Origin: Morinoia aosen
Lineage: Eukaryota; Arthropoda; Malacostraca; Amphipoda; Talitridae
NCBI GenBank assembly: GCA_030386875.1
Contig: CM059572.1
Location: forward strand, 38,871,732-38,935,731
Direction: 5' to 3'
DNA length: 64,000 bases
The notes beneath the pieces are model-generated. The model was not told the DNA's origin. It saw only the letters and a list, made by a program, of their open reading frames with translations, and made no database searches. This document shows, one piece after another, positions 1 to 64,000 of this stretch (position 1 is its first letter; each line of letters opens with the position of its first letter). A program made the translations under genes and the position numbers.

Positions 1-297
1 CACGTTACACCGTTCAAAGAACGCAGTCAGAGTCGGGAATTCGGGCGCCTCCATTTCGGCGGATACTCTGGCACCGTATGCCCAGTGATGCTAACCTCAC
101 AGATTTTTTATGGTCCCAGTTCGGGATCCGAGCTGAAACTTCCATAGTTCCACAGTTAACCTTCCACTATTTTCATCTATTTTCTTCTGTCAAAGCATCT
201 TTTGGAATCTCTCCTTCGTATTTCTGACTTGCACTTTACAAGTAACAGCTTCACTGTTACCAGACCTTTCGGTCTCCTTTGGGGGGAGGGTAGCTGT
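1..297 (+). other. Possible 3' end of a retrotransposon coding region
   Basis: Frame 3 is open from the window edge to about 227 (it includes DANLTDFLWSQFGIRAE), followed by the purine tract. I do not recognise the protein. Position upstream of the LTR-like block is the only support for a retroelement origin. Confidence 0.25.
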
Positions 298-1114
298 AGT
301 GACCGCCATCAGCCGCACTTCAGTCTAAATTTCTTAAATTATTAAAACCATCTTCTAAAAATTAAATAAAGTTAACATAATCATTCTTAAAATTTTAGAT
401 CACTATTTTCATTCAACATTACCCTTAAATCTATTAAAATTTGACCAAAGAAATACTTCGACAAGAAAGAACGGCGTTTTTACCTAGAACCATATCGCAA
501 GTTCATCCGTTTCCGGAAAATTCCGGAAACGCTCGCCCGCTCAAAGCGCATATAAGGCCGGCTTCACAGGCAAAGTCGTCATTCTCTTATAGATCCTCCT
601 AGCGCTTGGGCCCCAGAGCGGGCAATTGTAAGTATCAAGTGTAACGATAAGTGTGTATTATGTCTTAACTTTCCTGTGTTGTGTCTTAACTTGTTCCGTG
701 TTAGGGAGCTCTCGTTATTGTGTCGTAGAAATATTCACTATGTTGTCTCTGTGCCAGTGTTAGTTAGTCACCAGCCTCAAGCTCACTGCCACATCTTTGT
801 CATTGTTATCGTGTTTATGCCGTATTGTGCTGTCAGTGTTAGCCGATGTTGGCATTTGCTCCTTAGATATTTTAGTGCTGAGCATAGTGTTAAGACACCT
901 TGCTGCCCACAGAGATCATTTTTGGTTTGCTCATTTTTTGTATGTTCCAGCTTCTAATTAATTGTGTTCTTAACTTTTGTATCTTGATTAAGTCAGTTTT
1001 AAATAATTTTGGAATTCCTCTGCAATTTTTAGTCAATGTTTAAATTCATATCTTGAGCAATAAAGCCATGATAGGTTATTTAAACCAATAGAGATTGTAT
1101 CTTCTGTAGTCACT
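298..1114 (+). mobile_element. Probable LTR (3' or solo) of an LTR retrotransposon
   Basis: A purine tract (GGGGGGAGGG, 281-290) sits just before a segment that begins TGTAGTGAC and ends GTCACT. Inside are a TATA box at 551 and AATAAA at 1059. AGTGAC-type termini occur in some insect gypsy-group LTRs. No tRNA primer-binding site follows and no second LTR is in view, so boundaries are approximate; a host promoter is the alternative. Confidence 0.4.
511..557 (+). promoter_or_regulatory. Heat-shock element plus TATA box
   Basis: Four perfectly alternating pentamer cores, TTCcgGAAaaTTCcgGAA (511-528), make a complete HSF-binding element. A TATAAGG box follows at 551-557. A GTAAGT donor-like site is at 628-633. 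This is the layout of a heat-inducible pol II promoter. It sits inside the LTR-like segment 298-1114, so it may drive a retroelement rather than a host gene. Confidence 0.6.
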
Positions 1115-1725
1115 CACTCAAGTCAAGTCACATAAATAATCATTCTTTCTTGCTCATCGGAATAATAGAGTATAGAGACTTCACCTTTTCTCAGACTTAT
1201 ATCTTAGTACATTAATTATCTAATTACCTCAGTGCTTTAGCTATTATTTTTGGCTGTAGTTCATTTAAGCTCAGTTGTGCTGCTGCTTGTAATGTCAGGA
1301 TAGAGCTTGTGACCAGTTGGTCAGGAACACTGATTCTGGTGTTAAGATGATTCAGGCTGCGACTCGGGCGCTAGAGTTGCGGACTGATTCTTATCACCGG
1401 ACTCCTGCCATTGTTTATCCTGTTAATGTTGCAGTTTGCGCAGCCTTGCACATGTGTTATGAATGGACTCAATTTATGTGTTCAAAATAATCCAGCACGA
1501 ATTCTCCTGACAGGATCTGCTGGACCATTCATTCATGCACTCACAAACACGTATGGAACCAAACCCTGACCTCTTAATGTAAGGAGCTTACCTCCTCCAA
1601 GTGTTCCCTCCAAGTTCTCGCCTCCAAGTGTTCCCTCCAAGCATCTCCTCATATTCAAAGTTCGCTATACCGGAAGGCCTGCATCCCTGCAGCTAAGCCG
1701 CTTGAACCTTTAGTTGTGACTACCT

Positions 1726-2001
1726 TTGGGCCGAGAGTCCCTTCCTACCGAGTTTTCCCAACCGGTAGCTATCCCCATACTCATCACTAAATTCACCACT
1801 CACTTAGTGTCGGAACCTCCCACACTTACACCATCATCGGCTTCACACTCCAGCACACGCTTCCACGAGCCTGAGCTGAACGAAGCGTCTGAAGTCCCGC
1901 AACCTCCTCGGACTCTCACCAAGATCGTCTCTCGAACAAGAATCAAGCCTCGCACTTCAGCGTGCAACCTTCTCTTCAATAAATTCCATACCGGCGAGTG
2001 A
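1726..2001 (+). other. Unrecognised Pro/Ser/Thr-rich open frame
   Basis: 91 codons rich in P, S and T, with an Arg/Lys-containing end (TKIVSRTRIKPRTSACNLLF), and AATAAA overlapping the end near 1977. A short direct repeat (CTCCAAGTGTTCCCTCCAAG, about 1595-1640) lies upstream. It could be a retroelement or gene fragment. No domain is visible. Confidence 0.22.
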
Positions 2002-2384
2002 AACTATTCTCTCATTTTCCTCCGGTGTTGGCTTGTGGTAATGTTTGTTGTTGATTGTAGACGCTTGAAAGATTGCGTCCGAATACCCAGAACTCCTTCG
2101 GAGTCAGAGGCCTTAAATCATTCAATTAGCAATTAAGTGTGCTTGAAAAAGCACTGGTGACCTCGCCATTGTAAAAGAACATCCTCTGGTGAATTCGATA
2201 AATTCTTTGATATTCAACCCTTAAAAATCAAATTCAATTAGTTCCCCCCATAAGGGAGAACTTTATAGAAGCAAACAATTGAAACCGACTCTGCTCGTTG
2301 CACAAGAATTACTCTGGGAGCCGCTGCGTTTCGTATAATGCTAACTTTCCGTCCGTCCATTGTACTGGGTGACACGCACAAAAA

Positions 2385-2670
2385 AACAGGTTTAAAAAAA
2401 CAGGTTTTAAATTTCAAGACTGATACATATCACCTTGTACATTGGATTTTAAAATGCCTTATGCCTTATAACTAACACCAGGACGCCGTTACGCTTTCCC
2501 CCGGTCAAGACCGGTACCCATTTCAGACACCTGGGTAGAGTGAGGCATTGTACTTGGAATTTTTCGCATATACCCAACAGAGAAAATCGCCACCAACGCC
2601 GGGACTCGAACCCTTGTTTGCCCGCACGGAGGCAGGTCCTAAAGCCACATGGCTATGACGAGCACTCGTA
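2385..2670 (-). mobile_element. tRNA-derived SINE
   Basis: On the minus strand a tRNA-like head carries box A TAGCCATGTGG (2645-2655, 10 of 11 to consensus) and box B GGGTTCGAGTCCCGG (2599-2613). A non-tRNA body follows, with a tail containing two CCTGTTTTTTTAAA-like units near 2385-2410. It does not fold as an intact tRNA, hence SINE rather than tRNA gene. This is a different family from the hairpin SINE elsewhere in the window. Confidence 0.65.
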
Positions 2671-3298
2671 TATACACTCGTATTCCTTTACATGCAAGAA
2701 AGAACGGTGTGGGCTTTCTTCACTTGTACTTACTTTTTGTTGTGCTCGAGACACACTTGCTGGTAACACTTTCAAGCATTTTGGAGAGGTCAAACCTACT
2801 TGTTGATAATCTACTCTTGATAGCTGAAGTTCCATAGTTTTCAAATCACTCAAGCTTTCATTGCACCTATATAAGCGATGAACGTGTTCTCTCCGCAATC
2901 ATCTACTTATTTCGCTGCAGATCAAGAATTAGGAAAGCTAGATGACACAGAAGAGCTTCCCCATATCTTCAGATTCAGTCATCGTCGAATCGTTGTATTA
3001 AGAGTTCATTGTTAGTGTGGTCGTCATGGTAACAGAATAGGTTTTAGCATTTTTTATGTAGAATGAAAAAAATAAAATGCCGTATGAAGAAGAATTACAT
3101 CTACCATTGCAGAATAGTTCATTTTTATTAGAAATTTGCATCAATAAGTGGAGCTAAATGTTCGCTATCACTTCATTTATTGTACAGATATTGTATAGAT
3201 ACTCTAACAACATTCATTTATATCGTCTATGCATCAGGCTTTAAATTCTGCGCGGTGTGAAAAGCTTCTGTATTACATGTCTAGTTTCTGTAGCAAAT
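2671..3298. other. Cdc45 upstream region
   Basis: AT-rich sequence before the Cdc45 start codon; it should hold the promoter and 5' UTR. I see no TATA box or convincing E2F site, so no transcription start is proposed. Confidence 0.4.
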
Positions 3299-3349
3299 AT
3301 GTTTGTTACGAATATAACTAGAGAATTCTACGAATGTATAACTGGGAAG
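3299..3349 (+). CDS. Cdc45: Cdc45 coding exon 1 (residues 1-17)
   Basis: ATG opens a 17-codon exon MFVTNITREFYECITGK, ended by donor GTAACT. It matches the CDC45 N-terminal pattern MFV..F..EFY and leaves phase 0, exactly what exon 2 needs. The start is preceded by GCAAAT, an A at -3. It lies 11.46 kb from exon 2, which is why it is easily missed. Confidence 0.88.
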
Positions 3350-6300
3350 GTAACTATCTCTTTTCATGTACGATGATATTTAACTTTATTAAAATAATTT
3401 CCAAAACTCGGGTGCTTCCTAATGCAAACTGTGGTGGTTATAAAGTTAGAAATTATTTAACCTGGGAGATGTGTATTGTTTAACCATGCAATTGTATTCG
3501 CCATTCTTAATCCACAGGCTTCATATAAATCATGTCAACTTAGAGGGTTTAAATGAGTTTACCAAATTTTGATCCCCCTCAGCATTTTGTCATTGTCATT
3601 TGTACTTGCATATTTCTTTTAATAAACTGCCAAGTTCAGTCTCCATAATTCATTGGAGAATTTGGGGTAAATGTTGAGGACTTGACCATAATTGATTTTC
3701 TAGTTTTGGATGCCTAAATATTGTTAATGAGATGAAAATAAATAATTTTCTTCAATGCACTTTCCGTCGGAAATGAGTATTTCACAAGTTATGGCGGTAA
3801 ATGAGTTACCGGAACTCCAGTGTTTGAGGCAGGAAAAAATATACCGCGTGGTCCGACGTGAAAGTAAACATGCGTTGCCGCATGTTTGCAAGCCGACTTT
3901 GCCATAACTCCACTTTTTGATGCGGGAAAAAATAAATAAGAGAAGCAAATCCCCTATTACAAACGTGAAGAGGTTGGGTCGTGAGGGTTAGCCACATTTC
4001 TTTTAGTGAAAATTATAAAGAAAGGTTGTAACCGACCCATTACGTCGAATGATGCAAAACACATGTAGCCATCACCGCTGCTTCGACGTAACTGGCGGCC
4101 TTGAGGTGACCGCAGGTCCGTCCGTGACTTCAACCCCGGTATAGTATGGGTTCGACGTATCTGGGAACTTTCGAATCAAGTCTTTTGCATCGACAATATA
4201 ACTCGTCATCTCATTAACTATGTTTATGCATAGTAGAATTTTAATTGATTTATAATTTTCACTAAAAGAACTGGGGCTAACCCTCACAACCCAATCTCTT
4301 TACGTTTGTAATAGGGTGATGCTTCCCTTATTTATTTATTCCCGCCTCAAACACTGGAGTTCTGATAACTCATTTACCGCTATAACTTTTAAAATACTCA
4401 TTTCCAACGGAAAGTGCATTGAAGAAAACTTGGGTCAATATTGAATATAATATTGTCAACGAATTTCATAATTTCGTAGGTATAGATGGGTAATATAGTC
4501 GATTTTAAGACGTTTTACACGAATCGCAATATGCCCGGAAATGCTTAGTTTAGGAGATATAGGATAAATAACACCAGGTAAGAATAGCATTAACGGCAGT
4601 TTCGATATGGCTCTTCCGGCGTTTTGCGGACGCGGACCACGCCAAGTTTTTTGGCGGGAGTCATCGGCCTCGGTATGGTTGAGTTAAATTAAGATATATT
4701 AGGCTTACTTAGGTTAGGATACTTAACTAAATTAACTTTACCAAACCTAACCTCATCTATCGTTACGTCAGAACCGGATTTCTGCTTATTTACCTCTCCG
4801 TTTGTTCAATTTTATAAATGACGTTCCTATAACTTCAAAGTTGAATATCTCCAAAAATAAGCATTTCCGGGCATATTGTCATTCGTGTAAAACGTCTTAA
4901 AATCGACTATATTACCTATCTACACCTACAAAATTATGAAATTCGCTGACAACATTATATTCAATATTGACCAAAACTTGTTTCTTTTGATCTCATTAGC
5001 AATATTTAGGCATCAAAAATTCGAAAATCAATTATGATCAAGTCCTCAACATTTACCGAATTTGGTAAACCTTGAGGATTACCCGGGAATCGATACTTGA
5101 TTTTTCGGTGCCTAAACATAGTTAATTAGATCAAAATAAACAATATTTCTTCTATGCACTTTCCTTGCCATTGTGAATAAGTATTTAACAAGTTATAGCG
5201 GTAAAGCACTTACCGCAACTCAAGTGTTTGGAGCAGGAAGTAATTCATCAAGCCCGGCGAATGGCAACACTGAAATGGCGTCTTGCTTCCTTCGCACTCA
5301 TCAAAAACGAAACTAAACCTACCGTGCTAACTCATAAAATATTCATTTGACAAAAAAATTGTATAGAAGTAAAGTAGTTTATTTTGATTTTATTACCATG
5401 ATTTAAGCAACAAAAATTAAAAAATCAATGAGTAGCTGTTTATCCGAGCGCATTCGTCATCAAAGACGAAACTAAACCTACCGCTATAATACGTAAAATA
5501 CTCATTTGCGACAGAAAGTGCATAGAAGAAAACTTGCTTATTTCAATCTAATTCACTATGTTTAGGATTTGGAAAGTGAAAAATCAATTCCCGGTTAATC
5601 CTCAACATTTACCTTAGAATGTACCTTACATTATGTATTTTAATAGAAATATAAAAATAAAAAATCCTTTTTTAAGGTCAACAAAATTCTCGGTAAATGT
5701 TGAGGATTAACCAGTAATCGATTTTCCACTTTTTGGTGCCTAAACGTAGTTAATTAGATCAAAATAAACAAGTTTTCTTCTATGTACTTTCCGTTGTAAA
5801 TGAGGATTTTACGGGTTGTAGCGATAGGTTGTTTCGTCTTTGATGATGAATGCGCTTGAATAAAAAGCTACTCATCGATTTTTTAATTTTTTTGCTTGAA
5901 TCATGGTAATATCATAATAAACGGTAAATCTGAAGGATATGTCAGTTATCGATTTTGTAAATTTTGATGCCTAAGCATAGTTAATTAGATGGAAATGAAC
6001 AAGTTTTCTTCTATGCACTTTCCGTCTCAAATGAGTATTTTATTAGTTAGAGCGGTAAATGACTTACCGCAACTCCAGTGTTTGAAGCGGCAGGTAATTC
6101 AAGGAGCACCTCGGACAGCAACACTGCAATGCGCACTCGTTTCCAGTGCGATCTTCATCAAAAACGAAACCAAACCTACCGCTATATCTCGTTAAATACT
6201 CATTTTACGAAAAAAGTGTATAGAAGAAAAGTTGTTTATTTTGATGTTATTACCATGATTCAAGCAACAAAAATTAGAAAATCGATGAGTAGCTGTTTAT

Positions 6301-9300
6301 TCTAGCGCATTTGTTATCATAGACAAAACTTAACTTACCGCTATAAATCGTAAAATACTCATTTGAGACGGAAAGTTTATAGAAGAAAACTTGTTTATTT
6401 TGATTCAATTAATTAGTTCCAGGCACCAAAAAGTGGAAAATCGATAACTGACATATCCTTCAGATTTACCTAATAAACTACTTCTCTTCTATAAACTTTT
6501 TTTGTCAAATGAGTATTTTACGAGTTAGCGCAGCAGGTTTTATTTTTTGAGCGATTGAGCTGTTGGAGTACATTTGAATGCTTCGTAATTTATTATTAGC
6601 TCACACGCGGAGCTTGAACTCACTTCTAGGATCTTTTACTTAATAACGCAATAGAAATTATGACCCAGAAATAACCAATTATAACGGTATTAATTTTTGT
6701 CTTAGATGGCAAGGGCTCGATCATTTGAGCGCGTCAGAAGCAAGCGTCCATTGCAGTGTTGCCATCTGACACGCTCGATGGATTGCTTCCTGCTTAAAAC
6801 ACTTGAGTTGCGGTAACTAATTTACTGCTATAACTCATAAAATACTTATTTACGACGGAAAGTGCATAGAAAAAAACTTGTTTATTTTGATCTAATTAAC
6901 TATGTTTAGGCACCAAAAAATGGAAAATCAATTACTGGTTAATCCCCAACATTAACCAAATTAAGTTCAGCAGTTGAATTGTGCACTAAGTAAATACTTT
7001 CACCTATTTTTTCATAACAAGTCAGATGGATTGGATTAGGAGGGTGTCAAAAATTTATTTATATTGCAAAATGTTGCCCTAGATCTGCAAAGCTTCACTA
7101 TATCCATCTACTGTGATAAACTTTCTCATCTGAATCTTGATCAGAATAATGCCATTTTGATGTCAATTTATAATGACTAAATATTAATGTTGATTTCATA
7201 CAACCACAATTTGATATGCAATTAGTGCATATGATATGACTACAGGTATGCCAAAACTAATCTATAATACAAGCCATCTAAGACATATATATTATTATGT
7301 GTCTATATAAATGTTTAATCTGCAAGTGTTGAATAATTTGCTCCCCTCAGGGGTAGTGATGCAAAAAAAAACGGTTTTATTTGATGGCGGTTTTTTTTGC
7401 AAAAAAAACGTGTTTTTATGTGTTTTTTTTTGTTTTTTTTGTTTATTTTTGCACACACCTAAATTTTGTCGGGTATATGTCTGGTTTTTTTGGACACCTA
7501 AAATATATTTTAAATCCAATGTTTTTAGTCATTTGTTTGTTATAAAAACATTAAAAAGAAACCATACAGTAAAAGTGGTGGCGGGTAACCCACAATTACC
7601 TAGAGGCGTCTAAGAGGAACAGCAGGAGCCACAGAACTTATATTGATGGAGTCAAAATTCAGAGCTTTCTATCCCTACTATGTCTGATTTTATTTTTATG
7701 TGACCAAAAAAATCAGACATAGCAGAGATAATAAGCTCTGAATTTTGATTCCATCAATATAAGTTCTGTGGTAAGTTATGTGGCTCCTGCTGTTCCTCTT
7801 AGACTCCTAGGTAATTGTGGGTTATCTGCCACCACTTTTACTGTATGGTTTCTATTTTATGTTTTCATTAAAAAAAAATGACTCAAAAACATAGATATTA
7901 ATATATTTTAGATGACCAAAAAACATGCTGTTTTTTAAAACATGTTTTTTTACAAAAAATTCTGACACGTGATATTATGATTTTTTTGTAAAAAAAAAAC
8001 AGAATGGTTATATTTGGTACCAGAAAATATATTAATATTAATATATTTTCTTGTACCAAATATAACCATGCTGTTTTTTTACAAAAAAAATCATTCTAAA
8101 AAACAATATATTTTATATGACCTAAAAACCCCATGCAGTTAAGGGCACGGTTCGGGTCTATTTTCAGATTATGGTCATTTTTCAGTTTATAAACTCATCT
8201 TATAGAGATTTTTCTTGCGCATCCAACGATATAATTGTCTTTCAAGTACGTCAATTGGTTGGTCTTCTGGACGGGGTAAAAGACGCGCACTAGTGTGACC
8301 TTGGGGTGCGCCAATGGATGGGTGACCTCCCTCTTCCCCCCCCATTACGAGCCAGTATTCAGTGTTTCTCTACTGGAATAGCAAGAGATTTCATTCATGG
8401 CCTAACTTGAAATGCTTTCGTACTCAAAGAAACATAGTATTACTCACTTATAAATTATGATGGTGTAATTGAGTGTTTGTTTTGAGTCCGGCTGCTGAGT
8501 CATCAGCTAATTAGCTGGCTATGTAAACATAAACGCCTCCCGGAGTTTTGAAGCTACAGGAATGGCAATTATATCAATCGAAAGGGCCTAAAAAGAGCTA
8601 CAAAGCAATACAGGTTTTTGAAAAAAAATTTAGTCAGCATTGAAAATAAAAAATTATTGAAAAATTAACCATGTTTTGAAACTTATATTTATTGACTTCT
8701 GGTATGGATCCTTACCCACTATTTTGAAGGTACATAAGAAGGTACAGAATCACTGATAAGACTCAATTAAAAAATTAGTACAGAACGATAAAAATTTTTT
8801 TTTGGAAAAATGGCTTTTCTGAATACTAACCTTCTTGATTTTTGAAAACCTACTTCTTCCACCGTTTTGAAGGTACAGAGATGGCGAGCATACCAATCAA
8901 TAGCGATTGAAAAGGAAAATAGATCCGGTGCAAAAGTTTTTTCAAATTTCAATTCACCGCGAAAATTAGAAGCAAATTATTCAAAAAAGTGAAAAAAGAG
9001 GTCATTTTTGTGGAAAAAAGTTCTCAAAATTCAAAAAATAAAATAATCGAAAAACTTTTGCACCGGATCTCTAGACAAGACAATTTGCTATGTAGAGAAT
9101 ATTTTCTGAGTTCTGTGAGTTGAAAATTGTAGGAGTAGGATTTTCCGCAACACATGTTTTTTCATGTTTTTTTAAGAAAAATCTTATTCACGTATGGTTA
9201 CAAAAAATTTGCACAAATCAAAAAAGTTATTAATAACATTTACATCGACGGTAGATATCTCAGAAAAACCCACCGAGAACTTACAGACTTTTTTTTTACC

Positions 9301-12300
9301 CCGAACCGTCCCCTTAACACATTAACTGCGATGGGTTAAACTTCAGTTCAATATTCAATTCAAATTTAAGGAGATCATCCGGGTTTGAGACCTTTTTTTG
9401 TCCAATTTATTTGAAAATTGGCCAGTATATGTCTTTTGTGAAAGTAAACCTTTTTTACTCATGTCATTTTTTCGATTTAGGCCTCAGTTTTTTTTGACAA
9501 AAAATGTGTTTTTGGTATATTTTTCAGATTGGAACTCCTCCTTCAGTTTTGATGCTAGAACAAAAAAAAAGACAGTTTTAGAATCCTTGGAACAATTCTA
9601 ACAAATGCACATTCAGTTTTTTTTTCAAATTCAAATTTTTTCTGTTTTTGTCAAAATTTTTGGAAATTTCAAAAATCAGCAACAATTTTTAGGGTTTAGA
9701 GCTATATATTTCTTCAAAGAATTCAAATTTGAAAAAAAGCCAAATGTACGTTTGTTAGAAATATTTCAAGGATTCTAAAACTGTCTTTGGATTTGTTCTA
9801 GCATCAAAACTCGAGAACTAGTCCCGGGATGAATGTTGAAAATTATAAGTGTTGGGTATAAGCAAAAAAAAATTATGTTGAAGTGTAATATAATGAACAA
9901 TTGATGTAATTGAATGCAGTTTTAATTTTTATTTCGATACTTTCAATACATAACTTCATATTCAAACTGTGAATTGTGATTTAAAAAAAAAATAATTATA
10001 AAAATTTTTCCTTTTTTATATCAAAAAAATAATTTTTTTTTCAGTCTGATTCTTATGAAATTTGACTATGGTATGTAACCTTTGAAAAGAAACAATTGAT
10101 TCCATTCATTTTTTTGATTCAGGCCTTAGATTTGGCAAAAATTTGACATATTGGTTTTTAGGTATTGATATTTCACTAATATCGATATTTCAAAATGGGA
10201 CTCCTTCAGTTTTGATGCTAGAACAAAAACAAATGCAGTTTTAGAATCCTTGGAACATGTCTAACACACTCAAATTCGGCTTTTTTCCATTTCCCATTTG
10301 TTCTCTTTTTATATGGGGTCAAAATCGGGAAAATTGAAAGATTTTGGTCCCTTCACTCCCCCTCCTCCCCGGGAGGGGGGAATTATTGTCGTAGCGCCAT
10401 AAAATTTTAGGAACGAATAGTCCACCAACTAAGGGTCCTTTTACAACAAAAACATGCAAAATGACCATGACATCGCAAGGGCCCCGGATGATCTCCTTTA
10501 AGTCAATTACGTTAATCAACTTTGAAAATGGCAAACATTAAGTGGATCTTGTCTATATTAAGCTTTTATAAAGTATTAATAAACAATAAGTTAGTGACTG
10601 CAGGTGGGTCAACAGCACTATGAAAATCACCTAAGTGACCACCGGTGGGTCCCTTTGCAGGGAATGTGTTAAAAAAAACTTTTTACTAAAAAATCATGAC
10701 TGAAAAAACATGAGTAACATATTTATTAGACCAAAAAAATGTATTTTTACTACAAAATCATGACCTAAAAACATGAATATTTTATGAGACCTTAAAAAAC
10801 CCATGCTGTTTTTTTAAAAAATATGTTATTTTACTAACAATGATATGTAAGAAACCTGGATATGAATATATTTTATGTGACCAAGAAAACCATGCTGTTT
10901 TATTTCACGTGTTTTCCATAAAAACGATGTCTTAAAATCATGGACTTTGATATATTTTGTCACCAAAAAATTTATGTTTTTTTTAAAATGTTTTTTTAAA
11001 AACACGTTTTTATATTAAAAAGTTATTTATTATTCATTTTTTGGTCAGGACTTCATTGTAAAAAAAAACATGAATATTAATTTATTTTAAGTGACCAAAA
11101 TTCATGCTCTGAAAAAAAGTTTTTATTACAAAAATTCATGACTAAAAAAAAACATGAGTATTATTAAATTTTATCTGACCAAAAAACCATGACATTTTTA
11201 AAAAACATGGTTTTTTTTCACAAAGTCATTAATATCTATGTTTTTTTATGGATGATTTTATTTGGTAAAGAAACATGATTTAAAAAACCAGCATGGTTTT
11301 TTTGGCATATAGAATATATTAATATCCATGTTTTTTAGTCATGATTTTTCTGTAAGAAAGATGTTGTTCAAAAAAACAGCATGGTTGCTTATGGTCAAAT
11401 GAAGATTAATATCCGTGTTTTTTAGTCTTGACTTATTTGTAACAAAAACATATTCAAAAAACAGCATGGATTTTTTGGTCACATAAAATATATTAATATC
11501 CATTAGAAACATACCAGGTCTTAGAATAAAATATCTACAAAGAATCTATTCACTCTATGAAACCTTTCGGAGACTAGCTCCATCCTCATTAAGTCATTCA
11601 GCAAAATGTTTTTTAAAGGAACAGTGAAAATTCATTGTCCATTTTACCACATTTTACTGAATGACTAAGGATGGAGCTGGACTCCAAAAGGTTTTGTGGA
11701 GTGAATAGATTCTTAGTAGATATTTTATTCTAAGACCTAGTACAGTTCTAATAAATATGATTTCAATATTAACAGCGTTCTTTGTTTATAAGTTTGTCTG
11801 CTTGAAGAAAATAACTTTCCTGATATTGACATCCGTGTTTTTTGGTCGTGATTTTTTTTGTTTTTTTAAAAAATTTTTTTTTGGTCCCATATAATATAAT
11901 AATAGTTATGTTTTTTTAGTCATGATTTTTCTGTCAAAAAACAATGTTTAAAAAAAACAGCATTGGATTTTTTAGATCACATAAAATATATTAATATCCA
12001 TGTTTTTTAGTCATAATTTTGTATAAATAACATGCTTGAAAAAAAACAATGATTTTTTAGTCCCATCTCTATCAATGACCATAAGTAAAGATATGTTATT
12101 ATAACATACCATTTTGGGAGTTGAAGGTCATTCACATGTATTGTAAAATAAATGAAATATCAAAACATGGAACCGCAGAAAATGAAAAATCTCATAAAAC
12201 CATAGAAAACCATCAATTAAGGAGTATGCTGTTTTATTTTGTAATCCGACATGAAAGCAAATATTGTAAAGTGGTTCTTTTCCTTGCTGAGTTATTTACA

Positions 12301-15300
12301 GACAAAATATTTAAAAAAAAACAAAATATCCACGTTTTTTTTGGCCATGGTTTTTTTTTGTAAAAAAAGCGTGTTTTTTTTAAAAAAACGGCACGGTTTT
12401 TTTAGTCACATCTCTACTCAGGGGGATACAACTTCTATGGGAATTAGCACTCCCAGGGGAACTATGTAAGGGCCTGAGCTAAAGGTTAGGTAGGCTTTCT
12501 TTTTGTTAAAATAGAATAGGTTTTTGTTTTGTTGCGGACCATCTTTTTTGGGTTCACTGCTGTCCTGGTTTTCAGCACCTACTACTTTCTTCTTCAACTT
12601 TTTTTTGTTTCATGATCTTCTTTCTTAGCTTCCTGTTTCTGTGCCCTTTCTGCATAGATTCCGTGTTTCTTTAAGTCCAGACTAAATAGTGCCTTCTTCC
12701 TTCCTCTCTTTGGATAGCCTTTGTTGCGGATAGGGAGGCTTAAACTAACTAATAATCTAATCTGAATAATTTGCTAGGTAGGGGCTAAAAGAATTTGATG
12801 AGTGTATCTGTGATACAGGTTTCACTACTTCACAGGTTTGAATGTAATGCTTCAATCTCGAATACAGTAATATCTCACCATAAAAATTTAATTTGTTTCA
12901 GGATCTACATTGTATGTTGAATTATTAGTGTGTTGGATCAATTATTCCCATAGAAATATATGTAAAACCATGTAATTTGTTCCATAACTTAAAACTTGCC
13001 TAATTTTTGCTTCATATTCGTTGAGATCATAGAGATGTTGTGGCCATATTGCTTTGCCAGATCGCTCTCATACATACCATGTTCCTAGTTTCTATGATTT
13101 CTTACTTTGATATGAAAGCATTCCCCTTTTTTTCACAACTACAATGACTTGCATTAGCCTTCTTTGGACCCATGATTATAGAATAATGATAAAATAAGAC
13201 TTATTATCACAAAGAAGTGGGAGCTGATCGCTGAAGATATTTATGGAGCGAAGCGCAACTGTGAACTGACCTCTCGGTCTTGTCATGAATGTTGCCGCAT
13301 GATGAGGTTAACCACTAAGCTTTGATGTTGTTTGTTGGATTTTCCATTGGATATAGAGCCAATAGTTTGTTCAAATTTCATGTTGTGTGTTGAAAAATTT
13401 GTATGTTGAAACAATCATATGTTGAGGTGTAACTGTATTGTTAAGATAGATACATTTTGGATTATGTGCATTCTGAAAATCAGTATCAAGAAAACCTCGA
13501 AGGGTAGTGAGGCATGTATCAAAGGTACTGCAAATGCACCATCAGTTTTTGAAATAATCTGTAAGTGATGCTATTTTTAACTTAAAACTAAATAATTTAC
13601 ATTGTTTATTAATTATCATTAGTGGGTATAATTTATGACAAGGCACAAGATATTAGTCTGCTATTGTTCCCTGAGTTGCATTTAAATAAGAAGATTACGT
13701 TTTTATCTATTTCAGCAACTAAAGGCCATATTTTGGAAAATACTTCATTGACAAAGTTATACCATACATGGAATATAACTACAGCAGAGTACTGTAAAGA
13801 AATATTTTAGGTTTGTTCATTTACTTTCATAAAAGGTTAATAAATAGAATAATATTTATATATATATGATACCATACAAAAGTTTAATTCTGATACATTT
13901 TGTCAGTTTCTATCCCTTCTAAATGCAGCTTAATGAAATTCTGTAGATTTCTATTCAAACTGGGGTATTGAATCAGAAATACATGATACAATCAAAAGCA
14001 GTAAGTACAATTCTTATTGACATCCTGTATGTCTTGTCCCATTAGTGCACGTGTGTGTCACGAGTGTTCAATTTGACCTATGTGTTCCAATGAAATGCTT
14101 CATTTTATTCAAGTTGGGTACTGAACATGGGTTACGAATGTATTGAAATGAAAGAGAAGTCAATGCAATGCTATAGTAACAAACTTATTTTATTTTTTAT
14201 TTTTATTGGTCATTAGTCATGAAGCAATGTACCTATTGCATCAGAAAAATTTGTCTGCATCTGTGAAACTAACTTGAAATAAAATACTTAGCCCACCATA
14301 CATAGTCCATACCATAGTCAAATATTGATCTTATTAAGGTATCTGTATGATGCCATCATTTTTGATGTAATGGGAACTTCTATTTTTATATGATCATCAC
14401 AGACTTGAACCTATTTGAGTCTCTTTACTGGTTCATGAACTTCTAGCCTATGGTGAACCTCATGAAATGGTTTGAAAATTTGTCTTACCCTAATTTTTTA
14501 AAACTGTATAATCAAGAACAAAAGGAGCTGAGAAATAATAATCTTAATATTGAATATGTTGGTTTGTTTATTAATATTGTAAAGAGAGGACAATCAGAGA
14601 ATATGCAATTGCATAGTGAGAATTTTGCACCAGATTTTAAAGTCTACTATTGTTCCCTAAGCCACCCTTGAATTATAAGACTGAATTTGATCTATATTAA
14701 CAACTGAAGGCCATATTTTGGTAAACACTTTGTCAATAAGGCTATGTCATACCTGAAATAAAACTACAGGAATGTCAGTCAGTGACTTAAGTATTTTTTT
14801 CCTTTGCAGAGAGTGCTTGTGCTGGTACACTCGGACCTTGATGCCATTTGCTCTGGCAAAATTTTGCAGTCCCTCTTTCATGCTGACCATATCCTCTACA
14901 CACTCTGCCCTGTGCTCACTTTGACAGACCTGCAATCTGCTGTTGAAAGTCATAAGGAACAGGTAAATTTTTATTTGTTATTTTATACAGATATGTTAAA
15001 GTTAGAAGTGCATCATGTTGCACTGGAGTGAATTTTTCCAAACCAAGCATATCAGTGATACATTTTGAACTTCACTGCCTTGTTCTTCTGTGTGGTGTGC
15101 TGATGTATGTATGATACAAATTCTCGACATGTATGTTTGATATAGGATTGAGGGTTCCCCTAAGTTTATGCAGTATGGTTTGTTGAGTAATTTATAAAAG
15201 TAAACAATTACCAAAATGGAAAAATCTGTATTCTTTCTTTACGGTAGCTAGTACCTTCTGATATATTTGTAGTAACCTGCAATAGTTTGTTGTAAAAGCA

Positions 15301-18300
15301 TGCAGTGACTGCAGTTTGTTCCTACATCCATTTTCATACGTATTATGCTCAAGCAAATAGATGCAGCTTATTTTTCCATACTTCTTTGGATGCAATTGTC
15401 TCTTCATTTCAGGATTTTTTTTTCAAGTAAATTTAATAATTAGTGGGATGGTCTGTCCATCATTTGGTGGCACCTTTATCTTTCTACTCTCAAATTGTAT
15501 CAGTAACAAACATGTGATTATTTTTCTTGTTGACAGTTTCACCCTTGCAGCTGAAAAATTTCACCTTGCTGAAAAATTTAAATTACAGTATGGGAGTATG
15601 ACTGTAGGAGATAAATTAATAACTAAGTTTTTGTGATATATTTTTCTTTACCTTCAAAATGATGATTTGGTTAAAGGGGATCTACCACCCTGAATCTGAC
15701 CTAATGGTTCAAAGGTCACTGTACACATTTCTATTGCACCTAGGGAAACGAAAATGCAGACAGATATGTAAAATTGAATTCCAAACACATTTGCTTCTAT
15801 AAAATTTTTCGATTTTTGCAAAAAAAAGTTAATTTTTGAAAACAAGAAAAAAAAACGTTGAGCCAAACCAATCTCACTCTACAATTTTCAACATAAAAGC
15901 GTGATTTTGGTCTCATTCGAAGCGGAAGGACTGTGTCAACGTTGTCAGGTAGGATCTTTTTGAATTTTGAACACGAAAAAAATTGGATTTCGAACTAGAA
16001 ACATTGAATATTGCTGAGTAAGATAGGTTTGGCGCAATGTTTATTTTCTTTCTTGTTTCCAACAAGTAACTTTTTTTCAAAAATTGGAAAATTTTATAGA
16101 AGCTAATGTGTTTGGAATTCAAGTTTACATATCTGTATGCATTTTCGTTCCCTTAGGTGCAATAGAAATGGAAAAAATGACATTTGTAAAATTGGGTGAT
16201 TCAGGTAAAGCCCAGGGTTGTAGAACCCCTTAATGTTCTTGTACAATAGTTTTTAATTCCTTAGTATGTATTTGTTACATGGTTCATGTGTTTAAAATTG
16301 ACACTGTTTGTTTGTTCTATTACTTCCTTGACACTAATAAATTTTACTCACTTGTCAATTTTTACGTACCTTTTATTTGATCTGTAAATGTCTTTGACCA
16401 GGCTGTCACACCTGGATGTAAAATGAAAAGTATATGAAAATGAAATGAAGGTTGTTATATATTTCTTTTACCTTGTATGTTCGTTGCATGTTAATATTTC
16501 AATTTAATTTGGGGACAGTTTTGTCTGCCATTCCCAATATCTTTCATAAAAATTGTTGGTAAGGGATTAGAGGTGTGTTATATTTGTTATTTTTTCAGAT
16601 CAGTTCAATTGTTCTGATAAATTGTGGTGGGACACTGGACCTTGTTGAGTTTCTTGGACTACCTCCTCACATCAAAGTTTTCTTGGCTGACACTCACCGA
16701 CCTCTACACGTGTGCAACATTTACAGCGAAGATCAAGTATGTTTTATCTTTGTTTTGTTCAAACGATTCTGTGCTCTTCTGTGGGTTCTCCATTTTTGAC
16801 TTGGAATTTTTGTCCTATTTGTTTTTGCTGTTATGGTGTATATACAACTATTATTTTTGAATGCATAAGTTGCCCCTTAGTTAAATTTTATTGGTGTTAA
16901 ACATTGGTGTAATGGGAGTTGAATCTATTGCATATTTTGAACTTTCCAGATTCGGATATTGAGTCAACTGGAGGATGATGAAGAGGTTCCTGCATTTGCT
17001 GATGTCTTCAGAGATGAAGAGGTAGTTCTTATATGTTACTTCTAAGCAACTGACATTCGATAATTTCTCTTATTCTCATGCATTGAAACATAGCCAGCAT
17101 GTTTTCTAGCAAGCCTCTGCAAGATCTGAGATGCAAATTGTATGCGTCTGTCCTCATCACCATAGCATGACTCGTTACCCCCTGATGCACTTAGTTTCTT
17201 TTGATGAATGATTTCTTTATTTTAATAGAAAACTAAAGATTTAGCAAGTTTTATGATCCACAGCAGAATTCATTTTTATTTTGTAATAAGGACAATGCAT
17301 TGTATCTTGAAACTTTTTTCATCTAATTAATTCTTCCTTTTTATTTTTGTCTTAAGAAGAATGGTTTCTGACTGATATGGTATTTTTTATGTTAAAATGA
17401 ACTTTGTGTGTCCTATGAAATGTGTCCCAAAGTGTTGCAATGCTAAACCTTGTATTGGGCTGCACTTCTATTTTATGTTGATACTTCTTTTGTTGAAGTG
17501 ATGCAAAATTGAGTTTAGCAATAAAACTGCATTACTAATGGGGAATTTTTATTATCATCTTCCTTTCTATTACAATTGTTAGCTGCAACAAAATTGCACA
17601 CCCTAAAGCAAAGCATTCTATTATGGGATTTAAACATTGCAGAGTTCTGACAGTGAAGACGAGGATGACGAGAGTGGCAACAGAATATCAGAGGCCCGGC
17701 TGGAGCGGCAGAGGGAGCGGCGACTGTGGGATCAGAAACGCAGCAAGCTCCTGTTTGACTACTCCCAGTTCTCTTATTTTGCTGGATCGGTTTGTGTTAT
17801 ACCCCAGATTATCTGGTTCTACTTTTTAAAAAGTTCTTATGGAAGCATTGTGTCAGTTGTCTTTTTTGGTGTATGCTCATCTTGCGTTGAACTGCTCCAT
17901 ATTTTCCTCTTCAACTGTGTGGTACTACCGTGTGTCTCTCAACAGCCATTTGCTGATGTAATTTGCTTCTATTTATTTCCATTCTAAACTCCAACCTAGA
18001 ACACATGCTTAACTTTCTTGCACCTATCTCATCTGAACCATGCCCTGTTTTTTTTTAATGCTCCTCTCCTCAATATCTCATTTTTTATATAATCTGTAGT
18101 TTTCCCAATGCCACTTTGATTTGTAACATTCTCTTGCTGTTAGACAATTCTTTTGTTCACATGTTCCTTAAATAAACAAGTGTCAATTTATTAAATATTC
18201 TGCAAGCGATATGCATTTCACTTTGATCTATTTGCGAATGAAATTGATAAAAATTAAAGCTTTCATTTGAATATGTATATTAATAGGATCATATTTTATC

Positions 18301-21300
18301 AGTGATTATTGTATAAGTATCAGTTAAAATATGAAAATTCAATTTTATTGGTAGGAACCGCCATTCGAGAGGTTTTTGTTACCATGTAAAAGCTTTATGG
18401 TATTAGTATATAATCACCTGCCTAATTGTGAAAATTTTCTTCAGTGATTGAGCTGCACTTTATTGGTTGCTTGAATAGTGAGTTCATGTCATTTGTGTTG
18501 GCAGAGTGCGACACTCATGTTTGAGCTGGCATGGAAGCTCTCCAAGGACACGTGCGATCTCTTGTGGTGAGTACCATTCTTTTTTTCCACTGTGGGCATA
18601 GCGCTATGTTTTGTCTGATAATTACAGGCGTGTCTTGTGCACTGCTGAGAAAATTAGGCAGTTTTACTGTTTATGGCACCCACACTTAGGATCGTGTAGT
18701 ATTATCTGTGGAGGTCTTCTTGCATTCATGTTATTGAGGAGGCATGCAGCGATAGGATATTGAGTGGCAATAGCTTCGGTGATCAATTCAATTGTTTTTG
18801 TTGCTGCTGTTTGCACCATTAGAAGAAGGAGTGGATTGTTTATCAGATACATCAATTGATCAATCAGAGTTGTGATTTCCGTGGTGCACCGTGTATATGA
18901 GCATGGCGTGTGCAGGTTAGCCATCGTGGCGCTGAGCAGCGAGCGGCTGTGCAGCGCGCGGGAGCAGCACAGGCTGGCGCTGTCAGCCGCCGCCCTCAAC
19001 ACGCACGTGGCGCGTCTCCACCACACCCTCAACACCGACACCTCCGAGCCCGCTCCTGACAACATCACCTTCCAGAAAGAGTGAGTTTGCCACTTCAGAT
19101 TCAGTGATAGTTAAGTTTTTGTTATAGTTTGTGGGGCATATGAGTAGCTCGATTGTAGTGCTCAAGAGTTCGCTTTAAAACTGTCCAGGAGGAGTAAGTG
19201 TCGGTCAGTAAGGGCTTCATTTAAGGTCATAATCTAGTCACTACATTAGAAACTGGATTGTAGTGCCTATGAGTCTGCTCTAAAACTGTCCAGGAGTAAG
19301 TGTCGGTCAGTAGGGGCTTCATTTAACCCTTTAAAGTCTGAATTTTTGTACTCGTATTACCGTTAACACAACCACCGTCACTAAACTGGCGCTGGCATCA
19401 GGCAGTCACCGATATCAGGATGGGATAGGAACTGCCACTCGGCAGAGAACTTCAAAGAACACATTAGGGAACTAATTGAACTAGAAATACAATATATTGA
19501 GGGTATTTTTGAAAGAGGACACTGGTGTCCTCTGGGGCGTTAAAGGGTTAAGGTCATAATCTAGTCACTACATTAGAAACTGGGTTGTAGTGCCTTGTGC
19601 TAGAGCTGCTAGAGCTCTCCAAGATGAGAAAGTGTTCAGTTTTACCTTCGTTTACTATCCCTGAGTGAGGTGAACGTGATGAAGACTAATCTGTGATGGC
19701 GCGTGAGTGTAATGTGTTGTGTGTGTGCAGCGTGCAGCTGGCCTTGTACCGGCACTGGAGCGTCGTAGAGAGCATGAAGCACACCCTGCACATCTCCACA
19801 TCACTCAAGCTCTGGACGCACAAGGGCGAAAAGAAGATGCTCGAACTGCTCGCTGAATTGGGGTGAGTCGCTTTCACTTTTCAATTGAAAGAAGTTTTAA
19901 TCCCTCAATACCTCAAAAAATCTAAAGTTTTAGTTGTTGTCATGATGGTTGATCATTTTTATTTGGATTTTACTAATGTTTTTAACTACAGCTCAAATGC
20001 GTTATTTACAATCGGAATAGTATTGTTCATTTTGTACCCTCTCATGTATGTTTAGTTTAGTTGCATTTAAATCGCAACATTATCAGTCATATTTTCATTG
20101 TGAATTATATTAGTGAGAAATATTCAGTTTTAAGTTAGTTGGTTTAACCACTTGTAGTGACACTAACTTTTTTGTTGTTTTGCATCTTCTATAGTAGCGC
20201 TTCCTGTGCTAATTGCGAGGCAATTAATGAACTTACTTGTTGAAATGTTGAACAGGTTTTATGAAATTTGATTTTATCCTTGTTTTGTAATGCATATGGC
20301 ACACACTTAATGCTGCCGTTTTGCAATATCCACGGTGCAAAATTATCTATGTTTGTGAATGCCAGTTTTGGAGATTTTGTTGCTGGAGTAAGCATTTAGG
20401 GAAAATGTCTTGTTTTTCTTATTCTTAGTTTCTATTTTTTAACAGGTTGCCTCTCACCGAATGTCGACAGCTTTTCTGCGGCATGGACGTCAACCTGAGG
20501 AGTGAATTACCGACTTTACTGGAAGGTAGTAGTGACTTGTCTCACTGTTGGTGCCTGCTGTGTCAGACAAGTCACTTTGACTGCTGAAAATGAGCGTTTG
20601 TAAAATCTGTGCTATGTTTTACTTATATCAAATATATTTTACGATATCAAATGGTGACTGGTTGCACTTGACTCAACTTTTGGATAACTGGTGCTTGGTC
20701 GCAGATTGAATGCGAATATTTTGAAGTTTTGATCTGTTCCAAATACTTTTCTGAATAGGCCTTTTACTTTTTTTTCTTCATCAACTACGAGCAATGTTCA
20801 TTGTTCCTGTAAACCCTTCATCAGTAAATGTTCCGAGCTCAAGTGCTCGTGTATGAATGCGATGGTATAAGAGTTGCTGAAAACAGGAAACACTATTACT
20901 TCACATTATTGAAATTTACTACACTTGTCTTAATCAGTACACCTATGCATGGTATTGGGTAACTGGGGGTCGTTGAAATATAACGAGTGCTTATCTCAAT
21001 GGGTAAAAAATTTCTGAAAATTGAAAAAAAAATTCATTTCTACAAATGAGCATATTCGTTGTCTGGTCCGTCTTCTTTTATATGTTCAGATTTGCCTACA
21101 TTTCAAAGCATTTGTAGGAATAATTTTACAATTTAATTTGTTTTCTCTTTATAGGTTGAGCATACCACGCATACATGTCAAGCTATAATGTCTTCAATTA
21201 TTCCGTGCAAACTGTATTAAATAAAGCCTTTCCAGCCAATATTTTGTATTTTTCAACATATTTTTCCTGTATTGAACTCATTATCTGTTGTTTTCATCTA

Positions 21301-24300
21301 ATTCTTCTAGTTTTTCAACTGATTTACACTATTTAAAATCATTCTCAGTTTTCGACTCGCGCTTACTTTTTCAAGTAATTCTTCCTGTTCAACTAATTAT
21401 TTGTTGATTGAACTAATTTAATTCTTTGTTATTCAGCAAATGTTTTCTGTTGTGCAATCAATTTTTTCCATTGTATAACGAATTTTTTTCTGCTATTCAA
21501 CCACTTTTTTCTGCTGTCAACCAATTTTTTTCTGTTCTCCAAGCAATTATTTCTGTTCAACTAATTCTTCCTGCTGTTCTATCAATTCATGCAATAGTTC
21601 TACTAATGAATTTGTTGTTCAATGCATTTTTCCGTGAGCCCTGAATCTCATTGGCGAGCGCGAGGCCGCCGTAATATCGCAATGTATCTTACCTCTGTGC
21701 AGGCAAAGCGGACAGGTACGGCCTGGAGGGACTAGTGACGCCCTCGTTCTCGCGCAGCCACGTGTTCCACTCGCGCTGCAGCGCCAGTGACTTCGCGCAC
21801 GCCGCTCTCGCTCTCCTCGAGCCGCCCTCCAGCGAGGGACTGTCCAAGACGCAGGCCTTCCTTGATGCGTCCGACTGCTTGAATGGGTGCGTTGTTTTCT
21901 TGTTTGTGGTGACACTTAGCAGCTACATGAGGGTTTTAAAGCAGCCATTGAGTGTCTTATCAATACTCCATTTTATTTCCACTTTGCTTGCGTGGTCATG
22001 GTCAGGCTTTGCTTTGGTTGGTAGGGTGCATTGGGTGTTTGGTGATGAGTATGTCCCTATGAAGGGTGTTTTCGTAGAGTGATTCGCTCCAGTGCATTTT
22101 GTTTTAATGTGCTGGTGTAGCCCCCGGCATACCTGTGTGTTCGAATGGTATCAATGTCTTTGTGAAGAACAGTGTAGATTTTTTAACATAGGGGTTTTTT
22201 GCTGCTAGAGACCGAATGGGACGTGAGCTGACAAGTGTGTCTTTGTACATAGCTGTATTGCTGGTTTCCTTCTGTGATGACGGTAGGCGTCCTATTGTCT
22301 CTGACGCAGTTTTTTGTAAAAACCAATTTTTCAAGATCATTTGATTTTGCCGTGCTTTCAGTTGTTAGTTTCTTTTGTATTATCTGTGAAAACATATTGC
22401 TGAGTTATTTTTAGAGAGTGGTATTTCATAGCATGAGGTTGGATCGCACAGTAGAAAGATTGATTTGGAGTTCTTTACTCTGTTTTGTCAAATGTCAATC
22501 CGAATATAAGGGAATATTTCGATGCGCCTAAATTACCCCTCAGGGGGATACAATTGTTGTATCTATGGGAAATAGCGCTCCCAGGGGTAAAATGTGAGGG
22601 CCCGAGCTGAGAGTTAGGTAGGCTTCTTTTTTGTTGAAATAAATTGTTTTTGTTATGCTAAGGACCACCTTTTTTCGGTTCACTGCTGTCGTGTTCTTCA
22701 ACATCAACCACTTTCTTCTTCAACTATGGTCTTGTTTCATGATCTTCTTTCACAACTTACTGTTTCTATGCCTTTCTGCGTAGATTCCGCGTTTCCTTAA
22801 CTCCATACTAAATGGTGCCTTCTTCCTTCCTCTCTTTGGATCGCATTTGTTGCTGGGTACGGAGGCTAAAACAAACAACTAAACTAAACTGTGCCTAACT
22901 TACTAGATATTCACAAAATATTTAATTTGAGGTACTGTAGTTTCTATAAAAAAATTTCCCGGAATTCTGTTGGTACTGCATATCATCTGCTCCAAGTAGG
23001 CATGAAAATTTATTATATCTGTTGTTTTTTGTATCAATAGCACTGAACGATACTGCTCATCTAAACCTTTGCTCTGGGAACCTGATGATAGGGATGAGAC
23101 TGAGGGACCCAATCTCGCTTTTCTCTGAAGTAGTCGCTGATAAAGGTGCCGGTGCTCAGTAATATTTTTAGATCCTCGATTAAAGTAGAGGAACTGAATG
23201 TAAATTTCCCCTTTCTATTACTCAGGTCATCACTTCTTGCCAAGGGGATCAAGAGTGCCAAGAAACAGCTGGAGGCTGTTTACAGTCAGATGCAAACTTT
23301 CCTTGACATGAACCAAGTGATCTCCGCTGGCCCGTTTCTCTATGCTACCGTCCTGCAGGTCAGAGCCAGGCACATTCGCCACTGTAGAGGTCAGCTTCTC
23401 GTTCTTGGTCTCGTGGCAGAGGTTGCTTCCTGTTAAGTGCTGGTTTTCTTTCATAGTAAATTTGAGAAACTTCAGCTTCTCAAAGATATTTAGGTCGCTT
23501 GAAACAGTTACCGGGGTGCTTGAGTGTATGAGTTGACTTACGGGATGAAGAAAGTGATCAATGAGTTCGTTAGTCGTTACAAAAGGTTTTGGGAAAAAGG
23601 GGAGGTATCGGACTTACTGAGGCTTGGAAGGAGCATGAGCAACTTCAAATAATCGGTGCTGATGTGCGCTACTTAGGTACGTTGTGTTAACCTGGCAGCA
23701 ACAAAGAAACCAACAGAATTGAAAGGCAGCAGAAGCAAGTAAACTTGGTTAGGGTAGAGAAATAAAGCGCGGTTTTGGAGTGACAATGAACTAAAGCTAC
23801 GATCACATATTGTGGCGATTTTGAGAAGAGTGGAAGTGATCATCGGGCAAGGCGAGGATTTGTTAGTGTGAGTTACCGTAATAACAGTATCACCATGAAA
23901 AATAGTGTTATGTACCTTAGCTATAGATGACTTCCGAGGCCTATGTCTTTCGTGTCCACTTCTTTCAGTTTTCATGTCTTCTTTGCTATCTTTTCTTCAT
24001 CTTCATTCTTAACTTACTGCTTCTATGTGCATGGTAACCTGTGTAGGAACACACCTTGTGCATAGATTTCTCGTTTTCTACCGTCCTTCCTAAATAGTCG
24101 CTTCTCTTTCCTCTCTTGAGATCGCCTGTGTTCTAGCTATGGAGTCTCAAACTAACATAATAATGATGACACGGTCTCAAAAGGGGACTTGAGGAATAGT
24201 GCGAGTGAAAAATCACTTAGTACCCCAAAAAGTTTTTTATGAACTGTCAAGCGATGTGATCGTTGGTCTATGTTGAAATCGTGGCGTTTTCAAGTGTATA

Positions 24301-27300
24301 TGCGTTAAGAGGTAATAACTTAATTCAGGGGAAGTTGATCGAATTGAAACAGCGTTACCAGATTTGCCTTTTTATGGTATAAAATAAAAAGTCAAGGCTT
24401 TTTTGGAAAATGAAATTTGATCTGAAAGACCACTGAACATCAACCACTCTTTGCAGTAAATGACTGTTGATACTGGATTAGAGTTGCATGTCGCAGAGGA
24501 TGCAGCTGTGGGAGAGACGAATTGATGTTAGGAGCGGAGTCTTGAAGGATTGCTTTTGAATATTTTCATAAAGCATTACGTCTCAGCCACTCATTGTTTG
24601 TGTTTCTTCTTGTCTTGAAACTAAATCCACTCATTAATATCTTGGCTTTGCCAAAGGCATCTTGGTAAAAATTATTTTTTTGCATCATCTGTTTTGCAAA
24701 GTTGTGTCTTATACTGGCTCTCGTTTCGATAGTATGGTTCACCCGGTATATTGGCTTAGACCATTTTCGTAGTAACTGTACTTGCCTGAAGTACAGTAGT
24801 TGCATCTGTGCTGATTCAGAATGAAGCATCAGTAGCATCGATAACTATTTGAAATTATCTAATACCTATTTCAAATTCTTTTGCATTATCTAATAAGTTT
24901 TGATAACGCTGATCCATACTCATTCCATTTCATTCTTTATTACTTAGCCCGCATCCTGCCTACCTCGTCACACGTTAGCTATTTTTTTTCTCTTCACTGA
25001 GCAGAATTAGTAATTGTCTCCAACATTGATATTGAGCCCAGTCGCTGTTTACTGAAAATTCCCTTGACCGTGCACACTTAATGCTTTTTCCTCACGATGT
25101 CGGTGCAGGGCTCGCCCTTGGCGCCGTTCTTTAGCGGGCCGCACGTGCTGGGCGCGCTGGGCAGGTTCACGCTGGCTGCTCATGTGAGCGCGTCCCGCAA
25201 CAAGAAGGCGCGCTCCCTGCCGCTCGTGCTCACCACCCCCGACTGCGCCCGGCCTGAGGACTGGTGCCTCGTGTGCGGGGTGCCTCCGCTCGCTGACCAC
25301 TCCCACAGGAAGTGAGAATTAGTAGCTTTTTGTGGTGTTCCTCCCTCGATGTTGCGTCGTTCGTGCGAGATGCGCGTATTCAATTTTGCCTTTTGTTGGG
25401 CTATGTGCTAAAATATGGCGGATTTTGTGTTCTCTGAATGGTAGTGGAATTTGTTTTTGGGTTACTGGTTTTTCTGCTTCGTATGGTGAAACATCACATC
25501 GCGTCGTGCGGAGTTTTCAAACCTAAAAAAATTTTTTGTATTTAAAAACATCAGCACTTAGCCTTGGTTATAGTCTATGTATATCGACTGAAACCTGTCA
25601 CCATAGACCACACTAAAGTAAGAAAAAAACACTTCGACCCTTTCTATGATTAGGAACGTGAAGAGAAAAATATAGGTTTTTGGTGCTATGCAGTGCTCGG
25701 CTGAACATCGTAGTTTTTTTGCAAAAAATATCATTTTCGGGCAGTATAGTCAGTGGAGTTCAAAGGTTCAGTAAGATCTATTTTCAGTAGGATCAACGGA
25801 TTCGTGCTGTGAAAGTTAAGTTTCGTCTTCCAATATATCTCCATGGCATGTCAATCTCTGACACAGAGGCACATTTAGTGTTCTGGTGTGGCGCAGTGTG
25901 CCGGCACGCTGATCTGAGCACCGGAGAGAGGCAGCCAGTTTTCACATGTCTGATGAGTATTGGTTTGTGCAATAAAAGCATGCTATTTAGTTCCTCACAT
26001 TGTTTGTTTTTGTTGATGCAATAATTGAATCGTTTCTCCAATTGGGATATTTTTCCAATAGTTTTTTCCGCCTTAAAATCATGGAGCTTCAGCTTTTGAT
26101 CAGATGAATAAAATAATTTTCAGCGCAACAAGTCCCTGAAACTTAATTTTCCTGTCGACTAGTATCAGAGCACAGTGTTTTCTCAAACTGAATATCATAA
26201 CCTGAGGAACCTTTTTGGGTTTTGGGTGTACAATTATGTGAATGTGTGCTCCTAGGGGAAGATGTGACGCTCCGATCTGAAGCTTAGGAAGGCCTTCCTT
26301 CTGTTGAAATAGAATCGGTTTTTGATTTTGTTGGGTTACGGACCAACTTTTTTCGGTTCAGTGCTGTCCTTTTTTATGCACATATTACTTTCTTCTTCAC
26401 TTTCTATCATGTTTCATCAACTTGTTTCAATTTTACTGTTTCTATGCGCATGAAATTCTATTTGAGAACACACTTGTGCATAGATTCCTCGTCCCTCTAA
26501 TTCCGTACTTGATTGTGCCTCACTCATTTTTTTTGGGAGAAATTTTAAGACGACAAAATTATACTGAAATTGAAGACGCTAAAATTATTTTGAAATCTAA
26601 TTTAATCAAATCTGCTGAACCTTGTTACATGGTAAATAAATATTACAATAAATTTTTGGGGTCAGTCTGGCTTCTACTCGCTCGGGCATAAAACAATCTC
26701 ATCAACGGCCACAATTAACACGTTAACTGCGATGGGTTAAACTGAAGTTCAATATTCAATTCAAATTTAAAGTCAATTGTGGTAATCACCTCTGAAAATA
26801 GCAAATATTAACTGGATCGGGCCTTCATTTAGATTTCAAAAAGTATTAATAAAAAATGAGTTAGTGACTGCAGGTGGGTCAGCAGCACAATGAAAATCAC
26901 CTAAGTGACCACCGGTGGGTCCCTTCGCAGGAAACGTGTTAAGCGAGTGCAGTGTGCCTTCAGTGACAATTTGGCAGCATCATGCGAACGAGGGTTGAGC
27001 ACTTCTTGCTACGCAGGATGCCGAGTGCACATAGAATCAAACAGAGAATACTACCTATAGTACAAATTTGGCGATTAACATTTCAACCCTATTTTAATTT
27101 GAAAAGTTTAGTGGTACATTCAACACCTGCTGAAGCATAGATGTTTCTGCCTCTTATTAAGAAAAATCTATTCTAGTATTTGACCCTTCAGAGGACATGT
27201 GATAGGCTTTGGTTAATTAGGTGTGTCCATTCTCTATATTACGGGGACTGGTGCCTTACGGAGGGAATGCAGTCAGGTCACCTCAGTTATGGGCCTTTGG

Positions 27301-28200
27301 AATGTCTATCTTTCAAACTCATTTTTGTTTTTTCCGTTTTCATGTCTTTTTTATATCTCTTCTATGTTTCTTCTTGTGCTCCACTTCCTAAATTACGGTT
27401 TCTATGCGCAGGGTATCCTGTGTCGGAAACATCTTGTGCTAAGATCCCCGTTTTTTACAGCCCTTACTAAATGGCCCCTTCTTTCCACTCTCTTGAGATC
27501 GTCGTATATAATAATAATATCTAACATTTGACTCACCAACGATTGCACTGCAAATTAACATAGAAATGATTCTGCTTTTCAGCTTTTTTGGGAAGGCGTT
27601 CGAGCAGGCGGTCTCCAAAACTCAGTCCCGCGCAGAGCTTCAGTTCTTTGACTCGCACGGTGGGTGTTAGGTCTTGCTTTCTGATGTTTGGGGAATTTTG
27701 TGGCAAGTAGCATGTCTTGCTTGATCTACGTTATGATGGCTTCAGTATTTGATGCTGCTATGCAATTGTGTAGCTTTCATTTTAGTTGTTGTCTTTGATT
27801 TTAAGTTTTTGGTACTATTAATCTTGTGCTCCGTGATGAATTTTGTAATGATTTCAATTCTGGTTGAAGGGACGGGAGTTTTCGCATAATAAATTTTCTG
27901 GATTCATTAAGCATTTTTTTTTCGATACGATAAAAAGTGTTATATTTAGATGCTTGCATGTATTTGGGTACATTTCTTTGCTCTGTAAATTAAAATTTAA
28001 TCTAGGAAACATCTAATACATCACTCTCTTTGAGTTCCACTTTCACACATCAACCTAATTCTTTCTTCCACTTGATTTAAATTCAAACTTAGTTGCAAGT
28101 TACGATAGTAAAAAAAGGATATATTATTTCCACAGTTATCTCTCTTCATGTTGAAGACCGAAGCAAGTTCTTCGATGCCCTCATCTCTCTGCTGAGCTGA
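3299..28200 (+). CDS. Cdc45: Cdc45, CMG helicase subunit (14 coding exons)
   Basis: The CDS joins 3299-3349, 14810-14962, 16599-16736, 16950-17021, 17643-17789, 18505-18566, 18916-19080, 19731-19862, 20446-20525, 21703-21886, 23226-23358, 25109-25311, 27583-27659 and 28136-28200. Every junction is GT-AG, phases agree, and the sum is 1662 bp (553 residues plus stop), close to the roughly 566 residues of vertebrate CDC45. The product, with MCM2-7 and GINS, forms the CMG replicative helicase in the nucleus. Seen in the protein: start MFVTNITREFYE; the RecJ/DHH-like strand with SDLDAICSGKIL (about residues 25-36); DTHRP at 99-103; an acidic stretch around 121-148 and basic RLERQRERR after it; FELAWKLSKD near 193; VISAGPFLY in exon 11; FFGKAFEQA in exon 13; and the family's C-terminal DALISLLS. 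Known family: CDC45 keeps a RecJ-like fold but is not an active nuclease. The first exon was placed by family alignment and phase, so it is slightly less certain than the rest. Confidence 0.96.
3664..5061. mobile_element. Foldback element I in Cdc45 intron 1
   Basis: Begins GGGGTAAATGTTGAGGAC and ends with the inverse (TCAAGTCCTCAACATTTACC, 5036-5061). It contains two internal palindromes: 3724-4440 (centre near 4100) and 4433-4980 (arms around 4500-4560 and 4855-4920, with ACACGAAT, TGCCCGG and related blocks). No coding capacity. Confidence 0.65.
5062..5616. mobile_element. Foldback element II, same family
   Basis: Starts with GTAAACCTTGAGGATTACCC and ends with an inverse copy (GGTTAATCCTCAACATTTACC region, 5596-5616). 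Shared internal blocks: GTGCCTAAACATAGTTAATT and TTTCTTCTATGCACTTTCC. Confidence 0.55.
5694..6957. mobile_element. Foldback element III, same family, with an internal copy
   Basis: Bounded by GGTAAATGTTGAGGATTAACC (5694) and an inverse copy near 6935-6957. A second inverted pair lies inside: GGTAAATCTGAAGGATATGT near 5923 and its complement near 6450-6470, suggesting a nested or derived subelement. No transposase. Confidence 0.6.
7490..7910. repeat. Near-perfect palindrome in the hAT-like element
   Basis: Arms meet near 7705. For example CCACAGAACTTATATTGATG (7630s) is mirrored near 7755-7775, and CATACAGTAAAAGTGGTGG at 7563 near 7830-7850. A few mismatches and a small centre. Confidence 0.85.
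7975..8095. repeat. Short palindrome centred near 8035
   Basis: Arms contain GGTTATATTTGGTACCAGAA and its complement TTCTTGTACCAAATATAACC around an AT core. Confidence 0.85.
8143..9313. mobile_element. TTAA-type element A inside the hAT-like element
   Basis: TTAA at 8139-8142 and 9314-9317. Terminal inverted repeats are GGGCACGGTTCGGG (8143-8156) and the complement of GGGGACGGTTCGGG (9300-9313). TTAA target use is typical of piggyBac-type elements, although the terminus is not the usual CCC. No open frame of note; an internal palindrome sits around 8925-9070 (CCGGTGCAAAAG and complement). Confidence 0.75.
9318..10668. mobile_element. TTAA MITE family C, copy 1, split by another element
   Basis: TTAA at 9314-9317 and 10669-10672. 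TIRs are CACATTAACTGCGATGGG and, at the other end, CACATTCCCTGCAAAGGG (inverted). The inner sequence equals the intact copy at 26719-26938, interrupted at 9370-10496. Confidence 0.85.
9370..10496. mobile_element. Element nested in MITE copy 1
   Basis: Perfect 13-bp terminal inverted repeats GGAGATCATCCGG (9370-9382; complement 10484-10496), flanked by TTTAA on both sides (9365-9369, 10497-10501). If one reads 14-bp TIRs, the duplication is TTA, as for PIF/Harbinger. Internally, the block TTTAGAATCCTTGGAACA recurs direct (9579, 10240) and inverted (9760s). No transposase. Confidence 0.8.
10673..12416. repeat. Degenerate AT-rich repeat units of about 86 bp
   Basis: Recurring blocks CAGCATGG, T-run, GGTCACATAAAATATATTAA, TATCCATG and TTTTTTAGTCATGATTTTT. 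They point one way at about 10680-11230 and the other way at about 11230-12060, making the whole a giant imperfect inverted repeat. The same units fill 7354-8138. Confidence 0.75.
11502..11753. mobile_element. Foldback element in the hAT-like element
   Basis: Long imperfect palindrome: arms contain GGTCTTAGAATAAAATATCT (11518) and its complement (about 11716-11738), with GGATGGAGCT-type blocks inside. It interrupts the repeating AT-rich units. Confidence 0.7.
12776..14809. other. Remainder of Cdc45 intron 1
   Basis: AT-rich, without genes. It contains a diverged direct duplication (about 13640-13790 and 14625-14776) sharing CTATTGTTCCCT, AAGGCCATATTTTGG and AACTACAG blocks; the second copy ends about 35 bp before the exon 2 acceptor. 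Confidence 0.6.
14810..14962 (+). CDS. Cdc45: Cdc45 coding exon 2 (residues 18-68)
   Basis: Acceptor CTTTGCAG, donor GTAAAT. It encodes RVLVLVHSDLDAICSGKILQ and onward to SHKEQ: the first strand and helix of the RecJ/DHH-like domain, with the conserved D.D pair (D26, D28). Confidence 0.97.
15675..16229. mobile_element. Foldback TTAA MITE in Cdc45 intron 2
   Basis: TTAA at 15671-15674 and 16230-16233. TIRs AGGGGATCTACCACCCTG and, inverted, AGGGGTTCTACAACCCTGG. Long inner palindrome arms, for example CAGATATGTAAA...GAATTCCAAACACATT (15758-15795) mirrored near 16100-16140. No coding frame. Confidence 0.8.
16599..16736 (+). CDS. Cdc45: Cdc45 coding exon 3 (residues 69-114)
   Basis: Acceptor TTTTTCAG, donor GTATGT. 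It encodes IVLINCGGTLDLVEFL and FLADTHRPLHVCNIY. LINCG and DTHRP are hallmark CDC45 blocks. Confidence 0.97.
16950..17021 (+). CDS. Cdc45: Cdc45 coding exon 4 (residues 115-138)
   Basis: Acceptor CTTTCCAG, donor GTAGTT. It encodes IRILSQLEDDEEVPAFADVF then RDEE, matching the family block of the form vPaYeDiFRDEE that leads into the acidic linker. Confidence 0.95.
17643..17789 (+). CDS. Cdc45: Cdc45 coding exon 5 (residues 139-187)
   Basis: Acceptor CATTGCAG, donor GTTTGT. The acidic/serine linker SSDSEDEDDESG is followed by a basic helix (RLERQRERRLWDQKR) and LLFDYSQFSYFAGS. Open frames run past the donor, but only splicing here continues the CDC45 alignment. Confidence 0.95.
18505..18566 (+). 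CDS. Cdc45: Cdc45 coding exon 6 (residues 188-207)
   Basis: Acceptor TTGGCAG, donor GTGAGT. It encodes SATLMFELAWKLSKDTCDLL, aligned with the MFELAW.LSKD block. It ends in phase 2, so the next Trp codon is split. Confidence 0.95.
18916..19080 (+). CDS. Cdc45: Cdc45 coding exon 7
   Basis: Acceptor GTGTGCAG, donor GTGAGT. The completed split Trp is followed by LAIVALSSERLCSAREQ and ends ...DNITFQK. Very GC-rich compared with the flanking introns. Corresponds to the helical region with the W.AIVGLT block of the family. Confidence 0.95.
19142..19600. repeat. Tandem duplication of about 116 bp in Cdc45 intron 7
   Basis: Units begin near 19148 and 19256, with blocks AAAACTGTCCAGGAG, AGTGTCGGTCAGTA, GGGCTTCATTTAA, and GGTCATAATCTAGTCACTAC. 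A third partial unit starts near 19590. The second unit is interrupted by the MITE at 19327-19547. Confidence 0.85.
19327..19547. mobile_element. piggyBac-type MITE with TTAA target site
   Basis: TTAA at 19323-19326 and 19548-19551. Ends CCCTTTAA and, inverted, CCCTTTAACG. The neighbouring tandem unit (about 19216-19226, CTTCATTTAAGGTCATAAT) is the empty site and shows a single TTAA, so the duplication is real. Confidence 0.88.
19731..19862 (+). CDS. Cdc45: Cdc45 coding exon 8
   Basis: Acceptor GTGTGCAG, donor GTGAGT. It encodes VQLALYRHWSVVESMKHT and LKLWTHKGEKKMLELLAELG, matching the LvLYqHWSL and fKLWs..G...L.efLAdMG blocks. Confidence 0.97.
20446..20525 (+). CDS. Cdc45: Cdc45 coding exon 9
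   Basis: Acceptor TTTAACAG, donor GTAGTA. It encodes LPLTECRQLFCGMDVNLRSE then LPTLLEG, matching the LPL.q..q.f.aMD..L...L block. Phase 1 at its end fits exon 10. Confidence 0.95.
21703..21886 (+). CDS. Cdc45: Cdc45 coding exon 10
   Basis: Acceptor CTGTGCAG, donor GTGCGT. It encodes KADRYGLEGLVTPSFSRSHV and FHSRCSASDFAHAALALLE, equivalent to the F....F.hkFlASDvvfA block. GC-rich with CpG, unlike the introns. Confidence 0.94.
22524..22902 (+). mobile_element. Hairpin-SINE copy 2 (Cdc45 intron 10)
   Basis: Full-length, 22536-22890, flanked by GCGCCTAAATTA (22524-22535) and GTGCCTAACTTA (22891-22902). Confidence 0.88.
23226..23358 (+). CDS. Cdc45: Cdc45 coding exon 11
   Basis: Acceptor TACTCAG, donor GTCAGA. 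It encodes LAKGIKSAKKQLEAVYSQMQ and MNQVISAGPFLYATVLQ. The A.KQL and visqGPFLY blocks are diagnostic. Confidence 0.97.
23925..24170 (+). mobile_element. Hairpin-SINE-related subfamily B, copy 1 (intron 11)
   Basis: Lacks the hairpin head but shares the pyrimidine-rich body and 3' half: TGTGCATAGATTTCTCG, CCTAAATAGTCGCTTCTC, TCTCTTGAGATCGCC, CTCAAACTAACATAATAATG. Confidence 0.7.
25109..25311 (+). CDS. Cdc45: Cdc45 coding exon 12
   Basis: Acceptor CGGTGCAG, donor GTGAGA. It encodes GSPLAPFFSGPHVLGALGRF, then RSLPLVLTTP and VCGVPP. It matches the F..P..L..L..f and LPLV.a.P blocks and is the most GC-rich exon of the gene. Confidence 0.95.
26215..26535 (+). mobile_element. Hairpin-SINE copy 3, degraded (intron 12)
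   Basis: Recognised by GTGTGCTCCTAGGGGAAGAT, GTTGAAATAGAATCGGTTTT, ACCAACTTTTTTCGGTTCA and the TGCATAGATTCCTCG block. Head diverged and 3' end missing. Confidence 0.7.
26719..26938. mobile_element. TTAA MITE family C, copy 2 (intact, intron 12)
   Basis: TTAA at 26715-26718 and 26939-26942. TIRs CACGTTAACTGCGATGGG and CACGTTTCCTGCGAAGGG (inverted); 220 bp. It is the best reference copy for the family. Confidence 0.9.
27180..27545 (+). mobile_element. Hairpin-SINE-related subfamily B, copy 2 (intron 12)
   Basis: Contains ACCCTTCAGAGG at the head, CGTTTTCATGTCTTTTTTAT, the GCGCAGGGTATCCTGTGT insert, CCCTTACTAAATGGCCCCTT and the CTCTTGAGATCGTC 3' block. Confidence 0.65.
27583..27659 (+). CDS. 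Cdc45: Cdc45 coding exon 13
   Basis: Acceptor CTTTTCAG, donor GTGGGT. After the split Asn it encodes FFGKAFEQAVSKTQSRAELQ then FFDSH, the family's NFFGrAFe.A block. Confidence 0.97.
28136..28200 (+). CDS. Cdc45: Cdc45 coding exon 14 with stop
   Basis: Acceptor TTCCACAG. It encodes ISLHVEDRSKFFDALISLLS followed by TGA at 28198-28200, the near-invariant CDC45 C-terminus. Confidence 0.97.
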
Positions 28201-29498
28201 TAGGGGAAGACGTGTGCTGTAGGGGCCGCCTTGTCATCGTTGTTATGAGAGCTGAACACGGAAGAGTTGGTATACTTGCTGCGATACTTCACGCACTGAT
28301 TGTGTGTGTGACCATCCTAAGTAGAGAAGTTTTCAGTTCAAATTCAAGGACAGAAATAAGGGTTTTCTCATAAATCTCTAGAGCTCTCTATAAATAAATA
28401 GAGTCGGGGTGTGTGTGTGTAACGATCAGGACATTGTGGCTGTTTATACGAAGGTTTAAGAGAGAACCTGCAGTATGTAGGGTGTAGATATGTGTTTTGT
28501 GATATAGGGCAGTTTTTAGCAGAAGTGTTATAATAGTTGGTATACGAAATATCGCTCACTAAAATTTGAGTTCTATGAAGCTGTTTTGGTGTTATATTTA
28601 AGAATTTCTCACTTGTTGAGTTCAGTTCATCATGAGATCTTTGAAAGCAAGTCCATACCATACTTAGTTTTGGCCTAATTAAGAAATTTCAACCATAAAT
28701 TCATAGATTGCACATTGTAAACAGCTCTTGTTGCAGTGCAAGACTCTTACTCTTATGCAGGACAGAGCAGAAGTATCACAAATCCAGCGCTGTCCACGTC
28801 TCGAGCGACTGTTGTCCTTTGCAGGCCTTCAAACTCTCGGTGAATTTCCGTTCTTCAATGTGAAAATTTAAAATTTAGGGCAAATAATTTCTGTATGGCA
28901 GAAGCTCTTTGGATCCTAAGGATCTAGTTGTCATTTAGGGATTTTTTCTCGGATAATGAGCTCGTACTTTGGAAATACAAGCGAAACATGATAGTTTTTC
29001 ACTGTTCTGTGCTTGGGCTCCGTTCTCTTCTGTTGAAAATAGATAAATTGCACGGTGAATTTATGTAACTTCACATTTATGTCCTGCATGTTGTATTGTT
29101 TTTCATTTTATAAGCCACCCTTCAATTGACGTAGGTTTTTCCTTCTGTGATTAATATCATTGTCCTCAATAAGAAAGCACTTAATCAATCGCGGTTTTTC
29201 AAAAGGAACAAAATCTGATGGCGCAAAAATTCTTTTTACATATTTTTGCCCGATGTAGGAGTTTCACCTGCTACCACTCATTTTCCTCATGGTATTTGCT
29301 CATAACTCGTGCACATATAACAATAAAATGCATAATTTTTTGAGACCCGAGTATTCCCTCAATTATTTGGTGTATCCATATCCTAAGAATAAAGACATAG
29401 AGGCGAAACTTGGATTTAAATTGGTAAATTCATCAACGCTGGTAAAGGTTACGCTATTTATTCCTCTCTGTAATGATGTAATTCTTATCGCTGTTCTT
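28201..29498. other. Cdc45 3' flank
   Basis: Apart from the candidate poly(A) signal I see no gene or repeat of known type. Confidence 0.5.
28393..28398 (+). promoter_or_regulatory. Candidate Cdc45 poly(A) signal
   Basis: AATAAA lies 193 bp after the Cdc45 stop, followed by a GT-rich stretch at 28406-28422, the usual order of signal and downstream element. There is no transcript evidence. Confidence 0.4.
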
Positions 29499-29852
29499 CC
29501 CCTCAGGGGGATACGACGATTGTATCTATGGGAATTAGCCCTCCCAGGGGGAAAATGTGTGAGGACCCAAGCTGAGAGTTAAGTAGGCCTTCTTTTTGTT
29601 GAAATAAAATGTTTTTGATATGAAGGACCGCCTTTTTTATCGATTCACTGCCATACTGTTTTTCAGCGTCTACTACTTTCTTCTACAAGTATTATTTCGT
29701 TTCATGAACTTCTTGGTCAACTTACTGTTTCTATACCACTTCTGCATAGATTCCACATTCCTTTATCTTCATCCTGAATGGTGTTTCCTCTCTTCGAAAC
29801 TCTTTTTTTAGCTGTTAGGGAGGTCAAAACTATCATATAATTTGAACTAATC
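29499..29852 (+). mobile_element. Hairpin-SINE copy 4
   Basis: Full-length, CCCCTCAGGGGGATACGA to GAACTAATCTATC. Flanks TCGCTGTTC and TCACTCTTC are a decayed duplication. Confidence 0.88.
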
Positions 29853-29906
29853 TATCACTCTTCGTAAGTCAACTCTTAGCTTTGCTTTCGAGACTGCTTT
29901 TCTTCA

Positions 29907-30223
29907 CCCCTCTCTAGGGGGTACAACTGTTGTTTCCAGTGGAATTAGCGGTCCTAGAGGGAAAACGTGACGCCAAGAACGTTAGGTTGGGAAGACCTTC
30001 CTTTTGTTGAAACAGCATAGGTTTTTGTTGTGTTACGGCCCATCTCTTTTCGGTTCACTGCTTAACTTTTTCAGCACCTAACATTTTATTTTTCAACTTT
30101 CATCGGGTTTCGTATAGTTCTTCCAATTTTGCCGTTACTATGAACAGGGTGTGGGACACCTATATCCTTTGTTCAGATATTGGGGGGAGTGGGGGTTGGT
30201 CTTGAACTAACTTAAAATCTAAT
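29907..30223 (+). mobile_element. Hairpin-SINE copy 5, diverged
   Basis: Head CCCCTCTCTAGGGGGTACAA, body to GTTACTATGAACAGGGTGTG, an altered 3' part, and tail GAACTAACTTAAAATCTAA. No clear duplication. Confidence 0.75.
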
Positions 30224-30564
30224 TTGCATTTTCCTCTTTAGAAATAATATTAAATTTCAAAACAATAGTGAATTTTTTGTGTTCTCAAAGTTTGAACCAT
30301 TCGTTGAGGTTGGAATTTGTCCAAGAAAATCTCGAATGTCAGGCCTAAACAATATCTCGCTTTTACAATAACCGAGGATCAATGTTTTTACTTCAAGCCA
30401 ATTGAGTTGCTCGTATTTACACGATGTAAGTGATATTGACCTTGGTTATTCAGGCCAGTGCTTAGTGATTTGAGTGTTATTTTCAAGTTCACGATTTTGT
30501 ACATTCTGTTCGGTCAGTTGCAGCTGCTGCGCTGGCGCTCTGCTTATTACGTCGATGGAGAGTT

Positions 30565-30944
30565 CTGTAGTATCCTCCCCTCAGGGGGATACAATTATTG
30601 TATCTATGGGAATTAGCGCTCCCAGGGGGACAATGTGAGGGCCCGAGCTGAGAGTTGGGTAGGCCTTTTTTTTGTTGAAATAAAATGTTTTTGTTATGTT
30701 AAGGACCGCCTTTTTTCGGTTCACTGCTGTCCTGTTCTTCAGCTCCTACTACTTTCTTCTTCAACTTTGATCTTGTTTCATAATCTTTTTTCACAACTAA
30801 CTGTTTCTATGCCTTTCTGCGTAGATTCCGCATTTCCTTAACTCCATACTAAATGGTGCCTTCCTCCTTCCTCTCTTTGGATCGCAATTGTTGCTGGGTA
30901 GGGAGGCTAAAACTAACGACTAATCGATTAATCTGTAGTATCCT
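30565..30944 (+). mobile_element. Hairpin-SINE copy 6 with perfect 12-bp duplication
   Basis: Element 30577-30932, flanked by CTGTAGTATCCT at 30565-30576 and 30933-30944. The best-preserved full-length copy; tail GACTAATCGATTAAT. Confidence 0.95.
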
Positions 30945-31084
30945 GACTTGGGCATTATTTTTAGTGTATCATCAGTGATCATCAAATCAATACTCTATTC
31001 TATTATTTTACGAAAACAAATTGATGTTAGTATCAATGAAATTTTAACACGGTAACATTCGTACGAATCGTTAGTGCGGTAGCT

Positions 31085-31465
31085 GTGCCACTGCGACCCC
31101 TCAGGGGGATACAACTGTTGTATCTATGGGAATTAGCGCTCCCAGGGGGACTATGTGAGGGCCCGAGCTAAAGGTTAGGTAGGCTTCCTTTTTGTTAATA
31201 TAGAATAGGTTTTTGTTTTGTTACGGACCATCTTTTTCGGTTCACTGCTGTCCTGTTTTTCAGCACCTACTACTTTCTTCTTCAACTTTGATCTTGTTTC
31301 ATGAGTTTCTTTCTCATCTTACTGTTTCTATGACCTTTCTGCATAGATTCTGCTTTCCCTTAACTCCATACTAAATGGTGCCTTCTTCCTTCCCCTCTTT
31401 GGATCGCCTTTGTTGCGGATAGTGAGGCGTAAACTAAATAGTAATCTAATAATCCGTGCCATTGC
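31085..31465 (+). mobile_element. Hairpin-SINE copy 7
   Basis: Flanks GTGCCACTGC (31085-31094) and GTGCCATTGC (31456-31465). Full-length; tail AGTAATCTAATAATC. Confidence 0.92.
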
Positions 31466-31798
31466 ATTCACATTTCGTGTACTCGAAAGACAAGTTGGAA
31501 TTTTCCATGCATTATCCATGTACGTTATGAACATTTGCGGTGCACGTATACATGTAACTGATTGCTTACTTTTATCATAGTGGAATATTCAATTTTGCTC
31601 TAAATGTATTTCCTTTGTAAATTCTAATCGTTTTTTATGGTATAGTATTAAAACTATGACTGAGTAAACCTAATTTGCTCAATTTTTAACCTTACATTTC
31701 ATAAATAAATCATGTACTATTTAATTTCGTTTGTCAGCACCTTACTTAAATAGTTAGTTGTGGATCACACTATTGCTGAACGAGAAATGTTTCCTGAA

Positions 31799-32020
31799 CA
31801 CTTTGACTACGAATACTAAATATAGAGTTCAATACCAAACTCAAATTAAAGTCAATTGTAGTAAACTATTTAGAAAAAAAGCCAAACATGGTCTGGATCG
31901 TACCTCCATTTAACTTTGATTAAGTATTTATGAAAATTCAATTTGCGACTACTGGTCGGTCAGCAGCATTATGATAATTACCTCCGTGTACCACCGGTGG
32001 CGCACGTCGCAGTCAAAGTG
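31799..32020. mobile_element. TTAA MITE family C, copy 3
   Basis: Right end CGCACGTCGCAGTCAAAGTG followed by TTAA (32021-32024). Left end CACTTTGACTACGAATAC, with the left TTAA mutated to TGAA. It belongs to a subfamily with CACTTTGACTGCGACG ends. Confidence 0.8.
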
Positions 32021-32679
32021 TTAAATCCGCATCGTAAAAGCGCTGTCGCCGATCCTTATTACTTCAATTTGCTGTTACAACCTAGATTGCTCTCTTGATT
32101 TTGTCTATTAAATTACTGTTTTTTAATGTTTTTAATATTATGAGTTTTTTAAGTTGACAAGCTCAACTTGTGTTACTGACGCGCGTTAGCCTGCCTGGCC
32201 ACCTCGTGAACAACTAGATTTATTCATTCATACGAAGGCTTTTTTTGTAGACCATAATTTCACTTTCATCTTGGTCTGAGGCTCGTTTCATTCGCAGTCG
32301 AAGTAAGGGCAGCAAAAAAAATCAGACATCGTAGAAATGCTTATTTTGGAAGTTTTTCCAGAAAATATTTTATTTATCTGAAATATCGTCATGACTAAAG
32401 CCGTAACATTTTTAAACATAGATTGATCTGCCGTGTGGCTCTCCTTTCTTCTGACGCCTCTGTGGTGATAGCCGATTTCAACAGAGTTCATTTATATCGG
32501 GTTGTCACCTCACCCCCTCACGCAGTGCTATGAGAATATATGGAAAAAATGCGTAGTTCCACCGATGTTCGGCTGCTGGGTTACTAGCTCACCCGAGACG
32601 TCGTGCAGTCCACAGCAAAATGCGGGTCTCTTCAGCGTGGACTCGCTTCAAGCGCACACTTCTTGAAGAGTAAAGTTAA

Positions 32680-32884
32680 CACTTTGACCTCAACGTGCGC
32701 CACCGGTAGCCAGAGAGAAGATTTGTGCCGACTGACCAGCAGTCACAAACTCACTTTTCATAAGTACTTAAGCCTAAATGAGCGCACGATCCAGTTAATG
32801 TTTTTTTTTCTAATTGAGTACTATAATGGACTTTAAATTTGAGTTGAATGTTGAACTTCAGCTTAACCAATTATGGTCGAAGTG
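32680..32884. mobile_element. TTAA MITE family C, copy 4 (inverted)
   Basis: TTAA at 32676-32679 and 32885-32888. Begins CACTTTGACCTCAACGTGCG and contains the complement of the CCACCGGTGG block. Confidence 0.82.
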
Positions 32885-32888
32885 TTAA

Positions 32889-33560
32889 ATCTCGAAGTTC
32901 TAGATATCAATCGATAGTTTTTGAACTGACGGAAGGGCTCCTGACATTCCTGCGCGTACAATTTTTCCTTAGATTATAAGCTAACGGACTCATTTGAATA
33001 GACGGTGTTATAAAATATTTTAAGGATTACACCTTTAATTATTTGATTTTTTTTTGTTTCTTCCTGTTGGATGCAGGCCGAAAGATAGGAGACGTCGATA
33101 ATTATCCAGACGTTTTACTGCATAGACTCCTACCGCAGAAAAGCTTGCCTGGGGTACTTGTCGCTCGGCACTGCAGTGGGTGCAGGGGCTTGATGGCTTT
33201 TGAAACGGCGCGTCGCTGTGACACGTAATTGATAAATTGTTGAAATCGGCTATCATTTGAACTTGCGAGCTGAAGTACCAGTTACGAAAGATTCCATGCA
33301 TTGAACTATTGACTTTTTTCGGGTTAGTGATCGAGGCGGTCCAGCATGTGCTTGCTCTGCGGGTGTGCCTTATGAGTGCGAACGCCTGCTTCAGAACTAA
33401 TGAACTCTGTTGCACGGATCTTCTATTCTCCTGCGTTCAGTGGTTGCAATGAAGGCGATAGTCCTTCGGTATACCTTTGGCCTGTAGCGCTGCTCGGGAT
33501 GGGCAACTCTGCGAGTAGGGTTTCTGCGCTGATGAACGCTCAAGATAATTATTGGGGAAC
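32889..33560. other. Intergenic, nothing recognised
   Basis: Open frames on both strands overlap each other and show no domain. No repeats found by eye. Confidence 0.4.
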
Positions 33561-33615
33561 CTGTGCAGGAACATACGTTATGCATAGATTCCGCATTCCC
33601 TTAACTCCATACTAA
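33560..33615 (+). mobile_element. Fragment of the hairpin-SINE body
   Basis: Short match: CTGTGCAGGAACA, TATGCATAGATTCCGCATTC, CTTAACTCCATACTAA. Same orientation as all other copies. Confidence 0.6.
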
Positions 33616-34093
33616 GCGGGTATAAGCGCTCCTCAGTTGTATACGCTGCCATCCACAGTGAAGCCAGCAAAGCTTGTTGCTGGAGTATGATTAGGGTTCA
33701 ATTGACGAATTTTTTCATCTCGAAAAGAGTTTTCCATTTGAGAAAACCGAGTATTTGGCACCGCTTGAACGAATGAATCCTTCGCTGAGAGTACATCGCC
33801 CTTTAATATTGAATTCTGATATGAATTTGTGAGCATTTAGCCTTTGAAATCTAGTGTCAAGAGAATTTAATTTATGATGTACATTATGCTGTAAAATGAA
33901 AAAACATAAAATACATCAGTTAATGATCCAGAATAAAAGTGGTAGTGTTATCGTATTTACAAAAACGGAACTGTTTTGCTCGGTTTTATTCTTGGTTTAA
34001 TGTTATTTAAATGCTTGAATAATTTGGTACGTGTCATACGAATGTTACTCATAGAAAACGTTCAATAAATAACATTTTAAATTACATGATGCT

Positions 34094-34492
34094 AAGTTCA
34101 TTGTCCCCTCAGAGGGACACAACTTCTGTATCTATGAGAGTCAGTACTCCCAGGAGGAGCATGTGAGGTCTCGAGCTAAGAGGTAAGCTTTTTTGTTCTT
34201 GAAATAAAATGTTTTATTTCGTTAAGGATTATCTTTTTCGGTTCACTGCTGTCCTGCTTTTCAGCACTTCTAACTTTCTATTCAACTTTTATCTTGTTTC
34301 TTAACCTTCCTTCTTAATTTGTTGTTCCAATCCACAGGGGATCCTGTGCGGAACACACTTTATGCATAGATTCCACGTTTCCTAGGCTCTGTATTAATTG
34401 GTGCCTTCATCTTTCATTTTTTTTGGAGCTCCTTAGCTGCGATTAGGTAGGCTGAAACTAACTCATTTAATCGAATTTGTTAAGTACATTGT
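34094..34492 (+). mobile_element. Hairpin-SINE copy 8
   Basis: Element 34105-34481, flanked by AAGTTCATTGT (34094-34104) and AAGTACATTGT (34482-34492). It contains the GATCCTGTGCGGAACACAC segment also seen in subfamily B. Confidence 0.9.
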
Positions 34493-34760
34493 TAGAACCA
34501 CCACATTTACTTATGAAATAAATTCGGATTGTTTGTCACGCGGATTTTGGTATCATTATACTCAACGTCAGAGAAAATCTTCACTAGAGTACTTTATTCG
34601 GCGGTTTACTCGCCAACATTATAATTGAAATACTCAATTCCTTCGACGCAGCATCACGGTATGTGGAAGGGGCCGTAGAAATCATTATTGGTAACTTTTG
34701 TTTAATGCCTTGAATATCTATAAACTTTTCGTGGCAATTCACATCCTAATCAGGTGTTCC

Positions 34761-35300
34761 AGTTGAAAAATTACTATCCCGAGAAGGGAGTTGGGTTAGC
34801 CTTCTTTTTGTTGAAATAAAATGTTTTTTATGCTAAGGACAATCTTTTTTCGGTTCACAGCTGTCTGGTTTTTCATCACCTACTACTTTCTACTTCAACA
34901 TTTATCCAGTTTTATAAACTTTAAACTTCTTTCTCAACTTACTATTTCTATGCCCCTTCTGCGTAGATTGCGCGTTTCCTTACCTCCTTACTAAATGGTG
35001 ACTTCCTCTTTTCGGAATGCCTTTACTGCGGTTATGGAGGCTTAACACTTTGGCTGCAACTACTTAATAGTAAGTTCAATGCCAAACTCAAATTTAAAGT
35101 CAATTGGAGTAAACTATTTAGAAAATACCCAACATGAACTGGATCATGCCTTCATTTAGCTTTCGTTAAGTATTTATGAAAACTGAGTTTTTGACCACTG
35201 GTCGGTCAGTAGCATTGTGAAAATTACCTCCGTGGCCACCGGTGGCGCACGTCGCAGTCAAAGTGTTAAACTAACATCTAATCTATAAGCATTCCGTACA
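34761..35300 (+). mobile_element. Hairpin-SINE copy 9, 5'-truncated and interrupted
   Basis: Head missing: starts near GAGTTGGGTTAGCC (about 34788). A 25-bp direct repeat with three mismatches (34735-34759 and 35301-35325, AATTCACAT.CTAATCA) flanks it. Its tail is split by the MITE at 35046-35265. Confidence 0.85.
35046..35265. mobile_element. TTAA MITE family C, copy 5, inside a SINE tail
   Basis: TTAA at 35042-35045 and 35266-35269. The SINE tail reads GAGGC-TTAA-ACTAAC when the insert is removed, exactly as in uninterrupted copies. Ends CACTTTGGCTGCAACTAC and, inverted, CACTTTGACTGCGACG. Confidence 0.93.
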
Positions 35301-35345
35301 AATTCACATTCTAATCATGTGTTGCCGTAGAACTATTGGCTCGGC

Positions 35346-35482
35346 TTAATATTTCTTGACGCAGGTGTTCTTGTGACGCTCCAGCAGGTAAGGGTCGATG
35401 CCCAGAGCGGCCATGACCGCCTTCGCCTTCTTGATCACTTCGCTCGGAGGGTGGGGAGACCGGGTCAAGATCCATGCGAACC
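35346..35482 (-). CDS. Lipocalin coding exon 4 with stop
   Basis: Acceptor TTTGGGCAG. Encodes FAWILTRSPHPPSEVIKKAK, then LGIDPYLLERHKNTCVKKY and TAA. It supplies the SCR3 arginine, the C-terminal helix and the fourth cysteine. Confidence 0.95.
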
Positions 35483-38400
35483 CTGCCCAAATAAAATTAG
35501 GTTAATGTTTTTTTGGCAGCATTTTAAGCCATTTCATTTCATTCGGAAATTACTTGCTCTAGGTTAAGGATTCTGATGCATGTTTCCCCTTAGATTTATA
35601 GGAGAGATCTTGTAAGGTGACCGCAGCTGTAAATAAGTCTTCGGGAATTGAATATGTTTCGTGCCGGTTTTGCTCTCAGTTTTCATGGTTTCTTCGCTAT
35701 CGCTTGTTTTTATTTTCTTCCTTTTCCTTTTCATTCCTTACATATTATTTTATGCTCTAAATCTACTGCTCGAGAAAACGCATGTGCGTAGATTCCCCGT
35801 TTTCTCAAGTCCATCCTAAATGGTCTCTCCTCTTTGCTCTCCCGAGATCGCTTTAGATGTGACTTGGGAGTCCTAAACTTTAATAGCATGAAGATAGTTT
35901 CAGGTGAAACACTTTGACGGAATTTTTGCGATGCGTAAGTCAATTTGATTTGCGTTGTGTTTACCACGGAGCCGCGTGAAATTACGAACTGACACATGCA
36001 TTTGCTGTGTAAAGTTTCACGTAAATTTTTCGTTTTGCACACCCTTTTCACGCGCAGCACAGCTTTTTAAACTTGGAGCTGGTCGTGAAGTACGTCAGAT
36101 TCCCGAACCATTGCCAAAAGATATTGTGAATTTTGTTATATCCAGTCTTCGTCCGTTGAGGACGAGACGTTTCACGCAGACATCTGCAATCTTCCTGTAG
36201 ATTTTTCGTAGGATTAATTTTTATATGAGGTACGCCTTGTTTTGTTTCTTCTCACTCGCCGTGGCGCGGGCTGACTTTTTCTGCGAGCTCGAAGGCGCAT
36301 AATTGTGTTCCTGACTCCCTTCCGCTTATTTTTTCTTGCGGGAGGTAGCCTCCGTTTGTCTGTAAGATGCTTTCAGAGCTGTTGCTTCCTTATCCTTCTA
36401 CCTATGATATTTATAATTATTTTCCAGTGCATATTTTACTGAATATTTCCCTCTTCAGAGGGAGATGCTTCTTGTATCTGAGAATTAGCGCTTCCAAGGG
36501 AAAGATACGAGATCCCGAGCTGGAAGTTAAGTAATCCTTCATCTTGATGAAATTGATTAGATTTACTTTAATTTTGTCATGGACGATTTTTCCTTCGATA
36601 CACTGCTGTTTTTTTCAGCGCCAGTTGCATGCTTCTTCAACTTGTATCTTGTTTCATTAATTTTTTTTAATCGTACACGCCATGTGCATAGATAGATTAT
36701 TTTGCTATTTGTTTCCATTTCTATCTATTTTATTTTGAAATGACCTGTTAAATGAAATGGACGACATGCAAATGAAATGGACGACATGCAAATGAAATGG
36801 ACGACATGCAAATGAAATGAACGGCATGCAAATGAAATGAACGGCATGCAAATGAAATGAACGGCATGCAAATGAAATGAACGGCATGCAAATGAAATGA
36901 ACGGCATGCAAATGAAATGGACGACATGCAAATGAAATGGACGACATGCAAATGAAATGGACGACATGCAAATGAAATGGACGACATGCAAATGAAATGG
37001 ACGACATGCAAATGAAATGGACGGCATGCAAATGAAATGGACGGCATGCAAATGAAATGAACGGCATGCAAATGAAATGAACGACATGCAAATGAAATGA
37101 ACGACATGCAAATGAAATGAACGACATGCAAATGAAATGAACGACATTCCAAGGAAATGAACGACATGCAAATAAAATGAACGGCATGCAAATGAAATGA
37201 ACGACATACAAATGAAATTGAATTAAAAAGTTGGCGCGACTCACTGATGCTGCCGTAAGGCAAGTTGCGGCACGAGTACTCGATGGTCCAGGACTTGTAG
37301 TCAGTGCCGGACACCTCGTAATGGTCTTCGAAGATGGTGCGCGGCACGCCGGATATGGTGTAGGACAGCCGGTTGGGTGCGGCGTACGGCTGCTTCCGGA
37401 AGATGTCCACGAAAATCTTCATCGGCTTCCGTAGTCTGAGGATAAATAACTTTTTGGAAGGAAGGAAAACCGATGTCGTGATGCAAGGACTCCGACGTCG
37501 CTAGCGAATATCGAACACTAATAATTGTGAAATACTGTTGTGGTCGTCTTGAATATCTAGCGCGGTAAAGTGGGAAATATGATGCAGATTTTACAGTAGG
37601 AAGGAGCCTAATTGTTTTGATGGAAATCATTAGTTTTATCGAAAGATACGTGAAGCATTTCTTCGTAGAAGTTTATTCATCAGACACACACTGATTAATG
37701 AAGTACGACTCCGAGTTGAAATTGTGGAATTTGTCACTCCTCGGGACGATACAAGTATTATATCTACAGGAATTAGCGCTCCCAGGGGGGATATGTGAGG
37801 TTCCGAGCTAAAGGTTAGGTAGGCCACCCTTTTGTTGTAACAATAGTTGTTTTGCTGTTACCGACCACCTTTTTTCCGGTTTACTGCTGACCTGTATTTT
37901 AGCACCTACCACTTTCTGCTTCAACTTACATCTTGTTTCATGAACTTATTTCTCAACTTACTGTTTCTATGCACCTTGTGCATAGATTCTGCGTTCCCTT
38001 AACTCCATGCTTAATGTTGCCTTCCTCCTTCCTCTTTTTGGAACGCCTTTGTTGCGGTTAGGGAAGCTCAAACTGAACAATTTAAACAAATTAAACAATT
38101 AACTAACATCTGATCCGATGAATTTGTCAATATTTAAACGATTTCTTCATTCCATTCAAGTTTTCAAACTTGTTTGTGCTGTTGTATGAGAGAAACTATG
38201 ATCACCATTCGAAGTTTTCTCACTGACACCGAATTACACTCCGCATCGCTACGTTTTGAGCGTAATGCTGTTGCTGTGCTGGACTCCCAAGTTATCGAGT
38301 TGAAACCTCGTTGCGATCCGCTTATTGTAGCTCAGCCCTCCGAGAAATACTCAATAATGATGAGTTGTGAATCGTTTGGAAAATTTTATCGTTGATTTTG

Positions 38401-39755
38401 TTGTGCCATTTGATGGACTACGCTCTAAAATATAATCCTGTCAGCGCAACGCTACTTCATTGAATCATCATAGGGCCGCCATTTGTGACAAGTTGGGTGA
38501 GTCATACGTAGGTAATATTTTGCGTATATTTTTTTCTTCCATTTCTATTGATACAAACAAATTTGAGCTCTTATGGCTGGAAAAATTAAATGATACCTTT
38601 ATTTTCGTAGAAATGTCTGTAAATAATTGAACTAATCAGCCTTAATGAGATAATTATATTTTGTTATTATTTTAACGATTCTGCGTTTGTAGTATTATTT
38701 CAGCATAGGATGAAGTCATTCGACTCGTTTTCTCTTGGATTGAGAGCAACATTTCAATAAAACTGCCTACAATAGTGAAATTGGAGATTTGTGAGACTGT
38801 GATGTGCAAAACTCATTTTATTGCATCAGTTAATGGCACAACATTGTCGTTAACATGGTTGTCAGAACGCATTGTGAGTTTGTACTCATTCAACAATTCA
38901 ACAAACTATAGACGGCCTACTGTACGAAAAAAAATGCATAGTGTTAATAGAAATAATATTGAAATACTCACAAAATATCCTGGAAGTCGAGCCTGACCGA
39001 TACTTTGCCGGAGTGTTTGTGTTTGATGTAGGTGCCGGACCAGCAGTGGCCGATGTTCTGGTAGGCGGTGAAGTAGCGCTCTTGCTCGAACCAACGTCCC
39101 AAGTACTGGAATGATATTATACGCTTTCATTCATTGCCAAAAACTGCTTTCTTATTGGTCGTTGTCAATTAGAATTTTATGAATTTTTGGTTATGAATAA
39201 GAGTTTTTAATACACATTAGAGCTAATCAAAAGGCATGTTTCCGTTTTTTTGTAGCGCGAAGTTTTCGAAAATTCCTCCTGTATTTTATGAGAAATTATG
39301 TTTTCGTTTTTACTTAGTTGAAAGATTATTGATACAGCAGAGGACAGAAAATGCGATGTATTAGCAGTATAACAAGACAGCTATTTTTTTCGTGTTGTGT
39401 GTAGATGGTAAGCAACGGAGAATCCAGTCTAACCTGTACGTTAGTGATCAATATACGTAGCTTCAATGTTTTTATTTTGTCTTAAGACTAGACAAAAATT
39501 TATTCATATTTTAACGTTGTCACTTATGGAATCAAAAAATTATTAATTTCATAGTCTTTTCATTAAATATGAACATTGCATTACTAACGTATGACTTTAA
39601 GGTATACAGAAAAAAAGCGTTGAAGCTCTCACCCTTTCCCAGTCGAAGTTTTTGATGACGGGCATGTTGGGGCAGGGTGTACTGTAGTGCACCTGCGACC
39701 GTGCTGCCTCCAGCGCCATCAGCACGACGGCCACTGGCGCGGTCCATTTCATCAT
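35346..39755 (-). CDS. Apolipoprotein D/Lazarillo-like secreted lipocalin (4 coding exons)
   Basis: Minus-strand CDS: 39755-39633, 39105-38972, 37435-37245, 35482-35346, all GT-AG, 585 bp, 194 residues, close to the 189 of mammalian ApoD. Residues 1-20 form a signal peptide (MMKWTAPVAVVLMALEAARS). The lipocalin SCR1 motif NFDWERYLGRWFEQERY carries the G-x-W at 44-46, TDY sits at 130-132 (SCR2), and AWILTR supplies the SCR3 arginine. Four cysteines (28, 62, 141, 190) fit the two ApoD-type disulfides. Family role: extracellular carrier of small hydrophobic ligands (lipids, or biliverdin in insecticyanin-type members); the ligand here is unknown. Two start Mets are adjacent (39755 and 39752). 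Intron 3 contains a 20-bp tandem array and introns 2 and 3 contain SINEs, all antisense to this gene. No link to Cdc45 is implied. Confidence 0.95.
35640..35895 (+). mobile_element. Hairpin-SINE-related subfamily B, copy 3
   Basis: Blocks TTTTCATGGTTTCTTCGCTA, GTGCGTAGATTCCCCG, TCCATCCTAAATGGTCTCTC and TCTCCCGAGATCGC. It lies in lipocalin intron 3, antisense to that gene. Confidence 0.7.
36449..36690 (+). mobile_element. Hairpin-SINE copy 10, 3'-truncated and diverged
   Basis: Head CCCTCTTCAGAGGGAGATGC, then GAATTAGCGCTTCCAAGGG and body to GCCATGTGCATAGATAGATT. It ends just before the 20-bp array, in lipocalin intron 3. Confidence 0.75.
36751..37215 (-). repeat. 20-bp minisatellite in lipocalin intron 3 (about 23 units)
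   Basis: On the plus strand the unit reads AAATGAAATGGACGACATGC, with variation at two positions (GG/GA and GAC/GGC) arranged in runs, which suggests stepwise duplication. Twenty-one units contain ATGCAAAT on the plus strand, hence TGCATG in the sense transcript. The array starts about 30 nt after the donor of exon 3. All three minus-strand frames are open through it because the 20-bp unit contains no stop in any register; this is not a protein-coding signal. Confidence 0.97.
37245..37435 (-). CDS. Lipocalin coding exon 3
   Basis: Acceptor TATCCTCAG, donor GTGAGT. Encodes LRKPMKIFVDIFRKQPYAAP, then VSGTDYKSWTIEYSCRNLPY and GSI: barrel strands with TDY and the third cysteine. Its frame stays open past the donor into the intronic array, but exon 4 joins precisely at this GT. 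Confidence 0.95.
37727..38129 (+). mobile_element. Hairpin-SINE copy 11 (lipocalin intron 2, antisense to gene)
   Basis: Element 37737-38119, flanked by GAATTTGTCA at 37727-37736 and 38120-38129. Full-length with diverged head. Confidence 0.9.
38130..38971. other. Remainder of lipocalin intron 2
   Basis: AT-rich sequence without a recognisable element or gene. Confidence 0.5.
38972..39105 (-). CDS. Lipocalin coding exon 2
   Basis: Acceptor CATTCCAG, donor GTGAGT. Encodes YLGRWFEQERYFTAYQNIGH, then CWSGTYIKH and VRLDFQDI. It completes the G-x-W signature and carries the second cysteine. Confidence 0.95.
39633..39755 (-). CDS. Lipocalin coding exon 1
   Basis: Encodes the signal peptide and mature N-terminus to KNFDWER (residues 1-41). 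Donor GTGAGA, phase 0. The first cysteine is in STPCPNMP. Confidence 0.94.
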
Positions 39756-42037
39756 TATTGAATTTGGTCGAAGTACCTAATGGACTTCAACGTCAAATTA
39801 ATGCAGTTACTTCACGTGGTTTAAAAGCCAGCTAACCTGTTCACTGCGGCTGGCATAAACACGATCTCACGTGCAAGCGTATTAATAAAACGCCTGCAAT
39901 GAAGGGGTGAAGTGAGCGTCTGTAAGAGTGATCTAATTTATCAAACGAAGCCAGTAAAAAAAACACAGAACGTGTTTCATCACAATTTGTGAATGATGAT
40001 GGTCTATCTCAATTTTCAGCTGCTGTAGTTGATGCTGTTGTGAAACCAAACGCTATAACATTGATCACCAATTGCCTACGGAGAATTTTATTGCAATTTC
40101 ATCTGACTTGACATCGGTTGAGTTGCGTAACGAGAACACTCTGAGAACGTGTGGAGCGCAACAAGCTTGAAAAATGCAATTGTCGATCCTGAGAACGAGA
40201 AATTAAGACGAGTTTAAAAGAAATGTGTTTCCGTATATCAAGATATTATTTCGCATTTCGATGAAAATTCACAAGTTGCCGAGTTTTTTTTTTAACGTTT
40301 TAACTTTTTTGGAAGCCGGTAACGCTGCGATTGGGTGACTGAATGCTTCCTTTGAATTCATTCAGGTCAGTTGTCTAGATAGCTAAATGAATGGGAGAGG
40401 CAGTCCGACCGACTGGCTGCCGAGCGTTTTTATAGACCCCTGCGCGTGTGTCCAGGTTCCGGTTAAGAATTATTCTGCAAATTATGACTCTCGCTTCTTG
40501 CTTGCGGATGAGCGATTCTTACACATAACTTTCCTGCATACTTTCTTGGTTTGTCTGTTGCTTGGAGCACCGTGTCGAGTAGAAGTAGAGCGGTTATTGC
40601 ACTGTTTTTGTGGCGTGATCTGTTATAAGTTTTGATATGAAATTCGTGCGACCAGGCAAAAAGCGCAATAAGACAAGAAAAGAGGAGTCCTTTATCATAA
40701 CGCTTGCTGATGTGATTGAAGTCCGTTATTAATTTGAAAGCTCTTTAACTCCATTTGACAATAATTGGAAGTAATGTTTTCTCTTCATGGGTTAAATTTA
40801 AGAATATTGGAAGGGAATATATGCATACTTACACGGGTAGGTTCGATTTTAAGTTACACATATATAGCTATAGTTCAATAGTTATCACACCGCGAGTTTC
40901 GCCGCCTGTCACAGAAATTACAGACAGAGGACACTGTAGCTATCAGTATATTACTAAACTTCAATAGTCTGTGCCAATGTTCACAGTACAGTGCACCTGT
41001 GTGAAAACTGATAACTCATCTGTATGATAGTACTATAAAGTCGTTCTCATGAGCTAAGCGAACTCGCCAAGCTCTCGATTACTGCAGGTTTCGTCACACT
41101 CCACCTCGCGTCTGTGACGCCTCTGATAAATGTGCATCTCTATCCCGTAGCAAACTTCGCTGATTATGTGTGTTGCAGATATAGTGCAAATATGATGTCT
41201 CAGGAATTTGCTTCCTTCTGTTTTCGAGTGTGCTCTTGGTGCACCTTATGTATGTGAGAATTGATAGCGCGTCTTCCTGGTATGATAGTGACACATTTAT
41301 TAAGAGTTCCTATCGTTCAGCTCAGTCTTGAATAATTGCAAGGGGCAAGCTTGCTCTTACCAGTGGGCCGGTAAAAACGAAGCATTCTTCGTTTTTCACA
41401 TTGTTCATAAATGTCTGAAAGAGTTTGGATCATGCTCAAATGTGCTTTCTTAGTTCAATATGCATTTTATTGTAACGCTTCATAGGGCGCCTAAGGCGTT
41501 CCAGTAGCTGGAAGAAAGCAGGCTTTATCTTTACATGCGCAAAGATTTGTCATTTTTTTTCAACATTAGGCATTCTAATCGCATTTGTTCTTGCAGTGTT
41601 GCATTTTTCGTTACTCTGTCAACAAACCCTATAGAACAAGAGCTGAGTTTTGTGATTTCTCTACCGATTGTCGATGTTTCTGAGCTCACGTCCGTTTGTC
41701 AATGCTTGTCAAGTTTGTGTCAGCTTCTGTGCTAGCTAATCGTGTATAGATTAGATGTACTGATAATCTTGTGGTTCTTGTTTGCGATAATAAGCTCGTG
41801 TTCACTACTTGCGATGCAATCTGGTTTGTGCTTGCGATTACGAAGATCGTGTGTGCTACCTGCGTTACTAATCTTCAGGTTGGAAAATGCTTCTACGCTT
41901 CAACCGTCATGAAATTCTTGTAGCGCTAAAGGTTGACTGCAATGCTTCATTTTCGTGATAACATTAACGGTTTTCAAATCTATCATTCGATTTTGTCGCT
42001 GAATAAGTACACAATATTTTTGTTTCTTAACACTAAG
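39756..42037. other. Lipocalin upstream and intergenic DNA
   Basis: Contains the two E-boxes already listed. Otherwise no gene or repeat family was recognised. Confidence 0.4.
39813..39873 (-). promoter_or_regulatory. Two CACGTG E-boxes upstream of the lipocalin
   Basis: Palindromic CACGTG hexamers at 39813-39818 and 39868-39873, 58 and 113 bp upstream of the start codon. CACGTG is the core site of bHLH factors such as Clock/Cycle, Myc/Max and Mitf. No TATA box was identified with confidence. Two hexamers alone are weak evidence. Confidence 0.3.
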
Positions 42038-42157
42038 AAGGTGGATCCCGAAAGTGTGCACAAACCCTTTGACGGAATTTATGCGTACGGGGCTCACCCG
42101 CGTGAGACGATCGCTGCAAAACGGGCCGAGCAGCTTGCTCGTAAAATTCCTCGCTAA
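42038..42157 (+). CDS. Possible orphan terminal exon (39 codons)
   Basis: After a pyrimidine-rich tract and TAAG acceptor-like site (42034-42037) the frame reads KKVDPESVHKPFDGIYAYGA, then HPRETIAAKRAEQLARKIPR and TAA. Base composition and codon choice look coding, unlike the surrounding sequence, and the end is amphipathic and basic. I do not recognise the protein. It may be the last exon of an otherwise unseen gene, a gene fragment, or chance. Confidence 0.3.
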   Translation, partial: KVDPESVHKPFDGIYAYGAHPRETIAAKRAEQLARKIPR

Positions 42158-42615
42158 TAATTACTTAGTGTACAATGGGGTTCCGGGTGTTGATTGATGC
42201 TATATTAGACTCTGCTGGCGCTTTGCTTCCTTCACGAACGCGGGAGCGGTTCATTTAGAGATGGGAGAGGCAGTCCATTCATTGCACTGTTTCACCTTTT
42301 CTTTATTTTTGCCATGAAAGTGGCGTTAAATGTTCTATATAACTGAATGAATGATGGTCACCGTTCTCGCAGCTCGCTGTACTTACGCGTCTCGGCAGTT
42401 TTTGAGCCCTCTAACTGAATGCGTTGAAAAATAAGTTTGGCTTCAGTGTCCATCACGCTTTGGATGTGTCGAAAAATGCACTTAGATGATATTCAACTAC
42501 TTCCACTGTCTATGACAAATTTACATTTTACGTTGAAACCTTAGGGATTATTTGATGCATCGTCGTACGTTTTCTGCAGTTTGAAACGAACGCGCACGCT
42601 CAGTTTTACTGAAGC

Positions 42616-42945
42616 ATGGTATCACTCGCCAACAGTACGCGCTACAACACCATGCTGAGCAACACAACGTGCACCATCACGCGTCACTACACAACGTGTA
42701 CCACCATCACGATCCGCAACACCACGCGGCACAACATCGCGTGCATCAACACCACAACATCACGTGCGGCTACACCACGCGCCGCAACACCACGCTCCAC
42801 AAAACCACGCGCATCAACAACACGCGTCACAACGGTAGCACGCGCCACGACCACCATCACGTGTGACATGCACGCACGTTGTGCTGCCGCCTCTGCGTCT
42901 CCTGCAGCAGCTGCCGCGGCAGGCAAGAAAGCCGCGCCGCTCTAA
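42616..42945 (+). repeat. C/A-rich, CpG-rich low-complexity tract with overlapping open frames
   Basis: Degenerate short units like CAACACCACGCG fill about 42640-42870. Strand composition is strongly skewed (little G or T runs on plus). Two plus frames and one minus frame are open: Thr/Asn/Arg-rich, His-rich, and Val/Arg-rich. The first ends in an alanine run and KKAAPL. Open frames follow from composition, so coding status is doubtful. Confidence 0.5.
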
Positions 42946-43811
42946 TGACGGATGTATATGTCCGCACAACTTTCCCGTGCAGCCCACGCCTTCAAATTGA
43001 GGGGAAAAGCTCGCTTCTCTTTTTAATTACCGCCGCTAACGAAGGTTACGTTCTTTTCCTGACCTTTGTTGTATAGGGTGTGTTGGATTTATAGAGCTCT
43101 AATTCTTAGAATTCTTGTGATGGAATTTTGAATCGGTAGGGGTATATTAGAAGCAGTATCATGCTCGCAGTCGTGAAAGAACGCTTTAGATTCGCTGTTT
43201 TGAAAATTTGAGCATTGGAGAAAGCTGTAGTGAATGCTAACACTTTAGATGCAGGACGCCGTTTAAGATTCAAGAAATATATTGAATTGATATTGTATTG
43301 CATTTCGTTGCAAAAATATTACAATAAGTTTCCTGTCAGAGTAATTTGATGTTCGAACTACCATAGAACTTGGATATAAAAAATCAGTTGTTTTATGAAT
43401 CGCACCCATCACAGCGTTTATGGTGAATTCTTCATGCTTGTGATAACTGTGTGCGTTCATAGAAAATGATCTTATTCGTTAACGAACAAATCTTCCGCTC
43501 AAATTGAAATCATTAAAGAACAAAATGTGCTGACGGTCAAATTACTTACCATATTATTGTAGCACACTAAAGATTCAACCTACATTACTAGAGGTATAAC
43601 GCTCTGTGCTCTTGGGTAACCAGTACTGTGCGATAAGAATCGCTCCGTCGCCCTTTTTTGCTCAACATTTTAAAGTTCAACTTTTTCCATGAATAATTCG
43701 GCCATAAAGACCACTCAGTAGCTGACAGCTCGGTCTTTTTGATCAAATTTGATCTACCGCCAGGAGCCATCCAGAATCTCAGAGATCCGCCTCGCAAGTT
43801 CTGTGCTTGCC

Positions 43812-44189
43812 TCGTTCAGCAGGTCCCCTCTGGGAGAGACAGCCATTGTATCAATGGGAATTAGCGCTCCCAGGGGGAAAATGTGCGAGGGTCCGAGCTG
43901 AGAGTTAGGTAGGCCTTCTTTTTGTTGAAATAAATTTCTTTTGTTATGTTAAGAACCACCGTTTTCGGTTCACTGCTGTCCTGTTTTTTCAGCACCTGTT
44001 ACTTTCTTTTTCAACTTTTATCTTGTTTCATGAACTTCTTTCTCCACTTTCTGTTTTTATGCCCTTTCTGCATAGATTCCGCATTCCCTCATATTCATGC
44101 TAAATGGTGCCTTCCTCTCTTCGATGCACTTTTTTTTTAGCAGTTAGGGAGGCTTAAACTAACATAATCTAATCTCATTCAGCAGGTCC
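43812..44189 (+). mobile_element. Hairpin-SINE copy 12
   Basis: Element 43827-44174, flanked by TCGTTCAGCAGGTCC (43812-43826) and TCATTCAGCAGGTCC (44175-44189): a 15-bp duplication with one mismatch. Confidence 0.95.
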
Positions 44190-44258
44190 GGGACCCAATT
44201 TTCTAATGAATAACATCGTCGTAGCAGAACAGTCGACTACGTACGTTCTCGGCTCCGC

Positions 44259-44615
44259 TACGTTGTGTTTGCACTGTTGAAAAACCTCGAACTTATGTCT
44301 CTGCAGCGTTATGTTTGCACTAACGAAAATTCTCGAACTCGTGTCTCTGCAGCGTTATGTTTGCACTGACGAAAATTCTCGAACTCGTGTCTCTGCCACG
44401 TTATGTTTGCACTGACGAAAATTCTCGAACTCGTGTCTCTGCAGCGTTATGTTTGCACTGACGAAAATTCTCGAACTCATGTCTCTGCTACGTTATGTTT
44501 GCACTGACAAAAATTCTCGAACTCCTGTCTCTGCCACGTTATGTTTGCCCTGACGAAAATTCTCGAACTCATGTCTCTGCTGCGTTATGTTTGCACTGAC
44601 GAAAATTCTCGAGTT
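44259..44615. repeat. 46-bp tandem repeat, about 7.7 units
   Basis: Unit core: GTTATGTTTGCACTGACGAA, AATTCTCGAACTCGTGTCTC, TGCNNC. Units differ mainly at a 2-3 base spot (GCAGCG, GCCACG, GCTACG). It ends in CTCGAGTTCGAG. Confidence 0.95.
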
Positions 44616-44837
44616 CGAGCTTTTTGCCCAACAACGAGCGTAGCGAAGACATGGCTGCTGGCTGTCTCGCTTCGACAAAGAAGTTAATTGTTTAAGAATT
44701 TGGGCCAAGGTGGACCACGTGCTGTGAATTAACTTCATACTTCCAAATTGGAGAACATTGGGCAACGATTCGAGAAAATCATTCTCTGGGATTGTAAGAG
44801 ACAGGGTTTTTAGGAGTCATTGTTACTCTTGCTCTCA

Positions 44838-45103
44838 ACACGCTCACCGCGTTTCTGTGGTTCTAAACGCTGGCTTGGTTAGGTTGTAAGTAGCAGACTA
44901 CAGAAATCGACTTAAATGCTCGAATACATTTTTATCCATCCTAAGAAATATGAAACACAATTGAACGCGACATTTCATCTAGTATGATGAAAGTTATTTC
45001 TTAAAGAAGACGAAAAACAGACTAAATGTCATTCATTTATACCGGTACGTGAATGAACATTTACCGACTGGTACACATATGGCCCAGTACGCGGGGAACC
45101 TTC
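44838..45103. mobile_element. Dispersed repeat D, copy 1 (probable MITE)
   Basis: Matches 55336-55611 along its length: TTGGTTAGGTTGTAAGTAGC, ACAGAAATCGA, TTATACCGGTACGTGAATG and TACACATATGGCCCAGTACG blocks. Ends ACACGCTCACCGCG and, inverted, a CGCGTACTGGG-like end. Confidence 0.7.
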
Positions 45104-45369
45104 TAAATATGAGTATGTGTTGTAACTGTGTTTTTTTAAAAGTATTTTTCTTCATTAACGAATTTCTATATTTTTTTGAGTACACTGACTTTTCCAATCG
45201 TGATAAATTGAAATGAAATAAATTCTACAATAAATATCCCTTGGAGATTCAGATATCATTAAAAATAAATAAAATGCTGGCTTGGAGAGTATTGAAGCGA
45301 TTAAAATGACCGGTAAAATAATGAATTGGTTTGGTCAAAGTCATCTTTGAACTGTCGAAGTATTAAAAC

Positions 45370-46140
45370 TGGTAAAATCAATCAGAGGTGCCAACCAAAG
45401 AGAACGAAAAAAGTTCCTACACAAATCTGGCTAAAATGGTAGATGTGTTCATTAGGACATGTTCACATCACATCAGTAAGATCTACAAATCACCGGACAC
45501 AACATCAAGAGAAACGGCTCCTATTTTCAAGTGCAATGGAAGAAAGCCTGGCATGACCTGAAGCTATGCTTTCTCACATCTGCCAAGGCACGCTACCGAA
45601 AATTATCTTCAGCGATAAAAAAAACCATAACACCCCTCAAAATGGTCGATTTTCATTAAAGTGTAATGATATCAATACTAGAGTAGTTGATTACTCGAAA
45701 ACAAGGAGCGGTCTTGGTAATGGTGTGTGCAACCGTACCTCAAACCGTAAGAAGTCCTTCGATTTCTGTTGACCAAGGAATTAAAAAATTACAAAAACTT
45801 CATTCTAAGAGAATCATCATTACTTTGGGCTAAAAACGTTCAAAAATTGAGGATGACCATTTCAGCACAGGAGTGGTGGGCTTCTCGTGTACCCCAGTTC
45901 ATTTTTAATGAACAATGGCCTCCCTGATCGCCAGATTTGATTTTTATCGATTCCAGTATTTCGTTCATACTGGAGAGTGAGGTGTCAGAAACAAATCGCC
46001 GAAGTTTGAATGCTTTGAAAGCGAAACTCATTACACAGTGGGCCACATTCTGTAAAAGAGTTATTTTTGTGTCGTGCTCATCGTTTTCTAAGCGTCTCCA
46101 ACGTTTTGATCGATGCAAACGAGAGGATGTAAAATGAAAT
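45370..46140 (+). pseudogene. Tc1/mariner transposase relic
   Basis: Broken frames keep recognisable pieces in order: KIIFSDKKNHNTPQNGRFSL (first catalytic Asp in FSD), a decayed middle, then WPP.SPDL.FIDSSI..ILES (the PP.SPDL.P.d..W motif with the third acidic residue region), and RRSLNALKAKLITQWATF near the C-terminus. Stops and frameshifts make it non-functional. TIRs were not located. Confidence 0.75.
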
Positions 46141-47327
46141 GCGGGAATGCTAATAAATACTTGATCTTTCACTGGTTATTAATATTGTTTTTATAGCTAT
46201 TTTTTAATGAATGACGAAAAACTCATGGTGCTAAAGATTGAAAATATATTTGTGTCTCATGTGCTTTTTCAGTGCTGTGCATCTTTTTCTTAGAGTGATA
46301 TAAAAAAGTGAGACCTGCTTACGAAAAAATTTATTTGATGAATATTCTGAGAAGAAATAGAAATTTTATTCAGTATTGTTCTTCATCCATTTTAATTAAC
46401 GAAGTGTTTAATATCTGCATCGAGTAAATTGACGTTTTATCATGAAGCTCGCTAACCTACTTTTATGCTTCAAAAAAGCGCATAATTACGATAACTTTTC
46501 ATTCTTAATTATGAGCAGCGTATCAAATTTCTGACTTTTAGATTCAGTCATTTCTCCTGTTCTCCTTTTAGCATTACGCTCTTCTCTGAAGTTACTGTTC
46601 AACACCTCCGACTTATTCGCCTCCTCCGAGCTCTTTAATAAATGCACGAAGGTGAATTTCTATACAGTCATCGCTCTCTTGTACCTCAGCTACGTGTTAC
46701 TCAGCTAAACATTACTTTGCACTTAAATCTGCAGCTCATTTGACTCTTCACCGACCTCTGCTCGACAGGAAGATGTCACACCATCCTACAGTGGCAGCGA
46801 CTCTCACTGCGCTTTCATGGTTTGCGAATAAGTAATTAACTCGTGAGACGCTTTCCTGTTTGCATAGACCAGCACCGTTTAAAGCGCGCGACCGCCGGAC
46901 CATGTCAACGTCTGAACCTGACGCAGGCGAAAGTTTCAATTATTTGAGAGAAACTCGAACATCTGGCTTTCCGTATGCGAGTGCCGACCTGGAAGTCCGC
47001 ATATGGATTTAAAGTGTGAGAAAAGCCTTATTCTGGTGCCGAGATTTACGCCGATAATGAAAGCTCCCGGATGCGTTCGAAATGGCCATATCGAGAATGT
47101 CGCGCTGCAAAAGAATATGACGTGCTGGTAAGTTATGCGCAAAATAGCGTGGCGCACTGAGTTTCCTTGGGAAAAAGGACAGAATATTTCTGATGAGTTG
47201 TTGCCCAAAAGCATGGGAATGGTTTATCATTTTTCCTTCATCATTTATACTATACGAAAGCTTTAATATTATCATCCATCACTGCCGTGGCTTATAAAGC
47301 TTTAGATTGCGCAGAGAACATTGAAAA

Positions 47328-47665
47328 CTTATAATGAAAGCGGCCCGAGCTGAAAGTTAGGTAGGCTTTCTTTTTTGTTAAAATAGAATAGGTTTTTGTT
47401 TTGTTACGGACCATCTTTTTTCGGTTCACTGCTGTCCTGTTTTTTTTCAGCACCTACTACTTTCTTCTTCAACTTTGATCTTGTTTCATGAACTTCTTTC
47501 TCATCTTACTGTTTCTATGACCTTTCTCCATAGATTCCCCATTCTCTCATCTCCATACTAAATGGTGCCTTCCTCCTTCCTCTCTTCGATACGCTCTTTT
47601 TTTTTTTGTAGCGGTTAGGGAGGCTTAAACTAACTTATAATCTAATGTAATCTTATAATGAAAGC
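47328..47665 (+). mobile_element. Hairpin-SINE copy 13, 5'-truncated
   Basis: Element 47342-47651 begins at GGCCCGAGCTGAAAGTTAG, lacking the hairpin head. Perfect 14-bp duplication CTTATAATGAAAGC at 47328-47341 and 47652-47665. 5' truncation with a perfect duplication is the mark of target-primed reverse transcription. Confidence 0.95.
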
Positions 47666-50600
47666 ATGTCAATTGTTATTATTCCTGAACCCAATACGCA
47701 AAATATAAATGGACCTATTTTTACCATGCCATTGAAAATATGAAAATTGTTAATATTTCAGTGCCCAATTGAGGAAAACACGTAAATTGCAAGCAGTTTT
47801 TCGCTATAGTTTTACGGTATAAAGTTAGTTGTGACTTCTGTTAAATGGGATACTGTGTTATAAGCTAGCGAATCTATTCTCAGTGAAAGTGCTGAGCGCA
47901 TTCCTTCATTACTGAGGAATTAATGGCATTGAAATCGACCATTCAGTGTCATATGATGAGTAAAACTAAATGCCCGTAGGCAGGAGTTGATTGACCCCGA
48001 GACTACACATTAAAATTAATATGGAATGATGAAATGCACCGATAGCGCGCTGTTCTATTCTATTGCAGGTCTTCACAGACGTGAGATGCAGCCGTCAATG
48101 TGAGGTCAGGCGATCATTGTAATGCGCGTGGGAACCTTATTGAGTTGCACCTGATCGATTGCTGTGATCCGTTCTGCACAATCGTGTTGACGTCTCGCTC
48201 TGAAACTTTTGAAATGGGGGCCTTGATGTCACTATGGTTCATTAAGTCATTTTTCTCAATCAGTAAACTGAATGCCAGACATCTTCTGTAATATGTGTAC
48301 AGTCATAGGAAAGCTGTCATATTTTAAATCACGGTAACAATTTTGTGCACGGGAGTTCTTTACATTTCCTTCCAATTTTTACGTCGATTTGTGCCGTAAC
48401 CCTACCTATTTTTTGGGCACATTTCCTTGTCTTTCATCGTCGACAATTTTTTTTGTTATGCATTATTTCCATGACGAATTTTTCTAGTTAACTTTCCGTT
48501 GATTCAATCATAAAGTCTTATTTCTCAATAAATTTAAAGTATTCAAATTATATTAGATGATTATATTTTCCAAGAAATAAGGTCAATAGTTGGTTAAATG
48601 TGAGTTTCATTATTTCAATCTCCAGTAATTAAAGGGACAATCATTTGGATGAAATTATCGTAATTTCAAGTCAACATAGCAAAGTCATGGTTAATAATTC
48701 CAGAATGAACGTTACAATAAATCAATAATATTTCAATACTACAATCAGTTATTCTTCACTGAGTTCGAGGAAGGGATACACGCATAATGGTGACTAACAA
48801 TGTAATTGAAAACTCGTTTTGATGGAATTAGAGAAATAGAGGCGTGCAATCACTGGACAAAATAGTAAGTGCAAAGATACTCAATATCAAGATGAGCTGC
48901 AAGATGACGCTCAATACAACAGGGTCTCGATTTACCATGAATTTATAATTTTACATTGAGTGTCACACTTTTACATAAATAGACACCTCATCTGGCGGAG
49001 AACTAAAAGCTGTAAATGCAGACTGAGTCGAAAATGCTCAAAGTCAAGTATGGGCATCTTAAGAATCATGCATGGACCTAGCGGAAATGACATCCCTTCT
49101 TAGAAGGAACATCATGTGCCTCTAACAAGTCATTACGTTGAGCTGTTAAGGGGAATGTCGCTCGAGATCAATACTTTCGGAAAAAACTTAACAAAACGAA
49201 CAAATCCTATTCTTGTCGTAATTCTAAATTTATCTACGTCATAGTAATTTCCCTGCATTATTTATATTTTTACATGTTTATATTGAGATATCTCTGTCGT
49301 CTTGCGTCCTACTTGAGCATTTTGTATAATTAAAAGAGTATTACAAGTTCTTGTATCGTTCATTTACGATTGAACGTGTTTTTTTTGCTGGGACATTCTT
49401 CATTGAGCGACTGCCCAAGTGTGGTGCGTTGCTCATTGTAGGCGTGAGTGGCTTTTAGTTGGACGAACATGCTTCCGTATCGCTCCGGTGTTTTTATTCC
49501 ATTAACGGGCGTCTTTAAGGCCATGGGGAGTTTCTCGAAAGTCTTATCCTCAGCGGTGCTTTCGTCTTGCAATGTTCAACATAGATTCACCTGCCATGTG
49601 TAACATACCCATGACAGTTGCGAGTAGCCCCGCCAATATTATAATTTGTAAAAACAAACACATGGCGCTTTCCTTGACGTACTAACCTATGTATCTAGAT
49701 CTCAACATGAATCCCCTGCTATATAAATGAGAGCTTGCAAGTCTTCCTATATTTGGCATCCAAGAATAACCCTGATCAAACACAAAGCTTCCAGCACCAC
49801 AGCCTTGCACTCTACAGCCGATCGCTCTGGGCTACAAGGCAGGTGCACCGGCAAAATATTTGTGACAACCTTCACTCCCGCGGCCTTGAAGCTTGAAATA
49901 CGACCTCATTGCGCTCCCAACCCAAAAAGCGAGTAGAATCACTTCGATAAGAAAATATTTTTAAAAAACGATAGCGAAAATGAGTAAAATACTAGCTAAG
50001 CTATGTGTTATAGGATTTCTTATTGATCATACGCCAGATATAAGTGTACGTAAGTTATTTTTTAACTAGCAACGTTGGAATAAAATAAAATTTTGTGATA
50101 TTTAATTACTGCATTATCAATGAACGCGAGTAATAGTTTGCCAACAATGAGAACCTGCAGTGACTAAATAACTGCAGACGATTTTGCAAAGCAAGAAATG
50201 AATCGCCGAATCTCGCCTGAAATATGAACTCCTGAAGACTGAATTTGCGACATCTACTGCATTTGATGTTCCCGAGCATGGGAACGGTTGAGAAAAAATT
50301 TGCTAAGGTAGCTTAATTTTGGTGAATTATAAGTTACGTCAGACGAGCTCTGAGGGCGTCACGAGTTGAAGGCTTGTGTCCAGCGAGAATGTTCTTGCAC
50401 ATGTTATGTGGTACTGCTGTCTTGGAGGGATTTTGTAATACTCAAATTTCTGTTGAAAAATGACGACCGCGTGAATGAAGTTTGTATTGGTTTTGAAGTA
50501 TCTAGTTTGTTTTATTAAATACAACCCTGAAACTTTATCGATATTTTTGTATCAAAACTTCCCAGAATAGACGTGCCTTACACGAGCGAAATGAGCCCCT

Positions 50601-53600
50601 AAAAATAGACATCCATGACTCGACGTCGAGTTTGTAAAAGGCCAGTATACCTCGGTAATATTCCTTGCTCCCTGTACTGCATGAGACCTAATGCACTGCT
50701 GGCCTTGATCGATTCCCGAACATGGACACCGCTCGGGGCTTCTGTGAGGACGGAGGTGGGTCAATGCAAGGTTTGTCTCTCAAATTTATTCCGCAATAAC
50801 GGCGGTGCTCTATGACTCGAAGCAATAAACTACAGGACCACTGGGGGTCCGCGCAAAATTGCTCGGGTTTGCGGATGACGGCAGCGGAGTGCCCAAGATT
50901 TTGCGGAACGTCAAGCATCCTTCCCTTTCAGTTCCGCCGGTCCGGGCCGCATTCCCGGGCCTTCACGTCCAACTCGAACTGCTGCATTCCCATCGGGAAT
51001 GGGCATTCCCGTGAGACTTCATTTTGATGGCCCAAGCAAGTATTTGGAATGAAGAATTTTTATTAAGGAGCAAAAGTGAAGATTGGTAAACGCTAAATTG
51101 AGCGAATTGGAAATTGCGATATTCAATTCTTTATCAGAAAAAAGACAAAAATTTTTTCGTAGGCAATTTCTTCAGCTTTCGATAGTTTTATTAATTTTGT
51201 GTTTTGTTTTTTTGCTTCTTCGATGGCAATAATAGGATCAACTGAAGATCAATACCGTCGAAATTACGCCTATTGTGGCCTCTTGACTTCTACTATTGAA
51301 GAATAAGTTCCTCAAAATTTTTTTCCAGCATCAGACACAGGAATTGAAAAAAAAAATGAATTAGGGAAAGAGTTTATCCTGCATGAAAACACATAAAACA
51401 CAAGATCCAATTTCATAACGGCAATTACTTGTTGAAAAATATTTGTCTAAGCTACAACAAGTAAGAAGACAAGTATAAGAAACTAAATTATTTATTTTAC
51501 GTATGTATATACCTAACTGAACTTCATTTTAACACTGAATAATTTTCGTGAACTTGGCATAAGAATTTTCGTATCGTACAAACTAATGTTAGTTAATAAT
51601 TTACACATGAAAAAAATTATTGAAATCAATTGATTCATCACGTGGGGTACGTATTTTTCTAATGATCCAACTGAATAACCGATGACGCACTTTAACCGTA
51701 TAGACCAATAAAGATGCAATATAACCAACGGTGAACGAGCGTATCTTTCGCTTAAAATGCCGTTATTATGACACAGAAGGGATGGTTAACAAGCAAGTTC
51801 ATAGAATCTCACGAATATTGAAAATGCGCAATCGAGTCAGTCCGCTTTCGTTGGATCGGGGATATAGTTTATCAACTGTGCGTGCATAGGTGGACATCCT
51901 CACCAATAACATCGTGTGGTGATCTGAGGAGCCAGCGCTGCCCCTGATCATTCTTTTGAAGCAAAAACTGGGCTTTTTATTATGAATGGAAGTGGATTGA
52001 AACTTGACTTATGACTGGCATGTTAGTTTGACATTTAATTGGAATCCTCAGCAGAGGTGGCGATGGCGGCCATAGTTCAGGGGTGGCGTGAGTAGTCAGA
52101 ACTAATTTTTTATTTGATCTTAAATTCAATTCTTGACACGTAAATTGGCTTGTACTCTAGCTGAAGAAAAAGTGAACGTTAAAATATTTCCTTAGGGAAT
52201 TGAAATTCAGTAATAACAGTGATTAGAAGATTAAATTACTTTATCGCACATCTTCATACAGATTGAGTTTGGTCCTTAATTTTGTAGCAAAGGCTGAGAT
52301 GAAGGTGGTCAGAATTAAAAGAAAATTCCAGCATTTGATTGTTTCTGTTATTCACCGCAGTGTTAAAGTTTAACGCTCATATGTTTATCATAAATCCATC
52401 ATTTGTTTATTTTCATTGATTAGTTGTCATTCTTTAGTGGAGGGAATCAACCTTGAGAATAATAGCAGTTCTGCGTTAAATCCTCCTACATCGTTTTGAA
52501 ATACAAGCTTGTTAACTCCTACGCTCTCCAGCATGTTGGGCTGAAGTATAGCTGCGGGTCACGCTGTTGTCTCGTGCGCTGAAGCAACAAATATCTGGAA
52601 AATGCGACGCGAGTCCATGTCCTGTTATGAAAGATGTGCTCATTCAGAAATAATGACGTGAAGCTCAAGCAGACATGATCACCATGAGCTACTACATAAC
52701 CCTGGGCTTCGGGTTCGGGCGTGCTAAACTAATGGCAGCTGTGCACCTCGACAGGAGTATCATGATGTGTCTATGTTATCCGTTGCAAAGCGTCAGTGAC
52801 GCTTCTGCAATATCATATTATGTTACGATGTGAGGAACGGCGGGATTAGGCAAGGGCTTGTCTCTGATAGCTCTTCTAGTTGTGAGTTTCTTGAAACTGT
52901 AATAATGATGCCTTAGATGCTTACATTTCCGTCTTTATAATAACACAGGCAAATACTTACAAATGTTCGCTGACATTAAACTAATTTCCGATATCAATTT
53001 CTTGATCATCCGAAGTTCAAACCCCGCCTTTTACAGCAAGTCTCATGAGGAACAAAACTTCAGATTTAGCTGAATACCAATGTAGCCTGCAGGGTTATTC
53101 CAACAGCCAGTTGGCAATAAGTATGAAACGCCAATGTTCTACGAAACTATGAAAAATTCGGGATTATTTCGGGAAAAACGACTGGCCACACTATAGGTGT
53201 GCTTATCATTTTCTGAGCAAATTTGGACTGTCAGTTACTTTGAGGGGAAAATATTCCAGAGATTATTTTGGACTGTACGAAACAAGGCAGATGCTTATTT
53301 CACCTAATCCTAGTCCTAAAACTCCTCGGTTTCTCATTTAACTTTATAACCACTGAGTAGTATCGACAACCATTGAAGGGTCAGATGAGAGCATAAAAAC
53401 AGTATTCTCAGTAGTTTCCTTTTTTGCCATTAGTGTGAAAATCAGAGAAGAGTGTCAGCTAGAATGAGAAATTTCTCAGTTCTTTCGTTTTGTAGTTCCA
53501 TCTGTGCGTAAACCAACGATAACAGGATCGACTCGGACTGATAAAAACAGTATTCGCGAGTCTCAAGAAGCTTCGACCACCGCAAGCCTCTAGCTGCCAG

Positions 53601-55335
53601 CGTGAATTCAAGTGTTTCCTCCAGGCCACTAAGGACCAATTAAATAATGATCACCCAACATTTTATCAGCCAGATTGGGAGACAATTTACTCGTTCGGCA
53701 GTTAAAAGCCACTCTGGAAGAGTGTGATTTTGCACCCAGACACGTGCAGTCTAATCAGTAAATCTTTTAAATTATTTTGGGATTGCGATACCGATGGTCT
53801 AGATATCAATATGGGTATGTCTTCTAGAGGAGTTCTGCCCTGCTCTAACGATACTATTCGGTTGTTAATAGTTTGAAGCTGTATGAAGTTCAATGATCAT
53901 GGATGTTCATCTTAACTATAATATTTCCAATAGGTCGATTCTTAGGGAAATTCTTACCTATTCTTCCTTATAATTTTTATTATAAGAGGTCGATTCTCAC
54001 CTATAAGTTGTGAAGTATGCGTGAGAAATATTAACTCTCTACTTTTTTTTGAAATGGTCACGGACATCGTGTCAGGATGTGATAACATCGTGTTTCATTT
54101 CATCCTATTTTAAGTCGGAATGAGTGGTGGTGCGCTTGTAAAAATTTTCGGTTTCCCTACGACATTATTTGTCATGTCATCGTCGAGAAAGTTATAACAG
54201 GACTTCGTTGAGCTCTGTTGTTGTTTTCTGTTCCGCTTTCTCCAGCATGATTAATACGAGCGAGTTTCTATGAGAAAATAATGAAAACTCGGCTGTTTTC
54301 ACCACCTAATAATTGAATGGTAGTATTATGAGTATATCTTGTTCATGCATTTTGATGTTTTTGGTATGAGAATACATTTCTTGAGCTGTTTGCATTTCCT
54401 ACACAAAAATTCGAATGCTCATGAGCATTATTTCGTAACGGGGAGGGTTGCTGAATATTGCATCATTGTTTGTAGAGTGGCTTCCCTGCGTGCGTTGTTT
54501 CTCTGAACATTTATGCTTTTAAACCGTATTCGGGGATCAATTCGAATTTTATAATTATTTCTAAGGCTTCAATAGAGGTTCAGAGATGCTTTCTTGATGG
54601 AACAGACATTCCTGCTAGCATCCATACAAGCACTTTTATACTTCATAGTAATAATACTTATAGTTTGTAGAGTTATTTTTATAACTTATTCACAAACTAA
54701 GTTCAATTTCAGGTCATTTGTTAATAAAACTGTAAAAAACCTACAGAAAATTTTTACGCGAAGAAGTTGCTAGGAAATTTCGCTCATTATATGAGTATTA
54801 AAATGAATCATTTCATGTTACTTAAAAAATTACTGCATAAATGGTCTGCCAATGAACGCAGTGAAATTTCCAATTCCTGTGGCGAATTTCAGTTTTGTTT
54901 TCAGTTAACGTTGACTTAAAGGTCACCTCACGACGAATAGAGTCTCTGCTTGAAACCCAGTGCGCACCAAAGGCCTTTATGGAACCTCCGGCTCCTGAAC
55001 AGCAATCTTGCGGCAATCTGAGGGAAGGCCTCCAGGGAAATGTTGTGACCTCGTCTGAGAGCTGCGTCGGCTCCGGGTCTCGGGCTCTGGTCAGGTTACC
55101 ATCGTTGATTGCCGAGAAAATAAAATTATATCATTTAGGAAATGAAGGTAATGTTCATGCGATGAAGAATCGCTCTGTGGAAAGATGGGTAAATGTTCCT
55201 TGATTGATGTTTCAAGTAAATACACTGGAAACGGCGGGCATAATTGTTTATCGGGAATAAAAATAGGTGACCGCGCTAAACAAAATGCAAATGAAGTGCA
55301 TCAGCTGACTAGTGAATGAGCGACTTCCAGCACTC
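47666..55335. other. Long intergenic stretch, nothing recognised
   Basis: 7.7 kb without a gene, tRNA or repeat family that I can identify. Short open frames (for example 49727-49936, 50615-51027, 54895-55203) show no domains. Confidence 0.4.
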
Positions 55336-55611
55336 CCTAGCACCTTCACTGCGTTTCCGCGGTTGTTAACGGTTGGTTTGGTTAGGTTGTAAGTAGCAGA
55401 ATAGGGAAATCGATTTTCAAGCTTGAATAAATTTTAATTCTTCCTAATGAATATGAAGAATACAATTGCACGATAACATTTTACCTTGCATGATAACAAT
55501 TATTTTGCAAAACAATCGCGAAACAGATTAAATGTCGTGCGTTTATTACCAGCACGTGAGTGGGCAATTTACCTCTTGGTACACATGTGGCCCAATACGC
55601 AGTGAGCGTGC
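55336..55611. mobile_element. Dispersed repeat D, copy 2
   Basis: Starts CACCTTCACTGCGTTT and ends AATACGCAGTGAGCGTG: inverted ends CTTCACTGCG / GCTCACTGCGTATT. Body matches 44838-45103. A further start-like fragment (ACACGTTCACTGCGTTTCTG) is at about 62793. Confidence 0.72.
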
Positions 55612-57874
55612 TAGAGAGGGGTTGTCTGGTTCAAGAACTAGTTGGAGTTGAAGTGATAACAGATTAAGAACATCGGTAGTAAACTAAAGTGTAAATTTAC
55701 ACTCTTTGTTGGTATAAAAACTAAAACTAACCCATCACTGAGCACATTTGCCGAACACGTACACCTCAAGCATAGTTCATACCTCCATATGAACCTGATT
55801 TGTTTTTAAACTTTATGTACATTTCAAAGGTAGAAAACTAGTAACTGGTTTTGATACCTGAGTTTGAACAATTCATTAATGCATACCAAACTCATCGACC
55901 ATATCTGCAGTATGCGCATAAATTAACGTACAGGTATATCCCGTTTATTTATATCCATGGTCTGAGCCATATTTGCTATGCATTTGACCCACCGTTTTCT
56001 CTTCATACTTGTACGTAGATCTGCCTAAATTCTTCTTCAACACATGAACCTCGCTGATCATTGCTATGCTTGCCGTCGCTCTGTAAAATTTATTCACTAT
56101 TACTATGCAGGTAAACCTTTTTTATGTTTTCTGCGCCTGTGCTTAAACATACGTTATATTTGTCTCGAGCAAGAGGACTTGGCGAACACATTGTCACGTC
56201 ACAATGCGCCACACATGACACTACAAATTCGCCGTCCGTTATTCGCTCGACCGACGGAAGCCACAAAGGGTTGTCCAATTTGGGAGCCCTGATTGGGCGG
56301 TGCTGAACAAAAGTTTCGAGTACATATTTTTTGGGGACTATTGTTCTGCGTAGGCATTATTAATGTAGAGAGGGACAAAGCCTTTACGTTCGTTAAAATA
56401 TGCTGTTGATTCTTTTGAACATTTCGCCCAAATGATTGCTTTTGGCAAAAAATCAGTTGGACAAAGTGTAATCATTTTTAACCTAAATTTTAACTACGAA
56501 GATTTGCCCAGAACAGAACTAGTCTGATAGATGGGCTTTGTAGTTAGAGGAGTGTCTTTGTGTACGCAGTGAATATAACTGAAAAAATTTCCCATCATAT
56601 TTTTGAAACATTTAGTGCTTTGAACTCGATTGTTTTTCTATCTCTGAAACGATCCAATTCCCAATACCAATTGCTTGGTTCCGCCGTTGCTCGTACAGAA
56701 TTGGTCATTAATTGCTAAAATATTCCTTAGGCACACGAACTAAATCGAGAGTGTGGCCAGAGATGTGAGGTACTTCACACAGACTATCGCAAAAACTAAT
56801 CTTCAGCATAGCCTTTCGGTCAAATTAAACGAACGTTTTGCCTAGAAAGTAGAGCAGGAGAAAATCCAGGAGTAGTTAATAAAAGTTCCTTATGTGAGAA
56901 AGTTAAGTGCGGAATCACACTCTACTTGAACTCTGCTGAAGATTCATTAACCCGTTTACTTCTTCATTTATTTTGGTTTCAGTGGGACTTTTAGTAGTTG
57001 GTACAGCACAGAGCTCGCCACATTCTTCATCCCCAAAGATATTGTATTCTGCACATACTCTGGACAAAATTGCTTTCGATTATAGAGCTAAATAGTCTTT
57101 TCACTTCAACGTTATGGATGGCTGTTATTTTTTATATTGGTACAGAACTACCTCAAATTCATGACATCATCTGCCTATTCTCTCAGATTCATGTCTGTTA
57201 AATTTTTGAAAGGTTCCACTGTCAGTGTCTTCTATGAATAAATATTGAAGGCATTTTCTATCTCTCTCAATCTCACTGTATTATTCCGGAGAAATTTGGT
57301 CAAACGCTCACATTTTCCTGCCCATTGTTGGTAGAATTATTCGTTTTTCGCACCGTTCGGTCCCAGTTTATCGCTCACGGGTCTGAACGTTACTGGGAAA
57401 ATACTTCAGTGATTTTTTTTAGCACTTTTCATTTACTTTCACAAGGAATTCGTGTCAATTTTGTCATACCCATGTCTGTTTTCAGTGTTCAATATTTATG
57501 AAGGCCCAGAACACATTTTGTCCTTGCTATGCAAATTTTACAAATTTTAATTTCTGAAGAAACCCTCAAGTCTTCTGTGTTCGCGACAACGCGTTGGGCT
57601 ATAGAACTACAAGTGCAGTGTATGTTTATTGCTGAGATATTTAGGGGTACAGGGGTACAAATAATGAACAATTAGGTACAGGTACAAGCGAAAAGTTTTT
57701 AAGACTGCCTGAACATGCTTTCTATTTGTTATAATTGAAATTGGGGTTAATTTGATTTAGTGGCTCAAATACACTGCAACATCTGCGTGAAGAATTTTGG
57801 TGACACGTACAATCTTTACCACATTGAGTGCGATACGACCCATCGATGAGTCATTTGAAAAAGTTTTAACAATC
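55612..57874. other. Intergenic, nothing recognised
   Basis: No domain-bearing frames or repeats were found by eye. Confidence 0.4.
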
Positions 57875-57999
57875 TTTTAAAATTGATGATATTTAATGGA
57901 TTCAGTTGATATTTGATATTTATAAATTTCTAGCAACTTTTGAATTTAAATTTGAGTTGAATACTGAAATTCACTTTTACCCATCGCAGTCAACGTGTT
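57875..57999. mobile_element. TTAA MITE family C, partial copy 6 (inverted)
   Basis: Ends with ACCCATCGCAGTCAACGTGT; contains GAATTTAAATTTGAGTTGAA. Flanking TTAA mutated (TCAG). Confidence 0.6.
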
Positions 58000-58512
58000 C
58001 AGATCAGGTCAGACGATACGAGGCTTAGGCTTGTCTGCCTATCGCTTTTTCCACTTTAACTCATTTTGTCACATGTTTGCGGTGAACTTAATTAATTTTC
58101 AGCAAATTTGAGATTCGATGTCAGCTTCCAAGAATGCTCCTCTTGCTCGTCTTCCCCACTGAAATTAAGCGCTAGCGAGCGAGATTGCTAAGCTCAAGAT
58201 AATTTTAAATTACCTGATCGTAACAAAAACGAAAGGGCAAAAACCAGGCGACATATCATTTTTAAAAAATTGTATGTCAAAAATTAGAACGTTTCGGGCC
58301 TAGACCCATCTTCAGCTAAACAATCTGAAATGACAATAGTGAAAACATTAATAAACTAGATCCATCATTGACTAAAACAATCTGAAATGACAATATTGAA
58401 ACCTAAACTAGAGAAACTGTTGTTATCTCGACAGTGGCACACATGAGAATGAAAGAAAGTGACAGGAGGATGGGGAAAGGTTCTAACTAACTATGTGAAG
58501 AGGGTGAGCGCT

Positions 58513-59367
58513 CTACATGTCATTAAGCTGAGGCTTTAATTTGTGGATGTAGAGGGACTCTAAAATTCTAAGTTTAACTGAATTACTGGAATAACCTAAT
58601 ATGGAAAAGTCTGATGCAGAAATTGATGAATTGCACTGAAACTCTGTGTGAGACCTAATTGAGGAATGGGAAGGATGGCAAAGGCGTGCACTTGTTCTAT
58701 GACTTATTCCTGCATGTTCCGACCGCCTTACACGCAATGTGCGGCTCGTTGAGCCCACATATGCAGATGCACATTGTGCACAACTGTATTTATAAACAAG
58801 GCAGGAGCGGAGACATTCAGGAAGTTTGTCTTTAAAATGAAAAAGTGACCCAATGGTGAACCTATTTACTAACAATACTTGAAAAGAAATTTGTGGAAAG
58901 AACGAAGACAGTAACATTAGTAATTCTTTTCTAAGGGTTTCAGATGATGATCCTATATAAGGGAAGGTTATAAACATTTTTTGTTTTTCTGCGGTAGAAA
59001 CAGTTGGGCTGGTATGGTATATATTATTGAGAAACCGATTTATATGATATTGAATTAGACGTAAGGGGTAGCCATTGGAGGAAAAAAAGCGTGTTAAAAA
59101 TTCTAACTCATTATGCAAAAACGGGTAATTAGAACAAATTTTATACCCGCGGGACAGTAAGGTTTTTAAGCTATTTATTTTAAATTGAAAAGAGCAATGG
59201 CTAAAAAAGCTCGAACCTAATCCTGAAAAGGACGATTTACGAAAAACTGAAGTTTGGAGTGTTCGACCCTGTCTTTTCAATAAAATATCTAAAAATGCTA
59301 ATGAGTTTTCTTTTTCTCCTTCCATAGTAAAATTAATAGCTGTATGCTTGGAGTTCAGATAATTCAA
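58513..59367 (-). CDS. Penelope-like element: RT C-terminal part plus GIY-YIG endonuclease
   Basis: 284 codons, 5'-truncated. The N-terminal part (LNSKHTAINFTMEGEKENSL AFLDILL, then TSVFRKSSFSGL and a thumb-like region with NGYPLRLI) matches the end of Penelope-type reverse transcriptases. The C-terminal part (VYKYSCAQCASAYVGSTSRT and RRSEH) is the Penelope GIY-YIG endonuclease with its Cys pair. Such proteins copy element RNA and nick target DNA. The catalytic RT core (YxDD) is absent, so this copy cannot be autonomous. It stops at TAG after QLNDM. Confidence 0.88.
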   Translation of the reverse strand: MNYLNSKHTAINFTMEGEKENSLAFLDILLKRQGRTLQTSVFRKSSFSGLGSSFFSHCSFQFKINSLKTLLSRGYKICSNYPFLHNELEFLTRFFSSNGYPLRLIQYHINRFLNNIYHTSPTVSTAEKQKMFITFPYIGSSSETLRKELLMLLSSFFPQISFQVLLVNRFTIGSLFHFKDKLPECLRSCLVYKYSCAQCASAYVGSTSRTLRVRRSEHAGISHRTSARLCHPSHSSIRSHTEFQCNSSISASDFSILGYSSNSVKLRILESLYIHKLKPQLNDM

Positions 59368-59482
59368 AAATAGTTGGGCATTAGAAGCATGGTCACTTTT
59401 TCATTTTAAAGACAAACTTCCTGAATGTCTCCGCTCCTGCCTTGTTTATAAATACAGTTGTGCACAATGTGCATCTGCATAT

Positions 59483-59758
59483 GTGGGCTCAACGAGCCGC
59501 ACATTGCGTGTAAGGCGGTCGGAACATGCAGGAATAAGTCATAGAACAAGTGCACGCCTTTGCCATCCTTCCCATTCCTCAATTAGGTCTCACACAGAGT
59601 TTCAGTGCAATTCATCAATTTCTGTATCAGACTTTTCCATATTAGGTTATTCCAGTAATTCAGTTAAACTTAGAATTTTAGAGTCCCTCTACATCCACAA
59701 ATTAAAGCCTCAGCTTAATGACATGCAGAGCGCTCACCCTCTTCACATAGTTAGTTAG
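59483..59758 (+). pseudogene. Penelope-like element, inverted truncated copy
   Basis: The plus-strand arm repeats the GIY-YIG part (from about 59400, FHFKDKLPECLRSC, to QLNDM). Its stop codon is changed to CAG, adding QSAHPLHIVS. One other residue differs (ISVSDF against ISASDF). Only the endonuclease end is present. Confidence 0.85.
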
Positions 59759-59922
59759 AACCTTTCCCCATCCTCCTGTCACTTTCTTTCATTCTCATGT
59801 GTGCCACTGTCGAGATAACAGTTTCTCTAGTTTAGGTTTCAATATTGTCATTTGAGATTGTTTTAGTCAATGATGGATCTAGTTTATTAATGTTTTCACT
59901 ATTGTCATTTCAGATTGTTTAG

Positions 59923-59947
59923 CTGAAGATGGGTCTAGGCCCGAAAC
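59923..59947 (+). ncRNA. Hammerhead-ribozyme-like core in the Penelope arm
   Basis: CTGAAGA (59923-59929), a 4-bp stem GGGT/GCCC with CTAG loop (59931-59942) and GAAAC (59943-59947) match the order of hammerhead core elements. Penelope-like elements are known to carry minimal hammerheads. An extra T after CTGAAGA and no clear stem I/III make activity uncertain. The inverted arm holds the same motif (about 58300-58325, minus strand). Confidence 0.4.
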
Positions 59948-60052
59948 GTTCTAATTTTTGACATACAATTTTTAAAAAATGATATGTCGCCTGGTTTTTG
60001 CCCTTTCGTTTTTGTTTATATTTCGTTGTACGCAGAACTTACCTGATCGTAA

Positions 60053-61277
60053 TATGTGAATTTTTTTTTCACATTTAGGACAACATTTTTAAATTTTCTC
60101 CTCCGTGAAAATCATTTCTGTTCTCGTTTTGTTCAATATTTTTAGGAAGATAATATCTGTGTTATTAATTCACAAAAAGTGTCGACCCTTCAGTTGTTTC
60201 GGGGCTATTTGAAGGCGCCATTTAAAAGTGAAAATTTCCTTCGCTGATAGTGTTGTTGATAGAAAACTTCTACTTAAAAATTGGTGAAACATAACTTTCC
60301 AAAGCTGTGTTTTTTACTCATGTATCATACATATAGGGAAAATATTTTCAGACTTTGATTTTCTCTGTAATTTTTTCGATATTAGTCGATTTTACTCTGG
60401 GTTTTTGTTTAGATCGAGTTGAAGGCATGCCAGCACACTTGATTAATTGGAAACATTATTTAAGTTACTCGAGTCAAGGGTTGTCTCAAGGAATGCCAGC
60501 TACTTAAGTTGAACAAATATATTATTGTCGACTTTGCACTACGGTTCGCAATTTAGAAAAAGATTACCGGTAACTGAGGCAAGAATTTGAAATACTCCGG
60601 CAACTCAGGCGAGGATTTTAAGTAATGTCAAATGTTACCAGTAACTGTAGGGATTTACGTCAGTAATAACGGATAAATTTCAGTTTTTACAGCTTTTATT
60701 CAAGTTGCAATTCACTAAATTTAGCTTTATCTTGAATGATATTTTCTTTTAAGCATTTAATTTTCCTTACATGTTGCTTGAGCGAGTTGTTCCACGATGT
60801 ATTGTATTTGGGTTGGCTGTTCTGATTTTTTGTTCAGAATATTAACTATTAAATGGAGCCTTTCTCCTGCCTCTCTTTCGAACACCTTTGTTGGGGTTAC
60901 AGAGACTTAAAATAGCTTAAAGAACAGTAACAATAATTTTTTCACAAATTTTTATACATATAGAAACACTTCAAGTTCATCACGGTAACACTGTGTATTA
61001 CTTTTTTAATGATTGACAGTTGCCAAAAGAAAAAAATGTTGAATGAATTTCTTCTCAATTTAACTCGCGATGAACTTGAAATAATAACAATAATGAATAA
61101 GCCTCTCTTTTCAGTCATCTCATTCAAAGTTAGTGGTATAATGAAGCGAAGCTCACGGCTGGCAGATCACTGGCGTAGGGTAGCTAAAAATCCGAAGTTA
61201 CCAGGGCATGCACGCGTTTGACACGCTCCATGAAAATGATTTTGGAAATCTGCATGAAGACATTTTTCTGTCATTCC
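60053..61277. other. Intergenic, with a small SINE 3' fragment
   Basis: At about 60845-60925, TATTAAATGGAGCCTTTCTC, CTCTCTTTCGAACACCTTTG and AGAGACTTAAAATAGC match the 3' third of the hairpin SINE, plus orientation. Otherwise nothing recognised. Confidence 0.55.
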
Positions 61278-61281
61278 TTAA

Positions 61282-61501
61282 CTCTTAATTTGACTGCGAC
61301 GTGAGCCGCCAGTGTACACGGAGGCAATTTTTATGACGCTGCTGACCGACCAGTAGTTACAGACTTAATTTTCATAAATACTTTATCGAAACTAAACGAA
61401 GACATTTTCCAGTTATTTGTTATTTTCAACATTGTTGCAACAGTTGGTTTTAAATTTGAGTTTAATATTAAACTTCATTTTTACCTACCGCACTTAAAGT
61501 G
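61282..61501. mobile_element. TTAA MITE family C, copy 7 (inverted)
   Basis: TTAA at 61278-61281 and 61502-61505. Contains TTTGACTGCGACGTGAGCCG and AAATTTGAGTTTAATATTAA. Confidence 0.82.
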
Positions 61502-61595
61502 TTAAGGAAGTTTATTTACATAGTTGCACTGTCTTATAACACTTTTTATAAGTTGAAACGGTCGTGAAATCGTATTTAACTTTTGACACTTTAAA

Positions 61596-61980
61596 TTTGG
61601 CTTCAGCCCCCTCAGAGAGATACAACTGTTGTATCTATGGGAATTAGCGCTCCCAGGGGGACTATGTGAGGGCCTCGCTAAAGGTTAGGTAGGCTTTCTT
61701 TTTTGTTAAAATAGAATAGGTCTTTGTTTTGTTACGGACCATCTTTTTTTCGGTTCACTGCTGTCCTGTTTTTTTTCAGCACCTACTACTTTCTTCTTCA
61801 ACTTTGACTTTGTTTCATGAACTTCTTTCTCATCTTACTGTTTCTATGCCCTTTCTGCATAGATTACGCGTTTGCTTTATTACCTACTAAATGGTGCCTT
61901 CTTCCTTCCTCTCTTTGGATCGCATTTGTTGCTGCGGGTAGGGACGCTAAAACTAACGACTAATCTAATCTTTGGCTTCA
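61596..61980 (+). mobile_element. Hairpin-SINE copy 14
   Basis: Element 61606-61970, flanked by TTTGGCTTCA at 61596-61605 and 61971-61980. Full-length; tail GACTAATCTAATC. Confidence 0.95.
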
Positions 61981-64000
61981 ACTGTGTTTACGCTAGAACT
62001 CTTTTCCATCGCTGGGTATAACCTCGATTTAACAGTGATATATTCAACCAGAGTTACAGTAGTTCCTCACAAATCGCCCCTGGCAAATTTATTTACAGAA
62101 AAAACAAATACTGATGACTAGGTAATCTAGTAACTAAAAAGAATGTCAATAATCAGGCCTTCAATTACTGTTTGGAGAAAAGCTCGAGCTACAACAACAC
62201 TTTCAAATCAAATAGAAGCATCAACCTGAGAGGGCATTTCCATGCACAGAGAAATTCGTTTCTGAACTTAGAATTCGTTTATCCCCGGAGACATTTGATG
62301 CAATGTGTTCCTTTAAATCTTAGCTTGATAGAACTTACGTGTGTTAAGCAGGATTTGGAGCACGAATTTTTTGCCTAAAATAAACTTGATACATACTTTG
62401 CATTTACACGAAGCTTGATGAATGTTGAAGTGTGTAGTTAATTACCAATGCTATTGAGCTCAAGCTTTTTGTATAGAATATACGGTTCTACTATAGCGTG
62501 AGGTCTACCGCCATATATCGCCTACCCAGGTGTAGTTTAAGATGTACAAATTAAGTGTTCATTGCTAAATTAAATGCATGAAAATGCATAATATCCATTA
62601 GTTACCTAACTTAACCTTCCCTCACGCTATAGTACTAGCTAGAGGTAGATCTCATGCTGTAGTGTGGTAGACCTCAAGCTATTGCACCACCGAACATACC
62701 TCGTACATGCTTCACATTTACGTGAAGCTTAATGAATAGTTCCGTGCAGATAATATACTTTATGCATGCATAATGCAATTTTATGTATTTTAACACGTTC
62801 ACTGCGTTTCTGCAGGTTCTGCGGTCGGTTATGCAGTTTCATATTCAGGCGTATATTCGAGCATAGGTACGAGCTTGTGCCAGGTAAATTAGTTTATATT
62901 AGTTTTACACGTCTTATTTTTAACAAATTTAAATTTTCAATAACTATTGTTACCGTACGTTAACGGTAATTTCGACCCCTGCTCTAGAGAAACATGATTA
63001 GAGTGACAACGGATGTTTTTAACAGGTAGAATGAGTGACGTTAATATCGGTCTAGTTCTAGTAAATATTTACTGCCATCTAATGAACAGTTCGAGTTCAG
63101 ACACAACACGATGTTTTAAAAAATTGTGCTGTTTATTGCCAAATATTTATGAATTTGATTAACCGGAAAACTGGATCTTCAGGATGTATTTATAATTTTC
63201 CCCATGAGTTGAGTTTTAATGGCAATCAACTCTTTGCTATTTCATGAGTTGAAAAAACTTGCAAGCAGAACTGTACGAAATGAGCCTAAGAATCTTCAAC
63301 GTCTCTTTGAATTTCGGTCTAAGGTTTCGGTACAGCGTTGTGAGGTTGGATTTCCCTTGGAGGCTGAAATTGCGATTTCGACATTTTCTACGTATTGTCG
63401 TATGAAAAATGGCCTTTTTTAAGTGTGTTCTTTTAAATTTGTCGAATATGTTACGTGATTAGAGTATTAAACTTTTAAACTCTGGTCTAACTCTGGTTGA
63501 ATATATTTCTTGTTCAATCTTCAAGAAATTAACTTCTTGGGCACGATGGGAATATAATTCTTCCATCCAAATGAAGCCATCTGCCTCGCTATCTTCTTGT
63601 AGTTATCGGAAAAAAAACCTTAATGAATCCACAAAAATTTATGTAAAAGATTGTTTTCATGACCACTGCATATTATGTTAATTATTTTAACATGATCATG
63701 TTTTTATGCGAAGAGTAAAAATAAGTATGAGATCCAGACCGAATATTCAAACGGGTGTGACGTATGCGAGCAATGCGAGCACTGTTCATTTTAAAATAAT
63801 TGAATGAATTTTCAAGCTTTAATCCCGTGGTGCACTTTTGAACTTTTCGTCGTACAAATTATGAAGCTTCAAAATTTCATGCCGTGCTGCATTTGTCTGA
63901 ATATCTGAATATCTAAATTTTTTAATAATATCTAAATTTTGAATTACTGTAGTTATGTTAATGACTGACGCCGAGAATAAGTTATTTCAAATGCTTCAGT
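61981..64000. other. Intergenic, nothing firm
   Basis: A small inverted pair CTATAGCGTGAGG / CCTCACGCTATAG (about 62492 and 62621) and a direct repeat of GTGAAGCTTAATGAAT-like sequence (62410 and 62723) suggest a decayed MITE. No gene recognised. Confidence 0.4.

Follow-up and report, generated by a model that had tools for sequence, protein, structure and literature searches.

The nest of repeats described here is located in a 64-kb stretch of DNA (C17:38871732-38935731, hereinafter the window) of a genome of 1.99 Gb in 29 contigs, and is very probably an unexceptional stack of transposable elements without coding capacity that was assembled partly elsewhere: two elements, B and C, entered a hAT-type element, the loaded hAT element entered a SINE-like repeat, and a third element, A, was added afterwards (Table 1). 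The genome contains 17 matches to the hemocyanin middle domain (PF00372), a family of arthropods, and 14 of these span the domain in full; it is probably an arthropod genome. The local order of insertion is SINE-like repeat, then hAT element with B and C on board, then A; earlier, in the hAT lineage, B was followed by C. The youngest insertion is the shallower element A and not the deepest one, C, which had joined the lineage of its host before the host reached this locus.

Table 1. Features of the nest (positions are those of the window).
Feature	Position	Strand	Remarks
Left 13-bp target duplication of SINE-like repeat	7330..7342		TGAATAATTTGCT
SINE-like repeat, 5' head CCCCTCAGGGG	7343..7353	+	Left of hAT; its final 8 bp form the target duplication of the hAT element
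Non-autonomous hAT-type element with inserts	7354..12416	.	Ends TAGTGATGC... and ...GTCACATCTCTA; 8-bp duplication here and in 20/20 other copies
TTAA, left duplication of element A	8139..8142	.	
Element A, 1171-bp TTAA-type non-coding element	8143..9313	.	Sole inner element specific to the window's hAT copy
TTAA common to A right end and B left end	9314..9317	.	
Element B, left part	9318..9369	.	C-free copies: window 26719-26938, L057-L060
Element C, 1127-bp TTAA-type non-coding element within B	9370..10496	.	14-bp perfect terminal repeats
TTTAA at C right border	10497..10501	.	TTAA in 20/20 siblings, hence a private substitution
Element B, right part	10502..10668	.	
TTAA, right duplication of element B	10669..10672	.	
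Remainder of SINE-like repeat, 346 bp	12417..12762	+	First 8 bp are the second hAT target duplication
Right 13-bp target duplication of SINE-like repeat	12763..12775		Same 13-mer, TGAATAATTTGCT

The outermost layer is a SINE-like repeat of about 350 bp in total, whose two parts lie on either side of the hAT element and are bounded by a perfect 13-bp duplication. The corresponding 13-mer occurs just twice in the 64-kb window (0.004 occurrences expected), exactly where the original prediction had placed it. Sixteen more matches to the repeat are found within the window (12 of them at least 200 bp long), and its right part has at least 40 further matches in the genome, up to 95% identical, 40 out of 7060 candidates having been scored. 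Removal of the hAT element gives CCC-CTCAGGGGGATACAACT, i.e., the head of uninterrupted SINE-like copies, which read straight across the split point; just downstream of the restored junction, the window copy has a private deletion of 6 bp. Among seven fetched copies, four have target duplications scoring at least 11, a value reached by none of 300 random pairs; as for the other three, L006 scored 0, L008 scored 7 and L004 had been anchored incorrectly. In its shortness, its fixed 5' end and its target duplications of variable length, the repeat conforms to what is expected of a SINE; its head does not fold better than shuffled sequences. No empty site for the SINE-like repeat itself was found in the same genome, where its two flanks are nowhere joined and partial matches elsewhere are limited to a portion of the right flank; on these grounds, a duplication of the whole locus is rejected.

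The element inserted into this repeat is of the hAT type. Its length is 2533 bp without inserts (one TTAA counted), 3888 bp with B and C, and 5063 bp with A as well. The predicted 8-bp duplication is present on both sides as CTCAGGGG (7346-7353 and 12417-12424), an 8-mer found six times in the window. When the right half of the element was used as a query, 39 other places were scored, with 88-96% identity over the best stretch; the 20 full-length siblings that were fetched together with their flanks are the best-scoring of these 39 and not a random sample, and L028 was passed over, its locus holding the right half only. All of the 20 are flanked by an 8-bp duplication, perfect in 19 and matching at 7/8 positions in one, and this is the strongest control for the duplications of the nest. 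The probability of finding identical sequences at fixed positions, given the base composition, is about 3e-8 for a 13-mer and 3e-5 for an 8-mer, while 400,000 pairs of positions drawn at random from the window, with its repeats and coincident positions counted, gave 2e-5 and 4e-5, respectively; these figures, the counts in the window and the duplications of the 20 siblings counter the idea that the 13-bp and 8-bp repeats are low-complexity matches. The hAT target duplications have a palindromic bias, with a pyrimidine at position 3 and a purine at position 6 in 19/21 cases each. The window copy ends in the short terminal inverted repeats TAGTGATGC and TAGAGATGTG, which recur with few differences in the 20 siblings and are of the hAT type (YAGRGNTG-like).

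The hAT element is non-coding (the longest stop-to-stop stretch is 92 aa). It had been described as a foldback element, which is a loose term in this case: its body shows short imperfect ends, repeats of about 85 bp in opposite orientations and internal hairpins, rather than a single inverted repeat that is long and perfect. None of the 20 Rfam hits around the locus reaches the gathering score, and the majority are to microRNA families that match hairpins of the hAT element. The divergence of the window copy is uneven, with a K2P distance of 0.014 in the left part and 0.028 in the right part.

As predicted, the hAT element harbors TTAA-type insertions, namely A and B, both flanked by TTAA and sharing one of these tetranucleotides. 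In all of the 11 other copies of A that were fetched, TTAA is found at both ends; the inverted ends of A itself match at 13 of the 14 terminal bases. Element B spans 9318-10668 with C aboard and is 219 bp long without it; outside the hAT element it occurs as a C-free copy in the window itself, with TTAA at both ends, and another match of 96%, ending at the B borders, is located at C8:17069084 (not fetched). The innermost element, C, has the predicted length and lies, as proposed, inside B; its terminal repeats are identical over 14 bp rather than the proposed 13, and the TTTAA taken for its duplication is a peculiarity of this copy. The right border of C reads TTAAAG in 19 siblings and TTAAAAG in one: the true duplication is TTAA, and the window copy carries a private A-to-T change. 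Exact right ends of C followed by TTAA[C/G/T] occur 66 times in the genome and never in the control. Among eight loci with stand-alone relatives of C, four have TTAA at both ends by the exact left motif, three reach the first base of C without that motif and one is truncated, so that C duplicates TTAA and is able to move by itself. No coding sequence was found in A and C, and none of the elements of the nest is linked to a transposase.

The history of B and C emerges from the other hAT copies. In 20/20 of the fetched full-length siblings, the left half of the hAT element is succeeded by the left part of B, C, the right part of B and the right half of the hAT element, in this order and at the identical place, to the same base and in the same orientation, and A is absent from all of them; in one copy, L052, the best alignment matches C only from base 489, its left C border being present. 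An earlier, overlapping set gave B and C in 10 of 11 copies, the eleventh being L028, which lacks the left half at its locus, a hAT/B junction being located upstream at a distance of about 10 kb. Since all of the 20 siblings hold B and C at the same place, the two elements are part of the unit that was multiplied and were not added at the window locus. They are not universal in hAT copies: at least one copy among the 39 places and outside the 20 fetched, L058 (C11:4177489), is C-free. The sites beneath the inserts are also preserved. All 40 scored matches to a query joining the flanks of B cross the B site (four of them were read base by base), with differences of a few bases in T/A runs, and a query consisting of the hAT element with B but without C is covered from end to end by four of the 40 matches scored, in which the empty site AAATTTAA(A/C)GTC is unbroken. 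The claim that excision restores the layer beneath is therefore borne out for the hAT element, B and the SINE-like repeat, the restored sequence matching uninterrupted copies in the same genome in each case.

A phylogenetic tree of 25 hAT copies (L043, L052, L054 and L057 excluded) comprises 19 copies loaded with B and C, three with B only and three with neither; the loaded copies form one clade with a bootstrap value of 100, and the B-only copies are placed between the loaded and the B-free ones. Moreover, over 20 copies (L052 being excluded from this comparison, as well as from the consensus), the distances between C sequences are correlated with those between the hAT sequences (r = 0.56), a value reached in 0/5000 permutations, with an identical nearest neighbour for C and hAT in only 9/20 copies. 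A loss of 3 bp beside the B junction is common to 20/20 siblings and missing from four C-free copies. Genome-wide, 31 exact hAT/B junctions were retrieved, 25 short and six long, that of the window being unmatched since A interrupts it. Among the six long junctions, C1:29548617 and C6:25381613 are separated by about 1.2 kb from the corresponding right part retrieved with the hAT+B query, and so probably carry C; on this basis, the 3-bp loss probably postdates C and marks the main loaded group rather than C itself.

These data bear directly on the order of events proposed in the original prediction, according to which the SINE-like repeat, an empty hAT element, the TTAA elements and finally C landed in turn at this locus. 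This is what the depth of nesting most simply suggests, and the outer duplications do exist; the SINE-like repeat before the hAT element, the hAT element before A and, within the lineage, B before C still hold. The arrival of B and C after the hAT element at the locus is instead refuted by the 20 equally loaded siblings, their single clade and the correlated distances, and the proposal in its entirety has very little probability. It is also very unlikely that many hAT copies received B and C separately, through targeted insertion at one and the same site. The target of TTAA elements is fixed at four bp, and L014, a further copy of A, adjoins a sequence resembling the left end of B; the same base and orientation in 20/20 copies, the single clade, the matching distances and the shared change at the junction indicate common descent. 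It is just as improbable that the hAT copies are segmental duplications of one locus: one pair, L036/L040, shares its flanks (99.8% over 549 bp) and is judged by them to be a duplication, but the other copies lie in different flanks (L043/L044 having a 290-bp stretch in common at 90%), each with its own 8-bp duplication.

The assembly of the nest by transposition, partly elsewhere, agrees with the divergence of its layers. The left junction of A with the window's hAT element occurs once in the genome, even when two mismatches are allowed. Divergence from the family consensus is 11/1171 for A, 82/3872 for the hAT element with B and C, and 10/349 for the SINE-like repeat, figures that are relative only, being derived from best-scoring copies; A is less diverged than the loaded hAT element (P = 0.009) and than the SINE-like repeat (P = 0.015). 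Since the SINE-like repeat and the hAT element do not differ significantly in this respect (P = 0.34), it is the nesting alone that places the former before the latter. The interval for the SINE-like repeat is wide (1.4-5.2%) and overlaps that of the hAT element (1.7-2.6%), so that C may have entered the hAT lineage either before or after the landing of the SINE-like repeat.

The following sequence of events is thus very probable. The 219-bp element B entered a non-autonomous, ancestral form of the hAT element, about 2.5 kb long, and the 1127-bp element C then entered that B. The resulting 3.9-kb unit multiplied into a few tens of copies or more, presumably through a hAT transposase that recognised its termini, and one of these copies landed in a SINE-like repeat already in place, duplicating CTCAGGGG. 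Finally, the 1171-bp element A was inserted at the hAT/B junction of the window copy alone. For all these steps except the multiplication of the unit, empty and filled sites are both found in the same genome. As regards the enzymes involved, a hAT-type one would have acted on the carrier, TTAA-type ones on A, B and C, and a LINE enzyme may have mobilised the SINE-like repeat.

Three of 21 hAT copies (L047, L039 and that of the window) are located within the SINE-like repeat, and L047 is inserted into a different SINE copy at a base identical to that used in the window. The search for the junction between the SINE head and the hAT element gave one exact case and two with at most three mismatches, in addition to L047; C16:14796584 (not fetched) shows the same right SINE/hAT junction with two mismatches. 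These cases are too few for a strong hAT hotspot at the SINE head to be claimed. A broader proposal, namely that the hAT lineage grew in two steps by swallowing elements, with the loaded form recently faring at least as well as its leaner ancestors, and that the palindromic head CCCCTCAGGGG repeatedly serves as a landing site, one and the same base having been hit at least three times (the window, L047 and probably C16:14796584), is speculative and, taken as a whole, unlikely.

Nested transposons, and nested units that are copied together, are already known, and nested insertions serve to order the activity of transposons. The nest in the window is genuine, well preserved and of a known kind; with its history corrected, its value resides in the complete set of intermediates, and also in its caution against dating by depth, the locus being a compact exception caused by transposition. 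The stages hAT, hAT+B, hAT+B+C and hAT+B+C+A all survive in one genome, which makes the locus a good benchmark for nesting-based chronologies. It is uninformative on the function of host genes.

Each layer can be compared with the group it resembles. The SINE-like repeat shares with SINEs a length of about 350 bp, the fixed 5' end, the variable duplications and a tail of short repeats, whereas neither a tRNA nor a Pol III box was detected by simple scans (regular expressions and ARAGORN) of one copy, L003. TTAA-targeting groups of DNA elements include piggyBac-like elements, Kolobok and Sola3; as in these, TTAA is duplicated by each of the three inner elements, whose ends are short and inverted, but A and C are non-coding and B is only 219 bp long, so that they are not assignable to a superfamily. 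The carrier is similar to non-autonomous hAT members in its 8-bp duplications, its short ends TAGTGATG/TAGAGATGTG and the absence of coding capacity; unlike them, it has a long AT-rich body of opposed repeats of about 85 bp and no transposase tied to it, and its lineage hauls two other elements. The "composite MITE" of PMC1562414 is not a parallel to the nest, being a chimera of two P subfamilies rather than a nested structure. A closer one is found in the REANNOTATE paper (PMC2672092), where the nesting level is said to reflect the order of insertion and the nesting element to bound the age of its contents, and where COPIA2 of D. melanogaster, with INVADER1 nested inside, is reported to have multiplied as a unit. 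In both systems, the nested element predates the multiplication of its host, and depth is misleading as to the order of events at each copy; COPIA2/INVADER1, however, multiplied in tandem, whereas in the lineage represented in the window the loaded element transposed to dispersed sites.

In two copies of the non-autonomous hAT-type element located elsewhere in the same genome (G000), namely on contig C7 (near 19268201-19280211) and on contig C24 (near 85341898-85353565), the junction between this element and the TTAA-type element B lies about 10 kb from the right part of the hAT element, in the same orientation. This spacing suggests that both copies hold large insertions of later date. Another hAT element, at locus L047, has entered a copy of the SINE-like repeat at the base that the window copy also uses, and a further insertion (G000, C16:14796584) probably occupies the identical base. 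Repeats of the window region 4418-6962 are also found, in both orientations, in the flank of the hAT copy L042.

As for the other TTAA-type elements, a copy of element A adjoins TTAACACGTTAA at locus L014, and this adjoining sequence resembles the left terminus of B. Inside L057, a hAT copy containing B, a relative of element C ends to the left of the hAT fragment, with TTAA immediately after it; L067 harbors a short version of C, some 139 bp long, that has lost internal sequence and is flanked by TTAA on either side.

Elsewhere in the window, the open frames at 36705-37500 (-) are built, in several frames, from a recurring HFICMPFISFACRSF-like unit, which is probably a minisatellite. Two further open frames are reported in the table.

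Inverted open frames in the window
Feature	Position	Strand	Arrangement
Open frame 1	58513-59400	-	inverted relative to open frame 2
Open frame 2	59363-59758	+	inverted relative to open frame 1

The Pfam search performed with open frame 1 returned no match. The motif present in these two frames resembles the GIY-YIG endonuclease of Penelope-like elements.
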